Shown here: in pieces, positions 1 to 64,000 of the stretch
Numbering within the stretch: position 1 is the stretch's first letter
How the letters are laid out: each line of letters starts with the position of its first letter
The notes under the pieces: generated by a model
The model's input: the letters and a program-made list of their open reading frames with translations, nothing else
Told to the model about the DNA's origin: nothing
Database searches by the model: none
Source of the DNA: Desulforegula conservatrix Mb1Pa
Lineage (GTDB): Bacteria > Desulfobacterota > Desulfobacteria > Desulfobacterales > Desulforegulaceae
DNA length: 64,000 nucleotides
Assembly (NCBI RefSeq): GCF_000426225.1
Contig: NZ_AUEY01000003.1
Location: forward strand, 1 to 64,000
Reading direction: 5' to 3'
Translations under genes and position numbers: made by a program

Positions 1-216
1 GGCCTTTACCGACGCCTGATGGTGACACTTGTGGCATTGGTACAGATCTCTTGATTTGAGCTCGCAAAATTTCGAACCGCCGCAATTCGGACAACTAAAA
101 CCATGCGGCCATCTAAGTCTGAATAATGAGTCTTGGCACTTATCTTCGGTCCCATATTCGGACAGGAATTCGTGAATACTCTTTCCTTTTTGAAATTGGA
201 TCATATTTTTTGCCAT
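1..216 (-). CDS. IS1595-family transposase, N-terminal fragment (runs off window)
   Basis: An open frame reads from ATG at 216 leftwards off the window edge, giving 72 codons with no stop. A strong ribosome site (GGAGGTG) lies 4 nt upstream of the start. The visible part contains a zinc ribbon: CPNC followed about 17 residues later by CHKC, preceded by a LRWPHGF stretch. This layout is typical of the N-terminal zinc ribbon of IS1595-family transposases. The DDE catalytic domain would lie outside the window, so activity cannot be judged. Family assignment rests on the zinc-ribbon pattern and its flanking residues. Confidence 0.75.
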   Translation of the reverse strand, partial: MAKNMIQFQKGKSIHEFLSEYGTEDKCQDSLFRLRWPHGFSCPNCGGSKFCELKSRDLYQCHKCHHQASVKA

Positions 217-484
217 GCTACACCTCCATCATATCTGGATAATCTTTCACATGCCTTAAGATAAGCATGGCGGAGTAAAAATGGTAATCAAATAGTTTTT
301 TATACAGGCATTACAATGCTTGATTCAAATCAAACAAAATTAGCGCAATCTAACATTTGGATTTTTAACATCGAATTGTTCAGGCGGTCAAGACTTATTT
401 CGAAAAGGATTTTTTCTGTGAAGTGTGTTTATCCGCACATGAAGCCATGTTTTAAGGCTCCATGCGCGTTTGGTTCGAATAGTT
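217..484. other. Intergenic, probably includes the IS end
   Basis: This AT-rich stretch lies between the transposase start and the SPFH gene end. One terminus of the insertion sequence should be here, within roughly the first 100 nt, but without the other end no inverted repeat can be confirmed. No convincing gene is seen. Confidence 0.3.
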
Positions 485-1483
485 TTACTGCTGGCCAGGA
501 ATCTTTACCCCGAACAGTTCCTTGATTCCGCCAAGCGATCCAAGAAGATTGCTTGCTTCATAAGGCATGTAGATCATCTTGTTGTCCTGGCCTCCTGCAA
601 TAATTTTCAATGCTTCAATATATCTGACTGCTAACAGGTAGTTGACTGCAAGCGCCTCTTTGTCTTTGAGAATCTCTCTGATTGTAGCTATTGCCTGGGA
701 TTCGGCTTCGGCGATCTTCAATCTTGCTATTGCGTCACCTTCGGCACGAAGTATGGCAGCCTGTTTTTCACCTTCAGCCTTGTTTACTTCCGACTCCCTC
801 TGACCTTCAGCCTGAAGAATTGCGGATCTCTTATCACCCTCTGCCTGGAGAATAGAGGCTCTTCTGTCTCGTTCCGCCCTCATCTGCTTTTCCATTGCTT
901 CTTTAATATCCCTCGGAGGGGTGATGTCCTGGAGCTCGACTCTGTTGACCTTCACGCCCCATTTATCACTGGCGCTATCAAGTATTTCCCTGAGCTTTCC
1001 GTTTATGGTGTCCCTCGATACAAGGCATTCGTCAAAATCAAGTTCGCCGATCACGTTTCTAAGGGTTGTCTGGGTGAGTTTTTCAATGGCATCAGGCAGG
1101 TTCGCAACTTCATAAACAGACTTTGCCGGATCTGTTACCTGGAAATAGATCATGGCGTCTATCTCTATGGTCACATTATCCTTGGTGATTACGTTCTGGC
1201 GCGGAAAATCATAAATTGTTTCTCTGAGATCTATTGTGTTGGTCATTTTGCTGATAACTATTTTTTGACCATTGGCAGCAACTGTCGTGTATCTCCAGTT
1301 GATCGGTCTCGGCTGATCAATAAACGGCCAGATAATGTTGATGCCGCTCACAAGGGACCTGTTATAGCGTCCCAGTCTTTCAATTATAATGGTTTCAGCC
1401 TGTTTGACGATTTTGAAGCCTTTGACAATTAGGATTATAACAAATACAGCAATGAAAAGTGGCACTACAAATGCAGATCCCAT
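485..1483 (-). CDS. SPFH/stomatin-family membrane protein (paraslipin/QmcA-like)
   Basis: 332 residues. Stomatin-type proteins form oligomeric membrane scaffolds and often work with an NfeD partner. The N-terminus is one hydrophobic segment (about residues 3-22), then the SPFH/band-7 domain starting near IIIERLGRY and running to about residue 190. Next comes a long charged helical region with repeated ILQAEG/ILRAEG units that form the coiled coil typical of this family. The start at 1483 is preferred over an upstream frame extension because AAGGAGA lies just upstream of it. The NfeD gene lies 110 nt upstream in the same direction, the usual SPFH-NfeD pairing. Assignment as paraslipin/QmcA rather than HflC is by overall pattern. 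Confidence 0.9.
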   Translation of the reverse strand: MGSAFVVPLFIAVFVIILIVKGFKIVKQAETIIIERLGRYNRSLVSGINIIWPFIDQPRPINWRYTTVAANGQKIVISKMTNTIDLRETIYDFPRQNVITKDNVTIEIDAMIYFQVTDPAKSVYEVANLPDAIEKLTQTTLRNVIGELDFDECLVSRDTINGKLREILDSASDKWGVKVNRVELQDITPPRDIKEAMEKQMRAERDRRASILQAEGDKRSAILQAEGQRESEVNKAEGEKQAAILRAEGDAIARLKIAEAESQAIATIREILKDKEALAVNYLLAVRYIEALKIIAGGQDNKMIYMPYEASNLLGSLGGIKELFGVKIPGQQ

Positions 1484-1593
1484 ATTTTTCTCCTTATGTT
1501 TTAGATGCTGATTCCATTTCGAATTCAAGCGCCAACCGAATTAATCATGCCGCCATCTTGAACCAGGTTTTCTCAGTCATTTGTTTGCACAGA

Positions 1594-2025
1594 TCATTTT
1601 CTTACAACTTTAAGTGTAACCCCTGAAATGCCTTTTATTTCGACAATCTCGTTTGCTTCTATAGTGTCATCATTTTCTGAGCATGCCTTCCAGCTTTCTC
1701 CTCCGACCATTACCCGTCCTGCGTTGTCAGTATTGCAGATTCTTTCCTCAACCTTTCCGGTTTTGCCGATCAGGGCACATGTCCCTGTGGCCAGCTTTTC
1801 GCCTGAATACAAGAATTTCTGGACAAAGGGTCTTATGGTCACAAAAACAAAAATTGATCCCACAGCAAAAACAATAAGCTGAATACCTACAGAAAATCCG
1901 AATACAGCCGCAAGCCCAGAGAACATGCATGCTATACCGAAACTTGCAAGCACAAATCCCGGCGTGTAAATCTCTATTGCAAAAAGAATTATCCCTGCAA
2001 TGGTCCAGTATTTCCAGTATTCCAT
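1594..2025 (-). CDS. NfeD-family membrane protein
   Basis: 143 residues. Short NfeD proteins pair with SPFH proteins in membrane quality control. Three hydrophobic segments fill about residues 5-75. A C-terminal soluble OB-like domain follows (LIGKTGKVEERI ... GRVMVGGESWKA ... EIVEIKGISGVTLKVVRK), the usual short-NfeD architecture without the N-terminal protease domain. ATG at 2025 is chosen because AAAAGGA sits about 6 nt upstream; a TTG two codons earlier is possible but would be too close to it. It is probably co-transcribed with the downstream SPFH gene. Confidence 0.88.
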   Translation of the reverse strand: MEYWKYWTIAGIILFAIEIYTPGFVLASFGIACMFSGLAAVFGFSVGIQLIVFAVGSIFVFVTIRPFVQKFLYSGEKLATGTCALIGKTGKVEERICNTDNAGRVMVGGESWKACSENDDTIEANEIVEIKGISGVTLKVVRK

Positions 2026-2119
2026 GATCAATCCTTTTTACCGCTGTTTATCCGGTTTGATTATTAACGGGGGTTGTTAAAACTCAGAATATTCCCATAA
2101 ATGAAATGCTATTCTTTGA

Positions 2120-2248
2120 CAAGGTCGCAAAAAGTCCGATTCTCGTCATTCCGGGGCAGGCCGAAATCCAGAAGTGTCTGAAATTTCTGGATGCCGGATC
2201 AAGTCCGGCATGACGCTAAAGCCATTTTTGACTTTTTGCAATTCCATC
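2120..2248 (+). repeat. MITE-like dispersed repeat, copy 1
   Basis: About 130 bp. Left terminus GACAAGGTCGCAAAAAGTC; right terminus, read inward on the opposite strand, GATGGAATTGCAAAAAGTC. Two internal hairpin arms: CCGGAATCCAG-type and CTGGATGCCGG-type. A perfect 9-bp direct repeat, ATTCTTTGA, flanks it at 2111-2119 and 2249-2257, a clear target-site duplication. It lies in the divergent region between the NfeD gene and the DUF1186 gene. Copies are called + in this orientation. Confidence 0.85.
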
Positions 2249-2257
2249 ATTCTTTGA

Positions 2258-2475
2258 AAAGAGCCTTGGTTTTTTATGAATGGCTTGAATAAAAAGACTG
2301 GGGTCAAATTCTATACTTTTCTTTTTAGCACCTTTAAAGAGCCTGATTCAAGTGAAAAACCTCATCAAGGTAATGATCTTTATTAATAATCTTTTTAAAG
2401 ATACTTTTTTTTGCTACATAAAACTTTGGATTTTACTGATTTTAACTTTATGCCAAATGAAGGCGGATTAATTTG
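2258..2475. other. Intergenic leader before the DUF1186 gene
   Basis: No gene is seen. The stretch is AT-rich and should hold the promoter of the downstream gene, but no clear -35/-10 pair is obvious. A phrase near 2299-2320 (ACTGGGGTCAAATTC) resembles sequence often left around transposon remnants; this is only an impression. Confidence 0.25.
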
Positions 2476-3348
2476 ATGAGTGGACTTTCTGTTTCAGATA
2501 TTATTTCGGAGCTTACCTGGTACGACGGCCTTTACAAGAAAGCAGCCGTGGACGCGGCCATCGAACAAAAAGATGAGGTTGTTCCTGAACTGATCCAGAG
2601 GCTGATCCGGATTCTTGATGACCCATACCGTTATCTGAAGAAAAAAGGTTATTTTCTCCACGTTTATGCCTCCATAATCCTTGGTCACCTGAAAGTCAAA
2701 GACGCACATGAAATAATCATTGCCCTATGCAGTCTGCCAGGCGAGCTGTCTGCGGCTCTCTACGGCGATATCCTGAATACGGATCTTCCCATGGTCTTTC
2801 TTAGAACCAGCGGCGGCGATCCCAAAAGAATAATGGAACTTGTAAGGGACAAGGAGGCGGATCTCTATTGCCGCGATGCCGCACTCAAGGCCCTTATGAA
2901 TGGAGTCATAAAAAATATTTTTGAAAGAGCAATGGTTCTGGAATTTATTGGGAGTCTTTTCACAGGTGAAGAATGCGAAGAAGATTCCGATTTCTGGTCG
3001 ATAGTTGCTCTCCACGCAAACGATCTTTACCCTGAGGAAATCATAGACACGATTAAGCAGGCCTATGAGAAAAAGCTGATTTCCCCTAATTTTATAGACT
3101 ATGAAGAATTTGAGCATGTTCTTTCGAATGACAGGGAGGAATGGCTTAAAACCCTGCTTGAGGATCCCGATGAAAATTCTTTTGAGGACATTCACTCCGT
3201 AATGGAATGGTGGGATTGCTTTAATCTTGATTCAATAATGGCAAGGCAGCAGCAGAAAAAACAGGTTTCTCCTGAAGACCGCAAGACAAAAAAGAAAAAG
3301 AAAAAAATGGCCGCAAATTCCCAGAGAAAAAACAGAAAGAAAAAGTGA
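2476..3348 (+). CDS. DUF1186 domain protein
   Basis: 290 residues, mostly alpha-helical, resembling the DUF1186 family, which has a HEAT-like arrangement and no established biochemical role. Features seen include an N-terminal helix pair (SVSDIISELTWYDGLYKKAAV), LLLHVYASIILGHL-like helix text near residue 60, and a MEWWDCF segment near residue 245. The last 35 residues are an extreme Lys/Arg-rich tail with runs of lysine, suggesting nucleic-acid or surface binding. The ATG at 2476 follows AAGGCGG at a good distance; a TTG one codon earlier is less likely. MotAB follow on the same strand after 82 nt, but no functional tie is known. Confidence 0.75.
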   Translation: MSGLSVSDIISELTWYDGLYKKAAVDAAIEQKDEVVPELIQRLIRILDDPYRYLKKKGYFLHVYASIILGHLKVKDAHEIIIALCSLPGELSAALYGDILNTDLPMVFLRTSGGDPKRIMELVRDKEADLYCRDAALKALMNGVIKNIFERAMVLEFIGSLFTGEECEEDSDFWSIVALHANDLYPEEIIDTIKQAYEKKLISPNFIDYEEFEHVLSNDREEWLKTLLEDPDENSFEDIHSVMEWWDCFNLDSIMARQQQKKQVSPEDRKTKKKKKKMAANSQRKNRKKK

Positions 3349-3430
3349 TGTATTCCTTTGATCTTCCCTTGTTTGAAAATATCTGTCCAAAAACTTTACA
3401 AAGAATCTGTGTCAAAGCGGAGGAACTGAA

Positions 3431-4282
3431 ATGTTTATAATCATCGGTGGCGTGATAGTCTTGGGCTGCGTAGTCGGCGGATATCTGCTGTCCAAGGGTA
3501 ATATTCATATTCTATGGCAGCCAAACGAATTCATCATTATCGGTGGCGCTGCTTTAGGCTCGTTTATCATCGCTTCGCCTCTTAGAGTACTGAAACAGGT
3601 TGCTGGATGTGTGGGAATGGTTCTGAAGGGAAAGGTCCATGGTAAGGATTTTTACCTCCAGCTTCTTACCCTGCTTTATGATATTTTCGCAAAAATGAGA
3701 AAAGAGGGTCTTCTTTCCATAGAAAAGGATCTTGAAGCGCCGGAAAGCAGCCAGATTTTTCAAAAATACCCGGATGTCATTCATAATCATCACCTCACGG
3801 ACTTTATCGCAGACAACCTTAAAATCATTGTTTCAATTCCTGTCCAGCCCCATGAAATTGACAATCTAATGGAGCTTGACATTGATTCGACACATGGTGA
3901 TGAGCATGTCGTCGCACACAGTATAAATACTGTTGCGGAATCATTTCCAGGTCTCGGTATTGTTGCCGCTGTTCTTGGTATTGTTGTAACAATGGGAAGT
4001 ATCAACGAACCTCCCGAAGTTCTTGGTCATCATATCGGCGCGGCACTGATCGGAACATTCGTAGGTATTCTTGTGTGTTACGGATTCCTGGGCCCATTTG
4101 CCACAAACCTTGCGCATCTGTTCAGACTTGAGGGCATTGCTTTCAACTCGGTAAGGGCGGCCCTTGTGGCCTATATGCAGACAACTTCTCCGCAGATGGC
4201 CGTGGAATTTGGCAGAAGGGCTATTCCGGCTGTTGACAGGCCATCATTCTCAGAGCTTGAAAAGGCTGTTAAGAAAAAATAA
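3431..4282 (+). CDS. motA: Flagellar motor stator protein MotA
   Basis: 283 residues, the normal MotA length. MotA forms the ion-channel ring of the stator that drives flagellar rotation at the inner membrane. Four membrane segments are seen: about residues 2-22, 34-52, 168-190 and 200-222. The large cytoplasmic loop carries the charged rotor-contact motif (KMRKEGLLSIEKDLE) that corresponds to the Arg and Glu pair in Escherichia coli MotA. The C-terminal cytoplasmic tail (AVEFGRRAIPAVDRPSF) is family-typical. A GGAGG-type ribosome site precedes ATG 3431. motB follows after 18 nt, so the two are an operon. No flagellar structural genes are in the window. Confidence 0.96.
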   Translation: MFIIIGGVIVLGCVVGGYLLSKGNIHILWQPNEFIIIGGAALGSFIIASPLRVLKQVAGCVGMVLKGKVHGKDFYLQLLTLLYDIFAKMRKEGLLSIEKDLEAPESSQIFQKYPDVIHNHHLTDFIADNLKIIVSIPVQPHEIDNLMELDIDSTHGDEHVVAHSINTVAESFPGLGIVAAVLGIVVTMGSINEPPEVLGHHIGAALIGTFVGILVCYGFLGPFATNLAHLFRLEGIAFNSVRAALVAYMQTTSPQMAVEFGRRAIPAVDRPSFSELEKAVKKK

Positions 4283-4300
4283 TCCGAAGGAGATCTGATC

Positions 4301-5092
4301 ATGGCCAAGGCCGATGGTGATAAGGGTGGCAAAAAAGAAAGCAATATCATAATAAAAAAGGTGAAGAAGATTTCAGGCGGAGCCCACGGCGGGGCCTGGA
4401 AAGTTGCCTATGCCGACTTTGTTACGGCAATGATGGCGTTTTTTCTTTTAATGTGGCTGATAGCTGCAATGAAGCCCCAGACAAAGGCTGCGGTCGCAGC
4501 TTATTTCAAGTCAGACAGCAAGCTGGCAAAAGGAGGCCCGGCAACGCCGGAAGTCGATGTTCCTCCAACATCTCCCGAAGACAAGCCTGATGTTGGAGAA
4601 GGTTTGGCAGAAGCCATGGAACTTCAGCAGGATATTGAAGAGATAATAGAATCAAAACTCTCGGATCTTAAGGATCAGATCATAGTAGAGCTTGCAAATG
4701 GAAATGTTAGGATTGAAATAGTTGATAAGGAAAGAAATCCTCTTTTCCAGGTAGGCAGTTCCGCCCTTAATGACAATGCCAAAAAGATAATAAAAGAACT
4801 CACCAAGGCTGTGGTTGATGTCCCAAACAAGCTTATAATTGAAGGTCACACAGACTCGTTGAATTTTGCGGGTTCCAAATATACGAACTGGGAGCTTTCG
4901 ACTGAAAGAGCTTCTGCTGCACGTCAGGTGCTGGAAAGCAGCGGAATGAATCAGGATCGCATTGTAATGGTTGCCGGATATGCGGCAAACATTCCATTGA
5001 TAAAAAATGATCCGGCCAATCCTGAAAACAGAAGAATCAGCATTGTTATTCTGTCCAAAAATACAAAAAGCTACACAAATCTCTATAAATAG
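4301..5092 (+). CDS. motB: Flagellar motor stator protein MotB
   Basis: 263 residues. MotB anchors the stator to peptidoglycan and carries the ion-binding aspartate. After a basic N-terminus, one membrane helix spans about residues 35-58. It holds Asp39 in the VAYADFVTAMMAFFLL context, equivalent to Asp32 of E. coli MotB. A Pro-rich linker follows (about 70-100), then the OmpA-like peptidoglycan-binding domain with IIEGHTDSLNF and an ENRRISIVIL end. AAGGAG lies upstream of ATG 4301. The ion used (H+ or Na+) cannot be told by eye. Confidence 0.96.
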   Translation: MAKADGDKGGKKESNIIIKKVKKISGGAHGGAWKVAYADFVTAMMAFFLLMWLIAAMKPQTKAAVAAYFKSDSKLAKGGPATPEVDVPPTSPEDKPDVGEGLAEAMELQQDIEEIIESKLSDLKDQIIVELANGNVRIEIVDKERNPLFQVGSSALNDNAKKIIKELTKAVVDVPNKLIIEGHTDSLNFAGSKYTNWELSTERASAARQVLESSGMNQDRIVMVAGYAANIPLIKNDPANPENRRISIVILSKNTKSYTNLYK

Positions 5093-5106
5093 GATTTCTT
5101 TGTTTT

Positions 5107-8100
5107 ATGAGATTCATCGCTGATCTTCATATCCATTCAAGATTTTCCATGGCCACGGCATCAAATCTGAACCTCGAAAATCTTTATATCTCTGCCAGAA
5201 AAAAAGGCATTACTGTTGTCGGTACCGGTGATTTCACCCACCCTGAATGGTATGCGGAAATGAAAGAAAGGCTGATACCTGCGGAAGACGGCCTTTACAG
5301 ATTAAAGCCTGATCTTGAGGATGCCTGCGACAGGCTCGTTCCTGAATCGTGCAGGGGCCCTGTGAGATTCATGCTTCAGGCAGAAATCAGCAGCATCTAT
5401 AAAAAAGACGGCAAAGTAAGAAAGAACCACAATCTCCTTTATTTTCCCACACTGGAATCAGTGTCCAGATTCAATTCCAGACTTTCAGCCATAGGAAATA
5501 TCAAATCTGACGGCAGGCCTATTCTTGGACTGGACAGCCGCGATCTGCTGGAAATACTTTTTGAAACAGATGACAAGGGATTCATGATCCCGGCCCATAT
5601 ATGGACTCCATGGTTTTCGCTTCTTGGTTCTAAGTCCGGATTTGATTCCATTGAAGAATGTTTCGGAGACCTGTCAAAATATATTTTTGCTGCAGAAACA
5701 GGACTATCTTCTGACCCTGCTATGAACCACCGGGTTTCCTTTCTTGACAAAATATCCCTTGTTTCAAATTCAGACGCTCATTCACCCGGGAAATTAGGAC
5801 GTGAAGCCAATCTCTTTGACACCGACCTTTCATATACATCCATAAGATCTGCCCTTGAAACCGGAGATCCATCCGCATTTCTCGGAACCCTTGAATTTTT
5901 CCCTGAAGAAGGGAAATATCACATGGATGGTCACAGAAAATGCGGAATAAGATTTTCACCTGAGGAATCCCTGAAAACAGGCGGTATCTGTCCTGAATGC
6001 GGGGGCAAAATGACCCTTGGCGTGCTTTACAGGGTTGAGGAACTGGCTGACAGGAATGACGGAGTTCTGCCTGAAAAAGCAAAGCCCTATCACAGCATAA
6101 TCCCTTTAACTGACATAATAGCAGAAATTTTTCGGGTCGGGCCATTATCCAAAAAAGTAAATGAATCATATGCTAGAATAATAGACGTCCTTGGCCCTGA
6201 ACTTGATATCCTTTACAGCATGGATATTGAAAAAATCAGAAAGGCCGACATACCTCTCTTAGGGCTTGCCATAGAAAAAATGCGCAGCCATGATATTGTT
6301 CTTTTGCCAGGATATGACGGCGAATTCGGAACCGTAAAGATTTTTACGGATGATGAAAGAAGGACGGCCTCCGGGCAGAAATTTTTTTTTGATATAAAGG
6401 ATTCAGAAAAGAAAAGTCTCCGAAACCATAAACCAGAAGTGCTGAAACAAAACGCTGCGGAAAAAACTTTATTTGGAAAAATAGAAGCAGATAACAAACT
6501 GAAAAAAAACGGCGCTGAAAGCCCGACTCTCAATGACGAGCAGGCAAGGGCCGTAACCATGAAGCCATGCCACATGATTATCACGGCAGGCCCAGGAACC
6601 GGAAAGACAAGAACCATAACCCACAGGATATCCCATCTTATTTCCGATCAAGGTGTGAATGCTTCGGAAATAGTCGCCATCACCTTCACAAACAGGGCTG
6701 CTGACGAAATGAGGCAGAGACTGAAATCCCTTCTTCCCGGGAAAGAGATCCCTTTCACAGGAACATTTCATGGCCTTTGCTTTAGTATTCTAAGGGAAGC
6801 TTTCCCTGAAAAGAAGTTCTGCATAATCGATCAGGATCAAAGAGCTGTCCTTATCAGATCTGCCATGGACAAATACATGGATCAGATCAGTGAAAAAATA
6901 AAAAAGCCGGATTTCAATAAAGTTTCAGAATACATCACCATGATGAAACATCCTGTTTCGGAAAAAGAAGAATCAGGATCAGGAGATAAACTGATTCTTT
7001 CGGCAGTTCTTGGGCCTGTTTTCTTAATTTATCAGGATCTTCTGGAATCAAAGGATCTTCTTGATTTTGATGACCTGGTGTTCAAGTCCATAAAACTTTT
7101 TGAAGAGAATCCGTTAATACTTGAAAAATGGCATGAGAAGCTCAGGTTTGTGTTCATAGATGAATATCAGGATTTAAATAATATCCAGTATCATTTCATC
7201 AGGCTTTTATGCGGAAGCTCTTGCCATGTCTGCGCCATAGGCGATCCTGACCAGTCTATTTACGGATTCAGGGGCGGGAGTTCCGAATATTTCGGAAAAT
7301 TTGCAGGTGATTTTTCCGGGGCAGAAGAACTCAGGCTCGTAAAGAATTACAGATCATCAAAAACCATTCTTGATGCTTCTTTTCAGATGATTCGTAAAGG
7401 AGGCAATGATTCAGGGCAAAGGGTTTTTTCAGATATAGAAGCTAAAAAAAGCATAAGCATTTTCAAGGGAAATGATGAATACAGAGAAGCTTCTACCATA
7501 GTTGCGGAGATAGAAAAACTTGTTGGAGGCACCTCCAGTTTGTCCATCCATTCAGGCAGGGCAGGTGATGACTGTTCATCTGCCCACGCCTTTTCTGATT
7601 TTGCCATTCTTTATAGGACGAGAGTCCAGGCAGAAGCCATAATGGCCGAGCTTGAACGATCTGGTATTCCTTTTCAGCCTGTCAATAAGGATAATTTCCT
7701 GCTCCAGCCCTTAATAAGCGAGTCTCTGAAATGCCTTAGCGCTGCCCTGGGTCTGAATGTTTCAAGGCCTGAATATCTGTCTCTGATGTCTGAATCGGCC
7801 CTGAAAAAAATATCAGAGCAAGCGCTTTCAGGAAAAATTGTTGCTGCCCTGAATTCAGCCCGGGCTCATCTCATTGAAAATGAGCATTTAGGGATAGCCT
7901 CCGATTCTTCGGGCTGGGACAGACTCCTGGAAATAGCAGGGGCTTATCCTTCAGATCCCTTTCTTTTTCTTTCAGACATTGCCCTAATGTCAGATCAGGA
8001 TGTATACAGCAAGAAGAGTCAGAAGGTTTCCCTGATGACCCTTCATGCATCCAAGGGGCTTGAGTTTCCAGTGGTATTCATAGCTGGCTGTGAAAAAGAT

Positions 8101-8355
8101 CTCCTGCCATATAACAGGCCGGGTGCAGAAGTCTGCGTTGATGAAGAACGGCGTCTTTTTTTTGTGGGGATGACAAGGGCAAAGGAGAGTCTTTACCTGT
8201 CCTGGGCTGCTAACAGGCGCGTATTCGGCAGAAAAACTGAAAGGTTCAGATCCCCGTTCCTTGATGATATAGAAGAAAGGCTTCTTGAGTTTTCAAGAAC
8301 TGCAAGAAAAGCTGGCCGCAAAGAATCTGCCGGAAAACAGCTGGAGCTTTTTTAA
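5107..8355 (+). CDS. EndoQ-like PHP nuclease fused to UvrD/PcrA-type helicase
   Basis: 1,082 residues in two parts. Residues 1 to about 400 match the PHP-fold endonuclease Q family, which in characterised members cuts DNA 5' to deaminated bases. Seen here are the metal motif LHIHSRFS, GTGDFTHPEW, SNSDAHSPG, and a zinc-ribbon-like stretch with CPEC. Residues about 470-1080 form a superfamily 1A 3'-5' helicase: Walker A AGPGTGKTRT, FTNRAADEM, DEYQDLN, GDPDQSIYGFRG, VKNYRSS, TLHASKGLEF and VGMTRAKESL. The motifs are complete, so both halves look active. Inferred role: coupling recognition of deaminated DNA to unwinding. It starts 15 nt after motB, yet seems functionally separate. Confidence 0.9.
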   Translation: MRFIADLHIHSRFSMATASNLNLENLYISARKKGITVVGTGDFTHPEWYAEMKERLIPAEDGLYRLKPDLEDACDRLVPESCRGPVRFMLQAEISSIYKKDGKVRKNHNLLYFPTLESVSRFNSRLSAIGNIKSDGRPILGLDSRDLLEILFETDDKGFMIPAHIWTPWFSLLGSKSGFDSIEECFGDLSKYIFAAETGLSSDPAMNHRVSFLDKISLVSNSDAHSPGKLGREANLFDTDLSYTSIRSALETGDPSAFLGTLEFFPEEGKYHMDGHRKCGIRFSPEESLKTGGICPECGGKMTLGVLYRVEELADRNDGVLPEKAKPYHSIIPLTDIIAEIFRVGPLSKKVNESYARIIDVLGPELDILYSMDIEKIRKADIPLLGLAIEKMRSHDIVLLPGYDGEFGTVKIFTDDERRTASGQKFFFDIKDSEKKSLRNHKPEVLKQNAAEKTLFGKIEADNKLKKNGAESPTLNDEQARAVTMKPCHMIITAGPGTGKTRTITHRISHLISDQGVNASEIVAITFTNRAADEMRQRLKSLLPGKEIPFTGTFHGLCFSILREAFPEKKFCIIDQDQRAVLIRSAMDKYMDQISEKIKKPDFNKVSEYITMMKHPVSEKEESGSGDKLILSAVLGPVFLIYQDLLESKDLLDFDDLVFKSIKLFEENPLILEKWHEKLRFVFIDEYQDLNNIQYHFIRLLCGSSCHVCAIGDPDQSIYGFRGGSSEYFGKFAGDFSGAEELRLVKNYRSSKTILDASFQMIRKGGNDSGQRVFSDIEAKKSISIFKGNDEYREASTIVAEIEKLVGGTSSLSIHSGRAGDDCSSAHAFSDFAILYRTRVQAEAIMAELERSGIPFQPVNKDNFLLQPLISESLKCLSAALGLNVSRPEYLSLMSESALKKISEQALSGKIVAALNSARAHLIENEHLGIASDSSGWDRLLEIAGAYPSDPFLFLSDIALMSDQDVYSKKSQKVSLMTLHASKGLEFPVVFIAGCEKDLLPYNRPGAEVCVDEERRLFFVGMTRAKESLYLSWAANRRVFGRKTERFRSPFLDDIEERLLEFSRTARKAGRKESAGKQLELF

Positions 8356-8377
8356 ACAAAACCTGGAGATCAACATA

Positions 8378-8965
8378 ATGAAGAGATTGGTTGTTTCACT
8401 TGTTTCCGTGCTGTTCGCAGTCGCGGCCATATGTCTGGCCTTTCTTAGCTGGGCAGGTCTTTTTTCGGAAATTGAAATATCAGAGGAAAAAGCCGGGCCT
8501 TATTTTCTGGCATATGATTCAAGTATCGGTCCATACAAAAAATCTGCCGATGTCATGGACAGAATATACAATACACTGCTTGGCGAAAAAGGCGTATCAG
8601 CGACAAAAGGATTCGGGCTTTATTATGACAAGCCGGGCACAGTTCCCGATGATAAGCTCAGAAGCATCGCCGGTTGCATTGTTGAAAAAGAGTATCAGAA
8701 CAAGCTTCAGGCTACCTCTCCAAAATTCAGGACAGCTTCTATTGATGAGTCAAATGCCATTGTCGCCAGATTCCCTTATAGAGGGCAGGTTTCTGTGCTT
8801 ATCGGTGTTTTCAGGGTATATCCTGAACTTGGCAGATACATATCCGAAAAAGGATTAAGTGCCGGGCCGGTCATGGAAATATACGATATCAAAAACGGAA
8901 TTATTTCTTATGTTGTTCCAGGTATGGACAGGTCTGTATTGGAGGGCTTGCTGCCAGCCAAGTAA
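8378..8965 (+). CDS. Membrane-anchored GyrI-like domain protein
   Basis: 195 residues. One N-terminal hydrophobic segment (about residues 3-25) probably anchors the protein, or acts as an uncleaved signal, in the inner membrane. The rest resembles the GyrI-like/SOUL small-molecule-binding fold: YDKPGTVPDDKLRSIAGCIV is a typical segment, as is MEIYDIKNGIISYVVP near the end. The start at 8378 is chosen because GGAG lies about 8 nt upstream; a longer frame would overlap the preceding helicase gene and lose the clear signal segment. The gene begins 22 nt after the helicase stop and may be co-transcribed. Ligand unknown. Confidence 0.75.
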   Translation: MKRLVVSLVSVLFAVAAICLAFLSWAGLFSEIEISEEKAGPYFLAYDSSIGPYKKSADVMDRIYNTLLGEKGVSATKGFGLYYDKPGTVPDDKLRSIAGCIVEKEYQNKLQATSPKFRTASIDESNAIVARFPYRGQVSVLIGVFRVYPELGRYISEKGLSAGPVMEIYDIKNGIISYVVPGMDRSVLEGLLPAK

Positions 8966-9050
8966 TCCAGGCGCTTCAAATGAAACAGATTAAGCCTGGC
9001 CATGGGATAGGGGCTGTATCCTGACTTTTGCGAGGCTATTAATATAACAC

Positions 9051-9176
9051 GTGCAAAAAATCAGAAAATAGCGTCATCGTCATGCCGGACTTGATCCGGC
9101 ATTCAGTAATTTCAAATACTTCTGGATTCCGGCCTTCGCCGGAATGACTGAAATTGGACTTTTGCGAGACCGTCAA
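9051..9176 (-). repeat. MITE-like dispersed repeat, copy 2
   Basis: Reverse-orientation copy between the GyrI-like and tautomerase genes. It carries the TGCCGGACTTGATCCGGCAT arm and the GGATTCCGGCCTTCGCCGGA arm and ends GACTTTTGCGAGACCGTC. A second terminus-like fragment (TGACTTTTGCGAGGC) lies just upstream near 9022-9036, hinting at an older copy. Confidence 0.75.
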
Positions 9177-9206
9177 TAACATTTATCCGGGTTTTTAGGA
9201 GAATTT

Positions 9207-9425
9207 ATGCCTGTAGTAAAAATCGAACTTGCCAAAGGCCGTACCATCGCCCAGAAACGGGAGATGGTCAAACTGATCACAGATGCTGTGGTAAAAACTG
9301 CCGGAGTAAAATCCGAGAATGTATGGATAATAATAAACGAATTCGAACCTGATAATTTTTCATCCGGCGGTAACCTTCAGATTGATAAATATGATGCATC
9401 CATGCTGCCGTCTGAAAGTGACTGA
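9207..9425 (+). CDS. 4-oxalocrotonate tautomerase-family protein
   Basis: 72 residues, the usual length of single-domain 4-OT proteins, which act as small oligomers and interconvert keto/enol acids. Pro follows the start Met (MPVVKIEL), giving the catalytic N-terminal proline after Met removal. LAKGRTIAQKREMV and the ENVWIIINEF strand fit the family fold. AGGAG lies upstream of ATG 9207. No aromatic-degradation genes are nearby, so the substrate is unknown. It stands alone between two repeat copies. Confidence 0.88.
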   Translation: MPVVKIELAKGRTIAQKREMVKLITDAVVKTAGVKSENVWIIINEFEPDNFSSGGNLQIDKYDASMLPSESD

Positions 9426-9487
9426 GAAAAATAATCCAGGAAACGAGTCTCAGGACTTTCCGCCAATTCCAGAGGCGCATAAATAAT

Positions 9488-9620
9488 GACAAGATCGTAA
9501 ATAGTCCAATTCCCGTCATTTCTGCGAAGACCGGAGTCCAGAAGTAATTGAAATTACTGAATGCCGGAGCAAGTCCGGCATGACGCTGACGCTCCTTTTT
9601 TGTTTTTTTGCCAGGCCGTC
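9488..9620 (+). repeat. MITE-like dispersed repeat, copy 3
   Basis: Forward copy, somewhat diverged. Flanked by near-matching 8-bp direct repeats, AATAATGA at 9482-9489 and AATGATGA at 9621-9628 (one mismatch), in line with target-site duplication. It takes up much of the 326-nt gap between the tautomerase and YkgJ-type genes; the rest of that gap shows nothing recognisable. Confidence 0.78.
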
Positions 9621-9751
9621 AATGATGATGGTTGCAATATCAGGATGTTTTGATGTATAGAGCCTCGTTTATCAGGCAATGGTTTTAATGTCCTTTTGGC
9701 TCATCAGGCAGGGACAGCAGGCACGGAACTAATTTTTATATTTTTAGAGCA

Positions 9752-10450
9752 ATGAACGACGAAAACATAAAGATTCTTTTTGAAGCAGGTTTTGGCATCG
9801 CCACATCTAATATTGAAGCAGGAACCAGGGCAGCTGTTCTCAGGATTGCGCCCGAAGGCACTGGTTTTGCCGAGGAGCTGACATCAGGAATCGAATCTGA
9901 CAGCTTTTTTTCGGAAATAGCCTGCGGCCCTAATTGTCCTTACTGCTGTTCTATGCAGATCAGAGTCACTCCTCCGGAGGCGCTTCTTGTTGGAGATCAT
10001 GTCATCTCGACTTATTCAGAAGATCAGAGACGAGAACTGCTTAGGAAAATAGCGCATAACCTTGCGCTGACTGATGGCAAAGATCTGGATGAGAAGGTTG
10101 AAAACTGGCACCAGACCCCATGCATTTTTCTTGAGGCAGGCTCATGTTCTCTTTATCCGGTTAGACCATTCATTTGCAGATCATGGCATTCCCTGGACAA
10201 GGGCGCTTGCCTGAAGGCGTATGATCTTAAAAAGAAAAATGCTGAAATCGAGAGTTATCCCCACAGAAATCTTGTTTTTGGAACAATCCGCAAGGGTATG
10301 ATCAAAGGATGTGCATCCAAAGGCCTCCAGTCAGGGATCATGGTCATCACTAAGGCTGTAAAGGCTATTCTTGAATATGAAGGAGATATGGTTGCAGACT
10401 GGCTTGAAGGCAAATATGTTTTCCAGGATTCATTCTTTTTAAAAGAATGA
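9752..10450 (+). CDS. YkgJ-family cysteine-cluster protein
   Basis: 232 residues. Members of this family carry a Cys cluster thought to bind Zn or an Fe-S cluster; their role is not settled. The signature is seen in two parts: CGPNCPYCC near residue 53, and CIFLEAGSCSLYPVRPFICRSWHS near residue 128 (split by spacing of Cys at CxxxxxxxC and RPxxC), with a further Cys at GACLKAY. The ribosome site before ATG 9752 is weak (AGAG). No partner gene is adjacent. Confidence 0.85.
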   Translation: MNDENIKILFEAGFGIATSNIEAGTRAAVLRIAPEGTGFAEELTSGIESDSFFSEIACGPNCPYCCSMQIRVTPPEALLVGDHVISTYSEDQRRELLRKIAHNLALTDGKDLDEKVENWHQTPCIFLEAGSCSLYPVRPFICRSWHSLDKGACLKAYDLKKKNAEIESYPHRNLVFGTIRKGMIKGCASKGLQSGIMVITKAVKAILEYEGDMVADWLEGKYVFQDSFFLKE

Positions 10451-10480
10451 AGCTGGTTTGAAAAAAAACTATATAACGCC

Positions 10481-10554
10481 AGTATTTTTAGATAGTTCTG
10501 GATTTAGGTCTGCGCCGGAATGACGGGAATCGGCGCTTTTTGCGACTTTGCCAA
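10481..10554 (-). repeat. MITE-like dispersed repeat, copy 4 (half element)
   Basis: Only one arm (CTGGATTTAGGTCTGCGCCG) and one terminus (GCTTTTTGCGACTTTGCC) remain, in reverse orientation. It lies between the convergent YkgJ-type gene and the hybrid kinase gene, where it may act as a transcript-end structure. Confidence 0.65.
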
Positions 10555-10579
10555 ATTTATCGGATGTCCGGGTATATAA

Positions 10580-13500
10580 TCAGGCAGACTCCAAAATTTC
10601 CCTCACCTTTGTGGCCAGATCAACCGTTGAAAAAGGCTTCTGTATGAAATGAGCACCTTCTGTAAGAGCGCCTCTGTTTGTGATCAGATCTGTGGCATAT
10701 CCTGACATGAAAAGACATTTTGCACCCGGTTTTATTTTAAGAAACGCATCCGCCAGTTCTTTCCCATTCATCTCAGGCATCACCACATCCGTAATAAGAA
10801 TATGAATATCAAGGGGATATTTTTCAGCAATAGAAAGAGCTTCTAAAGGATTGTCCGAGGTTATGACAGTATAACCATGGTGCCTTAGCACTGCTTTACC
10901 AAGATTAAGGAGAACGGTCTCGTCTTCCACAAACATGACGGTTTCACTGCCACGGTTAACGGCATGAAGTCTGGCCGAAGTGTCCATTTCCTGAATCTCT
11001 TCCTCATAACGAGGTATATAGACAGAAAATGTAGTTCCATGGCCTGGACTGCTTGAAACATCAATAAAACCGCAATTCTGCTTTACAATGCCGTACACTG
11101 TAGCAAGACCGAGTCCTGACCCTTCACCCACATCCTTTGTTGTAAAAAATGGTTCAAAGATGTTTGCAATGACATCTTCGCTCATACCACACCCGTCATC
11201 ACTGACGCTTAAAACTACATATTGACCAGGAATTGATCCTGCGTGCTGCATGCAGTAAACCGGATCAAGGTCTATATTAAAGGTGCTTATTGTAATGGTG
11301 CCCTTGCCTTTTATGGCGTCCCTGGCATTAACCGCAAGATTTGCGAGTATCTGGTCAAGCTGGGTAGGGTCCATGAATACCTTCCAGAGACTGATTGCGG
11401 GCTTAAGGACAAGATTTATTTCTTCGCCTATCATCCTTCCAAGCATTTTAAGCATGCTCGCCACGACATCATTCAAGTCCAAGACTTTGGGCATAACAGT
11501 CTGCTTTCTGGCAAAAGCAAGGAGCTGCCTTGTAAGATCCGCAGATCTGTTTGCGGCTTTCTGGATTTCTGTCAGATAGCCGTGAATAATGTCATCGTCC
11601 TTCATTTTCATGAGGGCCATATCAGAAAAGCCTATGATGGCTTGGAGCATATTGTTGAAATCATGGGCTACTCCTCCGGCAAGACGGCCAATGGACTCCA
11701 TTTTCTGGGACTGAAGAAGCTGGGTGTAAAGTTTTTCCTTTTCCTGCTCTGCAAGCTTTTTCTCTGTGATGTCCATTGTATATCCGGCAAGATATTTCGG
11801 AACGCCATTTATCATCATTGGGAATTTGATGGTCGTATAAGTTTTCCCGTCAAGCTCTTCAACTACTTCGAGGAGTTTGCCTTCTTTCAGAATTTTTTTA
11901 TCATCCTCAATTATGCTTTTTGCAAGATCAGAAGGAAACAGCTCGTCCATTGTTCTTCCCAGAATTTCATCAAGGGGCCTGCCAATCATATTCTCAAAAT
12001 TTCTGCTTAAGTATACAGGCCTGATGTTTTCGTCTTTTATAAAAACATAAATGGGGTTATTTTCCATGAAAAGCCGGAACATTTCAGTTATTTCATGCAG
12101 AGCGCTTTCAGCAGCCTTTCGTTCTGTGATGTCTGAGATTATTATTCCAAGCATTGGCTCCGAATCAGGAACATTAATCCTGAATTTGCTTGTCAGAAAA
12201 ATATGCCCATCACCATATCTGTCAGTCCACTCCTCTTCATAAATTATGTGGCCTTTTTCAAAAGCCTCCCTGTCTTTTGTCAGCATGGCGTCTGCTATAT
12301 CATCAGAGAAAAGCTCGTGCGGGGTTTTGTTTTTCCATTCGTCAAAAGGGAAAAACTGCATAAATTTATCATTGGCGTAAATAGCCCTGAGCTCGGAATC
12401 TTTGATGAGAATAAGGGCAGGAACATGCCTCATGAACGCTGCCATTCTGGCTTCGCTCATTTTAAGGGCGTCCTGGGCCTGATTTTTTTCCAGGGCTTTG
12501 AAAACAGCCTCCATCAGAATGGACAGCTGCAATAAATCAGTGTCGTTATAATCTGTTTCCTTGTTACCAACCCCTATGACCGCAATAATTTTATTTTCTT
12601 TAAATACAGGAAGGGTCATGAATCTTGATATGTTCACATGGCCTTCCGGATAACCTTTTTTTAGATGATTTTCTGCATCGAAGTCATTAAGGATCATGGC
12701 CTTCCTCTGTCTTACAGCTTCTCCCCATATACCTGTCTTTTCAAGCTCATAGCAGGTCATGGGTTTTGTTATGCTGCATTCCTTCATTACATCCCTTGAC
12801 CATGAATTAAGGGAGAACTCCTTTTTTTCTTCATCATAATGGTAAATATAACCGATTTTACTGTGTGTTAGCCTGATTGCCTCATGAAGGGCAAAATCAA
12901 GGAATTCCTGTGAGGTTTCGGATCTATGCTGCATTATGGACAACAAGCTGCTCAGTCGCTCTTCATCTCGCTCCTGTTCATCTTCAGCCTGTTTTCTGGC
13001 TGTAATGTCTCTTATTATAGCCCACATGCCCACAGGTTGATTTTTCTCATCCCGGATTAGAAAAGTTCTCAGTTCCACAGGAAAAACAGAACCGTCTTTT
13101 CTGATGTATTCTTTTTGATAAATTCCTGAATAGCCTTTGGGAAGAATTTCCTCCTCTACGATTGCTGATTCCATTGCATGCCATTTTAAAGGAGTAAGAT
13201 CCATATATGTGAGATTTTTAAACTCATCACCTGTGTAACCCAGCATTTCAATGAATGGCTTGTTGAAATCAATTATATTGCCAGACATATCTGTCTGAAC
13301 AAATGAGTCCATCATGCTTTCATGAAGTCTGCGGAATCTGAATTCACTTTCTGCAAGACGTTCTGATGAGGCTATTATGTCGAGGGTGTTTTTGCGCACA
13401 CGGCGCCTGAGAAGGATATTGAAAATCAGGACTATGATTGCAGTTGAGCACAAAAGAGCAAAAGACTCCCAGATCCATGACGGAATGACCTCATGGATAC

Positions 13501-14317
13501 CTGCTTCCCTGCGTAGCCATTCTTTCATTTTAGTGTAGTAGGGAGAATTTCTGTCGTCTTTCCATGTTTCAAGATAGCGGTTAAGACTTTCCAGTATATC
13601 TTTGTTCGAGTTTTTCCCGACCGTAAAAAAGATGTCAAAAGGATTAAAAACAATTCCGGTTCCCTTGACATCAAAAGATGGACTCTTCCCTGCACCGAAG
13701 ATGCTGCTGACAACTCCTCCGTCAGCTTTTTTATCCTGAACCATTTTTAAGACTTCATCAAAACTCTCAACTTCAAGATACTCGCATTTGAGTCCAAAAG
13801 AATCCGCGAGTTTTTTATAGCTCAGTGCGTTGAAATCATTTTTCATCACGGCAATTCTTTTGCCCTGCATCCTCAGTATTGAATCAAGATCAGAGGATCT
13901 ATGCACATAAACTTCACCCCAAACCGTAAGAACCGGAGTAGAGCAGTAATCCATGAAATTTTCACGGTCCTGTGTCCGGGCAACGCTGGTTAAAACATCA
14001 ACCTCGCCTTTTCTTATGCGCTCCAGCCCTTCAGTCCATGAGCCGTAAACATATTCGATCTGCCAGCCTTCTTTTTCAGCGATTATTTTAAAAAGATCGA
14101 CATAAAAACCTTTTTCAACGCCATCTTTATCTTTAAAAATTGCCGGATAATAATAAAAAGCGCCTATTCTCACGGTTTTTTCAGCAATGGATGAAGATGC
14201 AAAAAATAAAGCAATGAGAATAAAAAAAAGAAGGGAAATACCGAAACACAAAGATGAATCAGTGCACGACTTCCAGTTTTTTTCTGTATTTGAAGTTTTT
14301 ACTGGCTGAACAAGCAT
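10580..14317 (-). CDS. Hybrid sensor histidine kinase: SBP_bac_3-TM-PAS-GAF-PAS-PAS-HK-REC
   Basis: 1,245 residues. A first membrane/signal segment (about 24-44) is followed by a periplasmic family-3 solute-binding domain (about 48-270) as in BvgS/EvgS-type sensors, then a second membrane segment (about 282-303). Cytoplasmic domains in order: PAS, GAF (about 460-610), PAS, PAS, HisKA with GGVAHDFNN phospho-acceptor box, HATPase with GSGLGLATVYGIV, and a C-terminal receiver (VMFVEDE, LITDVVMPEMNG). All catalytic boxes look intact. It likely senses a small polar ligand and relays phosphate to an unlinked partner, since no HPt or output gene is adjacent. ATG 14317 has AAGGG about 10 nt upstream. 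Its GAF domain closely resembles that of the 58-63 kb kinase. Confidence 0.92.
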   Translation of the reverse strand: MLVQPVKTSNTEKNWKSCTDSSLCFGISLLFFILIALFFASSSIAEKTVRIGAFYYYPAIFKDKDGVEKGFYVDLFKIIAEKEGWQIEYVYGSWTEGLERIRKGEVDVLTSVARTQDRENFMDYCSTPVLTVWGEVYVHRSSDLDSILRMQGKRIAVMKNDFNALSYKKLADSFGLKCEYLEVESFDEVLKMVQDKKADGGVVSSIFGAGKSPSFDVKGTGIVFNPFDIFFTVGKNSNKDILESLNRYLETWKDDRNSPYYTKMKEWLRREAGIHEVIPSWIWESFALLCSTAIIVLIFNILLRRRVRKNTLDIIASSERLAESEFRFRRLHESMMDSFVQTDMSGNIIDFNKPFIEMLGYTGDEFKNLTYMDLTPLKWHAMESAIVEEEILPKGYSGIYQKEYIRKDGSVFPVELRTFLIRDEKNQPVGMWAIIRDITARKQAEDEQERDEERLSSLLSIMQHRSETSQEFLDFALHEAIRLTHSKIGYIYHYDEEKKEFSLNSWSRDVMKECSITKPMTCYELEKTGIWGEAVRQRKAMILNDFDAENHLKKGYPEGHVNISRFMTLPVFKENKIIAVIGVGNKETDYNDTDLLQLSILMEAVFKALEKNQAQDALKMSEARMAAFMRHVPALILIKDSELRAIYANDKFMQFFPFDEWKNKTPHELFSDDIADAMLTKDREAFEKGHIIYEEEWTDRYGDGHIFLTSKFRINVPDSEPMLGIIISDITERKAAESALHEITEMFRLFMENNPIYVFIKDENIRPVYLSRNFENMIGRPLDEILGRTMDELFPSDLAKSIIEDDKKILKEGKLLEVVEELDGKTYTTIKFPMMINGVPKYLAGYTMDITEKKLAEQEKEKLYTQLLQSQKMESIGRLAGGVAHDFNNMLQAIIGFSDMALMKMKDDDIIHGYLTEIQKAANRSADLTRQLLAFARKQTVMPKVLDLNDVVASMLKMLGRMIGEEINLVLKPAISLWKVFMDPTQLDQILANLAVNARDAIKGKGTITISTFNIDLDPVYCMQHAGSIPGQYVVLSVSDDGCGMSEDVIANIFEPFFTTKDVGEGSGLGLATVYGIVKQNCGFIDVSSSPGHGTTFSVYIPRYEEEIQEMDTSARLHAVNRGSETVMFVEDETVLLNLGKAVLRHHGYTVITSDNPLEALSIAEKYPLDIHILITDVVMPEMNGKELADAFLKIKPGAKCLFMSGYATDLITNRGALTEGAHFIQKPFSTVDLATKVREILESA

Positions 14318-14469
14318 CTTGTAATTCCCTTATTAATAATACAGGCAAAACTGAGCTATTCAATCTATAAGTCAGCAGCGTCGAGTCAAGCTATACACAT
14401 CAATGTCACAGCATGAACATTTGAAATGAGTCAGGCCGTTTGAATGGCAAGCCTGTTGTTGCATAATTA

Positions 14470-14501
14470 CTGGAAAACCCTTTTGAAAAAGGGTTTTCCA
14501 G
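14470..14501. terminator. Long hairpin in the 14318-14677 gap
   Basis: A near-perfect inverted repeat: CTGGAAAACCCTTTT pairs with AAAAGGGTTTTCCAG across a 2-nt centre (15-bp stem). It lies upstream of the hybrid kinase start and downstream of the csaA end, so it can serve as transcript end for the csaA operon on the minus strand. No clean T-run follows on either side. The rest of this 360-nt gap holds no gene, only a second-family repeat near 14577. Confidence 0.55.
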
Positions 14502-14576
14502 ACCTTTTCCAAAACTTTTATGTTTTTTTTATTACGAGTTGAGAACATATGTTTTTAAAGCAAAAGAATCCATAAC

Positions 14577-14613
14577 CGAAAAGTTTTTGCCAAGCTTGTT
14601 TCAAAAAGCGGCC
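14577..14613. repeat. Second repeat family, copy A
   Basis: AAAAGTTTTTGCCAAGCTTG followed by TTTCAAAAAGCGGCC resembles stretches at 21188-21239 and 48175-48220. All three lie just outside gene ends or starts and can fold around AAGCTT/GAGCTT. Function unknown. Confidence 0.45.
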
Positions 14614-14677
14614 TTTGATCTTTCATTTAAAAGAAGAGTTCAAATTATGACGATGTGAAGTATATGTATAATCGAGC

Positions 14678-15049
14678 TCAGGCCAGTTTCAGCCCATTTG
14701 CCACTTTTCTTTCCGGAATGGCAAGTACAACTGCGCCCGAATCCTGAACAAAACCTGTGACAAGAAATTCTGACATGAATTTTCCTATCTGCCTCGGAGC
14801 AAAGTTGAGGACTCCGATTATCTGCTTACCCACAAGATCTTCAGGCCTGTAAAGATCAGTTATCTGGGCGCTGGATTTTTTTATTCCAAAACCGTCTCCA
14901 AAATCAGCAAAAATCTTATATGCAGGTTTTTTCGCACCAGGGAACTCATGAACCTCGACAACGGTTCCAACCCGAAGCTCCACCCTTTCAAAATCATTCC
15001 ATTCTATTGTTTCATTTGCAGAATTCTTCAAAAATAACTCCATTGTCAT
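14678..15049 (-). CDS. csaA: CsaA-like tRNA-binding-domain protein
   Basis: 123 residues, close to the usual CsaA length of about 110. The OB-fold tRNA-binding domain is seen from VELRVGTVVEV, through GIKKSSAQITDLY and QIIGVLNFAPRQIGKFMSEFLVTGF, ending in AIPERKVANGLKLA. CsaA of Bacillus has secretion-related chaperone activity. Its ATG (15047-15049) overlaps the stop of the GspE-type gene as ATGA, so translation is coupled, making it the last gene of the six-gene operon. A role linked to the ATPase is possible but unproven. Confidence 0.88.
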   Translation of the reverse strand: MTMELFLKNSANETIEWNDFERVELRVGTVVEVHEFPGAKKPAYKIFADFGDGFGIKKSSAQITDLYRPEDLVGKQIIGVLNFAPRQIGKFMSEFLVTGFVQDSGAVVLAIPERKVANGLKLA

Positions 15050-16743
15050 GCATTCCCTGAAACGCAGACCCTCTCAAGCTCAGTAATTGTGGTCACTCCC
15101 CTGAGAACTTTTTTCATGCCGTCGTACCGCAATTCCTTGAACCCAATATCTCTTGCCTTTTTTTGGATATCAAGGATGGAAACGCCGGACGCAACCATGG
15201 CTCTGATTTCTTCTGTTATCAGAAAGACCTCGTGGATTGCTACACGTCCTGAATACCCGGTGTTATTGCAGTCCGCGCATCCGTTGCCCTTGTAAAAAAT
15301 TACTTCACGGTCATTTCTAATTATGAAATATTTCTCTGCGATCTCCTTGTCAACAACATAGGATGTTTTGCATTTATCACAGATTTTTCTGACCAGTCTC
15401 TGGGCCATGACTCCTATTATGGAGGGTGCCACCAGAAACGGTTCGACACCTATTTCTATGAGACGGGTGACAGCTTGAAGCGCATTATTCGTATGAAGGG
15501 TTGCAAGAACCAGATGGCCTGTGAGAGCAGCCTGGGAGGCTATTTTGGCCGTTTCCAGATCCCTTATCTCTCCAATCAGAATGACATCAGGGTCCTGCCT
15601 TAGAAAAGCCCTTAACGCTGCCGCAAAATTAAGATTTATGTCGTGGTTTACCTGAATCTGATTAATCCCTGCGATTCTGTATTCCACGGGATCTTCAATT
15701 GTCATTATATTGACTTCAGGCTTGTTCAACCTTTTCAGTATTGAGAAAAGCGTCGTTGTTTTACCTGATCCCGTGGGGCCTGTAACAAAAAAAACTCCAT
15801 TAGGAGAATTAATTATTCTCTTTACAGCCTCAAGGATTGATTTTGAAAACATCAGCTCTTCAAGTTCAGGAACATCCCTTGCCATAACCTGACCAAGGAT
15901 TCTCATTACTATCTTTTCACCGTAAATGGCTGGAACAGTTGAAATTCTTATATCTACTGATTTACTGGCAAGCTTGAGGGTTATTCTGCCATCCTGTGGT
16001 CTTCTTTTTTCTGTGATATCAAGATTGGCCATGACCTTGTATCTTGAAACCATGGGAGCAAGAAGCGCGTGTTCAAGCCTGAGCCTTTCTTGTAGAACGC
16101 CGTCAATCCTGAAACGGATATGAAGCATATCTTCCCTTGGCTCTATGTGAATATCACTTGCCCTCTCTTTGACCGCCAGCAGAATTACTCCACTAGCAAG
16201 CTCGATCATGGCCTTGTCGCCAGCTATTTTTTCGATCTGCTCATGGGTGATCTTGCCCTGTCCTTTGAATAGTGCGTTATCAAAAATTCTTCCTATGGCT
16301 CCTTCAAGAGAATCCTTGGACTGGTAATTAATTGATATCGCATCGGAAATTTCACCAGGAAAAGAAAACACCGGGCTTACAAGCTTTCCAGATACCATCC
16401 TGAGCGCCTGGATTCTATCCTGATCATTTGGCCGGTCAGTCGCCACGGTAATAGTGGAGCCAAGCATATATAGAGGTATGGCATTGTATTTTATGGCATT
16501 CTCAAGACTCAGGTGAGAAAGGGCTTCTTTCTGAAAAAGGGTTTTTTCAAGGTCGACATAAGCCACGGATATGGCGTCTCCCCATCTTTTTCCTATCTCA
16601 TTCCTTGGAAGAGCCGCTATCTCCAGAAGGTGATCCCTCAGCTTCTCGCCCGAGTCCCCAAGTTTCATCATCAGCCTTGAAATCTCTTCGGAAGAAAGAA
16701 CTCCATCTGAAACAAGTTTTACCGCGAAAGACTTTTCACTCAT
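15046..16743 (-). CDS. GspE/PilB-family type II/IV secretion or pilus ATPase
   Basis: 565 residues. These hexameric cytoplasmic ATPases power pilus extension or type II secretion. An N-terminal T2SSE_N/MshEN-like domain (about 1-140) is followed by the ATPase core with Walker A GPTGSGKTTT, Asp box EDPVEY, Walker B ILIGEIRD and His box HLVLATLHTNNA. A tetracysteine zinc site comes last (CDKCK ... CADCNNTGYSGR). The core is intact. The RLGxxL repeats that mark c-di-GMP-binding MshEN domains are not obvious. No PilC, pilin or secretin gene is nearby, so it is an orphan motor. The start overlaps the preceding 52-aa ORF by 8 nt, with GGAAAGG upstream. Confidence 0.92.
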   Translation of the reverse strand: MSEKSFAVKLVSDGVLSSEEISRLMMKLGDSGEKLRDHLLEIAALPRNEIGKRWGDAISVAYVDLEKTLFQKEALSHLSLENAIKYNAIPLYMLGSTITVATDRPNDQDRIQALRMVSGKLVSPVFSFPGEISDAISINYQSKDSLEGAIGRIFDNALFKGQGKITHEQIEKIAGDKAMIELASGVILLAVKERASDIHIEPREDMLHIRFRIDGVLQERLRLEHALLAPMVSRYKVMANLDITEKRRPQDGRITLKLASKSVDIRISTVPAIYGEKIVMRILGQVMARDVPELEELMFSKSILEAVKRIINSPNGVFFVTGPTGSGKTTTLFSILKRLNKPEVNIMTIEDPVEYRIAGINQIQVNHDINLNFAAALRAFLRQDPDVILIGEIRDLETAKIASQAALTGHLVLATLHTNNALQAVTRLIEIGVEPFLVAPSIIGVMAQRLVRKICDKCKTSYVVDKEIAEKYFIIRNDREVIFYKGNGCADCNNTGYSGRVAIHEVFLITEEIRAMVASGVSILDIQKKARDIGFKELRYDGMKKVLRGVTTITELERVCVSGNA

Positions 16744-16894
16744 TGGCCTTTCCTTTATTTTTCTTGTCTCTGAGCATTTTCATGATCTCATCCTGGGACA
16801 TTGCCCGTGGTTTTTCAGCCTGCTTCTTTCCTTCATCTTCCTCAATTTCCTTAAGCATGGCATCAAGATCATACTTTTCGGTATCAGCAGCCAT
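16736..16894 (-). CDS. 52-aa protein with FliM-like CheY-docking motif (putative)
   Basis: A short frame of 52 codons plus TGA, beginning at ATG 16894, only 1 nt after the response-regulator stop, and overlapping the GspE-type start by 8 nt. AAAGGTGA provides a ribosome site. The product is highly charged and likely helical. Residues 32-41 read MSQDEIMKML, which closely resembles the N-terminal CheY-binding segment of FliM (commonly LSQDEIDALL). An earlier LDAMLKEIEEDE segment is acidic. The tight overlaps with both neighbours support that it is translated. Inferred role: adaptor that binds the adjacent CheY-like regulator. No homologue is claimed. Confidence 0.7.
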   Translation of the reverse strand: MAADTEKYDLDAMLKEIEEDEGKKQAEKPRAMSQDEIMKMLRDKKNKGKANE

Positions 16895-16895
16895 T

Positions 16896-17279
16896 TCATT
16901 CACCTTTATTTATATTCAGAGTTTCAAGTATGATTTCCTTAATCTGGTCTATGGGCGTATCCTTGCGTATATAATGGGACGCGCCTTTTTCAATGCATTG
17001 CTGTACAGTTTCAATATCTGAAACTGAAGTCATCATTATTACGCAGGCATCGGGGAACTCTTTCATTATATCTATAAGGGCTTCATCACCGGTTTTTTCA
17101 GGCATGTTAATGTCCATGAGAAGCAGATCAGGCCTGGTTTTTCGAAAGATATCGATGGCCTCGTTCCCGTTTTTGGCCTCCCCTACAATCTCGGCTCCTA
17201 TGGTTTTAAGGACAGATTTTATGAACATCCTGATATGATTTTCATCATCTGCAACCACAACCCTGAATTTATCAGCCAT
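16896..17279 (-). CDS. CheY-like single-domain response regulator
   Basis: 127 residues, a receiver domain only. Acidic pair near the start (VVADDENH), phospho-acceptor Asp in LLLMDINMPEKTG, Thr/Ser switch in IMMTSVS, and Lys in IRKDTP. CAGGAGA precedes ATG 17279. It overlaps the upstream kinase gene by 8 nt, so the kinase is the likely phospho-donor. With no output domain, it must act by binding a partner, as CheY does; the following 52-aa product and the GspE-type ATPase are the obvious candidates. Confidence 0.93.
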   Translation of the reverse strand: MADKFRVVVADDENHIRMFIKSVLKTIGAEIVGEAKNGNEAIDIFRKTRPDLLLMDINMPEKTGDEALIDIMKEFPDACVIMMTSVSDIETVQQCIEKGASHYIRKDTPIDQIKEIILETLNINKGE

Positions 17280-18156
17280 TATTTATCTCCTGAATTGGCA
17301 GAAACACCGAAAAGGAGGCCCCATTACCAGGTTCGCTTGCAAGTGATATGGTGCCGCCGTGTGCCTCGATTATTTTTTTTGTGATTGAAAGCCCAAGCCC
17401 TGTACTATGTTCTCCTGCCGTAGGTCTTGCGCTGAGTCTTGTAAATTCGCCGAAAAGCTTTGCCCTGTCATCTTCCGTAAATCCTGGCCCCTGGTCTGAT
17501 ACAATGAATACAGCTTTTTCAGCTTCCTTCTTCAAGCCAACTTTGACCGTTGAACCACTTGGTGAAAACTTAAGGGCATTGCTTGTGAAATTGTCTATGA
17601 CCTGGATTATCCTTGAAGAATCAAGATAAACAAGGCCAAAATGTTCGAGATTGGACTCAAGGCGGATGTTCTTCTTGTCCGCCTGAATGCTGAATATTCT
17701 CATTCGTTCGAAAACAAGTTTGCTGAAATCGGTCCATTCTTTTTTTATTGTCAGTTTTCCGCTTTCAAAAGCCGAAACGTCCAGGATTTCATTGATCAGA
17801 TCAATGAGATGCCTGCTTGCGTCGTTAATAACCTTGATAAATTCTTTCTGTTCTTCACTGAGCGGCCCCATATTCTGATCAAGCAGCAATTCGCTCAAGC
17901 CGCGTATCGAGATGAGCGGATTTCTGAGGTCATGGGCCGTCATGCCTATCATCCGATTCTTGAACTGATTGGCTTCATGCAGTTTTCTTTCGGCAAATGA
18001 GTAGTCAAGAACAAGCTTTTTAAACAGTTCGTGATTGATCCTGTCATCTTTTTTTACCGCAGATAGCTCCATGACAGAGCTGATTAGAGAAGATATAAGC
18101 GGCGTCTTAAGTTCTGAAGGATCAGCCGCGCATATTTTTTCAAGAATTAGGTGCAT
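17272..18156 (-). CDS. Soluble sensor histidine kinase
   Basis: 294 residues with no membrane segment, so cytoplasmic. A helical N-terminus of about 70 residues has no known sensor fold. It is followed by HisKA with the phospho-acceptor box MTAHDLRNPLISIRG, then HATPase with a DQGPGF box, HSTGLGLSITKKIIEAHGG and GNGASFSVFLP. All boxes are intact. It overlaps the upstream di-iron protein gene by 17 nt and the downstream regulator by 8 nt. Having no sensor domain of its own, it probably takes its input from the di-iron protein; that is inference from context. Confidence 0.93.
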   Translation of the reverse strand: MHLILEKICAADPSELKTPLISSLISSVMELSAVKKDDRINHELFKKLVLDYSFAERKLHEANQFKNRMIGMTAHDLRNPLISIRGLSELLLDQNMGPLSEEQKEFIKVINDASRHLIDLINEILDVSAFESGKLTIKKEWTDFSKLVFERMRIFSIQADKKNIRLESNLEHFGLVYLDSSRIIQVIDNFTSNALKFSPSGSTVKVGLKKEAEKAVFIVSDQGPGFTEDDRAKLFGEFTRLSARPTAGEHSTGLGLSITKKIIEAHGGTISLASEPGNGASFSVFLPIQEINNG

Positions 18157-19033
18157 TCTGTTCCAGCCTCTCAGTTAGTTTTTTTATATTTCCAATGCTC
18201 TGATAGGCTCTTTCTCCAAGAAGACTGTCTACACCCACTTTTTCCAGATTGCAGAGTGTTTTAAATACGAAGATGATTTTTTCAGCTCCCTTGATTACAC
18301 TGCCATGCTGCGGCGCAATCATTTCAAATGGGATTTCCGCCATTATCTCCAGAGCCATTTTCAGTGATCTGTTTGATGGCATTATGGATTGATGAAACTT
18401 CATCATATCAACAACAGGGCACGAAGGTTTCTGTCTCGGGCAGTTTTCGTAGTCGGAACAGGTCTGGCATTCACGGTGGTATTCAAAATAAAGATCCCAG
18501 TCTCTTCCGAAAGAACCGAAAAGATCGCTGGAAAAAAGAACCTTTGCGACATTGTCAAAGGTTACAAAGCTTCCTGAAGAATGGGCGTATGGAGTATTGT
18601 GGAAAGTCAGTCTGCGGCCGGATGAAAAAACATATTCATGATTCATCTGCTCGAGGGACAAAATTCTGGATGCGACAGAGTAGTGCTTAATAAAGGCCTT
18701 ATTCTGATAATCGGATATGATCATGAGGTCTTCTCTTCCGATGATATCCTCAAAATTCGGAATACCTGCGCACAGATCCGGATCATAATGATGGAAAACC
18801 ATGGCCTTTATCGAGGATGGATGAATTCCGGTCTGGAGAATTTTCATCATGACATTCGGGAAATCAGGCCTGCTGCCTCCATCCACAAGAACAGCCTCGT
18901 TTCCGTCTATGATTATATATGGATTACAGTGAAGGCCGGATTCAGGGTCATGATACCCAACCCAGTAAACTCCATCAGCAAGCTTTACAGGATAGTTGTA
19001 ATCAATGGAATTCTGATTGCTGCGGGAACTCAT
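18140..19033 (-). CDS. Di-iron metallo-beta-lactamase-fold protein (ODP/FprA-like, no flavodoxin)
   Basis: 297 residues. It has the beta-lactamase-fold core of flavodiiron proteins but lacks the C-terminal flavodoxin domain, as in oxygen-binding di-iron proteins (ODP) linked to bacterial chemotaxis. Candidate metal ligands fill all six positions: His82, Asp84 (usually Glu) and Asp86 in HYDPDL, His151 in AHSSGS, Asp170 in SSDLFG, His243 in PQHG. Four cysteines (189, 192, 198, 205) form an unusual cluster on an insert. AAGGA lies 8 nt before ATG 19033. It is the first gene of the operon, followed by kinase and CheY-like genes, so a sensor role (O2, iron or redox) fits better than an enzyme. Confidence 0.85.
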   Translation of the reverse strand: MSSRSNQNSIDYNYPVKLADGVYWVGYHDPESGLHCNPYIIIDGNEAVLVDGGSRPDFPNVMMKILQTGIHPSSIKAMVFHHYDPDLCAGIPNFEDIIGREDLMIISDYQNKAFIKHYSVASRILSLEQMNHEYVFSSGRRLTFHNTPYAHSSGSFVTFDNVAKVLFSSDLFGSFGRDWDLYFEYHRECQTCSDYENCPRQKPSCPVVDMMKFHQSIMPSNRSLKMALEIMAEIPFEMIAPQHGSVIKGAEKIIFVFKTLCNLEKVGVDSLLGERAYQSIGNIKKLTERLEQNAPNS

Positions 19034-19309
19034 AATAAAGATCCTTAATCAGTTTTCATTAAAAGATTTATTACAGGACTCTGTTTGAGGGCAGTGGAAT
19101 ATGCCCGAAGACTTGATATTGAAGCCTGCCGGTATTTATGATCCGGGGCCTGATTATATTTAAGGATTTAAAAGCCGAGTTTCTGTTGCAAGGCCGGATT
19201 GTCAAGACCTGAAATAGAATTTTATCTATGGCTTTATTGATAGCACAGATAAGGGTAAGAAATAAAATAAAACTTGGTCTTATGAAGATCGCTGTGCGTT
19301 GATAATCAT
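19034..19309. other. Upstream region of the six-gene operon
   Basis: About 275 nt with no gene. It must hold the minus-strand promoter of the di-iron protein operon. It is AT-rich close to the gene, but no convincing -35/-10 pair or operator was found by eye. Confidence 0.3.
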
Positions 19310-19440
19310 GTCAAGGTTGCAAAAAGCCTGATTCCTGTCATTCCGGCGCAGGCAGGAATTCAGAAGTATCTGAAATAACTGGATGCCGGATCAAGTCCGG
19401 CATGACGCCGCCGCTATTTTTGACTTTTTGCAATCTTATT
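19310..19440 (+). repeat. MITE-like dispersed repeat, copy 5
   Basis: Forward copy with both arms (CATTCCGGCGCAGGCAGGAA and GGATGCCGGATCAAGTCCGG) and termini GTCAAGGTTGCAAAAAGCC and TGACTTTTTGCAATCTTATT. Its right end lies 4 nt from the stop codon of the PEBP gene. No clear target duplication. Confidence 0.8.
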
Positions 19441-19444
19441 GATC

Positions 19445-20002
19445 TTATCTTGAAAAAAGAACTGTGAGCTGAGCCTTTGCAATACTGTGCTGGTTCAGGT
19501 TAAAACCAACCATTGCGCCTGATGCGGCCTGTTCAAGGGGCAGTTTTTCGACATCGAGTGCGTGTACTGTAAAAATATACCTGTGGGGCTTGTCACCGGC
19601 AGGCGGGCAGGCGCCTCCATATCCAGGCTTCCCAAAATCTGTCATGCTCTGGGTGCTTTCCTTTGGCGCCAATCCCGAAGCTGGATCTCCGGCATTTTCA
19701 ACAAGCTTTGTCGTATTTTTCGGAATATTGAAAATTGTCCAGTGCCACCAGCCGCTTCCGGTCGGTGCATCCGGATCATATACCGTAACCGCAAAGCTTT
19801 TGGTTTCTTTAGGCGCATTCTTCCATTCAAGTTCGGGCGAAATATTTTTTCCTGTGCATCCGAAACCAGAGAAGACCTGATCCATTCCCATTTTGTCTCC
19901 TTCTTTGAATTTAGGGCTTGAAACAGAGAACATTTCTCCCGCAATTGCAGACGTTGATAACAGGGCCATAAATGTAGCAGCAACGATAATTTTTCTGATC
20001 AT
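19445..20002 (-). CDS. YbhB/YbcL-type PEBP (Raf-kinase-inhibitor-like) protein, exported
   Basis: 185 residues. A signal peptide (MIRKIIVAATFMALLSTSAIAG) sends it to the periplasm. The PEBP fold is marked by the YDPDAPTGSGWWHWTIFNIP region and GKPGYGGACPPAGDKPHRYIFTVHAL. Bacterial members are small-ligand-binding proteins of unknown physiological role. ATG 20002 is chosen because AAAGGAAAG lies directly upstream and the signal peptide begins there. A longer frame exists upstream, but it is encoded by the repeat at 20043-20105 and is not part of the gene. Confidence 0.9.
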   Translation of the reverse strand: MIRKIIVAATFMALLSTSAIAGEMFSVSSPKFKEGDKMGMDQVFSGFGCTGKNISPELEWKNAPKETKSFAVTVYDPDAPTGSGWWHWTIFNIPKNTTKLVENAGDPASGLAPKESTQSMTDFGKPGYGGACPPAGDKPHRYIFTVHALDVEKLPLEQAASGAMVGFNLNQHSIAKAQLTVLFSR

Positions 20003-20042
20003 GATTCTTTCCTTTTTTTTGTTTTTGTTGTCGCAGAATTTT

Positions 20043-20105
20043 GACAAAGCCGCAAAAAGTCCGATCTCCGTTATTCCTGGGTAGGCCGTAATCCAGAACT
20101 GTCTG
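20043..20105 (+). repeat. MITE-like dispersed repeat, copy 6 (half element)
   Basis: Left half only: GACAAAGCCGCAAAAAGTCC followed by the TAGGCCGTAATCCAGAA arm. It sits between the PEBP start and the DUF523 stop. The right arm is missing. Confidence 0.65.
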
Positions 20106-20121
20106 AAAATAGTGAAAATAA

Positions 20122-20538
20122 TCAATCAATATTTTCCTCAGTTTTAACATCTATGCCGTGGCTGAGAAGCATTTCAGCAAAAAGGCCATTCCCGTCAATG
20201 AGTTTCCCTGAAAAGGAGCCGTCGTAGATTTTTCCGCAGCCACAGGAAGGTGACCTTGCCTTTAGTATGGCTGAATCGCATCCGGCAAGAAGGGCGATCT
20301 TAAGGCCCTGTTCCGCGCCTTTTTTGAATTCAGAGGAAACATCATCACCGGCTTTTGTGAAAACCATGCCATTTTTGATTTCACAGCAGATTCTTGGGGT
20401 AGGAAGTCCCCCAAACTGTTCGGGGCAGACAGGAATTGCCTCACCTTTTCTGACGAGATTCATTACTTCTTCAACCGGGCTTGATTTTCCGTCATATCTG
20501 CAATTGATGCCTGCAAGGCAGGCGCTTACTATTTTCAT
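20122..20538 (-). CDS. DUF523 family protein
   Basis: 138 residues, the common length for stand-alone DUF523 (YbbK-like) proteins, whose function is unknown. Conserved cysteine motifs are clear: CLAGINCRYDG at the start, VCPEQFGGLPTPR in the middle, and KARSPSCGCGKIYDG, a pattern suggesting a metal or Fe-S site. It uses ATG 20538 with an AGAAAG-type ribosome site. The PEBP gene lies 120 nt downstream, with a half repeat between. Confidence 0.88.
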   Translation of the reverse strand: MKIVSACLAGINCRYDGKSSPVEEVMNLVRKGEAIPVCPEQFGGLPTPRICCEIKNGMVFTKAGDDVSSEFKKGAEQGLKIALLAGCDSAILKARSPSCGCGKIYDGSFSGKLIDGNGLFAEMLLSHGIDVKTEENID

Positions 20539-20569
20539 TTTGGATATTCTTTCTGCAAAAAATCATATT

Positions 20570-21079
20570 TTAAAGGAAGGCTATTTCTTCACATCTGTTT
20601 TCAAAACTGAAGTATGGCGTGTAATTTTTACCATGTTTTTTTGTCCAGAAGTCAATGACTGCCCAATTGTCGCCAGCAATTTCAAACTGCGATTCATATT
20701 CAGCACATGCCGTGATGGATATAGCTTTAATCTTATGAATACCCTTTGAAAGACTAAATCTGAACATTTTCCAGTTATGCTGATGTTCAACGTCAAATCG
20801 TTCATGCAGCACAGCAGTGTCATCAATGAATATTTTTATGTCTGTTATGATAAGATCAAAGCTCTGATTAGAAACGTAGAGTCTGAAATTGCCATCTGGT
20901 TTTTCAATCTGGCTTTTAATGTTTGGAAGTTTTAAATCCGTTAAAGATATATCCGGATATTCAATGCAGTTTTGAAGTTCTTCACTTTTGAAACGCTGGC
21001 AGCCAAGTGAAAAAAACAAAAAGCAAATTGCAATAAGACAAGTAAATACTTTTAATTTGTAATGGAAAGAGTTTTTCAA
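20570..21079 (-). CDS. Hypothetical lipoprotein
   Basis: 169 residues, not recognised. The N-terminus is a lipoprotein signal: hydrophobic to residue 26, with lipobox SLGC and Cys27 as lipidation site. The mature part is predicted mostly beta, with no known motif. The start is TTG at 21079, preceded by AAAGG at good spacing. It sits 31 nt upstream of the DUF523 gene and might share its transcript. Confidence 0.65.
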   Translation of the reverse strand: MKNSFHYKLKVFTCLIAICFLFFSLGCQRFKSEELQNCIEYPDISLTDLKLPNIKSQIEKPDGNFRLYVSNQSFDLIITDIKIFIDDTAVLHERFDVEHQHNWKMFRFSLSKGIHKIKAISITACAEYESQFEIAGDNWAVIDFWTKKHGKNYTPYFSFENRCEEIAFL

Positions 21080-21187
21080 CTTTTGCCTTTCAAAAGGAAG
21101 AATAAAAAATGCTTATTCCATTTATTAGTTTAGATTTGTTGCTGCAAAACTGCTCTCTGATAGGGTCATAGTTGTTCATTTGAAAAA

Positions 21188-21239
21188 ACAAAAAGTTTTT
21201 TGCCGAGCTTTTTTACAAAAAAGCGACCCGCTCGAGGCA
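21188..21239. repeat. Second repeat family, copy B
   Basis: AAAAAGTTTTTTGCCGAGCT followed by TTTTTTACAAAAAAGCGACC and CGCTCGAGGC. Similar to 14577-14613 and to the sequence just before the radical-SAM gene at 48175-48220. It lies in the 281-nt gap between folE2 and the lipoprotein gene; no gene is seen there. Confidence 0.5.
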
Positions 21240-21330
21240 CTCGCCCTATCAATTTCAAAACAGCCGAACAAATACGCTTCGTCTGACTTTGGTTGATTTG
21301 GTAATATTGCCTCGCCGGAGGCACACGAAT

Positions 21331-21366
21331 CTGGTGCGCAAGCCTTAGAGCTTGAGCACCCTACGA
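21331..21366 (-). repeat. Third repeat family, copy A
   Basis: Read on the minus strand: TCGTAGGGTGCTCAAGC, then TTGCGCACCAGATTCG. It matches the 56009-56043 copy (TCGTAGGGTGCTCAAACC ... TTTGCGCACCA). Its TAG forms the stop codon of folE2. Confidence 0.6.
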
Positions 21367-22326
21367 ATCGGATTTTTTCAGGCTGTTTTCTATCTCCGTA
21401 ATCCTGCCCATTGTTGTTGATACCTTACACCAGACATTGTGTGTGTGAATGCTTTCAAGGCTGAGGGATTCTATTTTTACAGGGGTATCAGAAGAAAGCT
21501 TTCCTCCCATGATTCTCCCGGCTGCTCTTGCTGTTTCCCTTGCAGCGTCTTCGGCAAACTGAGGGGCTGAATGGGATTTCAGGACAATTTCAGCCTCGTC
21601 GTTTCTTTTCAGAAGGTCATTTGTGGTGTGAAGGGCGGATTTAATACATGTAACAAGATCCTTCCACTCAGGATAGCCGTTTGAAACCCTGACAGCAAGC
21701 CTGGTGCTTGATCTCTGGGAATGGGTCGGAAGGCATTTAGAGCTTTCTGTGTTGAAAAGCGCACGGTTATATTCCTGGGTACAAGGACAGGCTGTTATGT
21801 GATCCATACCTGCTGACAGAACAGTCTCGAGCTTCAGATTTTCGTCTTTTTTCAGTCCTGAAACTGATATGTCAATCATCACGGAATCTATTGATTTGTT
21901 TCTGCTTGCAGTCGTTGTCTGAATCAGAGGAATCTTGCCGGACAGATTTACGCTGACTTTGTCGCCCGTCTGCTTTTCACCAATTTTTCTCGCAAGTTCT
22001 TCGGCATAGACTGTGGGACTTTCAAATAAAACACCATGAAGTTCTGAAATTGCTCCTTCCATTCTGGACATGTGAATGCCCCTTGAATCAGGGGGAAGGC
22101 TGACAGTTATGGTTGCCTCAAAAGGAATAAGTCCTTCGGGAAGGCTTATCCACAAGGTTTTGTTGCTTATTCCAACTTCATCGAGAAACAATGGGAATGA
22201 TGGGGCCTGCTCAGGAATGTCTTCGCTGGTGTTTAATATTCTTTTATGTTCTGATTCGGGTATATATTTCAGAGACGAGGCTCCAGATTCTTTGTCGCGG
22301 TAAAAAAATCCTGAAAAGTTTTCCAT
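21361..22326 (-). CDS. folE2: GTP cyclohydrolase FolE2 (type IB)
   Basis: 321 residues. FolE2 turns GTP into 7,8-dihydroneopterin triphosphate, the entry step for folate, biopterin or deazapurine (queuosine) routes. Key features: DEVGISN near the N-terminus, the metal/catalytic Cys in TACPCTQEY, and LPTHSQRS with the conserved His. The N-terminal 35 residues are a variable extension. ATG 22326 has AGAGGG 6 nt upstream, inside the end of the glycosyltransferase gene (58-nt overlap), so the two are translationally linked. It is last of four genes with a RibD_C protein, a PP-loop protein and a glycosyltransferase, not classical folate genes. Confidence 0.92.
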   Translation of the reverse strand: MENFSGFFYRDKESGASSLKYIPESEHKRILNTSEDIPEQAPSFPLFLDEVGISNKTLWISLPEGLIPFEATITVSLPPDSRGIHMSRMEGAISELHGVLFESPTVYAEELARKIGEKQTGDKVSVNLSGKIPLIQTTTASRNKSIDSVMIDISVSGLKKDENLKLETVLSAGMDHITACPCTQEYNRALFNTESSKCLPTHSQRSSTRLAVRVSNGYPEWKDLVTCIKSALHTTNDLLKRNDEAEIVLKSHSAPQFAEDAARETARAAGRIMGGKLSSDTPVKIESLSLESIHTHNVWCKVSTTMGRITEIENSLKKSDS

Positions 22327-23156
22327 GATGTGCCCTCTTTTCTGGTTATATTCATAGCCTGATCAAAAAAGTGAATAAGAGTCGCGTCTGCTCTTCCTGA
22401 TGCTTCGACAACTTTTTTGATATTTATGAGAAGATTTTCTATTTTTGGCGCAAGGCTATCAGCGCTGCAAAGGCTGCCCTCATGGAGCATTCTTCTTGAT
22501 ATGACTTTTTCACAAAAACCGAAACTGAATTCTGAGCTCAGTTTTAGAAAAAAAGCCCAGTCTTCGCCTCTGTTCAATTCAGGAAATCCGCCTGCAGAGT
22601 CAAATGCCTTTTTTGTTACAGCCGCAGATGAAGGAACCGTAAAGCACCATCTCGCCATATTCCTGAAACAGTCACCTCTGTAACCCTTTCCGTTTTCGGG
22701 AATAAGAAATTCACCGCCAGAGACTTCATTGTGGTTGAGGGTGATGCCATAGGCAAATTCATGGCCGCTTTTTATTATTTTATAAAGAGATTCAGCATGA
22801 TCAGGCAGCCATTCGTCATCTGAATCCAGAAACATGAGAATCTCAGAAGAAGATGCATCTACTCCGAGATTTCTTGCCTTGCCAGGCCCTGTGTTTGCTG
22901 TTTTTACAATGATTATATTGGGGAAAAGCCTGGAAATTCTTTCAATGGTCGAATCCGAAGATCCGTCATCGACCATGATTATTTCTATGGACAGACTGGT
23001 ATTCTGGCTGATTACGCTTCTTATGGCCTTTTCAACCAGATGCTCCCTGTCCTTTGTGGGTATTATGCAGCTTATGTCTTTATTCAAAATATTTTCCGGG
23101 ATTTGTTGCGGCCTTGTATGTCTGCTGAAAAAATGGTGCGTGGGAGGACGCCACAC
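22269..23156 (-). CDS. Glycosyltransferase family 2
   Basis: Up to 295 residues, GT-A fold. Motifs: ISCIIPTKDREHLVEKAI for nucleotide-sugar binding, MVDDGSSDST, and the metal-binding FLDSDDEW. After about residue 230 the match to known folds fades. The listed GTG start at 23156 lies inside a repeat (23134-23166) that also ends the upstream gene, so the first about 23 residues are probably not native. A TTG at 23087, with GGAAA upstream, directly precedes NKDISCII and may be the true start. It overlaps folE2 by 58 nt. Acceptor unknown; within this operon it might decorate a pterin or related product. Confidence 0.85.
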   Translation of the reverse strand: MWRPPTHHFFSRHTRPQQIPENILNKDISCIIPTKDREHLVEKAIRSVISQNTSLSIEIIMVDDGSSDSTIERISRLFPNIIIVKTANTGPGKARNLGVDASSSEILMFLDSDDEWLPDHAESLYKIIKSGHEFAYGITLNHNEVSGGEFLIPENGKGYRGDCFRNMARWCFTVPSSAAVTKKAFDSAGGFPELNRGEDWAFFLKLSSEFSFGFCEKVISRRMLHEGSLCSADSLAPKIENLLINIKKVVEASGRADATLIHFFDQAMNITRKEGTSWKTFQDFFTATKNLEPRL

Positions 23157-23166
23157 ACCCTACGCT
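23134..23166 (-). repeat. Third repeat family, copy B
   Basis: Minus strand: GCGTAGGGTGTGTGGCGTCC, then CCCACGCACCATT. Similar to the 21331-21366 and 56009-56043 copies at its GTAGGGTG and GCGCACCA ends. Its TAG is the stop codon of the PP-loop gene, and its body makes up the N-terminal extension of the glycosyltransferase frame. Confidence 0.5.
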
Positions 23167-23924
23167 ATGAGCATTTCCTTTATCCGACCAGGTCTGAAAC
23201 ATTCGGCTGCGGCTTTGGGTTCTCCTGCAATTTTATATTTAATATATTCTTCAAGCACAGGAAGCATGTCAGACAGATAACGCCCTGTTTCATTTTCCGT
23301 GGCAGTTGTGTAAGTCTGGGAAAAAAGGCATTTTCTTTCGCCTCCTCCGGTTGATGGAAGTCCCTGGTCTTCAAGATAATGCTTTGAAACGGTTTCTTCT
23401 GAAAAGTCTTCAAAAACAGGGTAGGTGGTTCTGATTCCGAATTTTTCAGAAAAAGCATTCATTGCATCCATGAATGTCGGGGTCTGTTCAGGATAATAGG
23501 ACTGTTTTTTCGTATATCCTGCCATCAGAAGTTTAACGTCATTTTCCAGACAGTAGATTATCGCCCTTGTGTGCATCGCGGCCTTGCATGCCACGCAGAC
23601 AAGGTTTTTGCCGTTATACCTGGGCATGAATTCTTCGTATCTGTCCAGCCATAATCCCTGAAAAAGTCTGCCGGAATCAAGCTCTATCAAAAGGCTCTCA
23701 GGAAGCTTTTCCTTGGGAGAATGGGATTCAAGAATTATCTTTGCCGTATCGAATCTGTTTTTTGTGAAATGCGGAAATCTGGACATTCCGTTCAGCATAT
23801 TAAGAAGATGAATTCTTTCGGGCTTAGGCACTGAAGTGTGGCTGCCTGTGAAGCTCATAGCGTATAAAGCCAGAGAATCAGTGCCGCCTGAAAAAAGTAT
23901 TGCCGAGTCTTTTATGTTTATCAT
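23160..23924 (-). CDS. PP-loop ATPase, QueC/ExsB-like but divergent
   Basis: 254 residues. The N-terminal AILFSGGTDSLALYAM is the PP-loop pyrophosphatase motif that adenylates a carbonyl or tRNA substrate. CVACKAAMHTRAIIYCLEND follows near residue 118 and ERKCLFSQ near 215; these cysteines are not spaced as in the QueC zinc site, so classical preQ0 synthase is doubtful. ATG 23924 overlaps the stop of the RibD_C gene (ATGA) and has CAGGG upstream; the longer frame overlaps that gene and is not favoured. It is second in the four-gene operon. Substrate unknown. Confidence 0.78.
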   Translation of the reverse strand: MINIKDSAILFSGGTDSLALYAMSFTGSHTSVPKPERIHLLNMLNGMSRFPHFTKNRFDTAKIILESHSPKEKLPESLLIELDSGRLFQGLWLDRYEEFMPRYNGKNLVCVACKAAMHTRAIIYCLENDVKLLMAGYTKKQSYYPEQTPTFMDAMNAFSEKFGIRTTYPVFEDFSEETVSKHYLEDQGLPSTGGGERKCLFSQTYTTATENETGRYLSDMLPVLEEYIKYKIAGEPKAAAECFRPGRIKEMLIA

Positions 23925-24580
23925 TTTATAACCCTGTATTTTGTAAAGATTTCGCCGGTTTCCCCTGAATGCGAACACTCGACCAGCTCAAGCTTGACAA
24001 GGGATGAAATTTTTTCTTTAGAGTCTGCCACAGTGGAAGCCCATTTGTCTCCTGATATGAAAGGTGCGATTGTAAGAAGTACTTCATCTATCAGGCCTTC
24101 TTTGAGGCAGGAATAATTGAAGCTGCCGCCTCCCTCCACAAGAATTTTTTCAGCTCCCATCCCGGAGAGCAACCCGAAAACTTCGGAAATGGAAATGCCT
24201 GATTTTTGACCTGATTCAGATATTGATCTGGAAACGCCTTTTATTACAGCTTTGTCCTCAAAAACTTTTTCAAGTTCAGCTGACAGCTCAAACGGAACAA
24301 AAATTACAGGCTTTGGGCCGTTTATGAAAATCTTTCTGTTTTCATTGGGGATATTTCCCGAAGCTGAAACAAATGCCCTTATCCTGTTTTCCGGAAGCCT
24401 GCCACCTGTGCATCTCATTTCAGGATCAGCATCCCGGAGTGTACCCGCGCCCATTATGCTCGCATCTGTCTGATCGCGAATGGATTCAAGCAAACGTCTG
24501 TCTTTTATGCTTGCAAAGCCGACAGGACTTATTCTTCCGCATATTGTTGACGCAACTATCATTGTCGCTTTTTTGTTCAT
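23921..24580 (-). CDS. RibD C-terminal (DHFR-like) reductase
   Basis: 219 residues. This fold (RibD_C) reduces pyrimidine or pterin intermediates with NAD(P)H. Seen here: STICGRISP near residue 12, GAGTLRDADPEMRC for nucleotide binding, EKILVEGGGSFNYSCLKEGLIDEVLLTIAPFISG as the family's C-terminal signature, split over two strands. No deaminase domain is present, so it is not a full RibD. ATG 24580 follows AAAAGGA; a TTG one codon earlier is less likely. First of the overlapping operon with PP-loop, glycosyltransferase and folE2. With FolE2 it may act on a pterin. Confidence 0.85.
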   Translation of the reverse strand: MNKKATMIVASTICGRISPVGFASIKDRRLLESIRDQTDASIMGAGTLRDADPEMRCTGGRLPENRIRAFVSASGNIPNENRKIFINGPKPVIFVPFELSAELEKVFEDKAVIKGVSRSISESGQKSGISISEVFGLLSGMGAEKILVEGGGSFNYSCLKEGLIDEVLLTIAPFISGDKWASTVADSKEKISSLVKLELVECSHSGETGEIFTKYRVIK

Positions 24581-24621
24581 CAAATTCCTTTTGAGCTCAG
24601 TTCAGACTCCTTGAAAAATCA

Positions 24622-25824
24622 TCAAAAAACGCTGCCCAGAAGTTTAGTTATCAACTCCTCCAGCGGGATCATCGTAAGTATCAGAGGCATTCCAGGCAGT
24701 AGGGTAAAAAAAACAAGGTGAACGACCGTCTCCCTGCTGAAAGGAAAAGGCTTTATTTCACGGATCACCTGGAAGCTGTTCCCAAGGTCTGCAAGAGACT
24801 GAATATCTCCGCTTCCGACGAGGGCTTCATCATCGCTTGCGCCTCCGCGCACCCATTTCGAGTCAAAATCGCTGACATATTTGCTGGCAAGTATTCCGTA
24901 TTCGCGCATGCCGGTTCGTTTGGCACTCATCAGGGCAGGCGCGAAAAAAGTCAGGGGCCCCAGCACCAGCATGAGAAGAAAAAGCACCACGCCAAGAATT
25001 TCCAGCTGAAAGTCCGGAAGCTTCGCTCCGGCAAAAAAAATTGGATTTGCAATAAGCCCTGCCACTCCAGCTCCGTGGGCCATAAGAAGAGGCGCAAACA
25101 TTGAGCTGCTACCGCCAAGAAAACCTATTCCTGCGGCACGGTCAGGGTGGGTAGGTATAAGGTCGAGATCGAGCCGCGAGCTTTGCCAGAGAAAACGAGC
25201 CCATATAAAAACCCTGAAATACCAGCGGAGGAGAATGAACTGAAACATGGGCCTGCTGATGAAAATATACCAGTAGCCTGCCGGTGAAAATTGGGTGATC
25301 CCGTTAACCCTTGTGGAATACCAGCTTCCTGCATCATCTCCGATTCTTGTTATACCACTGAACGTGGCCCAAATATAATGTCCTGCGACAAAAACCAGAA
25401 CGAACATTATCAATTCAATGAGCACAGAATTTCTCAGTTTCATTGCCGAGGCAATAATATCCCTGAACTTTGGCATAACCTCTTCGGTGATGATCTCGCG
25501 GTCTATGAACTGCCCGACAATCATGCGCATTCTTTTATGAACCAGCAATTCGGCGACAATGAGCAAGGGCAGAGACACAAGAAAACGGGCATGGGTTTCG
25601 ATGTCATAAAAAAAAGGAAGTCCGATACCGCCCCAGGCCCTGGCGCTGAATATAGAAAGAATAAGGAGAGGCAGCCAGGTGATCATGATTACGGAGATAA
25701 TCCTCCTGTTCATCAGCTCAAGAGCAGGAGTTGCGAGTCTTGAACGAACCAGAAACTGGAACACTGGTCCACCCAGAACGAGCGAAAAATCAGGAGGTTC
25801 ATGGGAATTATGAATGTTTTGCAT
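24622..25824 (-). CDS. Multi-pass membrane protein of unknown function
   Basis: 400 residues, not recognised. About six to seven hydrophobic segments: near residues 45-65, 80-98, 145-165, 190-215, 250-280, 300-325 and 370-395. A PTHPDRAAGIGFLGG motif in mid-protein stands out and recurs, from memory, in uncharacterised bacterial membrane proteins. The start at ATG 25824 is chosen because AAGGAG is 7-8 nt upstream; two earlier in-frame starts are too close or lack a site. It lies 42 nt upstream of the RibD_C gene on the same strand, so could be the first gene of that operon. No catalytic motif seen. Confidence 0.8.
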   Translation of the reverse strand: MQNIHNSHEPPDFSLVLGGPVFQFLVRSRLATPALELMNRRIISVIMITWLPLLILSIFSARAWGGIGLPFFYDIETHARFLVSLPLLIVAELLVHKRMRMIVGQFIDREIITEEVMPKFRDIIASAMKLRNSVLIELIMFVLVFVAGHYIWATFSGITRIGDDAGSWYSTRVNGITQFSPAGYWYIFISRPMFQFILLRWYFRVFIWARFLWQSSRLDLDLIPTHPDRAAGIGFLGGSSSMFAPLLMAHGAGVAGLIANPIFFAGAKLPDFQLEILGVVLFLLMLVLGPLTFFAPALMSAKRTGMREYGILASKYVSDFDSKWVRGGASDDEALVGSGDIQSLADLGNSFQVIREIKPFPFSRETVVHLVFFTLLPGMPLILTMIPLEELITKLLGSVF

Positions 25825-26114
25825 AGCCATTCTCCTTGTTAAGTCTTTAGAGCCAATTGCAAAACCAAGAATTGTTATGTCTATATACGCTTTATCGCAC
25901 AGAAAATTTTTCAACACAAGCAGAGCATAAATATGGAGTAAAATCGAATCGTAGTTATTGACTTGAAGTCAGTTTGAGTGCATAATCCAATCAAATTCAA
26001 CAACACCCTTATTCCGCTTTTTCCATTTTCTTTGTTCTGATCCAAGATTATATCCCCGAGCATATTTAATCAGTAAGTTTAATGTGACGGGAATTAATAA
26101 CGGCTTTTATTTTT
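25825..26114. other. Divergent intergenic region
   Basis: AT-rich region between the membrane protein (minus) and the solute-binding protein (plus). It should hold both promoters; none is convincing by eye. Its right half is repeat copy 7. Confidence 0.25.
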
Positions 26115-26246
26115 GACAAGATAGCAAAAAGTTAGGTTTCCTTCATTCCGGCACAGCTCTGAATTCGGAAGTGTCTGAAAATACAAAGATGCCGGATCAA
26201 GTCAGGCATGAAGCTGAAGCCCTTTTATGACTTTTTGTAAGACCCC
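26115..26246 (+). repeat. MITE-like dispersed repeat, copy 7
   Basis: Forward copy with diverged arms: GACAAGATAGCAAAAAGTTA at left, GATGCCGGATCAAGTCAGGC inside, ATGACTTTTTGTAAGACCCC at right. It lies about 75 nt upstream of the solute-binding protein gene. Confidence 0.75.
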
Positions 26247-26320
26247 TTATCTTTATAAACGCTTTGTTTTCAGGTGAAGCATGATCTCTCTCTTTCCCGC
26301 CACAAGCTAAAGGAGGATGT

Positions 26321-28048
26321 ATGAGCAAGAAGAATTTGATTTTGTCTATTTTGTTAGGTTTTTTTATGGCTGCCTCCCCTGCAATTGCAGACATGGAAGC
26401 GGCAAAAAAATGGATTGACAGCGAATTTTCTCCAAGCACGCTCAGCAAAGAACAGCAGCTTAAGGAAATGGAGTGGTTTATCAACGCTGTCAAATCCCTT
26501 CCAAAAGACACATCCGTCAAAGTTGTTTCAGAGACTCTTACAACCCATGAATATGAATCAAAAGTACTTGCCAAAGCTTTTACCGAAATTACAGGCATGA
26601 AGGTTGAGCATGAACTGACCGAAGAAGGTCTTGTCGTAAGTAAGGTTCAGAACCAGATGAAGGGTGCCAGTCTTTATGATGGCTACATCAATGATAGTGA
26701 CCTGATCGGAACTCATTACAGATACGGCAAGGTTCTTCCTCTTTCTGACTTCATGACAGGAGACGGGAAGGATGTTACCCTCCCAACCCTTGATGTGGAC
26801 GACTTCATGGGTAAAAGCTTCTGTACGGCTCCGGACGGCAAACTTTATCAGCTTCCTGACCAGCAGTTTGCGAATCTTTACTGGTTCCGCTATGACTGGT
26901 TCACCCGGGAAGATTTCAAGAAGCAGTTTAAAGAAAAATATGGTTATGAACTCGGCGTCCCTGTGAACTGGTCGGCATACGAAGATATTGCTGATTTCTT
27001 CACAAATGTTGTGAAAGAAATAGACGGCAAGAAAGTCTATGGCCACATGGATTATGGTCAGCGTCATCCTTCCCTAGGCTGGCGTTTCTCAGATGCATGG
27101 TTTTCAATGGCAGGTCTTGGTGACAAAGGAACTCCAAACGGACTTCCTGTTGATGAGTGGGGTATCCGTGTTGAAGACTGCAAACCTGTTGGTGCGTCAG
27201 TTTCAAGAGGCGGAGAGATGAACGGCCCTTCAGCTGTTTATGCCCTCACAAAATTCATTGACTGGCTTTATAACTATGCTCCGGCTGAAGCAAGAAACAT
27301 GACCTTTTCAACGGCAGGCGCAGAGCCTGCAAAAGGAAACATCGCCCAGCAGATTTTCTGGTACACCGCCTTTACCGCAGATATGATCAAACCAGGCCTT
27401 CCAGTTGTTAACGCAGACGGCACTCCAAAATGGAGAATGGCCCCTTCTCCGCATGGTGCGTATTGGGAAAAAGGCATGAAGCTTGGTTACCAGGATTGTG
27501 GTTCATGGACAATCTTTAAGAATACTCCTCTTGAAAAGCAGAAAGCAGCGTGGCTTTATGCCCAGTTCTGCGTAAGCAAGACTGTTTCCATGAAAAAATT
27601 TCTCACCGGTCTTACCCCAATAAGAAACTCAGACATTATGTCTCCGATTCTTGACAAGGAAATTCCAAAATACGGCGGTCTCATCGAGTTCTACCGCAGC
27701 CCGGCCAAGGTAGCCTGGACACCGACTGGAACAAACGTACCTGATTATCCAGGCATGGCTCCTTTCTGGTGGCAGGAACTGGGACATGCCACATTCGCAA
27801 AGAAAAAGACTCCAAAGGAAGCCCTTGATTCACTCGCCGCAAAATTTGACGAGCGTCTTGGACAGCTTGAAAAGGAAGGAATGGTTAACTGCGCTCCAAA
27901 GCTGAATCCTGTGAAGCCTGAATCAGAGTGGCTTGGGAAGGCTCCAGGAGCTGCTCCAAAGGCAAAGCTTGAAAATGAAAAACCAAAGGGAGAAACTGTT
28001 CCTTATGAACAACTCCTGAAGGCATGGAAAGAAGGCCGGGCCGAATAG
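26321..28048 (+). CDS. Large periplasmic ABC-type solute-binding protein (GlpV/sugar type)
   Basis: 575 residues, long for a binding protein. A Sec signal peptide (residues 1-23, ending SPAIAD) is followed by a family-1 extracellular binding fold. The size, the YQLPDQQFANLYWFRYDWF segment and the late GSWTIFKNTPLEKQKAAWLYAQF segment recall GlpV-like glycerol- or carbohydrate-binding proteins. A Lys/Pro-rich stretch (about 520-560) ends the protein. AAAGGAGG precedes ATG 26321. No permease or ATPase gene is adjacent; the next gene is a chemoreceptor. It may feed an ABC system elsewhere or serve as a taxis ligand-binder. Ligand is a guess. Confidence 0.82.
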   Translation: MSKKNLILSILLGFFMAASPAIADMEAAKKWIDSEFSPSTLSKEQQLKEMEWFINAVKSLPKDTSVKVVSETLTTHEYESKVLAKAFTEITGMKVEHELTEEGLVVSKVQNQMKGASLYDGYINDSDLIGTHYRYGKVLPLSDFMTGDGKDVTLPTLDVDDFMGKSFCTAPDGKLYQLPDQQFANLYWFRYDWFTREDFKKQFKEKYGYELGVPVNWSAYEDIADFFTNVVKEIDGKKVYGHMDYGQRHPSLGWRFSDAWFSMAGLGDKGTPNGLPVDEWGIRVEDCKPVGASVSRGGEMNGPSAVYALTKFIDWLYNYAPAEARNMTFSTAGAEPAKGNIAQQIFWYTAFTADMIKPGLPVVNADGTPKWRMAPSPHGAYWEKGMKLGYQDCGSWTIFKNTPLEKQKAAWLYAQFCVSKTVSMKKFLTGLTPIRNSDIMSPILDKEIPKYGGLIEFYRSPAKVAWTPTGTNVPDYPGMAPFWWQELGHATFAKKKTPKEALDSLAAKFDERLGQLEKEGMVNCAPKLNPVKPESEWLGKAPGAAPKAKLENEKPKGETVPYEQLLKAWKEGRAE

Positions 28049-28067
28049 CCGTTGATTATAAACAAAC

Positions 28068-28103
28068 GGGACAGCTTCCTGCTAAAGCTATGGAAGCTGT
28101 CCC
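28068..28103 (+). terminator. Hairpin between the binding protein and chemoreceptor genes
   Basis: Perfect 12-bp stem, GGGACAGCTTCC with GGAAGCTGTCCC, 12-nt loop, 20 nt after the binding-protein stop and 34 nt before the chemoreceptor start. No T-run follows, so it may stabilise the upstream mRNA or attenuate read-through rather than terminate fully. Confidence 0.6.
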
Positions 28104-28136
28104 TGATCTATTGAACGCTTATGTAGTGAGGTTGAT

Positions 28137-29858
28137 ATGGATAAAACAGTTATACAGCGCAGCAAATATGGAATTGCGGTCAAGACATCCCTGATCAGCG
28201 GGGTAATAGTGCTGGTATTGCTCGGGCTGTCTTCCTTTGCATTGATCAGTTTCCAATCAAAACTGATCGGATCTGTAATCAACACGTACATAAGCAATGT
28301 TAACACGGCAATTGACGAGCAGGGCGCTGTTCAGGACGCAGATCTGAAAAAAGCATTCCAGACCAATGCCGATATTGCGGCTGGCGTGGCTGCCCAGTAT
28401 CTGTACAATGTCGATGCTCTCAATATGAAGGAAGCATTCAAACCATATATGAAGCTTCCGGGAATTCTGGCCATAAACGTTACGGATAACGATAATCAGG
28501 CATTTGCGGCTGTATGGAATAAAGGCGCAAATGCCGAAACCGGCGACAAGCTTCCTGATGATTTAAAGCTCGATGAAAATAAATCTTTTAAGGCAAAAGC
28601 AACACAGGAAGGTAAGCCCATAGGAAATCTACAGATTTATTATACGGACGATTTGCTGAAGGCAAGCATTGCCCAGGGCAAGGAAAAATCCCAGGCAAAG
28701 ATTGATGAATTCAGAAAGGAAACTGATTCCAGGATCAGAAAGGCCTTTGCCGTACAGGTAATAGGTGTTTTGTTTGTTGTGGCCATTCTTGTTTTCAGTA
28801 TTGTTTACTGTCTTAAATTCATAGCCATAATTCCAATCAAAAGAGTTGTTGACGGCCTAAAGGATATGGCCCAGGGCGAGGGGGATCTTACCAGAAGGCT
28901 CAGAATCAAGGATATGGATGAAATAGGCGAGCTTGCCTCCTGGTTCAATCTTTTTGTGGAAAAATTGCAGGATCTAATAAAAGATATTGCAAGCACATCC
29001 GTAACCCTGACTTCTTCATCAGACGAGCTGAGCAAACTTTCAGGAGACATGACCAAGGGTGCTCACGGCCTTTCCCAGAATTCAAACAGCGTGGCAGCTG
29101 CTTCTGAAGAAATGACCGCAAATATGAATTCCGTTGCTTCGGCCATGGAGGAAGCATCCTCCAATGTGTCCATTGTCGCGTCTTCTGCTGAGCAGATGAG
29201 TCTTACCATCAACGAGATTGCCACAAATTCTGAAAGGGCTAGGGGCATAAGTGACAAGGCGGTTATCCAGGTTGAAGGCGCCACAAAAAGAGTTAAGGAA
29301 CTGGGCGAGGCGGCAAAGGAAATTGACAAGGTTACTGAAACAATTACTGATATTTCTGACCAGACCAATCTTCTTGCCCTTAACGCCACCATAGAAGCCG
29401 CAAGGGCAGGTGAGCACGGCAAAGGCTTTGCCGTTGTCGCAAACGAGATCAAGGAACTTGCAAAGCAGACTTCAGAAGCCACTCTGGACATAAAAAACAA
29501 GATTTCAGGTATTCAGCAGTCAACATCTGATACGGTTTCTTCCATAGACCAGATTTCAAAAGTAATAAGAGAGATAGAGAACATCGTATCAACCATTGCA
29601 TCTTCCATTGAGGAACAGTCAGCAACAACAAAGGAAATAGCCACCAATGTCGCCCAGGCTTCCATCGGACTTGGAGAGGTTAACCAGAATGTTGCCCAGA
29701 GTTCTTATGTTTCAGCCGAAATTTCCAAGGAGATTGCAAATGTCAATATCACGGCCGGCAAAATTACTGACAGCAGCAAGAGGGTCAATGTGAATGCTGA
29801 CGACCTTTCGGACCTTGCCCATAAGTTGAGGGAGCTGGTGGACAGATTCAAGGTATAG
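28137..29858 (+). CDS. Methyl-accepting chemotaxis protein
   Basis: 573 residues. Membrane segments at about 18-40 and 203-226 bracket a periplasmic sensor of about 160 residues, probably a single Cache-like fold. HAMP follows ([20 protein letters not shown]), then the long coiled-coil signalling domain. The hairpin tip is intact: [35 protein letters not shown], read across 35 residues here in parts. The protein ends [10 protein letters not shown] with no CheR-docking pentapeptide. GAGG precedes ATG 28137. Position 88 nt after the binding-protein gene suggests that protein may present ligand to it. No cheA/cheW genes are in the window. Confidence 0.93.
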
Positions 29859-30126
29859 ATTCGACATAGCTTTTTTAGCAATTGCAAAATAGTCAGCTGG
29901 TTTATTTGAATTATAAAAAGACAATGATTTGCCTTTGCTCGTATACTGTTTAATAACCAAAGCATTCTTGCAGTTTACCAAAAAAAGAGAGGCAGAGTAA
30001 GTCGCCAAAGCTGACGCCGAATAGTGCTGTCTTTTAAAGTAAAATAAAGAAAAGGTGCCCGCACCTATCTTAATGTTTGCGGATTTTGAAAACATAGGCG
30101 TTTATCAGGACTACAGGCGTGATAAA

Positions 30127-30882
30127 ATGAAAAAGATTGTTATTATCATATGGTTACTGATTCCGCATGCTGCGCTTGCAACTGACCTCATTTTTTTAAC
30201 TCATAGTTGCGAAATGCAAACAAAAATTGATGAGAAAGGTGAGCTGCGAGGAATTGAACACGCAGGTAAGAGAGCGTTTTATGTAGAATTAATTCGTGAA
30301 ATGATGACTCTTATGGAAGTTACAAAAAAAATTGAGCAAGTTCCTCTAATCAGGGGAATGAAATGTGTTCAAGAGCGAGATAACATAGCATTCTTCAATG
30401 TTAGCCGAATACCTGAAAGAGAAGACTCTGTAAAATGGGTTGGACCGATTTTGGTAGAAGCAGATTACTTCTATGAAATGAAAAATGCGCCAACAGGTAT
30501 AACAAATTTAGAAGATGCAAAAAAAGTAAAAAAAATAGGAGTTGTCCGCGGAGGCGTACATGAAAAAATTTTATTAAATAATGGTTTTACAAATACTTAT
30601 CCTGTTACCGAGTACTTGCAAACTTATCGTATGTTAAATGCAGGCAGAGTCAATTTAGTACCTGCAACAGCCGGTGAAGCTTTCGAATCAACGTTAAAAA
30701 AAGTAGGTATTCCCCGGGATAAAATTCAGAAGACTCCTGTATTAGTCTTAGAAACAGGAGGATATCTTGTTTTTTCCAAAAATATTTCCGATGATGTTAT
30801 CCTCCAGTGGCAGGATGCCTTGGATCGGATAAAAGAATCAGGGAAATACCAGCAAATATACAATCTTTATATTTTACCTTAA
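30127..30882 (+). CDS. Exported family-3 solute-binding-like protein
   Basis: 251 residues. A signal peptide (MKKIVIIIWLLIPHAALAT) is followed by a family-3 binding fold of amino-acid type: LREMMTLMEVTKKIEQVPLIRGM-like helix text, FFNVSRIPEREDSVKWVGPI, IGVVRGGVHEKIL and LNAGRVNLVPATAGEAF. ATG 30127 is preferred over an upstream start because AGGCG lies just before it and the signal peptide begins there. The gene and the 270 nt before it are clearly more AT-rich than neighbours, with A/T-ending codons, hinting at horizontal origin. No permease adjacent; it resembles the orphan binding proteins common in marine and sediment Proteobacteria. Confidence 0.82.
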   Translation: MKKIVIIIWLLIPHAALATDLIFLTHSCEMQTKIDEKGELRGIEHAGKRAFYVELIREMMTLMEVTKKIEQVPLIRGMKCVQERDNIAFFNVSRIPEREDSVKWVGPILVEADYFYEMKNAPTGITNLEDAKKVKKIGVVRGGVHEKILLNNGFTNTYPVTEYLQTYRMLNAGRVNLVPATAGEAFESTLKKVGIPRDKIQKTPVLVLETGGYLVFSKNISDDVILQWQDALDRIKESGKYQQIYNLYILP

Positions 30883-30994
30883 AAAAAGATGGTTGCTGCT
30901 TTTTGATTCATATTAAGTGTAAGCCTCATGACAACTCAGTCCGGTATTTCGTCATTGACCCATTTTCAGCTTTTTGAAAAAAGCTTAAACTTGA

Positions 30995-31123
30995 CAAGGT
31001 CGCAAAAAGTCCGATTTTCGTCTTTCCGGCGCAGGCCGGAATCCAGAAGTATCTGAAAATACTGGATACCTGATCAAGTCCGGCATGACGCAGAAGCCCT
31101 TTTTGACTTTTTGCAAGACCATC
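30995..31123 (+). repeat. MITE-like dispersed repeat, copy 8
   Basis: Forward copy, well preserved. Perfect 8-bp direct repeat AAACTTGA flanks it (30987-30994 and 31124-31131). Both arms and both termini are intact. It sits between convergent genes; the right direct repeat directly abuts the stop codon of the next gene. Confidence 0.88.
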
Positions 31124-31131
31124 AAACTTGA

Positions 31132-32046
31132 TCACAGATCTGTTTTTAAAGTTGTCATGCCTTTTGTTATTTCATCTGTTTCAAATTTTTCAAGATCTCC
31201 AATTTTTCTTATCTGCTTTGCCGTATCATCAATGATGGATTGAAACATCTCCATATCTTCTTTTGAAAGCTCATTATTCTCGTCAGACACCCGGGCAGAG
31301 AAAAACTGCATCTGATTCAAGGCATTAAGCACGACATCCTGCACCCTGTTCATGGTGGCCTGCATTGCCTGCATCTGGTCTTCCTGTTTTTCCTTCTGCT
31401 TTTGCATTACAACCATTTTTGTGAAAATATAGCAGATAACGGCTGCTCCAAGTATTGTCATTACGAGAACAACCACGGCAGTGACGCCAGTATTTCTGAG
31501 CATGTGGCCGATTTCCCGATGAATTTCCTCGTTTTTTTCCGCAAGATGATCCTGGATATCAAGCGCGAGGTTTCTTCTTACCTCAAAAATAGGCATGAAA
31601 TCGCGTTTTAGTATTTCCAACGCCTCTGAATTACGGCCTTCAAGAAAAATAGGAACTATTTTTTCATCCCTTAGAGAAACTATATCCCCACGCATTTTGA
31701 TATATTTATCTATAAGACTTTTTTCACGCGGCATGTGATCAAGTCCCTGCAACTCTTCTAACAATGCAGCAACTTTTTTTGCGGAGGATTGCATTGTTTC
31801 CATGTCTTTATTGACGCTGCTTTCATTCTTCAATGCAATCATCGCAAGAAGCCTGCTCAGTCTTATCTCATGCATCGCTTCAAGTCTGGCTATGGCAAGA
31901 TTGGCTGGATTGAAATATTCGTAAATTCTGTCAGTTTTGACAAGAATTCTGTTTATCGAGTAGAGCAACCCTGAAACAGTAATAAGGTGAAGAACAATCA
32001 GCATGCCAGCAAGAATATATAGGATTTTTTTGATCAGAGAAACCAT
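31132..32046 (-). CDS. Membrane four-helix-bundle sensor without enzymatic output
   Basis: 304 residues. Two membrane segments (about 5-27 and 185-207) flank a periplasmic helical bundle of about 150 residues, like the 4HB_MCP sensor domain. The cytoplasmic part is short: a charged coiled coil (KQKEKQEDQMQAMQATMNRV), then VQDVVLNALNQMQFFSARV and an ELSKEDMEMFQSIIDD helix. This resembles the dimerisation hairpin of some sensor kinases, but no phospho-acceptor His or ATPase domain is present. ATG 32046 has AAAGGAG 6 nt upstream. A direct-repeat end of repeat copy 8 touches its stop. Role unknown; perhaps it docks with a separate kinase. Confidence 0.65.
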   Translation of the reverse strand: MVSLIKKILYILAGMLIVLHLITVSGLLYSINRILVKTDRIYEYFNPANLAIARLEAMHEIRLSRLLAMIALKNESSVNKDMETMQSSAKKVAALLEELQGLDHMPREKSLIDKYIKMRGDIVSLRDEKIVPIFLEGRNSEALEILKRDFMPIFEVRRNLALDIQDHLAEKNEEIHREIGHMLRNTGVTAVVVLVMTILGAAVICYIFTKMVVMQKQKEKQEDQMQAMQATMNRVQDVVLNALNQMQFFSARVSDENNELSKEDMEMFQSIIDDTAKQIRKIGDLEKFETDEITKGMTTLKTDL

Positions 32047-32147
32047 GACGGGCTCCTTTCCTGACAAATCTTATCTCAGGAAAAACATATACGGGTAAAA
32101 GACTTATTTTCACACCAAGCATAATGACCATAGGAAATCTATAGAAA

Positions 32148-32301
32148 TTGGACTCGCAAAAAGTCGAAAAAGGGCATTGGCGTCATGCCGGGCTTGATCA
32201 GGAATCTTCATATTTCCAGATACTTCTGGATTCCGGCTCCCGGTTTTCACCGGGGCAGGCCCCTTCGGAATGACGGGAATCGGGTTTTTTGCAGCTTTGT
32301 C
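32148..32301 (-). repeat. MITE-like dispersed repeat, copy 9 (long-arm variant)
   Basis: Reverse copy. It carries a longer inner arm (GGCTCCCGGTTTTCACCGGG followed by GCAGGCCCC) shared only with copy 10. Its right end forms the TGA stop of the C_GCAxxG gene (32300-32302). Confidence 0.8.
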
Positions 32302-32734
32302 AAAGAATATCACCCAGAATTTTTGTTGCATCCTTTACATACTGGTTGCAACGCTTTTCGAACAGATTGTTCTTTTTTGCATACTCATAGCCTTCCTTTG
32401 TGCCAATTGAGCAGCCAAGAAGTTCTCTGCACCCAATATGGCCGTGGATTGCCTCAAATTTTTTGACAAATTCATTTATCAGGTTGTTTGTTTTGTTCTT
32501 TGAATCAAGATCATTCGCCTTTATTCTTCCATGTTTGAGACTTATTGCCATGAATGCGCCGGTCACTGCTCCGCAGGTTAGTCCCATCCTGCCCATGCCT
32601 CCTCCAAATCCGTCTGTAAGCTTTAACGCTGTTTCCGTATCCAAACCTAATTCCTCGCAATATACCCCAAGGACAGCCTGGGAACATGAAAACCCCTGTT
32701 TGAAAATTTCAAGGGCTTTTTCTTCGTTTTTCAT
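32300..32734 (-). CDS. C_GCAxxG_C_C-family redox-type protein
   Basis: 144 residues, normal length. The family signature is complete: Cys in FSCSQAVL, Cys in TCGAVTGAF (the GCAxxG-like motif appears as CGAVTG), then GCRELLGC and a late Cys in KRCNQYV. These cysteines suggest a redox or metal role; the function is unknown. The stop codon is supplied by the end of repeat copy 9, so the original C-terminus may have been longer. It follows the FNT channel gene by 25 nt on the same strand, so they are an operon. Confidence 0.85.
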   Translation of the reverse strand: MKNEEKALEIFKQGFSCSQAVLGVYCEELGLDTETALKLTDGFGGGMGRMGLTCGAVTGAFMAISLKHGRIKANDLDSKNKTNNLINEFVKKFEAIHGHIGCRELLGCSIGTKEGYEYAKKNNLFEKRCNQYVKDATKILGDIL

Positions 32735-32759
32735 AATGATCCTTATTACAAGACAATGT

Positions 32760-33659
32760 TCATTTTTTTTCAGGCCGCAGGTAGGCCACCCAGTATATTA
32801 CCCCGACAAGCACAGCTCCGCCTATTATATTTCCTATTGTCACAGGAACAAGGTTGGTGACAAAAAAGTCATACCAGGTCAGCGAGTCATAGTCAGAAGC
32901 TGTCTTACCTATTTTTGCGAGAAAGGTCCGATCTGTTTTTATCAGAAGTCCCATTGGGATCAAATACATATTGGCGACACTGTGCTCGAATCCTGCCGCG
33001 ACAAAAGCTGTAATGGGAAATATGATGGCAAATATTTTGTCTGCAACCGAACGACCGCTGTATGTAAGCCATACAGCCATGCACACGAGAGCATTACACA
33101 GAATTCCAAGAGCAAGTGCCTGAAAAAAAGCGAGTTGGGTTTTGGATACGGCCACATTTAACGCTGTAAGCCCTATTGATCCCGAACCTCCTGGAAAAGT
33201 GTACTGCAGTGTTAAAAACATGAGAGTCGCGGTGGCAATGCTGCCAATCATATTTCCGATATAGACTATGATCCAGTTTCTAAGCATTTTGAAGGTTGAG
33301 ACCTTGCCGCTGGCCCATGCCATGACAATCAGATTGTTTCCCGTAAAAAGTTCGGCTCCTCCAATAACCACAAGAATAAGACCCAGGCAGAAGGCCAGAC
33401 CTCCAAGAAGACGCTGAAGACCATATGCCAGAGCCGTTGTATAGACAATTGCGCCGCTTGGGTCTTTTATGCCGATATTGGATGTTCCTGCGAGGACTGT
33501 TGTCATGAACATCCCGCCCATTGCTATGAAAGCCCCTGCAAGAACGGCAAGAATTAATGTGCTGAAAACAGGCATCCCGGCCTTCTTTTGCCCAGCCAGT
33601 TCTGCCTTGGCTGCTATTTCCGAAGGGATAAGAGCATCAAATTTGATTTCGTTGTTCAT
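32760..33659 (-). CDS. Formate/nitrite transporter (FNT) family channel
   Basis: 299 residues. FNT proteins are pentameric inner-membrane channels for formate, nitrite or hydrosulfide. Six membrane helices are apparent. Family motifs: GAFIAMGGMF near residue 45, GGAELFTGNN near 105, GILCNALVCMAVWL near 185 and AAGFEHSVANMYLIPMGLLI near 225, with the central His in GFEHSVANM. ATG 33659 follows GAAGGA with 7-nt spacing; a start five codons earlier is less supported. Substrate cannot be told. The C_GCAxxG gene follows. Confidence 0.93.
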   Translation of the reverse strand: MNNEIKFDALIPSEIAAKAELAGQKKAGMPVFSTLILAVLAGAFIAMGGMFMTTVLAGTSNIGIKDPSGAIVYTTALAYGLQRLLGGLAFCLGLILVVIGGAELFTGNNLIVMAWASGKVSTFKMLRNWIIVYIGNMIGSIATATLMFLTLQYTFPGGSGSIGLTALNVAVSKTQLAFFQALALGILCNALVCMAVWLTYSGRSVADKIFAIIFPITAFVAAGFEHSVANMYLIPMGLLIKTDRTFLAKIGKTASDYDSLTWYDFFVTNLVPVTIGNIIGGAVLVGVIYWVAYLRPEKK

Positions 33660-33725
33660 GCGGAAGTCCTTCAAGGTTAATAGTGCATAAAGTTTCGGAA
33701 TTATTATGCTAAAATTTGATGGAAT

Positions 33726-33886
33726 TGAAAAAAGCGAGGCTGAAAAAGTCCGATTTCAGTCATTCCGGCGCGGCCTGGCCCTGTGAAAATCGGGGAGCGG
33801 AATCAGGAAGTATTTGAAAATACAAAGATGCCGGATCAAATCCGGCATGAAACTGAAACCCTTTTCTGACTTTTTGCGAGTCCATC
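33726..33886 (+). repeat. MITE-like dispersed repeat, copy 10 (long-arm variant)
   Basis: Forward copy with the longer inner arm (CGGCCTGGCCCTGTGAAAAT) seen otherwise only in copy 9. Together they flank the FNT / C_GCAxxG pair in opposite orientation. Confidence 0.78.
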
Positions 33887-33929
33887 AAAATTGCCTTTCA
33901 TAGTCTCATTGCCATTTAAACAATCTGTT

Positions 33930-35021
33930 TTACGACTTCGCAAATGTTACTATGAATCTGCTGCCATACCCTTCCTTGCTTTCAATCCTCATGCTACCTC
34001 CATTCAGCCTCAGAAATTCCCTTGACAGCATCAGGCCAAGTCCGGCTCCTTTTTCATTAAGAGTCCCAGGAGTTGAAAAGCAACCCTTGTCTGAAAAAAT
34101 TTCTGTCATTTTCTCGTCAGGAATACCGACTCCATTGTCTTCCACCATCAGAATAACACCTTCGGCCCCAATCACCGAAGTTATGATTATTTTCCCTTTT
34201 GGCGGCGTAAATTTTATGGCGTTTGACAGGAGATTTCTGAGTACGACCGATATCATATTGGAATCGCATGATATGATGGCATCATCACTTACATTTATCT
34301 CGACATCTATACCCTTGTTTTTTGCATGAACCAGCATAGTTTCCGTTGCCTGCTCAACAAGAGAGGCGAGTCTTATGGTCTCGGATTTCCAGACTACTCC
34401 TGAAGAAAGGGAACGGGCCCAACCAAGAAGATCCTCCATCATTATATAGAGCTTTTCAGACATCTCTTTAATATAGCCGATATACTTCCTGCGCTGTGCG
34501 TCATCATAGGTATCGTAATAGTTCATGAGCAGATCGGCATATCCGAAAAGAGCATTGAAGGGATCTTTAAGATCATGGGCAATAACAGAGAAAAGCATTT
34601 CTTTTTCCGAGTTAAGCCTTATCAGTTCATTCTTCTGACGTTGCAGCATCAGATGGGTCTGTATTCTTGCCAGCAGTTCTTCCTGCTGTATGGGTTTACA
34701 GATATAGTCAACTGCTCCGCACTGAAAACCTCTGACCTTGTCTTCCATATCTGTAAGTGAAGTCATGAAAATAACTGGGATGTTTGATGTCGAACGTTTA
34801 TTTTTAAGCCTTACGCATGTTTCAAAACCGTCCATTGCTCCAGGCATCAAAACATCAAGCAGGATAAGGTCAGGCTTCTCGTTTTCCACAATGAGCAAGG
34901 TCTCATCACCGCTTTTTGCGGTAACAATTCTAAAACCGCCTCTATGCAGAAAATGAGCTATAAGATGGAGATTTGTGGGATTATCATCTGCAACAAATAT
35001 TGTCTGGATATTTTCCTTCAA
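33930..35021 (-). CDS. REC-HisKA-HATPase regulator/kinase
   Basis: 363 residues, soluble. The N-terminal receiver has IFVADDNPTN, phospho-acceptor Asp in LILLDVLMPGAMDGFE, FMTSLTD, and Lys in ICKPIQ. HisKA follows with VIAHDLKDPFNALFG as acceptor box, then HATPase with VEDNGVGIP and KGAGLGLMLSREFLRLNGG. The short linker between receiver and kinase suggests the receiver controls kinase activity, as in many multi-step relays. Its input kinase and output partner are not adjacent. No clear ribosome site could be judged by eye; the ATG start gives a complete receiver. Confidence 0.92.
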   Translation of the reverse strand: MKENIQTIFVADDNPTNLHLIAHFLHRGGFRIVTAKSGDETLLIVENEKPDLILLDVLMPGAMDGFETCVRLKNKRSTSNIPVIFMTSLTDMEDKVRGFQCGAVDYICKPIQQEELLARIQTHLMLQRQKNELIRLNSEKEMLFSVIAHDLKDPFNALFGYADLLMNYYDTYDDAQRRKYIGYIKEMSEKLYIMMEDLLGWARSLSSGVVWKSETIRLASLVEQATETMLVHAKNKGIDVEINVSDDAIISCDSNMISVVLRNLLSNAIKFTPPKGKIIITSVIGAEGVILMVEDNGVGIPDEKMTEIFSDKGCFSTPGTLNEKGAGLGLMLSREFLRLNGGSMRIESKEGYGSRFIVTFAKS

Positions 35022-35123
35022 GTTTCACCCCTGAATTATTGTGGATAATACAATCTAACTGTACTGGAGGTTGGAAAAAAAACCGGATATTTGAACCATA
35101 ACTGAAATTTGCTAACGATATTT

Positions 35124-35245
35124 GATGGACTTGCAAAAAGGCAAATAAAATCTCAGCGTTATGCCTGACCTGATCAGGAAATCATACTTTTTAGTTATTG
35201 CTGGATTTCGGCCTCTGACGTAAATCAGACTTTTGTGAGCATTTC
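35124..35245 (-). repeat. MITE-like dispersed repeat, copy 11 (diverged)
   Basis: Reverse copy, the most diverged of the set: GATGGACTTGCAAAAAGGC at left, CAGACTTTTGTGAGCATTTC at right. Flanks ATATTTGA and GTATTTAA fit a decayed 8-bp duplication. It lies in the 595-nt divergent region 35022-35616, which holds two repeat copies and no gene. Confidence 0.6.
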
Positions 35246-35434
35246 GTATTTAATTACCAAAAAAAAGCAAAAAACCAAACTATTAATTCATCCGTTAAAT
35301 AGGTTTAAGCCTCTGTCCTTAGACATATAGCTTTTCGAAACCAGCTGTATTATATAATTGTCAGTGGATTACAGGCGAGGGCAGCCATAGAAAATATAAT
35401 TAGGTTCATATCATATTCCTGTCTTCTCAAATTT

Positions 35435-35565
35435 GGCAAGGTCGCAAAAAGCCCGTTTAGCGTCATTCCGGCGCAGGCCGGAATCAAGAAGTGCTTGAAA
35501 ATACAAAGATGCCGGATCAAGTCCGGTATGCCGCCGCCTTTTTTTGACTTTTTGCGAGTTCATTT
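35435..35565 (+). repeat. MITE-like dispersed repeat, copy 12
   Basis: Forward copy with both arms intact (CATTCCGGCGCAGGCCGGAA, GATGCCGGATCAAGTCCGG) and TGACTTTTTGCGAGTTCATT at its right end. It lies about 50 nt upstream of the VTT-flavoprotein gene. Confidence 0.8.
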
Positions 35566-35616
35566 TAGTTGCAGGTAATCTAACTCTTTATTTATAAATT
35601 TTTTGTAAGGATTTGT

Positions 35617-37761
35617 ATGAAAAAGGCCATTCATAGAACAATCGTTCTTTCAGCAATAATTGCCGCTGTGATCATTTTTGTTTTTTTTGATCTCGGCCAT
35701 TATCTGACCTTTGATTATCTGAAGGAACAGCAGCATGCCCTTGACGCATATTATTCTGATAACCGAATAGCTACTGTTGTCATATATATGCTGGCTTATA
35801 TCATTGTGACAGCCTTTTCTCTTCCTGGTGCAGCGGTCATGAGCCTGGCAGGAGGCGCCTTGCTCGGATTCTGGGCAGGGGTTATTGCAGTTTCTTTTGC
35901 AAGCACCATCGGTGCGACCCTTGCTTTTCTCACATCCAGATTTCTTCTGGGAAATTACGTTCAGGCAAAATTCGGCGACAGACTTAAGGCAATAAATGAG
36001 GGAATGAAAAAAGACGGAGCTTTTTATCTTTTTTCACTCCGACTTGTTCCTGTTTTTCCTTTTTTTATTGTGAATCTTATCATGGGGCTAACTCCAATTA
36101 AGCCTATTGTTTATTATCTTGTAAGCCAGATCGGTATGTTTCCTGCTACGCTTGTCTTCATAAACGCGGGCACCAGATTAGGACAGCTTGAGTCGGCTTC
36201 GGGAATTCTTTCGCCTTCCCTGCTTTTTTCTTTCGCCCTGCTTGGTCTTTTCCCTCTCATAGCAAAAAAAAGTCTGGATTATTTTAAATCAGGAAAGATT
36301 CTTTCAAAATATCCCAAACCAAAAAAATTCGACTATAATCTTGTGGTTATAGGGGCCGGGGCTGCGGGTCTTGTTTCTTCATATATTGCAGCAACGGTTA
36401 AGGCTAAAGTGGCAATCATAGAAAAGCACAAAATGGGCGGCGACTGTCTTAATACAGGGTGCGTTCCCAGCAAGGCTTTAATCAGATCCGCCAAGATTAT
36501 TTCTTATGCTAAACGGGCCAGGGAGTTTGGCTTCAAGTCCATTCAAGCTGATTTTGATTTTTCAGAAATAATGGAAAGAATTAAGAATATAATCAGGATG
36601 ATCGAACCCCACGATTCCACAGATCGTTACACGGCCCTTGGAGTTGAATGCATAAAAGGCGAGGCAAGGATCACATCACCATACACGGTCGAGGTAAATG
36701 GCCGTGTCCTGACCACTCGAAGCATTATTATTGCCACCGGAGCCCGGCCTTTTGTCCCTGAGCTTCCAGGCCTGGAAAAAATTGAATATTTGACTTCTGA
36801 CAATATATGGAATTTGGAAAAACTTCCTGAAAGTCTTGTCGTTCTTGGGGGAGGCCCCATTGGATGCGAACTTGCCCAGAGTTTTGCCCGCCTTGGCTCA
36901 AAAGTAACCCAGATTGAGATGATGCAAAGATTCATGACAAAAGAAGACCCTGATGTATCTGAATTTATAATGCAGAAATTAGAATCAGACGGAGTGAGAA
37001 TTCTTTCGTCACACAGGGCTAAAGAGATCAGGGTTGAGGGTGATAAACAAATTCTGGTATGTGATTTTAATGGCGTTGAAATTAATATTGAATTCGACCA
37101 GCTTTTATTTGCACTTGGACGAGCCGCAAACATAAGCGGATTCGGGCTTGAAGAGCTTGGAGTGGAAATAACTCCAGCAAGAACAATAAGCACGAACAAT
37201 TTTCTCCAGACAAATTATCCGAACATTCTATGCGCCGGTGATGTTGCCGGCCCTTTCCAGTTCACTCATGTGGCCGCACACCAGGCATGGTATGCATCTG
37301 TTAATTCTCTTTTCGGATGGATAAAAAAAATCAAGGCTGATTATCGGGTCATCCCATGGGCTACATACACTGATCCTGAAGTTGCAAGAGTGGGGCTCAA
37401 TGAAGACGAGGCAAGGGTAAACGGAATTAAGTATGAGCTGACAAGGTATGGAATTGCCGACCTTGACCGGGCAATCGCCGATTCCGAAGCAAGCGGATTC
37501 ATTAAAATCCTTACAAAACCTGGGAGTGACAGAATTCTTGGAGTCACAATAGTTGGCAACCATGCGTCAGACATCATATCAGAGTATGTTTTTGCCATGA
37601 AATATGAACTCGGTCTTAATAAAATCCTTGGAGCAATTCATATTTATCCGACAATGGCAGAGGCGAATAAATATGCTGCCGGAGAATGGAAAAAAGCCCG
37701 TGCGCCAAGAACTGTTCTTGGTTTTCTTGAAAAAATACACGGATGGAGAAGGGGCGTGTAA
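35617..37761 (+). CDS. VTT/TVP38-domain and pyridine nucleotide-disulfide oxidoreductase fusion
   Basis: 714 residues in two parts. Residues 1 to about 225 form a membrane VTT (DedA/TVP38-like) domain, with GGALLGFWAGV and SLRLVPVFPFFIVN as typical segments. Residues about 238-714 are a mercuric-reductase/lipoamide-dehydrogenase-type flavoenzyme: VVIGAGAAGLVSS for FAD, redox-active disulfide CLNTGCVPSK, NAD-binding VVLGGGPIGCELAQ, LCAGDVAG, and the C-terminal HIYPTMAEANK with the His/Glu pair. The enzyme thus appears tethered to the inner membrane. AAGGA lies upstream of ATG 35617. No Hg-binding N-terminal domain or mer operon is present, so mercury is unlikely; substrate unknown. Confidence 0.9.
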   Translation: MKKAIHRTIVLSAIIAAVIIFVFFDLGHYLTFDYLKEQQHALDAYYSDNRIATVVIYMLAYIIVTAFSLPGAAVMSLAGGALLGFWAGVIAVSFASTIGATLAFLTSRFLLGNYVQAKFGDRLKAINEGMKKDGAFYLFSLRLVPVFPFFIVNLIMGLTPIKPIVYYLVSQIGMFPATLVFINAGTRLGQLESASGILSPSLLFSFALLGLFPLIAKKSLDYFKSGKILSKYPKPKKFDYNLVVIGAGAAGLVSSYIAATVKAKVAIIEKHKMGGDCLNTGCVPSKALIRSAKIISYAKRAREFGFKSIQADFDFSEIMERIKNIIRMIEPHDSTDRYTALGVECIKGEARITSPYTVEVNGRVLTTRSIIIATGARPFVPELPGLEKIEYLTSDNIWNLEKLPESLVVLGGGPIGCELAQSFARLGSKVTQIEMMQRFMTKEDPDVSEFIMQKLESDGVRILSSHRAKEIRVEGDKQILVCDFNGVEINIEFDQLLFALGRAANISGFGLEELGVEITPARTISTNNFLQTNYPNILCAGDVAGPFQFTHVAAHQAWYASVNSLFGWIKKIKADYRVIPWATYTDPEVARVGLNEDEARVNGIKYELTRYGIADLDRAIADSEASGFIKILTKPGSDRILGVTIVGNHASDIISEYVFAMKYELGLNKILGAIHIYPTMAEANKYAAGEWKKARAPRTVLGFLEKIHGWRRGV

Positions 37762-37860
37762 AAAAAGAATATTGCCAACCATTTGTTTTTATTGTAGTTG
37801 ATTTTAATTAAGATTGGTGAATATTGTTTTTTTATAAAAACCTTAATCCAAGAGGCCTTC

Positions 37861-38490
37861 ATGACAAAGTCAGGCATTTTTCTTTATTCAGCCATTTTTA
37901 CCCTTGTTTTCACGAATAATTTATTGGCGTTTAAAAAGCTGGATGACAAAGCACTTAGAAAAATCAGCGCTCAGGGCTCTGTTCAGATAGAGATTGACAA
38001 TATGCATATCACCGCTGATCTTGGCATAACAACTTATACCGACAATGACGGGACGAACGACGGTAAATCTACAACTGTTGCCGTAAGCCATGGCAGGACA
38101 GAGCAGAGTTTCAACGCCATACTCGACGGCTCTGACCGGGAAGGTCTTTTGTGCGCCGCATATGGCGACCTTGGTATTCTTGGCGACCATGCGATAAAAT
38201 CTGCCGAAGACACAAAAAGCCTTACAATAGGCATTGAAGATGAACTACCATTGCTTTCAGCAATAAACAGATTTTCAAAATCTGATACTTCTAATTCTTC
38301 TGCCAATGCAGTTCAGGGAATCCTTGTTTCCTTGCCTACGATTGAAATGAAATCATCCGGCGGCTCCCATCATATGATCTTCCAGCAGGAAGGAGCCATT
38401 AATAACAATAAAGAATTCAGTATTCATGAGATTTCAGGGCAAAGAATAACCGCAATTTTAGGCGGTAGAGTGGAAATCGCTGGCAGATAG
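37861..38490 (+). CDS. Secreted DUF6160-like protein
   Basis: 209 residues. A signal peptide (about 1-23) leads to FKKLDDKALRKISAQGSVQIEID, which resembles the N-terminus of DUF6160-type exported proteins (LxDxxLxxVxGQ followed by an acidic beta strand). The rest is predicted mostly beta and polar, without cysteine motifs. ATG 37861 is chosen since AGAGG sits just upstream and the signal peptide starts there. It follows the flavoprotein after 100 nt and ends at a strong terminator. Function unknown; related proteins are thought to be surface or outer-membrane associated. Confidence 0.65.
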   Translation: MTKSGIFLYSAIFTLVFTNNLLAFKKLDDKALRKISAQGSVQIEIDNMHITADLGITTYTDNDGTNDGKSTTVAVSHGRTEQSFNAILDGSDREGLLCAAYGDLGILGDHAIKSAEDTKSLTIGIEDELPLLSAINRFSKSDTSNSSANAVQGILVSLPTIEMKSSGGSHHMIFQQEGAINNNKEFSIHEISGQRITAILGGRVEIAGR

Positions 38491-38530
38491 ACTGTCTTTG
38501 AAGAATTTCCCCCGGTAAACTGATATTATA

Positions 38531-38570
38531 AAGGCCGGATTTCATTCAAATATGAAATCCGGCCTTTTTT
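38531..38570. terminator. Rho-independent terminator
   Basis: Perfect 15-bp stem, AAGGCCGGATTTCAT with ATGAAATCCGGCCTT, 6-nt loop TCAAAT, followed by a T-run. It ends the secreted-protein gene (stop 38490) and, being symmetrical with A-rich sequence on the other side, may also end the convergent response-regulator gene (stop 38577). Confidence 0.9.
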
Positions 38571-38576
38571 ATGCTA

Positions 38577-39041
38577 TTAAGTCGAAGCTCCTGGGTTTAT
38601 TATTTCTTCATGCGGAGTTTCTTCGAGGGTCTTTTTTAGCTCAAGAATAACATTTGCAATATCAGGACGTTTTTTAGCATATCCGGAAAGGATTTGTTCT
38701 TCCAGCTTTTTAATCTTGAATGGTTTGAGTATATAGCCTTCGATCCCAAAAGCGGCGCATTTTTTCACATCGTCCATTGTGCTTTCCGATGTCGACATGA
38801 TTATAGCGGTTTGCCTGTCTCCAAGTTTTTCCCTTATTATCTGAAGAAGATCAAGCCCTGTAATCTCAGGCATCTTGATGTCTAATAAAAGGACATCCGG
38901 TTTCCACTCCTGGTAAATCAAAAGAGCCTGCTTGCCGTCCTTGGCAAATTGCTTTTCAAAATACTGGTCAGTGATGGCCTTTTTATAAAGGCTAATGGTT
39001 GCTTCTATATCTTCGGCAACAAGAATTCTGATTTTATCCAT
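38577..39041 (-). CDS. Single-domain response regulator with short C-terminal tail
   Basis: 154 residues. Receiver domain: ILVAEDIEAT, phospho-acceptor Asp in VLLLDIKMPEITG, STSES, and Lys in ILKPFKIKK. About 30 residues follow (LELKKTLEETPHEEII), an acidic helix of no known fold. It lies 309 nt downstream of the giant kinase stop, same strand, with a repeat between, so the kinase may be its donor. No DNA-binding output is present. Confidence 0.92.
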   Translation of the reverse strand: MDKIRILVAEDIEATISLYKKAITDQYFEKQFAKDGKQALLIYQEWKPDVLLLDIKMPEITGLDLLQIIREKLGDRQTAIIMSTSESTMDDVKKCAAFGIEGYILKPFKIKKLEEQILSGYAKKRPDIANVILELKKTLEETPHEEIINPGAST

Positions 39042-39212
39042 TTTATCCTCCGCCGTTTTATATTCTTATAGAGACTATATTCTCAAAGGGGCTTGATGCA
39101 TAAGGTTTGGCAAGTTAAAAGTTTAATCAAAAAATTATAGCGGATTAACTTGTCAAAAGTCAAAAAAAGACTGATGCGCCTGATATTAATTATATAATCC
39201 ACATTCAAAATT

Positions 39213-39345
39213 GATGGTCTCGAAAAAAATCAAAAAAGGGCTTCGGCGCCATACCTGACTTGATCCGGCATTTTTATATTTTCAGATGCTTCCGTATTCG
39301 GGCCTGCACCGGAATGACGGAAATCGGACTTTGTGCGACGTTGTC
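39213..39345 (-). repeat. MITE-like dispersed repeat, copy 13
   Basis: Reverse copy flanked by AAAATTGA-type (39207-39214) and AAAGTTAA-type (39346-39353) sequences, a decayed 8-bp duplication. Its right flank overlaps the stop codon of the giant kinase gene. Confidence 0.78.
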
Positions 39346-39349
39346 AAAG

Positions 39350-42300
39350 TTAATCTTCATCCACATACTCGATTTTTACCTTTTCAATATAATCATGAGC
39401 ATTTTCCATCAGCTCTTTTACGCTTTCCATATCCCTATTTTTAAATGCTCTTTCAATATCAAGGAATATTCCTGAAAGCTCGGCAAGCTCATAATTACCA
39501 GCTGCCCCTTTAAGCCCGTGTGCGAGTCTTGCAAGATTTTCACTATCTCCTTCTTCAAGGGCTTTTTTCATATTTTCGGTTTCCCTGCGTATTTCGTCAA
39601 AGAGAGCGGGGATCAGATCCTCGAACAGCTTGTTTATTCTTGCGCTGTAACTTTCTTTTTTTCGGGCATACTCTTTTTCTTCTTTGGCATTTTCCAGGGG
39701 AGGCACTCCTATTTCATTAATGAGCGCATTACAGTCTGCCTGCCTGATTATCTGCGAGAATCGGAAAAGCACCTGTATCAGTTCTTTTTTCTTGAACGGC
39801 TTTGAAATAAAATCCGTGCATCCGGCATCAAAACACTTTTGCCTGTGTTCTGAAAAAGCATGGGCAGTCAAAGAGATTATGGGAACTTCAGCAAATCCGT
39901 TTTCTCTTTCCCATTTTCTTATTCTTTTTATCGCTTCGAAGCCGTCCACCTCAGGCATTTCCATATCCATCAGTATGATATCATACTTTCCGTTCTTGTA
40001 TTTTGAAACCGCATAACCACCATGATCGGCAAAATCAATTTCAACCGGATAAGTCTTCAAGTATGCCTTCACAACCTTTCGATTTGCCTCTATGTCTTCG
40101 GCGCATAGTATCCGCATGTATCCGATGTCAAAATTGTCAGCAGTGTTTTCCTTTTCGCTCAGAAGGCATTGTTTTGATCTGATGGCAGAGAGAATACTAT
40201 TGAGAAGCTCAGCCTTATTTACTGGCTTTGGAATATATTCTGCTATTCCCATTTCAAGAATAGCTGTTTTTGATTCAGCCTCAACGTCTGATGTAAGCAG
40301 AATAATCGCAGGAGGCGAGTCATGATGAAGTTTCATGATTTCCCATGCGGCCTGGATCCCATCCATATCCGGCATTTCCGAATCCATTAAAACAAGGTCA
40401 TAAGGAATTCCAGCCTGTCTGCCTTTGAATATTTCATTCAGGGCTTCGTTCCCGCTTTTGCTTTCATTGACTCTTGCGCCCCATCTTGAAAGATAATCTT
40501 TTAGAATAAGGCGGTTTGTTGCATTGTCATCCACCACCAGAACATGAGTTCCAAAAAGATCAGTTTGGGATATTTGGCTTCCGGGTTTAATAGAAACCGT
40601 TTTGGGAAGCGGAATAGAAAAAAAGAAGTCTGTTCCTTTACCTAATTCAGATTCCACACTTATTGTTCCGCCCATTATCTCCACAAGTTTTTTGGTGATT
40701 GAAAGGCCGAGGCCTGTGCCCCCAAATTTTCTTGTTGTCGATGAATCCGCCTGGGAAAAGCTGTCAAATACTGATTCAAGTTTGTCTTTCGGTATTCCAA
40801 TTCCAGTATCTTTAACTTTGAAAACCAACGTCTCGGATAAGGCAGCCTCTCGTTCATCCGATGAGTAATCAAATATTTCAAGAGTTACAGAACCTTCCTG
40901 TGTAAATTTGATTGCGTTACCCATCAGATTTAACAGTATCTGCCTCAATCTAGTTGGGTCTCCTATCCTGAATGGATGAATGTCTTCAGGCATATTTAAA
41001 TGCAGATCTATTCCCTTGTCATGGGCCTTCAGGGAAAGAATCCTCATGATATTTTCACACTGTTCGTTAAGATCAAACGGAATAGCTTCTATTTCAATAC
41101 GGCCTGCCTCAATCTTGGAAAAATCAAGAACATCATTGATTACGCTGAGAAGAAGTTCTCCGGAGGATTTGAATGTCTGGACATAATCCATCTGCTCAGC
41201 TGAAAGCTGTGATTCGGAAAGCAGCTCTGCCATGCCGAGGATAGCATTGAGGGGCGTTCTGATTTCGTGGCTCATGGTTGCAAGAAACTCGCTTTTGGAG
41301 CGAGTGGATGCCTCTGCCGCTTCCTTGGCTATCTTAAGCTCACTAAGCCTTTTTCTTTCTGTAATATCTTCGGTTATGCCATCAATATGTGTGATATTTC
41401 CGTCTTTGTCCTTGGCGGCCTGGGCATTTACAGAAATGGTGATAATGCTGCCATCTCTGTTATAGGCATCGAACTCAAAATCCCTGACTCTTCCAAAATT
41501 TATTATTTGCCGTATGAACTCGTCCCTGTCCGAAAGATTGACATAGATGTTTGTCGAGAAGTTTTTTAAATACTCAAAACCATCTTCAACAGACTCATAA
41601 CCAAAAATTCTGGCAAGTGCATGATTTGCTGCAAGCAGCCTGCCATCAAGGGTTGACTGAAAAATACCCTCTACAGCGTTGTCAAATATAGTGCGGTATT
41701 TTTGTTCGGCCGCCTTTAGATTTTCTTCGGCCTTTATCCTCTCGGCAATATCTCGTCCAACACCTCGAAAACCAATGGGGTTACCTTTTTTGTCTTTTAT
41801 GAGGGTAGCCACTGTTTCAAATATAGCTTTGTCACCATCTTTTTTTATAACTTGCCAGTGAAATGGCTTGCCAGGATTACCTGTTGTAAATATTCCTCCA
41901 TAGTATTCGTAAAGCCTTGGGATATCTTCGTCAGGAGTTATTTTTCTGAAGTCCAGATTATCGAATTCTTCCTTTGAATAGCCTGTCACTTTGCATACCG
42001 AAGCGTTTACAAAAACTATTTTTCCACTAAGATCTGTTTCGCAATAAGCGTCTTCCATTTCCTCAAGGATTTTTTTATATTTTGCCTCGCTCTCTTTCAG
42101 AGCCTCCTCAGCTTCTGTCCTTTCAGTGATTTCATTTTTAAGATTTTCATAAAGAGTCGCGTTCTGGATGGAAATGGCAGCCTGGGCCGTGAGGATTCCC
42201 AGAACTTCAACCCTGTCCGGAGTAAAAGCACCTGATATATGATTATTTTCAAGATAAAGAACACCGAGAATTGTTCCATGCTGAAGCAGAGGCATGCATA

Positions 42301-45300
42301 AAACTGACTGTGTCTTATTCTTTATTATGTATGGATCCCTTGCGAAAACATCGTCTGATCCTGCATTGGTGAGAATCAGGTTTTTTTTAGTACGTGCACA
42401 GTAATTGACTATCGAAATGGAGAAATCGTCCGAGTTTTCAGCCTTATAAGGCTTAAACCCATCTTTATTTTCCTCGCCCACCGATATTCTGGCTTCAACT
42501 GTCAACTCCTCATTTCTGGAAAGAAGGAGGAACCCTCTCTGGGCTCCCGCATTTTCCATTACTATTCTAAGCAGACTGCTTAAAAGCTTGCTTAAAACAA
42601 TTTCTCCGGAGATTGCCTGGGAAGCTTTCATGACAGACATCAAATCAAGGGTTTTGGAAAGATCAGGTATCTTGCAGGTATCCCCTCCATCTTCAACTGC
42701 TGAAATAACGTCGCTGATGTCGGTTATTTCCTTGATGATTTTTCTGTGTTTCTTTTCAAGATCCCTTGCCTTTGCTATCGCTCCCCATTTTGTGTAACAC
42801 CAGTGAGATCTTGCCATGCATGCAGAAGCCATTTCCTGAAGATTTTTTCCTGCATAGAATTTGGCCATGAGTTCACTTGCCATTGCTTCTTCATGGATGA
42901 ATCCATTTTCATTCGCAAGATTTACAGCTTTTTCATAAAGTCTGCCTGCTTCAGCATTATTGCCCCTGACCCTTTCAGACTCAGCCGCTATAATAAGATA
43001 TTTGTGCATATAGTTGGCAGGACAGGTTTCCGCCCATTTTTTTAGTTTCTTCTGGGTGAATCCAACCTTTTTCAGGGTTTTATTTTTTTGGGACGATGAA
43101 GAACCAGTGGTTAATGCGGCAAGTCTTATCAGGGCTCTGTAATAATAATAGACAGTGAAGATATATACTCCGGGCACAAATCGCAGATACTTTTTTGCAT
43201 TGTCTGCTTCATTAATAGCTGCTTCATAATTTTCAAAAATATAGCAGAGAATCATTTTGCTCAGACACAGAAAAAAAGAACCGAACCTGTCACTGGCCTC
43301 ATCATGGATACCAGCCATGCTCTCTTCATCGTATATTCTTCCCTGTATCATAGTCGGCGTTTTTGACCCTCCCATAAGATTCAGTATTACCTGTCTGAGC
43401 ATCTGGTTATAATTCAGAACCGTTTTTTGTTTGTACCTTGCCATCTCATCGCTATAGGTTTTCATTTCCTGCTCAAGCTTGCCAAGCTCACTGCCGCAGA
43501 AAAAAGAATGATAAGCAAAGACCCAGGCACTCAGTGCAGCAAATTCAAGATCACCTTTATCAACGCTTATCTGCATTGTTTCAAGAAGTTCGGGTATTGT
43601 GCTTTTGATATGTTCTGACCAGTGATTTGTATATGAATTGATGGCGTGCCTAACCCTTGCCTCAATTTTGGGGGTGTTGTTCTTTTTTGCCATTTTGATT
43701 GCAAGTTTGCCGAAATATGAACTTTTTTCATAAAATCCGGATGCGGCAAGCGCCATTGAATAATATGCAAACCACAGAGGCGATTCAATGGTTTTGCCTT
43801 TTTTGAGAATCATTCTGATAATTTTCATTATTAGAACAAAGGCAGCCATGTTGTGTCCTGCGATATAAAGGGCTGAGGCCGCACTTGCGCCTATTCGAAT
43901 GACTGCGCCAGACAACTGGTCTGTCATCCACGGCATTTCCAAAAGAACTTCTTCGGTTTTATTTTTTAAAGCGAATCTGGTTCTGATGAATTCGATGGAT
44001 GAATTGAAAAGATTGGGTTTCTTTGGAAAAACTACATTCAGGCGTTCAAGTATTTCATACACAGTTTTTAAGGCATCTCGAAGCATATTCCTGGCCATGA
44101 AGCCCTGGATCTTTATTTCATATATCTGAATCGCCTGGGTGATATCCTTGGCGTGCTTAATTGTATCTTCAGCAAGCAAATCCATTTCCTCAAATTCTGT
44201 GGAAAGATATGCTGCTTCTGCTCCCTCGGTATGGAGTGAAATGGAAAGTTTATAATTGTCTTCCCATATTTTTTCCCCAAGAAGCTGTATGCCTGTTTTA
44301 AAATAGCGGAGAGCATGCTCATATGAGGCTGACAGCCTGGCTTTTTTCCCTGCTGTATAATTCAGTTCGGCAAGCTTCTCTATCTCAGATTCATCCTTGA
44401 TAAGACTGCTTCCCATGTTAAGATGATTTACAATATCAAAAAGTTTTTCATCAAAACCTACGGTTTTCATATTTTTCAGAAGAGTCCTGCCTATTTTAAG
44501 GTGAAGCTCCGGCTTGTTGGCTTTTGCTATCAGGGAATAGGCTGCCTGATGTACCCTGTTGTGCATGAATTTGTACGTGATTTTGGGAGATTCTGTGTTT
44601 TCAAGATATTTATAAATGTAGTCTATCGGGTGTATAAGCCCGTCCCTCAAGGGTTCCCACATTTCATCGATTGTTTCTGCCGGACATTTTTCATTTACTA
44701 TGGACAGGGTTTTCAGTTCGAATTTGCTCCCAATGCAGGCAGCAAGTTGGAGTATCCTCTGGGCGTTTTCAGGCAGCTTCTTTATATTTGCCACCATAAG
44801 ATCAATCACATTGTCCGTAATATCCATCTGTCTGATTTTTTCAATATCCCATTTCCACGACGATTCCCGTTTGTTGTCCTGAAGAACAGATCTTGCTAAC
44901 TGATATTCTATGAGCCCTTCTTTATGGAGCGTTGTCAGAAACTGATTGAGAAAAAAAGGATTACCACGGGTTTTTTCAAAACACAGGTCAGAAAGAGGTC
45001 TCGCAGCATCGTCAGTGCATTTCAGGGTTTCAGCCACAAGCTTGTTTGTGTTTGAGCGGCTTAATGAACCAAGATGCAGTGAATTTATACCGATTCCCTT
45101 TTTTTCCAGATTTTCCACAGCCTGCATGAAGGGGTCTGCCGCGAAAACCTCGTTATTCCTGAAGGCGCAGATAATGAGAATATGGCTGGCATCAGAACTT
45201 GTCATGAGAAGTTCGATCATTTTTATTGATGGCAGGTCAGCCCACTGAATATCGTCGAGAAAAATAACACATGGGTGATTATCAGATGCAAATGTCAGGA

Positions 45301-46630
45301 CTGTCTTCTGGAAAACCATGCTGAAAAGATTCTGATATTCCGACGGCAGCAATCCTGAGACTTCGGGCATAGGGCCGGTTATCAGTTCGATATCAGGTAT
45401 TACTTCAGCAATGAGCTTACCGTTAGGGGAAAGAGCTTTAATAAGCCTGTTTTTCCAATATGCTATTCTGTCAGCGTTCTCTGTAAGAACCTGGCGAACA
45501 AGATCCTTGAGAGCCTGAATCAGTGAAGAATAAGGAATGTCGCGCATGAACTGGTCAAATTTGCCGGAAATAAAATACCCTCTTTTCCCCACAACAGGTT
45601 TCTGTATTTCCATAACCAGGGCTGTTTTGCCAACACCTGCAAAGCCCTTGACCAGCATCATCTCCATAGCCCCTTTGCCGGCTCTGTCAAAATGGTCAAG
45701 AAGCAGCTCAAGTTCTTTTTCCCGTCCATAGAGTTTCTGGGGTATGTGAAATTTATCTGACAAGTCATCCATGCCTATTTCAAATGAACTTATTCTTCCT
45801 GACAGCCTGAGCTGATCGACGCATTTCTGCAAATCGTTCTTTAGGCCGGCAGCGCTCTGATAGCGGTCTTCAGCCTTTTTGGAAAGGAGCTTGAGTATGA
45901 TGTCAGATATGACACCGGGTATTTCAGGTTTTGTCTCGGAAACCGGACGAGGAGGTTTTGCAATATGACAATGAACCATCTCCATTGAATCATCTGCAAT
46001 AAAGGGTTTTGAGCCGGTAAGAATCTCATGAAAACCGACTCCGAGTGAATACAGGTCTGTTCTGTAGTCCATTGCCCTGTTCATTCGTCCCGTCTGTTCA
46101 GGAGAGACATAGGCAAGATTGCCTTCCATGAGTCCTGGACTCCGTATTTCAGGGTTCTCGCTCGTCAGGGACGTTGCGATGCCAAAGTCTATAATTCTAA
46201 TGCTATCGTTTTTCTGGTTCCAGATGATATTTGAAGGATTTATGTTTTTGTGCATTATTTCAAGCTGATGGATCGAACCAATGATGCCGGTAATGCTTAT
46301 CGCAAGGGGCAGGAACTGTTCATGATTTATGCCTTTTTCCGGTATAAGGCTGTCCAGGGATTGACCGCCGGTGTCTTCCATTACCATGGCGATCGTATTG
46401 CGGATTTTTTCAAGGGCTTTGATTTTTATTACTCCGTCCAGATTTATTTTTCTGGTCATTTCATATTCTCTTATAAAACGCCCTGTCTCCTCAGGGGAGG
46501 GGTTATCTCTGTTCAGAATTTTAATTATTACTGGCTGGTTGTCGCTTGTTTTTATTCCTCTGTATATGATTGTTGCATCGCTTTCATAAATACAGTCATT
46601 TATTTCATACCCTGGTATCGTGGCGGTCAT
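39350..46630 (-). CDS. Giant hybrid: Ser/Thr-kinase-like, AAA ATPase, GAF, PAS, HK, two REC, HPt
   Basis: 2,426 residues. Order: protein-kinase-like domain (1-270); STAND/AAA-type ATPase from about 300 (Walker A GFAGVGKTALV, Walker B VIFLDDIQWAD); a helical TPR-like region to about 1,290; GAF; two PAS; HisKA ([12 protein letters not shown]); HATPase ([18 protein letters not shown]); two receivers (second from about 2172); and an HPt domain with LAHGLKGAAGN (His about 2371). The kinase catalytic loop reads HKNINPSN: the usual Asp is Asn129 (codon AAC), so the kinase may be inactive although DFG is kept. AAGGTGA precedes ATG 46630. Family members are known as trifunctional Ser/Thr-His kinases; inputs unknown. 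Confidence 0.93.
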   Translation of the reverse strand: MTATIPGYEINDCIYESDATIIYRGIKTSDNQPVIIKILNRDNPSPEETGRFIREYEMTRKINLDGVIKIKALEKIRNTIAMVMEDTGGQSLDSLIPEKGINHEQFLPLAISITGIIGSIHQLEIMHKNINPSNIIWNQKNDSIRIIDFGIATSLTSENPEIRSPGLMEGNLAYVSPEQTGRMNRAMDYRTDLYSLGVGFHEILTGSKPFIADDSMEMVHCHIAKPPRPVSETKPEIPGVISDIILKLLSKKAEDRYQSAAGLKNDLQKCVDQLRLSGRISSFEIGMDDLSDKFHIPQKLYGREKELELLLDHFDRAGKGAMEMMLVKGFAGVGKTALVMEIQKPVVGKRGYFISGKFDQFMRDIPYSSLIQALKDLVRQVLTENADRIAYWKNRLIKALSPNGKLIAEVIPDIELITGPMPEVSGLLPSEYQNLFSMVFQKTVLTFASDNHPCVIFLDDIQWADLPSIKMIELLMTSSDASHILIICAFRNNEVFAADPFMQAVENLEKKGIGINSLHLGSLSRSNTNKLVAETLKCTDDAARPLSDLCFEKTRGNPFFLNQFLTTLHKEGLIEYQLARSVLQDNKRESSWKWDIEKIRQMDITDNVIDLMVANIKKLPENAQRILQLAACIGSKFELKTLSIVNEKCPAETIDEMWEPLRDGLIHPIDYIYKYLENTESPKITYKFMHNRVHQAAYSLIAKANKPELHLKIGRTLLKNMKTVGFDEKLFDIVNHLNMGSSLIKDESEIEKLAELNYTAGKKARLSASYEHALRYFKTGIQLLGEKIWEDNYKLSISLHTEGAEAAYLSTEFEEMDLLAEDTIKHAKDITQAIQIYEIKIQGFMARNMLRDALKTVYEILERLNVVFPKKPNLFNSSIEFIRTRFALKNKTEEVLLEMPWMTDQLSGAVIRIGASAASALYIAGHNMAAFVLIMKIIRMILKKGKTIESPLWFAYYSMALAASGFYEKSSYFGKLAIKMAKKNNTPKIEARVRHAINSYTNHWSEHIKSTIPELLETMQISVDKGDLEFAALSAWVFAYHSFFCGSELGKLEQEMKTYSDEMARYKQKTVLNYNQMLRQVILNLMGGSKTPTMIQGRIYDEESMAGIHDEASDRFGSFFLCLSKMILCYIFENYEAAINEADNAKKYLRFVPGVYIFTVYYYYRALIRLAALTTGSSSSQKNKTLKKVGFTQKKLKKWAETCPANYMHKYLIIAAESERVRGNNAEAGRLYEKAVNLANENGFIHEEAMASELMAKFYAGKNLQEMASACMARSHWCYTKWGAIAKARDLEKKHRKIIKEITDISDVISAVEDGGDTCKIPDLSKTLDLMSVMKASQAISGEIVLSKLLSSLLRIVMENAGAQRGFLLLSRNEELTVEARISVGEENKDGFKPYKAENSDDFSISIVNYCARTKKNLILTNAGSDDVFARDPYIIKNKTQSVLCMPLLQHGTILGVLYLENNHISGAFTPDRVEVLGILTAQAAISIQNATLYENLKNEITERTEAEEALKESEAKYKKILEEMEDAYCETDLSGKIVFVNASVCKVTGYSKEEFDNLDFRKITPDEDIPRLYEYYGGIFTTGNPGKPFHWQVIKKDGDKAIFETVATLIKDKKGNPIGFRGVGRDIAERIKAEENLKAAEQKYRTIFDNAVEGIFQSTLDGRLLAANHALARIFGYESVEDGFEYLKNFSTNIYVNLSDRDEFIRQIINFGRVRDFEFDAYNRDGSIITISVNAQAAKDKDGNITHIDGITEDITERKRLSELKIAKEAAEASTRSKSEFLATMSHEIRTPLNAILGMAELLSESQLSAEQMDYVQTFKSSGELLLSVINDVLDFSKIEAGRIEIEAIPFDLNEQCENIMRILSLKAHDKGIDLHLNMPEDIHPFRIGDPTRLRQILLNLMGNAIKFTQEGSVTLEIFDYSSDEREAALSETLVFKVKDTGIGIPKDKLESVFDSFSQADSSTTRKFGGTGLGLSITKKLVEIMGGTISVESELGKGTDFFFSIPLPKTVSIKPGSQISQTDLFGTHVLVVDDNATNRLILKDYLSRWGARVNESKSGNEALNEIFKGRQAGIPYDLVLMDSEMPDMDGIQAAWEIMKLHHDSPPAIILLTSDVEAESKTAILEMGIAEYIPKPVNKAELLNSILSAIRSKQCLLSEKENTADNFDIGYMRILCAEDIEANRKVVKAYLKTYPVEIDFADHGGYAVSKYKNGKYDIILMDMEMPEVDGFEAIKRIRKWERENGFAEVPIISLTAHAFSEHRQKCFDAGCTDFISKPFKKKELIQVLFRFSQIIRQADCNALINEIGVPPLENAKEEKEYARKKESYSARINKLFEDLIPALFDEIRRETENMKKALEEGDSENLARLAHGLKGAAGNYELAELSGIFLDIERAFKNRDMESVKELMENAHDYIEKVKIEYVDED

Positions 46631-47068
46631 ATAGTCACCTTATGAAATGAACAATTGAGGACAAGTATCTTTTCTGCTGATCCGGGAGTAGGCTTTTTTA
46701 CTGAAAGGCTGTGAACCAAATCCTTATAAGATTTGTAAATTGGGGCCATAGTTCCTTAATGGGGCTTATGAATATTTTTAAGAATATTTCATATAAAGAC
46801 TTGAGTCAAGGACTGGGGCTGTACGGTCGTTTGGTTCAAAAAAATATCCTTTAAAAATCCTGTACAGGATTAAAATGCCAATGGTGGTGTCAGCATTTGA
46901 TGGATATAACAAATGCATTTCGGGAATATAAAAATGACAATAAATCTAAAAATATTTTTCTTACTTTAAAATTTTCTATAAAAATAAGGCTGTTGCGTAA
47001 TAATATCTTGCAGGCATGTATTTTGCTTCTCGTTTTCGGATCATCAATATAAACTCCGAGAGAAGCAA
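46631..47068. other. Divergent intergenic region without genes
   Basis: A 438-nt AT-rich region between the giant kinase (minus) and the patatin-like gene (plus). Promoters for both are expected. No gene, repeat copy or clear palindrome was found. Confidence 0.4.
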
Positions 47069-48145
47069 ATGAGCAAATATCTGAATTTTAAAGCTGGAGA
47101 AAAAGCCTTACAAGTCATCCGGGACAAGGGACTATCGCCTGATGATGTAAAAATCATGGCAGGAGCTTCAGGAGCTGCAAAATGGCTTGTTCTGTCTGAT
47201 CTTGACAGATTTCTTTTTTCAAAATGGTTCAGAGTCAGAAAGACGCCTCTTTTTCTTGCAGGAACGTCCATCGGTGCCTGGCGTTTTGCAGCTGCGGCGT
47301 GCCCTGATCCTGAAGATTCTCTTCTGAAGCTTGAAGACAGTTACATCAACCAGACCTACATAGGAAAACCGACAAAAAAAGAAATAACTGCATTCGGTTG
47401 GCAGATAATAGACAGAATCTTTGATGACAGATCCGTTTCCCATGCCCTGAATCACCCCTCTTTCAGGCTTAACATCATCGCGTCCAGAAGCAAACCTGTT
47501 GTCTCATCATCTTCATCAATTCTCACTGGCGCAGGTTTTGGACTGAGCATTCTGGCAAATTCTGTAAGAAGAAAATATCTGGGATATTTTTTTGAAAGGG
47601 CTCTGTTTTTCGATCAAAGAGGCCTCCCTCCTTTTTATGATATGAACTGCTTCCCCATGAAAAGAATATGTCTTTCTCCGCAAAATCTCAGGGAAGCTGT
47701 CATGGCTTCAAGCGCAATCCCTTTTATGACAGAGCCTTTGAAAAACATCAAAGGCGCTCCGTCTGGAATTTACAGAGATGGGGGAATCCTCGACTACAAC
47801 CTGGACATCCCTTTTCTTCCTGAAGGCAGCAATGACATAGTTTTCTATCCCCATTATTCAGAACGAATCACACCTGGATGGTTCGACAAAAAACTGAAAC
47901 ACCGAAGGCCGCTTGAAAAAAACATGTCGAATGTTCTCCTTGCTTATCCCTCTGCGGAGTTCCTTAAGCTTCTTCCGCATGGAAGAATCCCTGACAGGAA
48001 GGATTTCATGCATTTTTTCGGAAAAGACGGGGAACGAATCAGATATTGGAAGAAATCAGCCGAGATTGGCCGTGTTATCACCGAGGAATTTAATGATGCG
48101 GTGGAATCAGGCCGTATCAGAAATATGGTCAGGCCTTTTTTTTGA
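47069..48145 (+). CDS. Patatin-like phospholipase
   Basis: 358 residues. Patatin-type enzymes are Ser/Asp-dyad lipid acyl hydrolases. Oxyanion-hole-like AGASGAAKWL near residue 32, nucleophile elbow GTSIGAWR (Ser about residue 67), and the Asp motif DGGILDYN near residue 238 are all present. There is no signal peptide or membrane helix, so it is cytoplasmic or peripheral. GAGAG lies just before ATG 47069. A B12 radical-SAM gene starts 77 nt downstream on the same strand and may be co-transcribed, suggesting shared lipid work. Substrate unknown. Confidence 0.85.
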   Translation: MSKYLNFKAGEKALQVIRDKGLSPDDVKIMAGASGAAKWLVLSDLDRFLFSKWFRVRKTPLFLAGTSIGAWRFAAAACPDPEDSLLKLEDSYINQTYIGKPTKKEITAFGWQIIDRIFDDRSVSHALNHPSFRLNIIASRSKPVVSSSSSILTGAGFGLSILANSVRRKYLGYFFERALFFDQRGLPPFYDMNCFPMKRICLSPQNLREAVMASSAIPFMTEPLKNIKGAPSGIYRDGGILDYNLDIPFLPEGSNDIVFYPHYSERITPGWFDKKLKHRRPLEKNMSNVLLAYPSAEFLKLLPHGRIPDRKDFMHFFGKDGERIRYWKKSAEIGRVITEEFNDAVESGRIRNMVRPFF

Positions 48146-48174
48146 ACAATTATTCAACATCCTTAAATATTTAA

Positions 48175-48220
48175 ATTTTTTGCGGCACGTTTCTTAAAAC
48201 AAGCGATCCGCTGGAGGCAA
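48175..48220. repeat. Second repeat family, copy C
   Basis: TTTTTTGCGGCACGTTTC then AAACAAGCGATCCGCTGGAG resembles 21188-21239. Its GGAG at the end forms the ribosome site of the radical-SAM gene. Confidence 0.4.
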
Positions 48221-48222
48221 AC

Positions 48223-49938
48223 ATGAAAAAAACAAAAGTGCTATTTACATCGGTTTTTGGTCCATTCGGAATAAAGGATGAATGGGGCGAAGAACTCGGA
48301 ATGCAGATGGAGCTTCTAAATAATCAGGTAACAAGGCAGCAGGGCGTTCATTCTCCGAGGCAATCCTATCTGACCTTTGCCCTTTACCTTTTGGCAGAAA
48401 ATATCTCTGTGCCAAGCACAGTTCTTGATTTTCCGCTCTGGAACGATTTTGTCGAAGAACTTAAAAAAGGCTATTCCCATGTGGCAATTTCATTCATTGT
48501 GCCCAATGTCCTTAAAGTGAAAAGAATGGCTGAATACATCAGGGCAAACTATCCTGATATCAAGATAATCCTTGGAGGTTACGGCACAATCATTCCTGAT
48601 CTTAAAACAATTGTCCCCCATGATGAGTGCTGCCGGGGCGAAGGAGTCAAATGGCTCAGGGAATATTTCGGAGATAACCCAGATACGCCGATATTTCATC
48701 CGGTTCTTAAAAATCCTGTTTACAGCTATATCTACGGAATGCCGTCAAAACCAAGGGGGTCAGTTATATTTCCAGGGGTTGGATGTGAAAACGGCTGCCG
48801 TTTTTGCATAACTTCCCATATGTTCAAAAAAGAGCATGTTTCCCTTCTGCCCACCGGACGAGACGTTTTTGACGTCTGCCTTCGGGCTGAAAAAGAACTG
48901 GACGCCAGAAACTTCATGGTTCTGGATGAAAACTTTCTCAAACACGAAAAAAGATCAAAAGGGCTTCTGCATGAAATGGAAGCTCATCTGAAGCCATATG
49001 TTTTCGTTACATTTTCATCAGCCGAAAACATAAAACGCATGGGTGTGGATTTTCTTGTAAGATGCGGGATCAGCAGACTCTGGGTCGGAGTCGAATCAAA
49101 ACGCAATCTCCATGACAAAACCAAAGGCATTGATCTTAAAGAACTTTTTGCCGAACTAAGATCAAAAGGCATCATAGTTCTGGCATCCACAATTCTTTTC
49201 CATGATCATCATGACAGGCACACAATTGATGAGGAAATTGACTGGGTAATTGATCTGAATACTGATCTTGTTCAGTTCATGAATTATCATCCTTGGCCAG
49301 GAACTCCGCTTTATGAAGACTTGAAAAATGAAAACCGTCTTAAAAGTGTTCCGTACAGACATCAGCACGGAGCATCCGAGCTTAATTTCGTTCATCCTCA
49401 TATAACTGGGGCAAAAGATCATGAAGAATATCTTAAAAACGCCTTCAGACAAAAATACCTTAAAGGTGGGCCAGCTATTGTAAGCATGGCAGAGACCACA
49501 TTAAGGGGGTATCTGAGAGCAGTTAAGGATCATGAAACCCGCATGGCCGAAGGTCTTTTCTGGAACAGCGAGACAATGAAATACGAGAAAAGATCTGGAA
49601 AAACCGGAGATTCTTTCATGGAAGCCAGAATCAAGGCAATACGTGATGAAGCTGTGCGCTATTTTCCTTCACTTCTGCCTGCATTCTTATTTGCGCCGAA
49701 TACAAAATCACGCCTCAAGACATTGTCTGTGTTTAGGCTCTATATAAAAGCCTTTGGCAAACCAGGATGGGCGGATCTTCTTAAATCATTTGCCCTGACA
49801 GCAAGTGCTCTTACAGAATTTATCAGGATTATTATGAGCCGAATAAACGGCCATGAAGGTATTATCCGCCAGCCAAAAGTTAACAGGGTTGAGTGTTCGG
49901 GAAATATGGCAGTGGCCGTGCATGATATTGCTGCATGA
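48223..49938 (+). CDS. B12-binding-domain radical SAM protein
   Basis: 571 residues. An N-terminal Rossmann-like cobalamin-binding region (about 1-150; LGGYGTIIPD is typical) precedes the radical-SAM barrel. The Fe-S motif CENGCRFC (CxxxCxxC) is near residue 187, with PGVGCENG before it and AEKELDARNFMVLDENFL after. About 200 further residues follow the barrel and are not recognised. Such enzymes perform methylations or ring rearrangements using SAM and B12. GGAG comes from a repeat just upstream of ATG 48223. Nothing in the gene names its substrate; the patatin neighbour hints at lipid modification. Confidence 0.88.
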   Translation: MKKTKVLFTSVFGPFGIKDEWGEELGMQMELLNNQVTRQQGVHSPRQSYLTFALYLLAENISVPSTVLDFPLWNDFVEELKKGYSHVAISFIVPNVLKVKRMAEYIRANYPDIKIILGGYGTIIPDLKTIVPHDECCRGEGVKWLREYFGDNPDTPIFHPVLKNPVYSYIYGMPSKPRGSVIFPGVGCENGCRFCITSHMFKKEHVSLLPTGRDVFDVCLRAEKELDARNFMVLDENFLKHEKRSKGLLHEMEAHLKPYVFVTFSSAENIKRMGVDFLVRCGISRLWVGVESKRNLHDKTKGIDLKELFAELRSKGIIVLASTILFHDHHDRHTIDEEIDWVIDLNTDLVQFMNYHPWPGTPLYEDLKNENRLKSVPYRHQHGASELNFVHPHITGAKDHEEYLKNAFRQKYLKGGPAIVSMAETTLRGYLRAVKDHETRMAEGLFWNSETMKYEKRSGKTGDSFMEARIKAIRDEAVRYFPSLLPAFLFAPNTKSRLKTLSVFRLYIKAFGKPGWADLLKSFALTASALTEFIRIIMSRINGHEGIIRQPKVNRVECSGNMAVAVHDIAA

Positions 49939-49944
49939 AATTTT

Positions 49945-50075
49945 GATGAAGTCGAAAAAAGTCTAAAAATGGCTTAAGCGTGATGCCGGACTTGATCCGG
50001 CATCCATAATTTCAGCAACTTCTGGATTCCGGCCTGCGCCGGAATGACGGTAATAGGGCTTTTTGCGAGTCCATC
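49945..50075 (-). repeat. MITE-like dispersed repeat, copy 14
   Basis: Reverse copy between the convergent radical-SAM and etfA genes. Its right terminus (GCGAGTCCATC) supplies part of the TGA stop of etfA (50074-50076). Confidence 0.8.
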
Positions 50076-51054
50076 AAGTATCACCCAGTTGCCTGATAAG
50101 CTCAGGCAAAAAAACTTTCACATCCTCAACTATCCCAATGTCAGAATGTCTGAAAAACGGGGCGTTCTTATCTGTATTTATGGCAATCACCATTTCAGAA
50201 TCCTGCATTCCCTGGATGTGCTGGGAAGAGCCAGATATTCCGCAGGCAATATAAAGTTTTGGAGAAACAATTGCGCCTGTGATTCCGACCTGATGTTTGT
50301 ATTCCATCCATCCCTGATCGCAGACAGGCCTTGAACACCCCACTGCGCTTCCTGGAATCAGTTCAGCAAGATCATTGATCAGATCTATATTTTCAGGCCC
50401 GCCTATTCCCTGTCCTGCTGAAATTATGACCTTTGCTTCTTTAAGTCCTGCTTCTGCCTTGGCTCCGTATGTCCATCCCTCGACAACAGATCTTGACTCG
50501 TGTTCAGGAGTATCCATGAATCTGACCTTGAACTGCCCGTTTTCCCGGATTATTCTTTCACCGAACGCAGATGATGGAGTCGTGATTACCGTTGTTTCTG
50601 CCTTAGATACAATATCAGCCAGGAATTTGCCTCCCCATACGGATCTGCTGAAGACAAGATTGCTTTCGGTGTCATTTATTCCACTGACTCCTGAAATCCA
50701 TGCCGCATCGAGTTTTGCAGCAAGAGCAGGCGCGACAGCAGAGTATTCAGGTGTCTCAGGAAAAATAATGAAGCCCGCTTTTATTTCTGAAAAAACCCCT
50801 TTAAAAATTTTCAGCAAGGCTTCCGGGGCGAGTGAAGCAGCCTGTACTTCAACGGCAAAAATATCAGAATGTAATTCCTTTGCCATGTCACCGGCTTTTT
50901 TAAGAATATCGGGCCCGGTTATCAGAAGGGCAGACGGAAGACCTGTCTGCATAGAAATCCTTGAAGCAAGGCTCATTGCTGAAATTGTTCTTGGAGATGA
51001 GACTAATTCCATACTTGATACAGTAATGATATATTTTTTAACATCTAAGTTCAT
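50074..51054 (-). CDS. etfA: Electron transfer flavoprotein alpha subunit
   Basis: 326 residues, usual length. ETF carries electrons from acyl-CoA dehydrogenases to the quinone pool through ETF:quinone oxidoreductase. The C-terminal FAD-binding domain is clear: SAGQGIGGPENI, SRPVCDQGWMEYKHQVG, TGAIVSPKLYIACGISG and AINTDKNAPFF. ATG 51054 is 3 nt after the etfB stop, so they are an operon. The stop codon TGA lies at the edge of repeat copy 14. It is divergent from the acyl-CoA gene set across a control region. Confidence 0.95.
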   Translation of the reverse strand: MNLDVKKYIITVSSMELVSSPRTISAMSLASRISMQTGLPSALLITGPDILKKAGDMAKELHSDIFAVEVQAASLAPEALLKIFKGVFSEIKAGFIIFPETPEYSAVAPALAAKLDAAWISGVSGINDTESNLVFSRSVWGGKFLADIVSKAETTVITTPSSAFGERIIRENGQFKVRFMDTPEHESRSVVEGWTYGAKAEAGLKEAKVIISAGQGIGGPENIDLINDLAELIPGSAVGCSRPVCDQGWMEYKHQVGITGAIVSPKLYIACGISGSSQHIQGMQDSEMVIAINTDKNAPFFRHSDIGIVEDVKVFLPELIRQLGDT

Positions 51055-51056
51055 GA

Positions 51057-51848
51057 TTAACCTCCGACTTTTATGGCTTTTAACAGACCATTCTCCTTCA
51101 TTATTCTTATAACCTCGGACGCTTTTTCAGATGAGCTTCCCCGGAGGATTTTTGTTTTTCTAGACGCTTCAGGCTGCCTGTAGCCCTTGATGTTTTGTTT
51201 TAATGCAAAAGTGCCAAGGCATATTGTCTCTATTTCGGCCTGGTTGGCTCTGAGCATTGCTGAAAGCTTTGGATAGCGCGGAGTGTTTATTCCTGTCTGA
51301 AGAGTCACAAGCGCGGGCATTTCCAGGCTGATCAACTGGCGCAGGCCACCATCCATTTCGCTTGCCGACCTTACTGCGTATTCTCCGGAAATAATTTCCA
51401 TTTCAACGGAAGAAACAGCAAAAGGGAGTCCGAGATAAGAGGCAATCATGGGGCCTGTTGCTGACTCCATCCTGTCTTCTGACATTGATCCGCAAAGAAT
51501 CAGATCATAGCCGCCTTTATTTCGGACTGTTTCAGCAATTTTTTTGGCCACTGTCAAAGAATCAGGTTCTTCGTGTTCATCATGAACTATATGAATTCCG
51601 TGATCGGCGCCCATTCCCATGGAACGCCTCACCACCGAATCAGTATCAGGATTCCCGCATGTCAGGACATCAACCCGTTTAGCTATTCCGCGCTCTTTTA
51701 ACTGAACAGCCGCTTCAACTGAACAAGAATCCCAAGAATTGAGTCTGTAGCCACTTGGCATGATGGGATCAATCCTTTTTTCTGTTTCATTTGCCATGAT
51801 GCCATGGTCTGTTTGGGGAATAGCTTTTATACAGACAAGAATTTTCAT
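51057..51848 (-). CDS. etfB: Electron transfer flavoprotein beta subunit
   Basis: 263 residues, usual length. The family N-terminus MKILVCIKAIPQT is followed by the DSCSVEAAVQLKE helix and LILCGSMSEDRMESATGPMIASYLGLPF, the nucleotide-binding core. Near residue 190, LVTLQTGINTPRYPKL is the ETF-beta recognition-loop region used to dock dehydrogenases. ATG 51848 lies downstream of a good minus-strand promoter (51892-51920). Transcribed with etfA. Confidence 0.95.
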   Translation of the reverse strand: MKILVCIKAIPQTDHGIMANETEKRIDPIMPSGYRLNSWDSCSVEAAVQLKERGIAKRVDVLTCGNPDTDSVVRRSMGMGADHGIHIVHDEHEEPDSLTVAKKIAETVRNKGGYDLILCGSMSEDRMESATGPMIASYLGLPFAVSSVEMEIISGEYAVRSASEMDGGLRQLISLEMPALVTLQTGINTPRYPKLSAMLRANQAEIETICLGTFALKQNIKGYRQPEASRKTKILRGSSSEKASEVIRIMKENGLLKAIKVGG

Positions 51849-51891
51849 CGCGTAGCCTTTTTATCTGATTTATAAACCTGTTTTTGATAAA

Positions 51892-51920
51892 TATATAAAA
51901 TTGTAGATGATTTGAGTCAA
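51892..51920 (-). promoter_or_regulatory. Sigma70-type promoter for etfBA
   Basis: On the minus strand, TTGACT (51920-51915) and TATATA (51897-51892) are 17 nt apart, a near-ideal spacing, 44 nt upstream of the etfB start. It lies back-to-back with the promoter of the acyl-CoA gene set. Confidence 0.7.
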
Positions 51921-51928
51921 TAAAAAAA

Positions 51929-51940
51929 GAGCATTCGCTC
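51929..51940. promoter_or_regulatory. Putative TetR operator 1
   Basis: AGAGC-ATTC-GCTCT palindrome between the two divergent promoters. Its core GAGCATTCGCTC matches the minus-strand core GAACATTCGTTC of operator 2 at 10 of 12 positions. The regulator at 54115 is the likely binder. Confidence 0.55.
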
Positions 51941-51951
51941 TATTTTTTATC

Positions 51952-51980
51952 TTGACCTTGAAATTGGCCTTGTGTATATT
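51952..51980 (+). promoter_or_regulatory. Sigma70-type promoter for the acyl-CoA gene set
   Basis: TTGACC (51952-51957), 17-nt spacer, TATATT (51975-51980), 45 nt before the histidine-phosphatase start. Operator 2 overlaps the expected transcription start, a classic repressor layout. Confidence 0.75.
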
Positions 51981-51990
51981 TGTCAAAAAG

Positions 51991-52004
51991 AACGAATGTT
52001 CGTT
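51991..52004. promoter_or_regulatory. Putative TetR operator 2
   Basis: AACGAA-TG-TTCGTT palindrome (12 of 14 positions symmetrical), flanked by A- and T-runs, about 10 nt downstream of the -10 box. Size and symmetry fit a TetR-family repressor site. Confidence 0.65.
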
Positions 52005-52025
52005 TTTGATAAATCAGGAGGAATC

Positions 52026-52730
52026 ATGGGGTCTCTGTACTTAATCCGTCACGGTCAGGCTTCTTTTGGGAAAAATGACTATGACCAGATGTCTGAGCTT
52101 GGCATAAATCAGGCATGTGTTCTTGGTGATTTTTTCAAAAGCAGGGGCATCGGTTTTGACGCTGTTTACTCAGGATCTCTGAATCGTCAGGTTTTCACCG
52201 CAGATGCAGTTAGCAAGGCAGCCGGACTCGTTCTTTTTCCTGAAGCACTCATTGATCCGGCTTTTAACGAGTTTGACGGAGAAGGCATTTTCAGAAGCTA
52301 TCTTCCCATTCTTGCTGAAAAAGAGCCTGATTGCGTTCCTGATATCAGCTCGATTCTAAAGGATAACAGATCATTTCAGAAAGTTTTTTCAAAGATAGTC
52401 GAACTCTGGATCTCAGGTGATCATGAAGTTGAAGGGGTTGAGTCGTGGAACGCCTTTCTCCGCCGTGTTGAAGCAGGATTTGACTGGATAGCCAAACTGA
52501 GGGGCTATGGAGAATGTGTGGCTATCGTAACTTCCGGTGGCGTCATTGCGGTGGCATTAAAGAAAGCTTTGGGACTAAGTGATGCAGACGCAATAAAAGA
52601 GTCCTGGAAATGCATGAACTGCTCGATTTCTGTTTTTGATTTTAATTCGGAAATACTGACCCTTCAGGATTTTAACAACACCGAACATCTTGAAGCCCTC
52701 AATGACAAGGGGCTTCTCACGTACAGATAA
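52026..52730 (+). CDS. Histidine phosphatase (PGAM) family protein
   Basis: 234 residues. The catalytic RHGQ motif lies at the start (LYLIRHGQASFGKN), and the conserved later His-containing region appears as EVEGVESWNAFLRRV with the VAIVTSGGVIAV strand; note that the usual second catalytic His in the TSGG(H/G) position reads GGVI, so activity should be viewed with care. AGGAGG precedes ATG 52026; the longer upstream frame would include the operator and is not used. First gene of the plus-strand acyl-CoA set, 20 nt before the dehydrogenase. In this setting it might dephosphorylate a CoA intermediate or its product. Confidence 0.85.
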   Translation: MGSLYLIRHGQASFGKNDYDQMSELGINQACVLGDFFKSRGIGFDAVYSGSLNRQVFTADAVSKAAGLVLFPEALIDPAFNEFDGEGIFRSYLPILAEKEPDCVPDISSILKDNRSFQKVFSKIVELWISGDHEVEGVESWNAFLRRVEAGFDWIAKLRGYGECVAIVTSGGVIAVALKKALGLSDADAIKESWKCMNCSISVFDFNSEILTLQDFNNTEHLEALNDKGLLTYR

Positions 52731-52750
52731 TTACAAAGGAGGCACAAATT

Positions 52751-53953
52751 ATGGATTTCGGAATATCAGACAGGATTAAAACCATACTTGGCATGATCAA
52801 CGAATTTGTTGACCGCGAGCTTATTCCACTTGAACCTGAATATCTCACAAAAAATTTCAGTGAGATGCTTCCGGTTCTGAAGGAAAAGCAGAGAATGGTC
52901 AAGGAGATGGAGCTTTGGGCTCCAAATTATCCGAAAGACATCGGCGGTATGGGCATGACCCTTCTTGAGCACGGACTTGTTTCCGAAGCTCTCGGACGCT
53001 CTCCTTTAGGCCATTATGTTTTCTGGTGTCAGGCTCCTGATGCCGGGAACGTTGAAATTCTTCATACCTATGGGACAGAAGAGCAGAAAAAGAAATATCT
53101 TGAGCCCCTTGTTCGCGGCGACATCAGAAGCTGCTTTGCAATGACCGAAGTAGATATGCCAGGCTCAAATCCTACCATGCTTGAAACTACAGCAGTAAAA
53201 GACGGCGACGATTATATAATAAATGGCCACAAATGGTATACCACAGGAGCAGACGGGGCTTCCTTCGCAATAGCTATGGCAGTGACAGACCCTGACGCGC
53301 CTACTTACAAGCAGGCGAGCATGATTATTGTCCCCACGGACACTCCTGGATATAATCTTGTAAGAAATATCCCTGTAATGGGCCATTCCGGTGATGATTA
53401 CGCAAGTCATGGCGAAGTGATTTTTCAGTCCTGCCGTGTTCCCCAGTCAAATCTTCTCGGACCCGAAGGCCACGGATTCGTACTTGCCCAGGACAGACTC
53501 GGACCAGGAAGAATTCATCATTGTATGAGATGGCTCGGTGTATGCAAACGATCCTTTGAGCTTATGTGCAAAAGAGCCGCAACCAGAAAGATAACCAAGG
53601 ACGGAAGACCTCTCGGAAGCAAGCATATAGTCCAGGAATGGATTGCGGAATGCGCAGCTGAAATCCAGTCAGCCCGTCTTCTAACCCTTCATGCGGCATG
53701 GATGATCGATAATGTCGGCGCAGCAGACGCCAGGGATGAAATATCTTCAATTAAATTTTATGTCGCAAACGTTATGATGAAGGTTGTTGACCGTGCGCTT
53801 CAGGTTCATGGCGGACTTGGAATGACAGACGATACAATCCTTGCTTATTTTTTCAGACATGAAAGAGCAGCAAGAATATATGACGGGGCTGATGAAGTTC
53901 ACAAAACAGCACTTGCCAAGAGAATACTCAGACAGTACGGCGCAAAAGTATAG
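52751..53953 (+). CDS. Acyl-CoA dehydrogenase family protein, ACAD10/11-like
   Basis: 400 residues. Family motifs: CFAMTEVDMPGSNPTML for FAD/substrate binding, INGHKWYTTGA, GPGRIHHCMRWLG and ALQVHGGLGMTDD. The GRIHHCMR phrase and the late DGADEVH are characteristic of the ACAD10/ACAD11 group. There the catalytic Glu of ordinary dehydrogenases (IYEG) is replaced by Asp (IYDG here). Known ACAD10/11-type enzymes work with a kinase to rearrange 4-hydroxyacyl-CoAs through a phosphorylated intermediate. AAAGGAGG lies before ATG 52751. Part of the TetR-controlled set with phosphotransferase and SDR genes. Confidence 0.9.
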   Translation: MDFGISDRIKTILGMINEFVDRELIPLEPEYLTKNFSEMLPVLKEKQRMVKEMELWAPNYPKDIGGMGMTLLEHGLVSEALGRSPLGHYVFWCQAPDAGNVEILHTYGTEEQKKKYLEPLVRGDIRSCFAMTEVDMPGSNPTMLETTAVKDGDDYIINGHKWYTTGADGASFAIAMAVTDPDAPTYKQASMIIVPTDTPGYNLVRNIPVMGHSGDDYASHGEVIFQSCRVPQSNLLGPEGHGFVLAQDRLGPGRIHHCMRWLGVCKRSFELMCKRAATRKITKDGRPLGSKHIVQEWIAECAAEIQSARLLTLHAAWMIDNVGAADARDEISSIKFYVANVMMKVVDRALQVHGGLGMTDDTILAYFFRHERAARIYDGADEVHKTALAKRILRQYGAKV

Positions 53954-53976
53954 GTTTGTGTCATATATAAAAAATC

Positions 53977-53999
53977 GGGGGGTTTTAAAAAAAGCCCCC
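53977..53999. terminator. Weak hairpin after the dehydrogenase gene
   Basis: GGGGG and CCCCC arms separated by an A/T-rich loop, 24 nt after the dehydrogenase stop. No T-run on the plus strand; on the minus strand a T-rich stretch follows. It may reduce read-through into the regulator gene. Confidence 0.3.
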
Positions 54000-54114
54000 A
54001 TAGCCACAAAATATTATTCTAATCGTTCCTTCAGACTTATTCGTGCTGCCAATCCAGGCTGTGTTCTGGTATGGATGGCAAACTAAAAAAAGCGATGGGC
54101 CCGATGGAGAATAG

Positions 54115-54810
54115 ATGACAACAGACAATATGACTTTCCAAAAATTCAGGGAAAAGCACGAAATATCGATGGAAGATCTTTGCAGAAAGATTTTCAACGA
54201 GAACCGTGAAAGCATAAAAATTAAAAAAGAAGAAACTGCTGTACGCAATCTGATGACAATTTTCAGTGCTACTCTTGATCTCGCAATGGAGAAAGGCTTT
54301 AATGCCATGACCCTGCGTGATTTGAGCAAAAAGTCAGAACTCAGCATGGGGTGTCTGTATTCGTATTTTTCAAGCAAGGAAGAGCTTCTTGATCTAATCC
54401 AGACCCAGGGACGAATGGCTGGCATGACGATACTTTCTTCAACAGTAAAAGAAGCAAAAGAACCCGTTGAGAAATTCAGAATGGCTGTCCGTTCCCATCT
54501 TTACCTGAGCGAAGTCATGCAGAAATGGTTCTATTTTTCATATATGGAGACAAAAAACCTGAGTAAGGCTCAACACAGGAAATCGATAGAGAATGAGCTT
54601 TTCACAGAGCAGATTTTTGCGGATATTCTGGAAGAAGGGCAAAAAGCCGGCATTTTCAAGATTGAAGGCGCTCTTCTCACAGCCGCCGTAATAAAATCAA
54701 TGCTCCAGGACTGGTACCTTAAACGCTGGAAGTACAAGAAAAGAAATATCAGCGTCGAAGCATATGCGGACTTTGTTATTTCTTTTGTTGAAGCCGCTAT
54801 AAGACCATAA
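54115..54810 (+). CDS. TetR/AcrR-family transcriptional regulator
   Basis: 231 residues. An unusual N-terminal extension of about 45 charged residues comes before the helix-turn-helix: FNAMTLRDLSKKSELSMGCLYSYFSSKEELLDL, the DNA-binding region of TetR proteins, near residues 62-95. The C-terminal ligand-binding domain is helical with no signature. GGAG precedes ATG 54115. It sits inside the acyl-CoA gene set and is the likely binder of the two operators at 51929 and 51991. The inducer may be an acyl-CoA or its acid. Confidence 0.9.
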   Translation: MTTDNMTFQKFREKHEISMEDLCRKIFNENRESIKIKKEETAVRNLMTIFSATLDLAMEKGFNAMTLRDLSKKSELSMGCLYSYFSSKEELLDLIQTQGRMAGMTILSSTVKEAKEPVEKFRMAVRSHLYLSEVMQKWFYFSYMETKNLSKAQHRKSIENELFTEQIFADILEEGQKAGIFKIEGALLTAAVIKSMLQDWYLKRWKYKKRNISVEAYADFVISFVEAAIRP

Positions 54811-54868
54811 TTATCCTGGATCATGCAGAAAAAAGTATTCCGTAAACCGGATCAATCGGGAGAAGCAT

Positions 54869-55921
54869 ATGGATGTAAATGATAAAGCTGTTGACGTAAG
54901 GCAGGGCGAAGACCTTGATACAGAAAAGGTGGGGGCCTATCTAAAAAATAAAATCCCTGGGCTTGAAGGTGAGATGAAAGTAGGCCAGTTTCCCAGCGGT
55001 TTTTCAAATTTGACTTATCTAATAAGCGTCGGCAGCAGGGAAATGGTTCTCCGCCGCCCTCCATTCGGAAAAAAGGCAAAAACAGCCCACGACATGGGCA
55101 GGGAATACAGAATGCTTAAAGCCCTGCGTCCATACTTCGGCTATTGCCCTGAGCCGCTTCTTTTCTGTGAAGATCAGGAAATAATGGGCTGCGACTTTTA
55201 CGTGATGGAGCGCATCCCTGGAATAATTCCGAGAAAGGAATTCCCCAAGGGCGTTGAATTAAGTCCGGCTGATAATCTCAAGCTCTGTCAGAGCCTTGTT
55301 GAAGTTCATGCAAAGCTTCACAATCTTGATTACAAGGCCATTGGGCTTGGAGATTTTGGAAATCCAACCGGTTATGTGAAACGTCAGATCGAAGGCTGGA
55401 GCAGAAGATACAGAGACGCAAGAACGCCCGATGTGCCTGATTTTGAAAAAATCATGCAATGGCTCGCTGAAAAGATGCCAGCGGATTCAGACAGGCCAGG
55501 AATCATCCATAATGATTATAAGTTCGACAATGTTGTTCTGAATGCGTCCAATCCGCTTGAAATAATCGGTGTTCTTGACTGGGAAATGGCCACGATAGGC
55601 GATCCTTTAATGGATCTTGGATCATCCATGGCTTATTGGGTCAATCAGGACGATCCTGAAAATCTCCAGGCAATGCGTCAGATGCCCACAAACAAGCCAG
55701 GGATGATGACAAGGAACGAGATCGTAGAATATTACGGCAAACTGACCGGAATAGATGTCTCAGGTTTTGATTATTACTACTGCTTCGGACTTTTCAGGCT
55801 GGCTGTCATCGCCCAGCAGATTTATTACCGTTATTATAATGGCCAGACCAAGGACTCAAGGTTCAAGATGCTTGGTTTTGTTGTCGCAATTCTGGAAGAG
55901 GCGGCAATGAAGCTGATTTGA
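54869..55921 (+). CDS. Phosphotransferase family protein (APH-like, ACAD10/11 N-domain type)
   Basis: 350 residues. This protein-kinase-like fold includes aminoglycoside phosphotransferases and the kinase part of ACAD10/11; the bacterial LvaA of levulinate degradation is a relative in role. Catalytic loop IIHNDYKFDNVVL (Asp near residue 218) and metal site VLDWEMATIGDPLMDLG are intact, and FPSGFSNLTYLI is the nucleotide-loop region. It follows the TetR gene by 58 nt, with GGGAG before ATG 54869. The neighbouring ACAD10/11-like enzyme strongly suggests it phosphorylates a hydroxyacyl-CoA rather than an antibiotic. Confidence 0.9.
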   Translation: MDVNDKAVDVRQGEDLDTEKVGAYLKNKIPGLEGEMKVGQFPSGFSNLTYLISVGSREMVLRRPPFGKKAKTAHDMGREYRMLKALRPYFGYCPEPLLFCEDQEIMGCDFYVMERIPGIIPRKEFPKGVELSPADNLKLCQSLVEVHAKLHNLDYKAIGLGDFGNPTGYVKRQIEGWSRRYRDARTPDVPDFEKIMQWLAEKMPADSDRPGIIHNDYKFDNVVLNASNPLEIIGVLDWEMATIGDPLMDLGSSMAYWVNQDDPENLQAMRQMPTNKPGMMTRNEIVEYYGKLTGIDVSGFDYYYCFGLFRLAVIAQQIYYRYYNGQTKDSRFKMLGFVVAILEEAAMKLI

Positions 55922-55940
55922 TTTTCGATTTTTGAATTTG

Positions 55941-56002
55941 GATTTTTGATTATGTTTTGGAAACTATGAATTTTAACAATCATAAATCTGAAATCAAAAA
56001 TC
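55941..56002. other. Intergenic inverted repeat
   Basis: GATTTTTGATT (55941-55951) and AATCAAAAATC (55992-56002) form an 11-bp A/T-only inverted repeat just after the phosphotransferase stop. It may fold at the transcript end; low stability. Confidence 0.3.
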
Positions 56003-56008
56003 ATCTGG

Positions 56009-56043
56009 TCGTAGGGTGCTCAAACCACAAGGTTTGCGCACCA
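56009..56043 (+). repeat. Third repeat family, copy C
   Basis: TCGTAGGGTGCTCAAACC, then AAGGTTTGCGCACCA. Reverse complement of the 21331-21366 copy apart from its centre. Here it lies between genes and does not supply a stop codon. Confidence 0.6.
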
Positions 56044-56122
56044 TTGCGCATTTGGGCAAAGTTCTTTTTTAGAAGTATTTCAACATGAATATTCAAAAAT
56101 ATAAAAATCAGGAGGTGGCAAA

Positions 56123-56881
56123 ATGGGAGTCTTCTCACTTGATGGAAAAATAGCTCTTATAACAGGCGCAAGCCGCGGAATTGGCGAAGCCATTGCAGTC
56201 CTTCTTGCAGACCACGGCGCTCACTGCATTCTCACAAGCCGTAAGGCAGCAGGTCTTGAGACAGTTGCCGACTCAATCCGCAAGAAAGGCGGGAAAGCAG
56301 ATGTTATCACCTGCCACATGGGCGAACTTCCGCAGATAGACGCACTCATGGAAAAAATTGAGCAGCAGTTCGGCAGGCTCGACATTCTTGTTTCAAACGC
56401 TGCCACCAATCCTTATTTCGGTGAAATCACAGGCTGCGACGAAAACGCCTGGGACAAGATCATGGACGTGAATCTCAAAGGGCCGTTTTTTCTCATGAAG
56501 GCTGCCTCAAAGCTTATGGAAAAAGGCGGAGGAGGCTCAATTGTGACAGTTTCCTCTATAAATGGAATTTCTCCTGCTCCTTTCCAGGGTGTTTACGCTA
56601 TTTCAAAGGCGGGCGTAATAGCTACCACAAAGGCATTTGCCAAGGAACTAGCGACCAAGAACATCAGAGTCAATTCTCTTCTGCCCGGTCTTACAGACAC
56701 CAAATTTGCGGAAGCCCTTATTTCCAATGACGATATCAAAAATTATGCAGTCAACCAGATTCCTATGCGCCGCTATGCACAGCCGTCTGAAATGGCTGGA
56801 GCTGTGCTTTACCTTGTTTCGGATGCGGCATCGTTTACAACCGGTACTTGCATAATCTGTGACGGCGGTATGATGGCTTAG
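56123..56881 (+). CDS. SDR-family oxidoreductase
   Basis: 252 residues, classical short-chain dehydrogenase. NAD(P)-binding TGASRGIG, NNAA-equivalent SNAATN, catalytic Ser in VSSING, and YAISKAG with the Tyr/Lys pair. The C-terminal end DGGMMA is typical of 3-oxoacyl-reductase-like SDRs. AGGAGGTG precedes ATG 56123. It follows the phosphotransferase by about 200 nt on the same strand and may oxidise or reduce a hydroxyacyl-CoA in the same pathway. The cofactor preference is not clear. Confidence 0.92.
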   Translation: MGVFSLDGKIALITGASRGIGEAIAVLLADHGAHCILTSRKAAGLETVADSIRKKGGKADVITCHMGELPQIDALMEKIEQQFGRLDILVSNAATNPYFGEITGCDENAWDKIMDVNLKGPFFLMKAASKLMEKGGGGSIVTVSSINGISPAPFQGVYAISKAGVIATTKAFAKELATKNIRVNSLLPGLTDTKFAEALISNDDIKNYAVNQIPMRRYAQPSEMAGAVLYLVSDAASFTTGTCIICDGGMMA

Positions 56882-56992
56882 TTGCGTGTAGGTTTCGTGA
56901 TGTTCTTTCACGCACCATTTATTTGAATTCATTGTGTCAATAAGGGATCAAAAAATTACCCTTTCTGGACAAATATCTCGGATGAGTGATCT

Positions 56993-57814
56993 ATGAAAAA
57001 TCTTGAAAATAAAGTGGCGGTAATAACAGGCGCAGCCTCAGGCATTGGCAGAAGCCTTGCTCTGAAGCTTGCAAAAGAGGGATGCATGCTTGCACTTTCA
57101 GATGTCAATGAAGACGGGCTCGCAGAGACAGTTTCAATGACCGGTCTTCCTTCTGAAAAAGTTTTCATAAAAAAGCTGGATGTTTCAAATGAAGCTGATT
57201 TCAATACATTCGCATCTGATGTTGTATCAAAATTCGGAAGCGCGGACATTTTGATAAACAATGCCGGCGTAAATCATAACGGTAAAGTTATTGATACTCC
57301 GACAGAAGATTTGAAATGGATTTTTGATATAAACTTCTGGGGAGTCGTATATGGCAGCCGTGCTTTTCTTCCCCATATGATGAAAAGACCGGGAGCTTCC
57401 CTTGTCAATATTTCCAGCCTTTTCGGACTTGTGGGAGTCCGCGGACAGTCAGCTTACTGTGCCACGAAGTTTGCGGTAAGGGGGTTTACAGAATCGCTTC
57501 GCCAGGAATTGAAACTTGCCAAGGCTGAAATGGATGTAATTTCAGTGCATCCTGGCGGAATCAAAACCAATATAGCCAAGAACGCCCGTATGGTCACCGC
57601 AAACGGAGCAGCATCAGATGCTGAACTGAAAAAATTCGCCTCTCTTTTTGAAAAGGTTGCAAAAACCACGGCAGATCAGGCAGCAGATACAATCATTGAC
57701 GGAATCAAAAAAAGCAGGTCAAGGGTTCTTATCGGAAATGACGCAAAACTGCTTGATAAAATCCAGAGATTCTTTCCTGCCGGATATGACAAGATTTTTG
57801 CGAAGATTCTTTAA
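56993..57814 (+). CDS. SDR-family oxidoreductase
   Basis: 273 residues. TGAASGIGRS cofactor motif, INNAGVNH, catalytic Ser in NISSLFG, and YCATKFAV with the Tyr/Lys pair. A Pro/Gly segment (HPGGIKTNIAKNAR) follows the active site, and the C-terminus is longer than the other SDR, ending in a basic helix. It begins 112 nt after the first SDR. Similar long-tailed SDRs act on varied alcohols; substrate not known. It ends the plus-strand set, before two repeat copies. Confidence 0.92.
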   Translation: MKNLENKVAVITGAASGIGRSLALKLAKEGCMLALSDVNEDGLAETVSMTGLPSEKVFIKKLDVSNEADFNTFASDVVSKFGSADILINNAGVNHNGKVIDTPTEDLKWIFDINFWGVVYGSRAFLPHMMKRPGASLVNISSLFGLVGVRGQSAYCATKFAVRGFTESLRQELKLAKAEMDVISVHPGGIKTNIAKNARMVTANGAASDAELKKFASLFEKVAKTTADQAADTIIDGIKKSRSRVLIGNDAKLLDKIQRFFPAGYDKIFAKIL

Positions 57815-57876
57815 TCCGGCATCTTCGTATTTTCAGATAGTTATGGATTCTGGCTCCGCCTTTTTGCGAGATCATC
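57815..57876 (-). repeat. MITE-like dispersed repeat, copy 15 (partial)
   Basis: Partial reverse copy: ATCCGGCATCTTCGTATTTT then GGATTCTGGCTCCGCCTTTT and TGCGAGATCATC. It is joined directly to copy 16, with middle parts missing. Confidence 0.6.
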
Positions 57877-57882
57877 AAAATA

Positions 57883-58013
57883 GATGGCCTCGCAAAAAGT
57901 CCAAAAAAAGCATCGACGTCATGCCGGACTTGATCCGAATCCAGTAATTTCAGCCATTTCTGGATTCCGGCCTTCGCCGGAATGACAGGAATCGGATTTT
58001 TTGCGACATTGTC
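57883..58013 (-). repeat. MITE-like dispersed repeat, copy 16
   Basis: Reverse copy, well preserved: GATGGCCTCGCAAAAAGTCC at left, TTTTTTGCGACATTGTC at right. Flanks AAAATAGA (57877-57884) and AAAATTGG (58014-58021) suggest a decayed 8-bp duplication. Lies between convergent SDR and kinase genes. Confidence 0.82.
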
Positions 58014-58052
58014 AAAATTGGAATAAATTCTTGATGGTGCGAAATAGGATGT

Positions 58053-61000
58053 CTATGTTTTCAAAATACCGGACAGAACATTCTCTGCTTTTTTGAAATC
58101 AAGCATGTCAATATGCTTTTTAAGTTCAGAAAGCTCCGGTGATTCTGGCATTACAAGACACAATTTTTTAAGAACATCCTCTGCCCTCAGGTCACAGGCA
58201 AGAAGCATGCATTTAAGCTCAGCTAATAATGCTTCGGTTTTTTCCTTTGATAAAGCTGCCATTCCTTTGTGTTCAAAAGATTTCTTATTTTCTGACTCAA
58301 GTATTTCGGCAGCTCCAAAAGTTTTTTTCATCTGGATTTCAAGTTCGTCGATAAGAGATGGGATCATGTCTGTATTATTGTTTCTGATGGCCATTTCTAT
58401 TTTTACAGATGCAGAAAACATGGCTTCGGCTCCAAGATTTCCTGCCAGCCCCTTCAATGTGTGCGCTAATGTCTCTGCTTTTTCAATCTGGCCTGAGTTC
58501 AGGGCCTTTGCCATATCACTGACTGTTGAGAGATTCTGATTTTTGAAACTTATTACAAGATCCCTGAAAAGTTTTCTGTTACCACCTATTCTTTTTAGCC
58601 CTGCTGATACATTGAATCCAGGAAGATTATCCGGCAGGCATGACTCGTCTGTCATATACTCGCAGACAGCTGTTTCTTTAATGGAAGCAGCCGATGTAGG
58701 CTTTAGCCATTTAATGAGGGTCCTGTAGAGATCTTCGACATCTATGGGCTTGGCAATATGATCATTCATGTCTGCCCTCAGGCATTTTTCCCGTTCATCC
58801 AGCATGGCGTGGGCAGTCATGGCAATTATCGGCAGATCATCCGCAGACCAGTCTGCCCTGATTTTTGCGGTTGCTTCATAGCCGTCCATAACTGGCATCT
58901 GGATATCCATGAGCACTGCGCTGAAATTCTTCCCGTCTTTCCTGATTGCTTCCACAGCTTTTTTGCCATTATCCGCTATGAGCACTTCCATTCCCGCATT
59001 TACAAGGATCTCCCTTGCGACCTGCTGATTGATGGGATGATCTTCAACAAGAAGAATCCTGGCTCCTTTCAGCGTCTGTATGCTTTTTGTTCCGGGTGAT
59101 TCGGAATCACTGTAATGATTCAACCTTGGCTGCACATTGCCGACAGCTTCCCAGATGCTTCTGTATAGAATATGCGGCATTACAGGTTTTGAGAGGAACG
59201 TCCTGATTCCTATATCTGAGGCTCTTTGCCTTATTTTTTCACCACCGAATGCTGAGGTTATGATTATTACAGGTACAAAAGGATGAAAATTTGAATTCTT
59301 GATTTTTTGCGCGGTTTCAAGCCCATCCATTTCCGGCATCCTCCAGTCAATGAGGGCAAGTTGGTAAGGATCAGAATCTGAGCCTTGTGACTGGTTAAGC
59401 TCTCTTAGAACCGCCTTGCCTGAAGAAACGGCAGTCACCCTGAGCGATAGTCTCTTCAGCATTTCACTCAGCACTTCAAGCGACACCGGGTTATCATCGG
59501 CCACAATTATTTTCATTCCTGCCAGATCCGAAGTTACGCTGAAAATATCCGCAATATCTTTTGAGCTTTTTTCAAATACTCCTGTAAATGAGAAGGTGCT
59601 TCCTTTCCCAGGTTCACTTTCAGCAGTTATGGTGCCTTCCATCATTTCCACAAGGCGTTTGCAGATGCTAAGCCCTAGGCCTGTTCCTCCATAACGCCTG
59701 GTTGTTGAAGTGTCTGACTGGGTGAATGGCTGAAACAGTTTGCCAAGCAGATCAGGGCTAAGGCCGACACCGCTGTCCTTGATAGAAAAACGGAGCATGA
59801 TCTTTTCGTCTTCGATATCTTCTGGCTCAACCGAAACAGAAAGAATGATCAGTCCCTTTTCTGTGAATTTTACGGCGTTTCCTATTAGGTTCACAAGGAT
59901 CTGTTCCAGCCTCATTGAATCACCTACAAGGCTGTCCGGCACATCAGGATTTATTGAATAAAGAATTTCAAGGCCCTTCTGATCGGAACGAACCGTAATC
60001 AGGCTGGAAATTCTGTTAAGAGTTTCATTGAGGGAAAAATCAGCCTTTTCTATTTCAAGCTTGCCAGCCTCTATTTTTGAAAAATCCAGAATATCATTAA
60101 GAATTCCAAGGAGGGATTTGGCCGAAGAATTGATTTTGTTAAGATAATCCCATTGCTTTGGAGAAAGCTCTGTCTGCATTATGAGATGTCCGAGGCCGAG
60201 GATGGCGTTCATCGGGGTGCGGATTTCATGGCTCATATTTGCGAGGAAAGCGCTTTTTGCTCTTGTGGCCGCCTCTGCCGCCTCTTTTGCCTCAAAAAGT
60301 TCTTTTTCCGATCTTATGCGTTCGGCGACTTTCCAGGTTGAATCCATCAAAAGTGTAAGCTGGAGTATATCCGACTGGTTATAATCTGTTTCACGGTTTG
60401 CTACTCCAACCACACCAATAATCTCATCATTATTGAAAACTGGTATGGTCAGATATCTTAAAAGATGGGCGTGTCCTTCAGGGTAACCTTTTTTTAAGGG
60501 ATGAAAGGCATTGTAATCATTGATGAGGATAGGCCTTCTCTGCCTTACCGCTTCTCCCCATATCCCCGTATTTTCAAGGGTATAACAAACTTTTGGGGAA
60601 ACTATGGCGCATTCCTTCATTACTGTTTTTGAATAGCTGTCGAGGGAGAATTCCTGCTTTTCACTGTCGTAGTGATATATGTAGCCAATTTTGCTGCCGG
60701 TAAGGCTTATTGCCTCTTCAAGTGCGAAATCGAGAAGTTCTTTTACGTCCTTTGTCCGGAACTGTGAAACCTTTATAAGACTCTGGAGTCTTTTCTGATC
60801 TTGCAGCAGTCTTTCTTCGGCCTCTTTAATGGCAGTAATATCATAGTTGATTCCAGTCATTCTAAGGGCCTGCCCTGTCTCATCCCTTTGAACACGGCCA
60901 AAGGCTCTTAAATGGCGGATTTGTCCGTTTGGCCAGATAACCCTGAATTCCGTATTAAACTCTTTTTTATTCTCAAGGGCCTGCCGGATTTCTTCGTCTC

Positions 61001-63635
61001 CGCGCAGTTTATCTTCAGGGTGAATACCTTTAAGCCATGATTCATAGGCACCTCTAAAATCAAATTTATCAATGCCGTAAAGCCTGAACATCCTTTCATC
61101 CCAGAACAACTGGTTGTTTATGACATCCCAGTCCCAAACTCCGATATCAGCGGATTTTACCGCTATCTCGAATCTCTCGTTCAGAAGCTGGAGTTTCTCT
61201 TCGGCCTGTTTGCGCTGGCTTATATCCCTTGCAATGCTTGACGCTCCAGTTATTTCATCGTTTTTGTCTTTGATTGGGGATACTGATACTGAAACAGATA
61301 CTAAGTGGCCGTCCTTGTGCTTGCGACTGGTCTCGAGGTGCTCAACCGAGCCTCCGAAGCTTATTGTTTCAAGGATTCCTGATTCCTCGTCTTCATAACC
61401 TTCGGGGATGAGAATCATCATGGATTTGCCGATTATTTCATTTTCAGAATAACCAAATATTTTTTCAGCTCCGCGGTTCCAGCTGGCTATGATTCCGTCA
61501 ATTGATTTCCCAATTATGGCGTCTTCGGATGATTCGACAATGGATGCAAGAAGCTTGTTTTTTTCTTCTGCTTTCCTGGATAATGTAATGTCTTCAAAGG
61601 TTCCGAGTACGCCGAAGGCCTTTCCGTCTATGTCATAGAGAGGAATCTTGCTGATCCTTGCCCAGTGAGTTTCTTCATCGTTATGCCTAAAAGACAGCTC
61701 ATAATTAATCCTTGGAATTCCCGTGCCCATGATCTTCATGTCTTCGGCCCTGAATTTTTCTGCGTCTTCCTTCCATGAGAAATCATAATCGGTTTTGCCA
61801 ATGACTGCTTCAGGCGTATCGAGCCCGGTATCTTCTGCAAAAAGTCTGTTGCAGCCTGCATAGCGCAGCCCCTTGTCCTTCCAGAAAACCCTTTGGGGGA
61901 TATTGTCCAGAATCATTCTCAGCACTTGGCGGGAGTGGTGGAGTTCCTCCTCATATTGCTTGCGCTCCGTAATATCCCTTACAACGCCGATACATCTTGT
62001 CTTGTCACCAAGACAGATCATTTTTGCGTTAATTTCCACAGGGATTTTAACCCCATCTTTAGTGACATGAACGGATTCAAATATTGCTGATCCATGCTCA
62101 TGGATCTGGCTTAATCTTGATAATAACTGGCTGCCAAATTCCTCATCATCTATGTCTCCAGGCCCCATGGTCAAAAGCTCCGACTCTGTGTATCCGAGCT
62201 TTTCTACTGCCTTGTTGTTGACAGAAACAAATCTGCCATTTTCATCCAAAATGAAAATGGAGTCGTTTGCATTTTCAAAAAGTGTCCTGTAACGCTCTTC
62301 GCTGATTATAAGGTTTTCCTCCAGTCTGCGGCGTTCGGTCATGTCCGTGACTATGCACAAAAGTCTGTCTGTATTTTCCAGTTTTAAAAGTTTGCCTATT
62401 ATCACTCCTTTAAGTGGTGTTCCGTCCTTTCTGATCATATCAATATCATGCCCACCGCTTTCTCCTTTTTCCTTTATCTGCCTTGCAAACATTCTGCGCT
62501 GTTCAAGGTCATTCCATATGCCAAGCTCAAGATAGGTCTTTCCTGAAGTTTCTTCATGGCTGAATCCGAAAGTGCGGTGGAATACTTCGTTTGTTTCAAG
62601 TATAAGGCCAGTTGCTGGGTCAGTGACAATCATGATGTTGGGGCTTGAAAGGAAAAGTTTGGAGAATTTTTCTTCAGATACCCTTAGTTCAGCTTCAATA
62701 TGCCTGCGCTCATCTATTTCAGAAACTAAATCCTGGTTGAGCTGATCGAAATGTTTGTGGTTTTCAAGAAGCTTTTCTTCATGCTTTCTGCGTAATTCTA
62801 AATGTCTGAGTATGATAAAAAAACTTGTGGACAGAGACATTGCTGTTATGAAGGACAGGAAATAAAACAAGAGAGAATGTGACGCAGAATGCCATCCTTT
62901 TTTTGTAGATAGGGAAATGGTCCATTTGGCGTTGGGCACTTCAAAGGAAAAATCCACCGGGGATTTAAAATCCTCCGATGTTCCGTTCGTCGCAAAAATA
63001 TGCTTTTGTCCGGTATCAGGATGGATGCCGGATAATTCATATATGTATCCGTCTTTTTCAAGCTGCTGGATATCGACTCTCTTCAGAAAATCCTGAACAT
63101 TGATGATTGCGATGGCGAAGCCCCAGAATTTTTTGTTCTCAACACCTTCAGGGATAAAGACCGGCAATCTTCCAACCATCGCGAGTCCCCCCTGCACAAG
63201 CTCAAATGGCCCGGCAAAGGTCAGCTTGCCCGTCTTTATCGCCAGAAGAGATTCCTCCCGGCGCTTGGGGGCATTCAGCAGATCGTGGCCAATGGCTTTT
63301 TCGTTTCCTGCCAGGGGATACATCTTTGAAATAACTCCACCGGGTGCAAGCCCTATGCTGCTTATGACCACATTTGCCTTTATAAGGCTTTCAGCTATCT
63401 CGTCGAATTCTTCCAGAAAATTTTTGTCATGCTTGAGAAATAACTCGAGTGTAGCTGTGACGGAAAGGGCAGAGGAGAGTTCCCTCTCTATGGAATAAGC
63501 TTTGTTTGCAGCGAGCGACATTGCTGCATGGCGATGCTCTATGGAATGGTAATTATCATGGATGCTTGTGAAATAAATGCTAAAGCCCATAATTATAAAG
63601 AAAACAGCAATGGGAAGAAGAAGTTTGATTTTCAT
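58053..63635 (-). CDS. Giant hybrid histidine kinase: CHASE, five PAS, GAF, HK, two REC, HPt
   Basis: 1,860 residues. Membrane helices at about 5-23 and 255-278 flank a periplasmic CHASE-type sensor. Then come four PAS domains and a PAS_3-like fifth (about 320-935), GAF (about 950-1095), HisKA with [12 protein letters not shown] (about 1133), HATPase with [16 protein letters not shown], two receivers ([11 protein letters not shown] and [11 protein letters not shown]; the second starts about 1524), and an HPt domain with [10 protein letters not shown] (His about 1725). A further helical tail of about 90 residues follows. The full relay H-D-H-D is thus within one chain. No output regulator adjoins except a possible GGDEF protein upstream. 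Its GAF closely resembles that of the 10.6-14.3 kb kinase. Confidence 0.93.
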
Positions 63636-63650
63636 TTTGCACCTTATATT

Positions 63651-63784
63651 GATGGTCTCGCAAAAACAGAAAAAAGGTCTTCAGCGTCGTGCCTGGCTTC
63701 ATCCGGCATCATTGTATTTCCAGACAATTAAGGATTCCGGCCTAAGCCGTAATGACTGAAATTGTACTTTTTGCGCGACAATCA
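63651..63784 (-). repeat. MITE-like dispersed repeat, copy 17
   Basis: Reverse copy: GATGGTCTCGCAAAAACAG at left, CTTTTTGCGCGACAATC at right. ACCTTAT occurs on both sides (63641-63647 and 63785-63791), with a 3-nt offset on the left. It lies between the giant kinase start and the GGDEF gene stop. Confidence 0.72.
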
Positions 63785-63787
63785 ACC

Positions 63788-64000
63788 TTATTCCATGGAA
63801 GCTGCTGTGACTCTGTTTCTTCCGTTTTCCTTGGACTTGTAAAGGGCTGAGTCGGCCTTGCTGGTGAACCATTTTGGCGACATCTTTTCGTTTGTCACCA
63901 TAGCGCTTGCCACTCCTATGCTGATTGTCACGCAGTCGGCAATATCAGAGCAGGCATGGGGCAGATTTTCGGAAATTGTTTCGAGTCTGAACTTTTCAGC
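63788..64000 (-). CDS. Diguanylate cyclase (GGDEF) C-terminal fragment, cut by window edge
   Basis: An open frame of 70 codons reads in from the right edge to TAA at 63788. The visible C-terminus is that of a GGDEF domain: VTISIGVAS, then ADSALYKSKENGRNRV, the closing motif of diguanylate cyclases that make c-di-GMP. The GGDEF active-site motif itself lies outside the window. It is transcribed toward, and just upstream of, the giant CHASE kinase, so may be in the same signalling module. Confidence 0.85.
   Translation of the reverse strand, partial: AEKFRLETISENLPHACSDIADCVTISIGVASAMVTNEKMSPKWFTSKADSALYKSKENGRNRVTAASME

Follow-up and report, generated by a model that had tools for sequence, protein, structure and literature searches.

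Four genes of Desulforegula conservatrix Mb1Pa, which encode a GTP cyclohydrolase-like protein, a reductase, a PP-loop ATPase and a glycosyltransferase, raise the question of which product these enzymes could make together. The genes are located within positions 1 to 64,000 of contig NZ_AUEY01000003.1 (RefSeq assembly GCF_000426225.1), the stretch of DNA analysed here and designated the window. All four lie on the minus strand, at the positions given in a preliminary description of this DNA:

23921..24580, minus strand: RibD_C-type reductase, designated RibDw (PF01872, 73 bits; start at ATG 24580, TTG 24583 being possible)
23160..23924, minus strand: PP-loop ATPase belonging to the clade of YcfA/TgsB sulfurtransferases, with CxxC plus a further Cys (assigned by YcfA profile, structure and conserved Cys residues)
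22269..23087, minus strand: GT2-family glycosyltransferase (PF00535, 100 bits; TTG start likely)
21361..22326, minus strand: divergent paralogue of FolE2-type GTP cyclohydrolases, designated FolE2w (PF02649, 147 bits)

The preliminary description spoke of four overlapping genes. This is correct for the RibDw and PP-loop genes, which overlap by 4 bases (ATGA), and for the GT2 and FolE2w genes, which have 58 bases in common (L021, L022, and L023 show the same MxxxSG start of FolE2w). The PP-loop and GT2 genes, however, are separated by a 72-base gap, which contains a terminator-like hairpin; hairpins of this type are not enriched in the window (5 found vs. 6.3 expected from shuffles).

Whether the four proteins serve a common purpose was assessed from their distribution. 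Of 395 sampled genomes of the phylum, the profiles for the PP-loop protein, FolE2w, and RibDw selected an identical set of 20, from nine families, with E thresholds of 1e-60 (FolE2w) and 1e-30 (RibDw) chosen by us; in the remaining 375 genomes only remote homologues of the PP-loop protein were detected, in three of them. These profiles (A1-A3) predate the phylum scan, and G000 alone of the 20 positive genomes contributed to them. The operon-type GT2 occurs in 17 of the positive genomes and in no other of the 395 (at least 248 bits vs. a background of at most 159 bits); its profile (A5) was built from 13 sequences, nine of which came from positive genomes; the unlinked GT2s of G380, G412, and G423 were not among the 13. 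GT2 is absent from the other three positive genomes and from all six of the genomes G570-G575, which are possibly of the same species as some of the other G-numbered genomes and one of which (G575) has the PP-loop gene and lacks both FolE2w and RibDw. GT2 was also not found in G173, a fragmentary genome.

Occurrence of the genes apart in relatives had been named as an observation that would refute a joint product. Such separation was indeed seen in six of the 20 genomes, but all three core genes are present in each of them (GT2 is absent in one, G402); in G380, which consists of a single contig, the operon genes are found at three separate places. Since the core genes are kept together even where they are unlinked, a joint function is strengthened rather than refuted. 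The positive genomes are related (13 genera, nine families) and thus do not represent 20 independent events; the families f3 and f84 each include positive and negative genera. Pairwise-distance correlations among the four protein families (0.66 to 0.88 for 22 or 30 genomes) do not control for shared ancestry and were given no weight. A scan of genome contigs with strict peptide patterns from one protein yielded six loci, which, because of this strictness, are uninformative on other phyla; the profile counts refer to this phylum only. Within it, the association of the three core families is far beyond chance, and co-function of the four genes in a dedicated pathway, as assumed in the preliminary description, is well supported.

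FolE2w is the candidate GTP cyclohydrolase of this pathway. It belongs to the same fold family as FolE2 (GTP cyclohydrolase IB) and archaeal MptA and matches GCHY-1 (PF02649; cut-off 25 bits) with 147 bits, compared to 328 bits for the canonical FolE2 of the same genome; it stays below both NCBIfam equivalog cut-offs for canonical FolE2 or MptA (109.1 vs. 215 bits and 130.7 vs. 220 bits). At the positions that correspond to the FolE2 active site, Cys, His, Glu, Glu, Glu, and His are kept in 30 of 30 FolE2w sequences, which supports the earlier idea of a pterin-type route started by a GTP cyclohydrolase; H296 is present in 28 of the 30, and the loop between the metal-ligand Cys and His is about 10 residues longer than in FolE2 and MptA. 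A second, canonical FolE2 is encoded elsewhere in 19 of the 20 positive genomes, FolE2w thus being an extra copy; in G343 it is the sole FolE2 found, and the canonical match in G332 contains one in-frame TAA. All ten negative genomes that were checked have a single FolE2, which is canonical. An ordinary folate operon was rejected because of this second copy, and a queuosine or deazapurine set because the PP-loop protein is distinct from QueC, a canonical copy of which is found above cut-off elsewhere in all 20 positive genomes (split into two contig fragments in G560); the earlier statement that the genes form neither set therefore stands.

The PP-loop protein, for which identity with canonical QueC had been considered, has its closest kin in the 6-thioguanine sulfurtransferases YcfA of Erwinia amylovora and TgsB of coagulase-negative staphylococci. 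It lies below every Pfam and NCBIfam cut-off (QueC, 11.4 bits vs. a cut-off of 22), and the QueC Pfam model gave weak matches in three of 13 relatives (best E 0.0025). By contrast, the YcfA profile matches the protein with an E value of 1.4e-16, a TgsB-type homologue was detected by tblastn with an E value of 2e-11, and a signature H...YC...G...Q is common to all three. Comparison of structures gave a Z score of 23.7 for YcfA (rmsd 2.2, 210 residues) and at most 13.6 for the next structural family; the closest solved structures are those of E. amylovora YcfA, including GTP-bound and ATP/GTP-bound entries, among them 9kq9 and 9kqd, according to the entry titles. A deazapurine or QueC-type reading is not supported for this protein, and the preliminary description had missed a probable sulfur step. 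Among the next structural matches are the nitrile synthetase ArtA (Z 13.1) and QueC (Z 12.3). As both chemistries occur among PP-loop folds, the enzyme could instead activate a pterin that then reacts with ammonia or an amine, as in QueC, ArtA, and NadE, resulting in an aminated, glycosylated pterin free of sulfur; YcfA, however, scores about 10 Z units above ArtA and QueC, the three-Cys pattern of [4Fe-4S] thiolases described below is invariant, and we regard this outcome as improbable.

The 6-thioguanine pathway has the same PP-loop sulfurtransferase fold and, presumably, an O-to-S exchange on a guanine nucleotide, and the closest plasmid-borne homologues of the PP-loop protein are encoded in an operon whose genes match those of the tgs (6-thioguanine) operon. 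The partners in the tgs operon include a NUDIX hydrolase and a cysteine desulfurase (PMC7994395). The operon studied here differs in that FolE2, a reductase and usually GT2 accompany the PP-loop gene, whereas no NUDIX protein or desulfurase was recognised by Pfam among the other three operon proteins and eight neighbours in the window (four without any match), or by eye in the loci of relatives. Sequence identity of the PP-loop protein to YcfA and TgsB is low, at about 20-26%, and neither of the two has the CxxC motif or the third Cys, so that identity of the substrates is not assured.

These cysteines, C128, C131, and C217 (P0003 numbering), are invariant in 31 of 31 PP-loop sequences, one of which is gapped at SGGxDS, whereas C143, the Cys in common with YcfA, is replaced by Ser or Ala in two of the 31. 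The conservation counts exclude G173, in which the PP-loop and FolE2w genes are in pieces, as well as L025 and L046-L048, which are remote homologues. The SGGxDS loop, the CxxC motif and the third Cys recall the [4Fe-4S] tRNA thiolases NcsA, TtuA, and TtcA: the second and third Cys are 86 residues apart in the PP-loop protein and 88 in NcsA, where the corresponding residues are Cys142, Cys145, and Cys233 (PMC10067955). Overall sequence similarity to these enzymes is very weak, with a weak hhalign match to two TtcA-like sequences (probability 36%, 35 columns, around CxxC only), and no tRNA-binding part was recognised in the PP-loop protein; NcsA and TtuA appear in the Foldseek list with E values of about 3e-4 to 3e-3. 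C128, C131, and C217 may hold a [4Fe-4S] cluster, and the protein likely inserts sulfur. NcsA accepts inorganic sulfide in vitro (PMC10067955), and use of sulfide here would fit the surroundings of the operon, in which no desulfurase gene was recognised. The resemblance of the Cys pattern to a tRNA thiolase, together with a DNA-methyltransferase-like gene (named by eye) between the PP-loop and FolE2w genes of G332, could also point to modification of tRNA or DNA with a thiolated or deazapurine base, for which the pterin enzymes would merely supply precursors. This we consider highly improbable, as apart from G332 no transglycosylase or nucleic-acid-modifying partner was recognised by eye in the inspected loci and free guanine nucleotides are presumably the substrates of the closest relatives.

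RibDw matches RibD_C (PF01872; cut-off 24.1) with 73.1 bits and the equivalog of archaeal riboflavin reductases (TIGR01508) with 78.1 bits, below the cut-off of 186.45. Its Cys15 is conserved in 30 of 30 sequences, and a Cys replaces the Asp in the SLDGR motif of canonical RibD (comparison by eye with one RibD). The structural model is nearest to the archaeal pyrimidine reductases MthRED, MjaRED, and Rib7, with a tied match to Rv2671. The archaeal 2,5-diamino-6-ribosylamino-4(3H)-pyrimidinone 5'-phosphate reductases (6p8c, 2azn) act on a ring-opened pyrimidine and not on a pterin, which speaks against reduction of a pterin by RibDw and for a route in which FolE2w stops at or leaks diamino-ribosylamino-pyrimidine and RibDw reduces the ribose to ribitol, the product being a thio-analogue of the pyrimidine precursor of flavins and F420. 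However, the RibD_C fold also covers Rv2671, which was solved with a dihydropteridine, the complete FolE2 active site leads one to expect conversion all the way to a pterin, and no lumazine-synthase-like gene was recognised by eye beside the operon in the inspected loci; such a route appears unlikely. The GT2 protein matches PF00535 with 100.3 bits (cut-off 23.3) and has the DxD and ED motifs in 22 of 22 sequences and D40 in 21. A glycosylated end product, as suggested before, is likely.

The reading that we favour, though with slightly less than even confidence, is that the four genes make a sulfur-bearing, reduced, usually glycosylated pterin from GTP. The PP-loop enzyme would adenylate the O6 carbonyl of GTP, which corresponds to O4 of the pterin, and exchange oxygen for sulfur, provided by sulfide or by a donor held on the putative [4Fe-4S] cluster. 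From the (thio)nucleotide, FolE2w would form a 7,8-dihydro(thio)pterin, which RibDw would reduce with NADPH, most simply to the tetrahydropterin, and GT2 would add a sugar. The order of these steps, like the target of glycosylation, the identity of the product and the enzyme using it, is what we infer. FolE2w could also act first, forming dihydroneopterin (tri)phosphate from GTP, with subsequent thiolation of the pterin ring or side chain by the PP-loop enzyme. Ordinary GTP should fit a FolE2w that has kept all active-site residues, but YcfA was solved with GTP and the strong divergence of FolE2w is explicable by an unusual substrate; this order is rather doubtful. In its most specific form, which we put forward only tentatively, our proposal is a new cofactor class, a 4-thio-tetrahydropterin (ring thione), usually glycosylated, formed from GTP via 6-thio-GTP through the action of a [4Fe-4S] YcfA-like thiolase and of a FolE2 paralogue specific for thio-GTP, and kept across at least nine families of one phylum. 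A search of the openly accessible literature found no description of such a pathway.

Two known routes come close to the proposed one. Molybdopterin is a sulfur-containing pterin made from GTP, its sulfurs being located on the side chain and introduced via the MoaA/C/D/E route; none of these families is represented in the operon. The pathways by which cyanobacteria and green sulfur bacteria make pterin glycosides follow the same logic of GTP cyclohydrolase, reductase, and glycosyltransferase as found here, but the operon lacks PTPS and sepiapterin reductase and has a thiolase-type PP-loop enzyme in addition.

The surroundings of the operon vary. For comparison with the exporter of the tgs operon, a membrane protein of an unclassified family is encoded in the window, about 40 bases upstream of the operon, and is absent beside the operon in the other loci inspected, and TudS at 20122-20538 adjoins the operon and has no match within some kilobases around the operon genes in other loci. 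SYLF-domain-like genes (named by eye) precede RibDw in L084, L096, L146, and L147. DUF166 follows FolE2w in L084, L095, and L130 and is present in 16 of the 20 positive and 7 of 30 control genomes; it was rejected as a fifth core member because it is absent from the genome of the window. A role in anti-phage defence was dismissed, PADLOC giving no match for any of the four proteins, as was a phage origin: a PHROG scan of RibDw, the PP-loop protein, and FolE2w gave a weak match for FolE2w only, and a search of viral contigs for relatives of the PP-loop protein, with two peptide patterns, was negative.

If the proposed pathway is correct, it would yield a new cofactor or natural product in a phylum that, to judge from six relatives, includes bacteria of the sulfate-reducer type. 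A pterin with sulfur attached to the ring, unlike the side-chain sulfur of molybdopterin, would be a redox and metal-binding variant of one of the most ancient cofactor families. Even with another product, the exact match of three protein families in 20 of 395 genomes, for which no described function was found, represents a well-posed target, as the four enzymes lend themselves to assays one after the other. The 6-thioguanine sulfurtransferases would, if the proposal holds, form a single branch within a larger clade of enzymes that attach sulfur to rings derived from GTP.

The operon comprises four genes, listed here in order of transcription and followed by the genes upstream and downstream of it:

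24580-23921, minus strand, RibD_C-type reductase (RibDw), first
23924-23160, minus strand, PP-loop ATPase, second
23087-22269, minus strand, GT2 glycosyltransferase, third
22326-21361, minus strand, FolE2-type GTP cyclohydrolase (FolE2w), last
24622-25917, minus strand, membrane-protein-like gene (431 residues, no Pfam match)
20122-20538, minus strand, TudS/DUF523 thiouracil desulfidase gene (PF04463, 151 bits)

The RibDw and PP-loop genes overlap in the sequence ATGA, 72 bases separate the PP-loop and GT2 genes, and the GT2 and FolE2w genes overlap out of frame by 58 bases (55 in the related loci L021 and L022). Pfam identifies three of the four proteins (RibDw, GT2 and FolE2w), and the PP-loop protein stayed below every cut-off in Pfam and NCBIfam profile scans. 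Some 40 bases separate the end of the membrane-protein-like gene, of unknown family, from RibDw downstream of it, which leaves room for a transporter in the window. The TudS gene follows FolE2w downstream at a distance of about 0.8 kb. TudS strips thiolated bases and nucleotides of their sulfur (PMC10611767), and the position of such a gene beside a predicted thiolation pathway is suggestive. Neither flanking gene had a match in the other operon loci examined.

Profiles for the PP-loop protein (A1), FolE2w (A2), RibDw (A3) and GT2 (A5) were built from relatives and each run against the same 395 genomes, sampled from the window's phylum. The PP-loop protein was found in 20 genomes (E 6e-112 or better), FolE2w in 20 (threshold E 1e-60 or better) and RibDw in 20 (E 1e-30 or better), and the three lists name the same 20 genomes, which belong to 13 genera and nine families; families f3 and f84 contain positive as well as negative genera. 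Three further genomes carry remote PP-loop homologues (E 4e-11 to 3e-13) and are absent from the FolE2w and RibDw lists. GT2 scores at least 248 bits in 17 genomes, all among the 20 (missing from G332, G402 and G481), the best of the other sampled genomes reaching 159 bits. Outside the 20, the PP-loop gene was found in 12 more genomes, among them five with all four genes (G024, G025, G028, G051, G071), G173 with RibDw plus fragments of the PP-loop gene and of FolE2w, in which GT2 was not found, and G570-G574 with the three core genes without the operon-type GT2; the exception is the MAG G575, which has the PP-loop gene without FolE2w, RibDw or the operon GT2. That the four genes serve a joint function is close to certain.

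Linkage is looser than inheritance. The four genes stand in the window's order in 12 of the 20 genomes, in one (G390) apparently across a contig break; RibDw is elsewhere in two (G343, G507), two (G332, G481) lack GT2 and keep the three core genes inside about 8 kb, and in four (G380, G402, G412, G423) the RibDw/PP-loop pair and FolE2w occupy different places. Outside the 20, G024 and G028 carry the pairs RibDw-PP-loop and GT2-FolE2w on different contigs. In G332 other genes intervene between the PP-loop gene and FolE2w (L078:8548-14255); one DNA-methyltransferase-like gene and two more, named by eye, are perhaps a mobile restriction-modification insertion. The preliminary description had counted separate occurrence in relatives against a joint product. 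Separated genes do occur, as in the single-contig genome G380 (GT2 at 0.36 Mb, the RibDw/PP-loop pair at 0.88 Mb and FolE2w at 1.55 Mb), yet the set is retained, and because the genes drift apart yet stay together in the genome, a shared product is strongly supported.

A folate set was rejected, since a canonical FolE2 (at least 256 bits) exists as a separate copy alongside FolE2w in 19 of the 20 genomes (exception G343); all ten negative genomes checked have exactly one FolE2, the canonical one, and six of the 20 show a third, weaker FolE2 match. A queuosine set was likewise rejected, as a separate QueC scores above cut-off in all 20 (in G560 as two contig pieces) and the PP-loop protein reaches 11.4 bits against the Pfam QueC cut-off of 22. 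The initial view that the operon is neither a folate nor a full queuosine set is thereby upheld, and the case named there as refuting it, a PP-loop protein that is canonical QueC, falls away.

The PP-loop protein is a relative of YcfA/TgsB. A structure predicted from seven sequences (mean pLDDT 80.8), compared also with Foldseek, matched YcfA of Erwinia amylovora best (Z 23.7, rmsd 2.2, 210 residues), followed at Z 13.6 to about 11 by 4-thiouridine synthetase/ThiI, ArtA, argininosuccinate synthase, MnmA-type proteins, QueC and LarE. The sequence profile recovered YcfA (E 1.4e-16) and, up to E 1, no further PP-loop protein. By title, the YcfA structure entries include GTP-bound and ATP/GTP-bound complexes. 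Litomska et al. (2018) reportedly showed that YcfA, acting with a sulfur-mobilising partner, exchanges oxygen for sulfur. An independent tblastn search of 72,556 plasmid records gave five homologues, the best on Staphylococcus plasmids (E 2e-11, 26% identity, 82% of the query); the genes around it (class V PLP enzyme, NUDIX, DMT transporter, NUDIX, HAD) are those of the tgs operon, which has been shown to make 6-thioguanine (PMC7994395).

Unlike YcfA/TgsB, the window's family has a CxxC and a third cysteine (C128, C131, C217) in all 31 sequences. The tRNA thiolase NcsA holds a [4Fe-4S] cluster by Cys142, Cys145 and Cys233 and works with inorganic sulfide in vitro (PMC10067955); its second-to-third distance is 88 positions versus 86 here. 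In the model the CxxC starts a long helix, and a short and weak profile alignment (probability 36%) places it on the CxxC of TtcA. Because the three cysteines are invariant and spaced much as in NcsA, and because two of the 31 sequences have Ser or Ala in place of C143, the cysteine shared with YcfA/TgsB, a [4Fe-4S] thiolase appears likelier than YcfA's mode. Remote homologues keeping the CxxC, in genomes without FolE2w (L098:4430-5263, adjoining a radical-SAM-like gene named by eye; L097:3189-4016; L099:7549-8463; L025:9057-9794), form another, uncharacterised branch within the YcfA-like clade.

FolE2w scores 147 bits in Pfam versus 328 for the canonical FolE2 on another contig of its genome, and both FolE2w and RibDw fall under NCBIfam equivalog cut-offs; they are diverged members of their families. 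On alignments with Neisseria FolE2, the residues corresponding to C147, H159, E201, E216, E243 and H246, which take part in metal and substrate binding, are retained in 30 of 30 sequences, so FolE2w should be an active cyclohydrolase; its Cys-to-His stretch is about ten residues longer. The RibDw model has a middling pLDDT of 73. Its closest structural matches are archaeal 2,5-diamino-6-ribosylamino-4(3H)-pyrimidinone 5'-phosphate reductases (Z 22.0), with Rv2671, solved with a dihydropteridine, tied within 1 Z (21.2), and RibDw may therefore reduce a ring-opened pyrimidine or a dihydropterin. An invariant Cys (30/30) stands where the one canonical RibD compared, by eye, has the Asp of SLDGR. 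The GT2 motifs DxD and ED are present in 22/22 sequences.

Several neighbourhoods were observed besides. Canonical FolE2 directly follows a TtcA-like gene in two genomes (L109:6867-8438, G000:C32; L110:7391-8964). A third FolE2-like protein (L104:7613-8473; counterparts in L100, L101, L102, L103 and L105; G570-G575) has lost the active-site CPC in L104, the one copy read; the neighbourhood is common to the six loci and in L104 includes DnaJ-, MoaC-, DksA-, GalT- and response-regulator-like genes (by eye); it may be a FolE2 without catalytic activity, next to a molybdenum-cofactor gene. In three families FolE2w is followed by a DUF166 gene (L084:5554-6174, L095:4966-5598, L130:7658-8416), and DUF166 occurs in 16/20 positive versus 7/30 control genomes. 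In four families RibDw is immediately preceded by a gene for a SYLF/Ysc84-like secreted protein, named by eye (L084:9320-10006, L096:9537-10229, L146:7980-8729, L147:8742-9494).

The product is very probably GTP-derived and started by the cyclohydrolase, and sulfur insertion is rather likely. Our specific best reading, offered tentatively, is that the PP-loop enzyme would convert GTP to 6-thio-GTP, FolE2w would form 4-thio-dihydropterin, RibDw would reduce it to the tetrahydro form and GT2, where present, would glycosylate the latter. Established here are the families, the conserved residues, the joint inheritance and the kinship with YcfA/TgsB; the sulfur, the cluster, the order of steps and the product are inferences. 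To our knowledge this combination of enzyme families matches no known pathway. The molybdenum cofactor carries its sulfurs on the side chain. In the 5.39 million papers searched, mostly outside subscription journals, we found nothing on thiopterin or related terms and no work joining three of FolE2, RibD, glycosyltransferase and PP-loop; for sulfur-containing or thiolated pterins, two papers on the molybdenum cofactor came up. Since no desulfurase was recognised beside the operon (window neighbours by Pfam, relatives' loci by eye) and the set survives scattering, we infer that its product seems closer to a cofactor than to an antimetabolite made for export.
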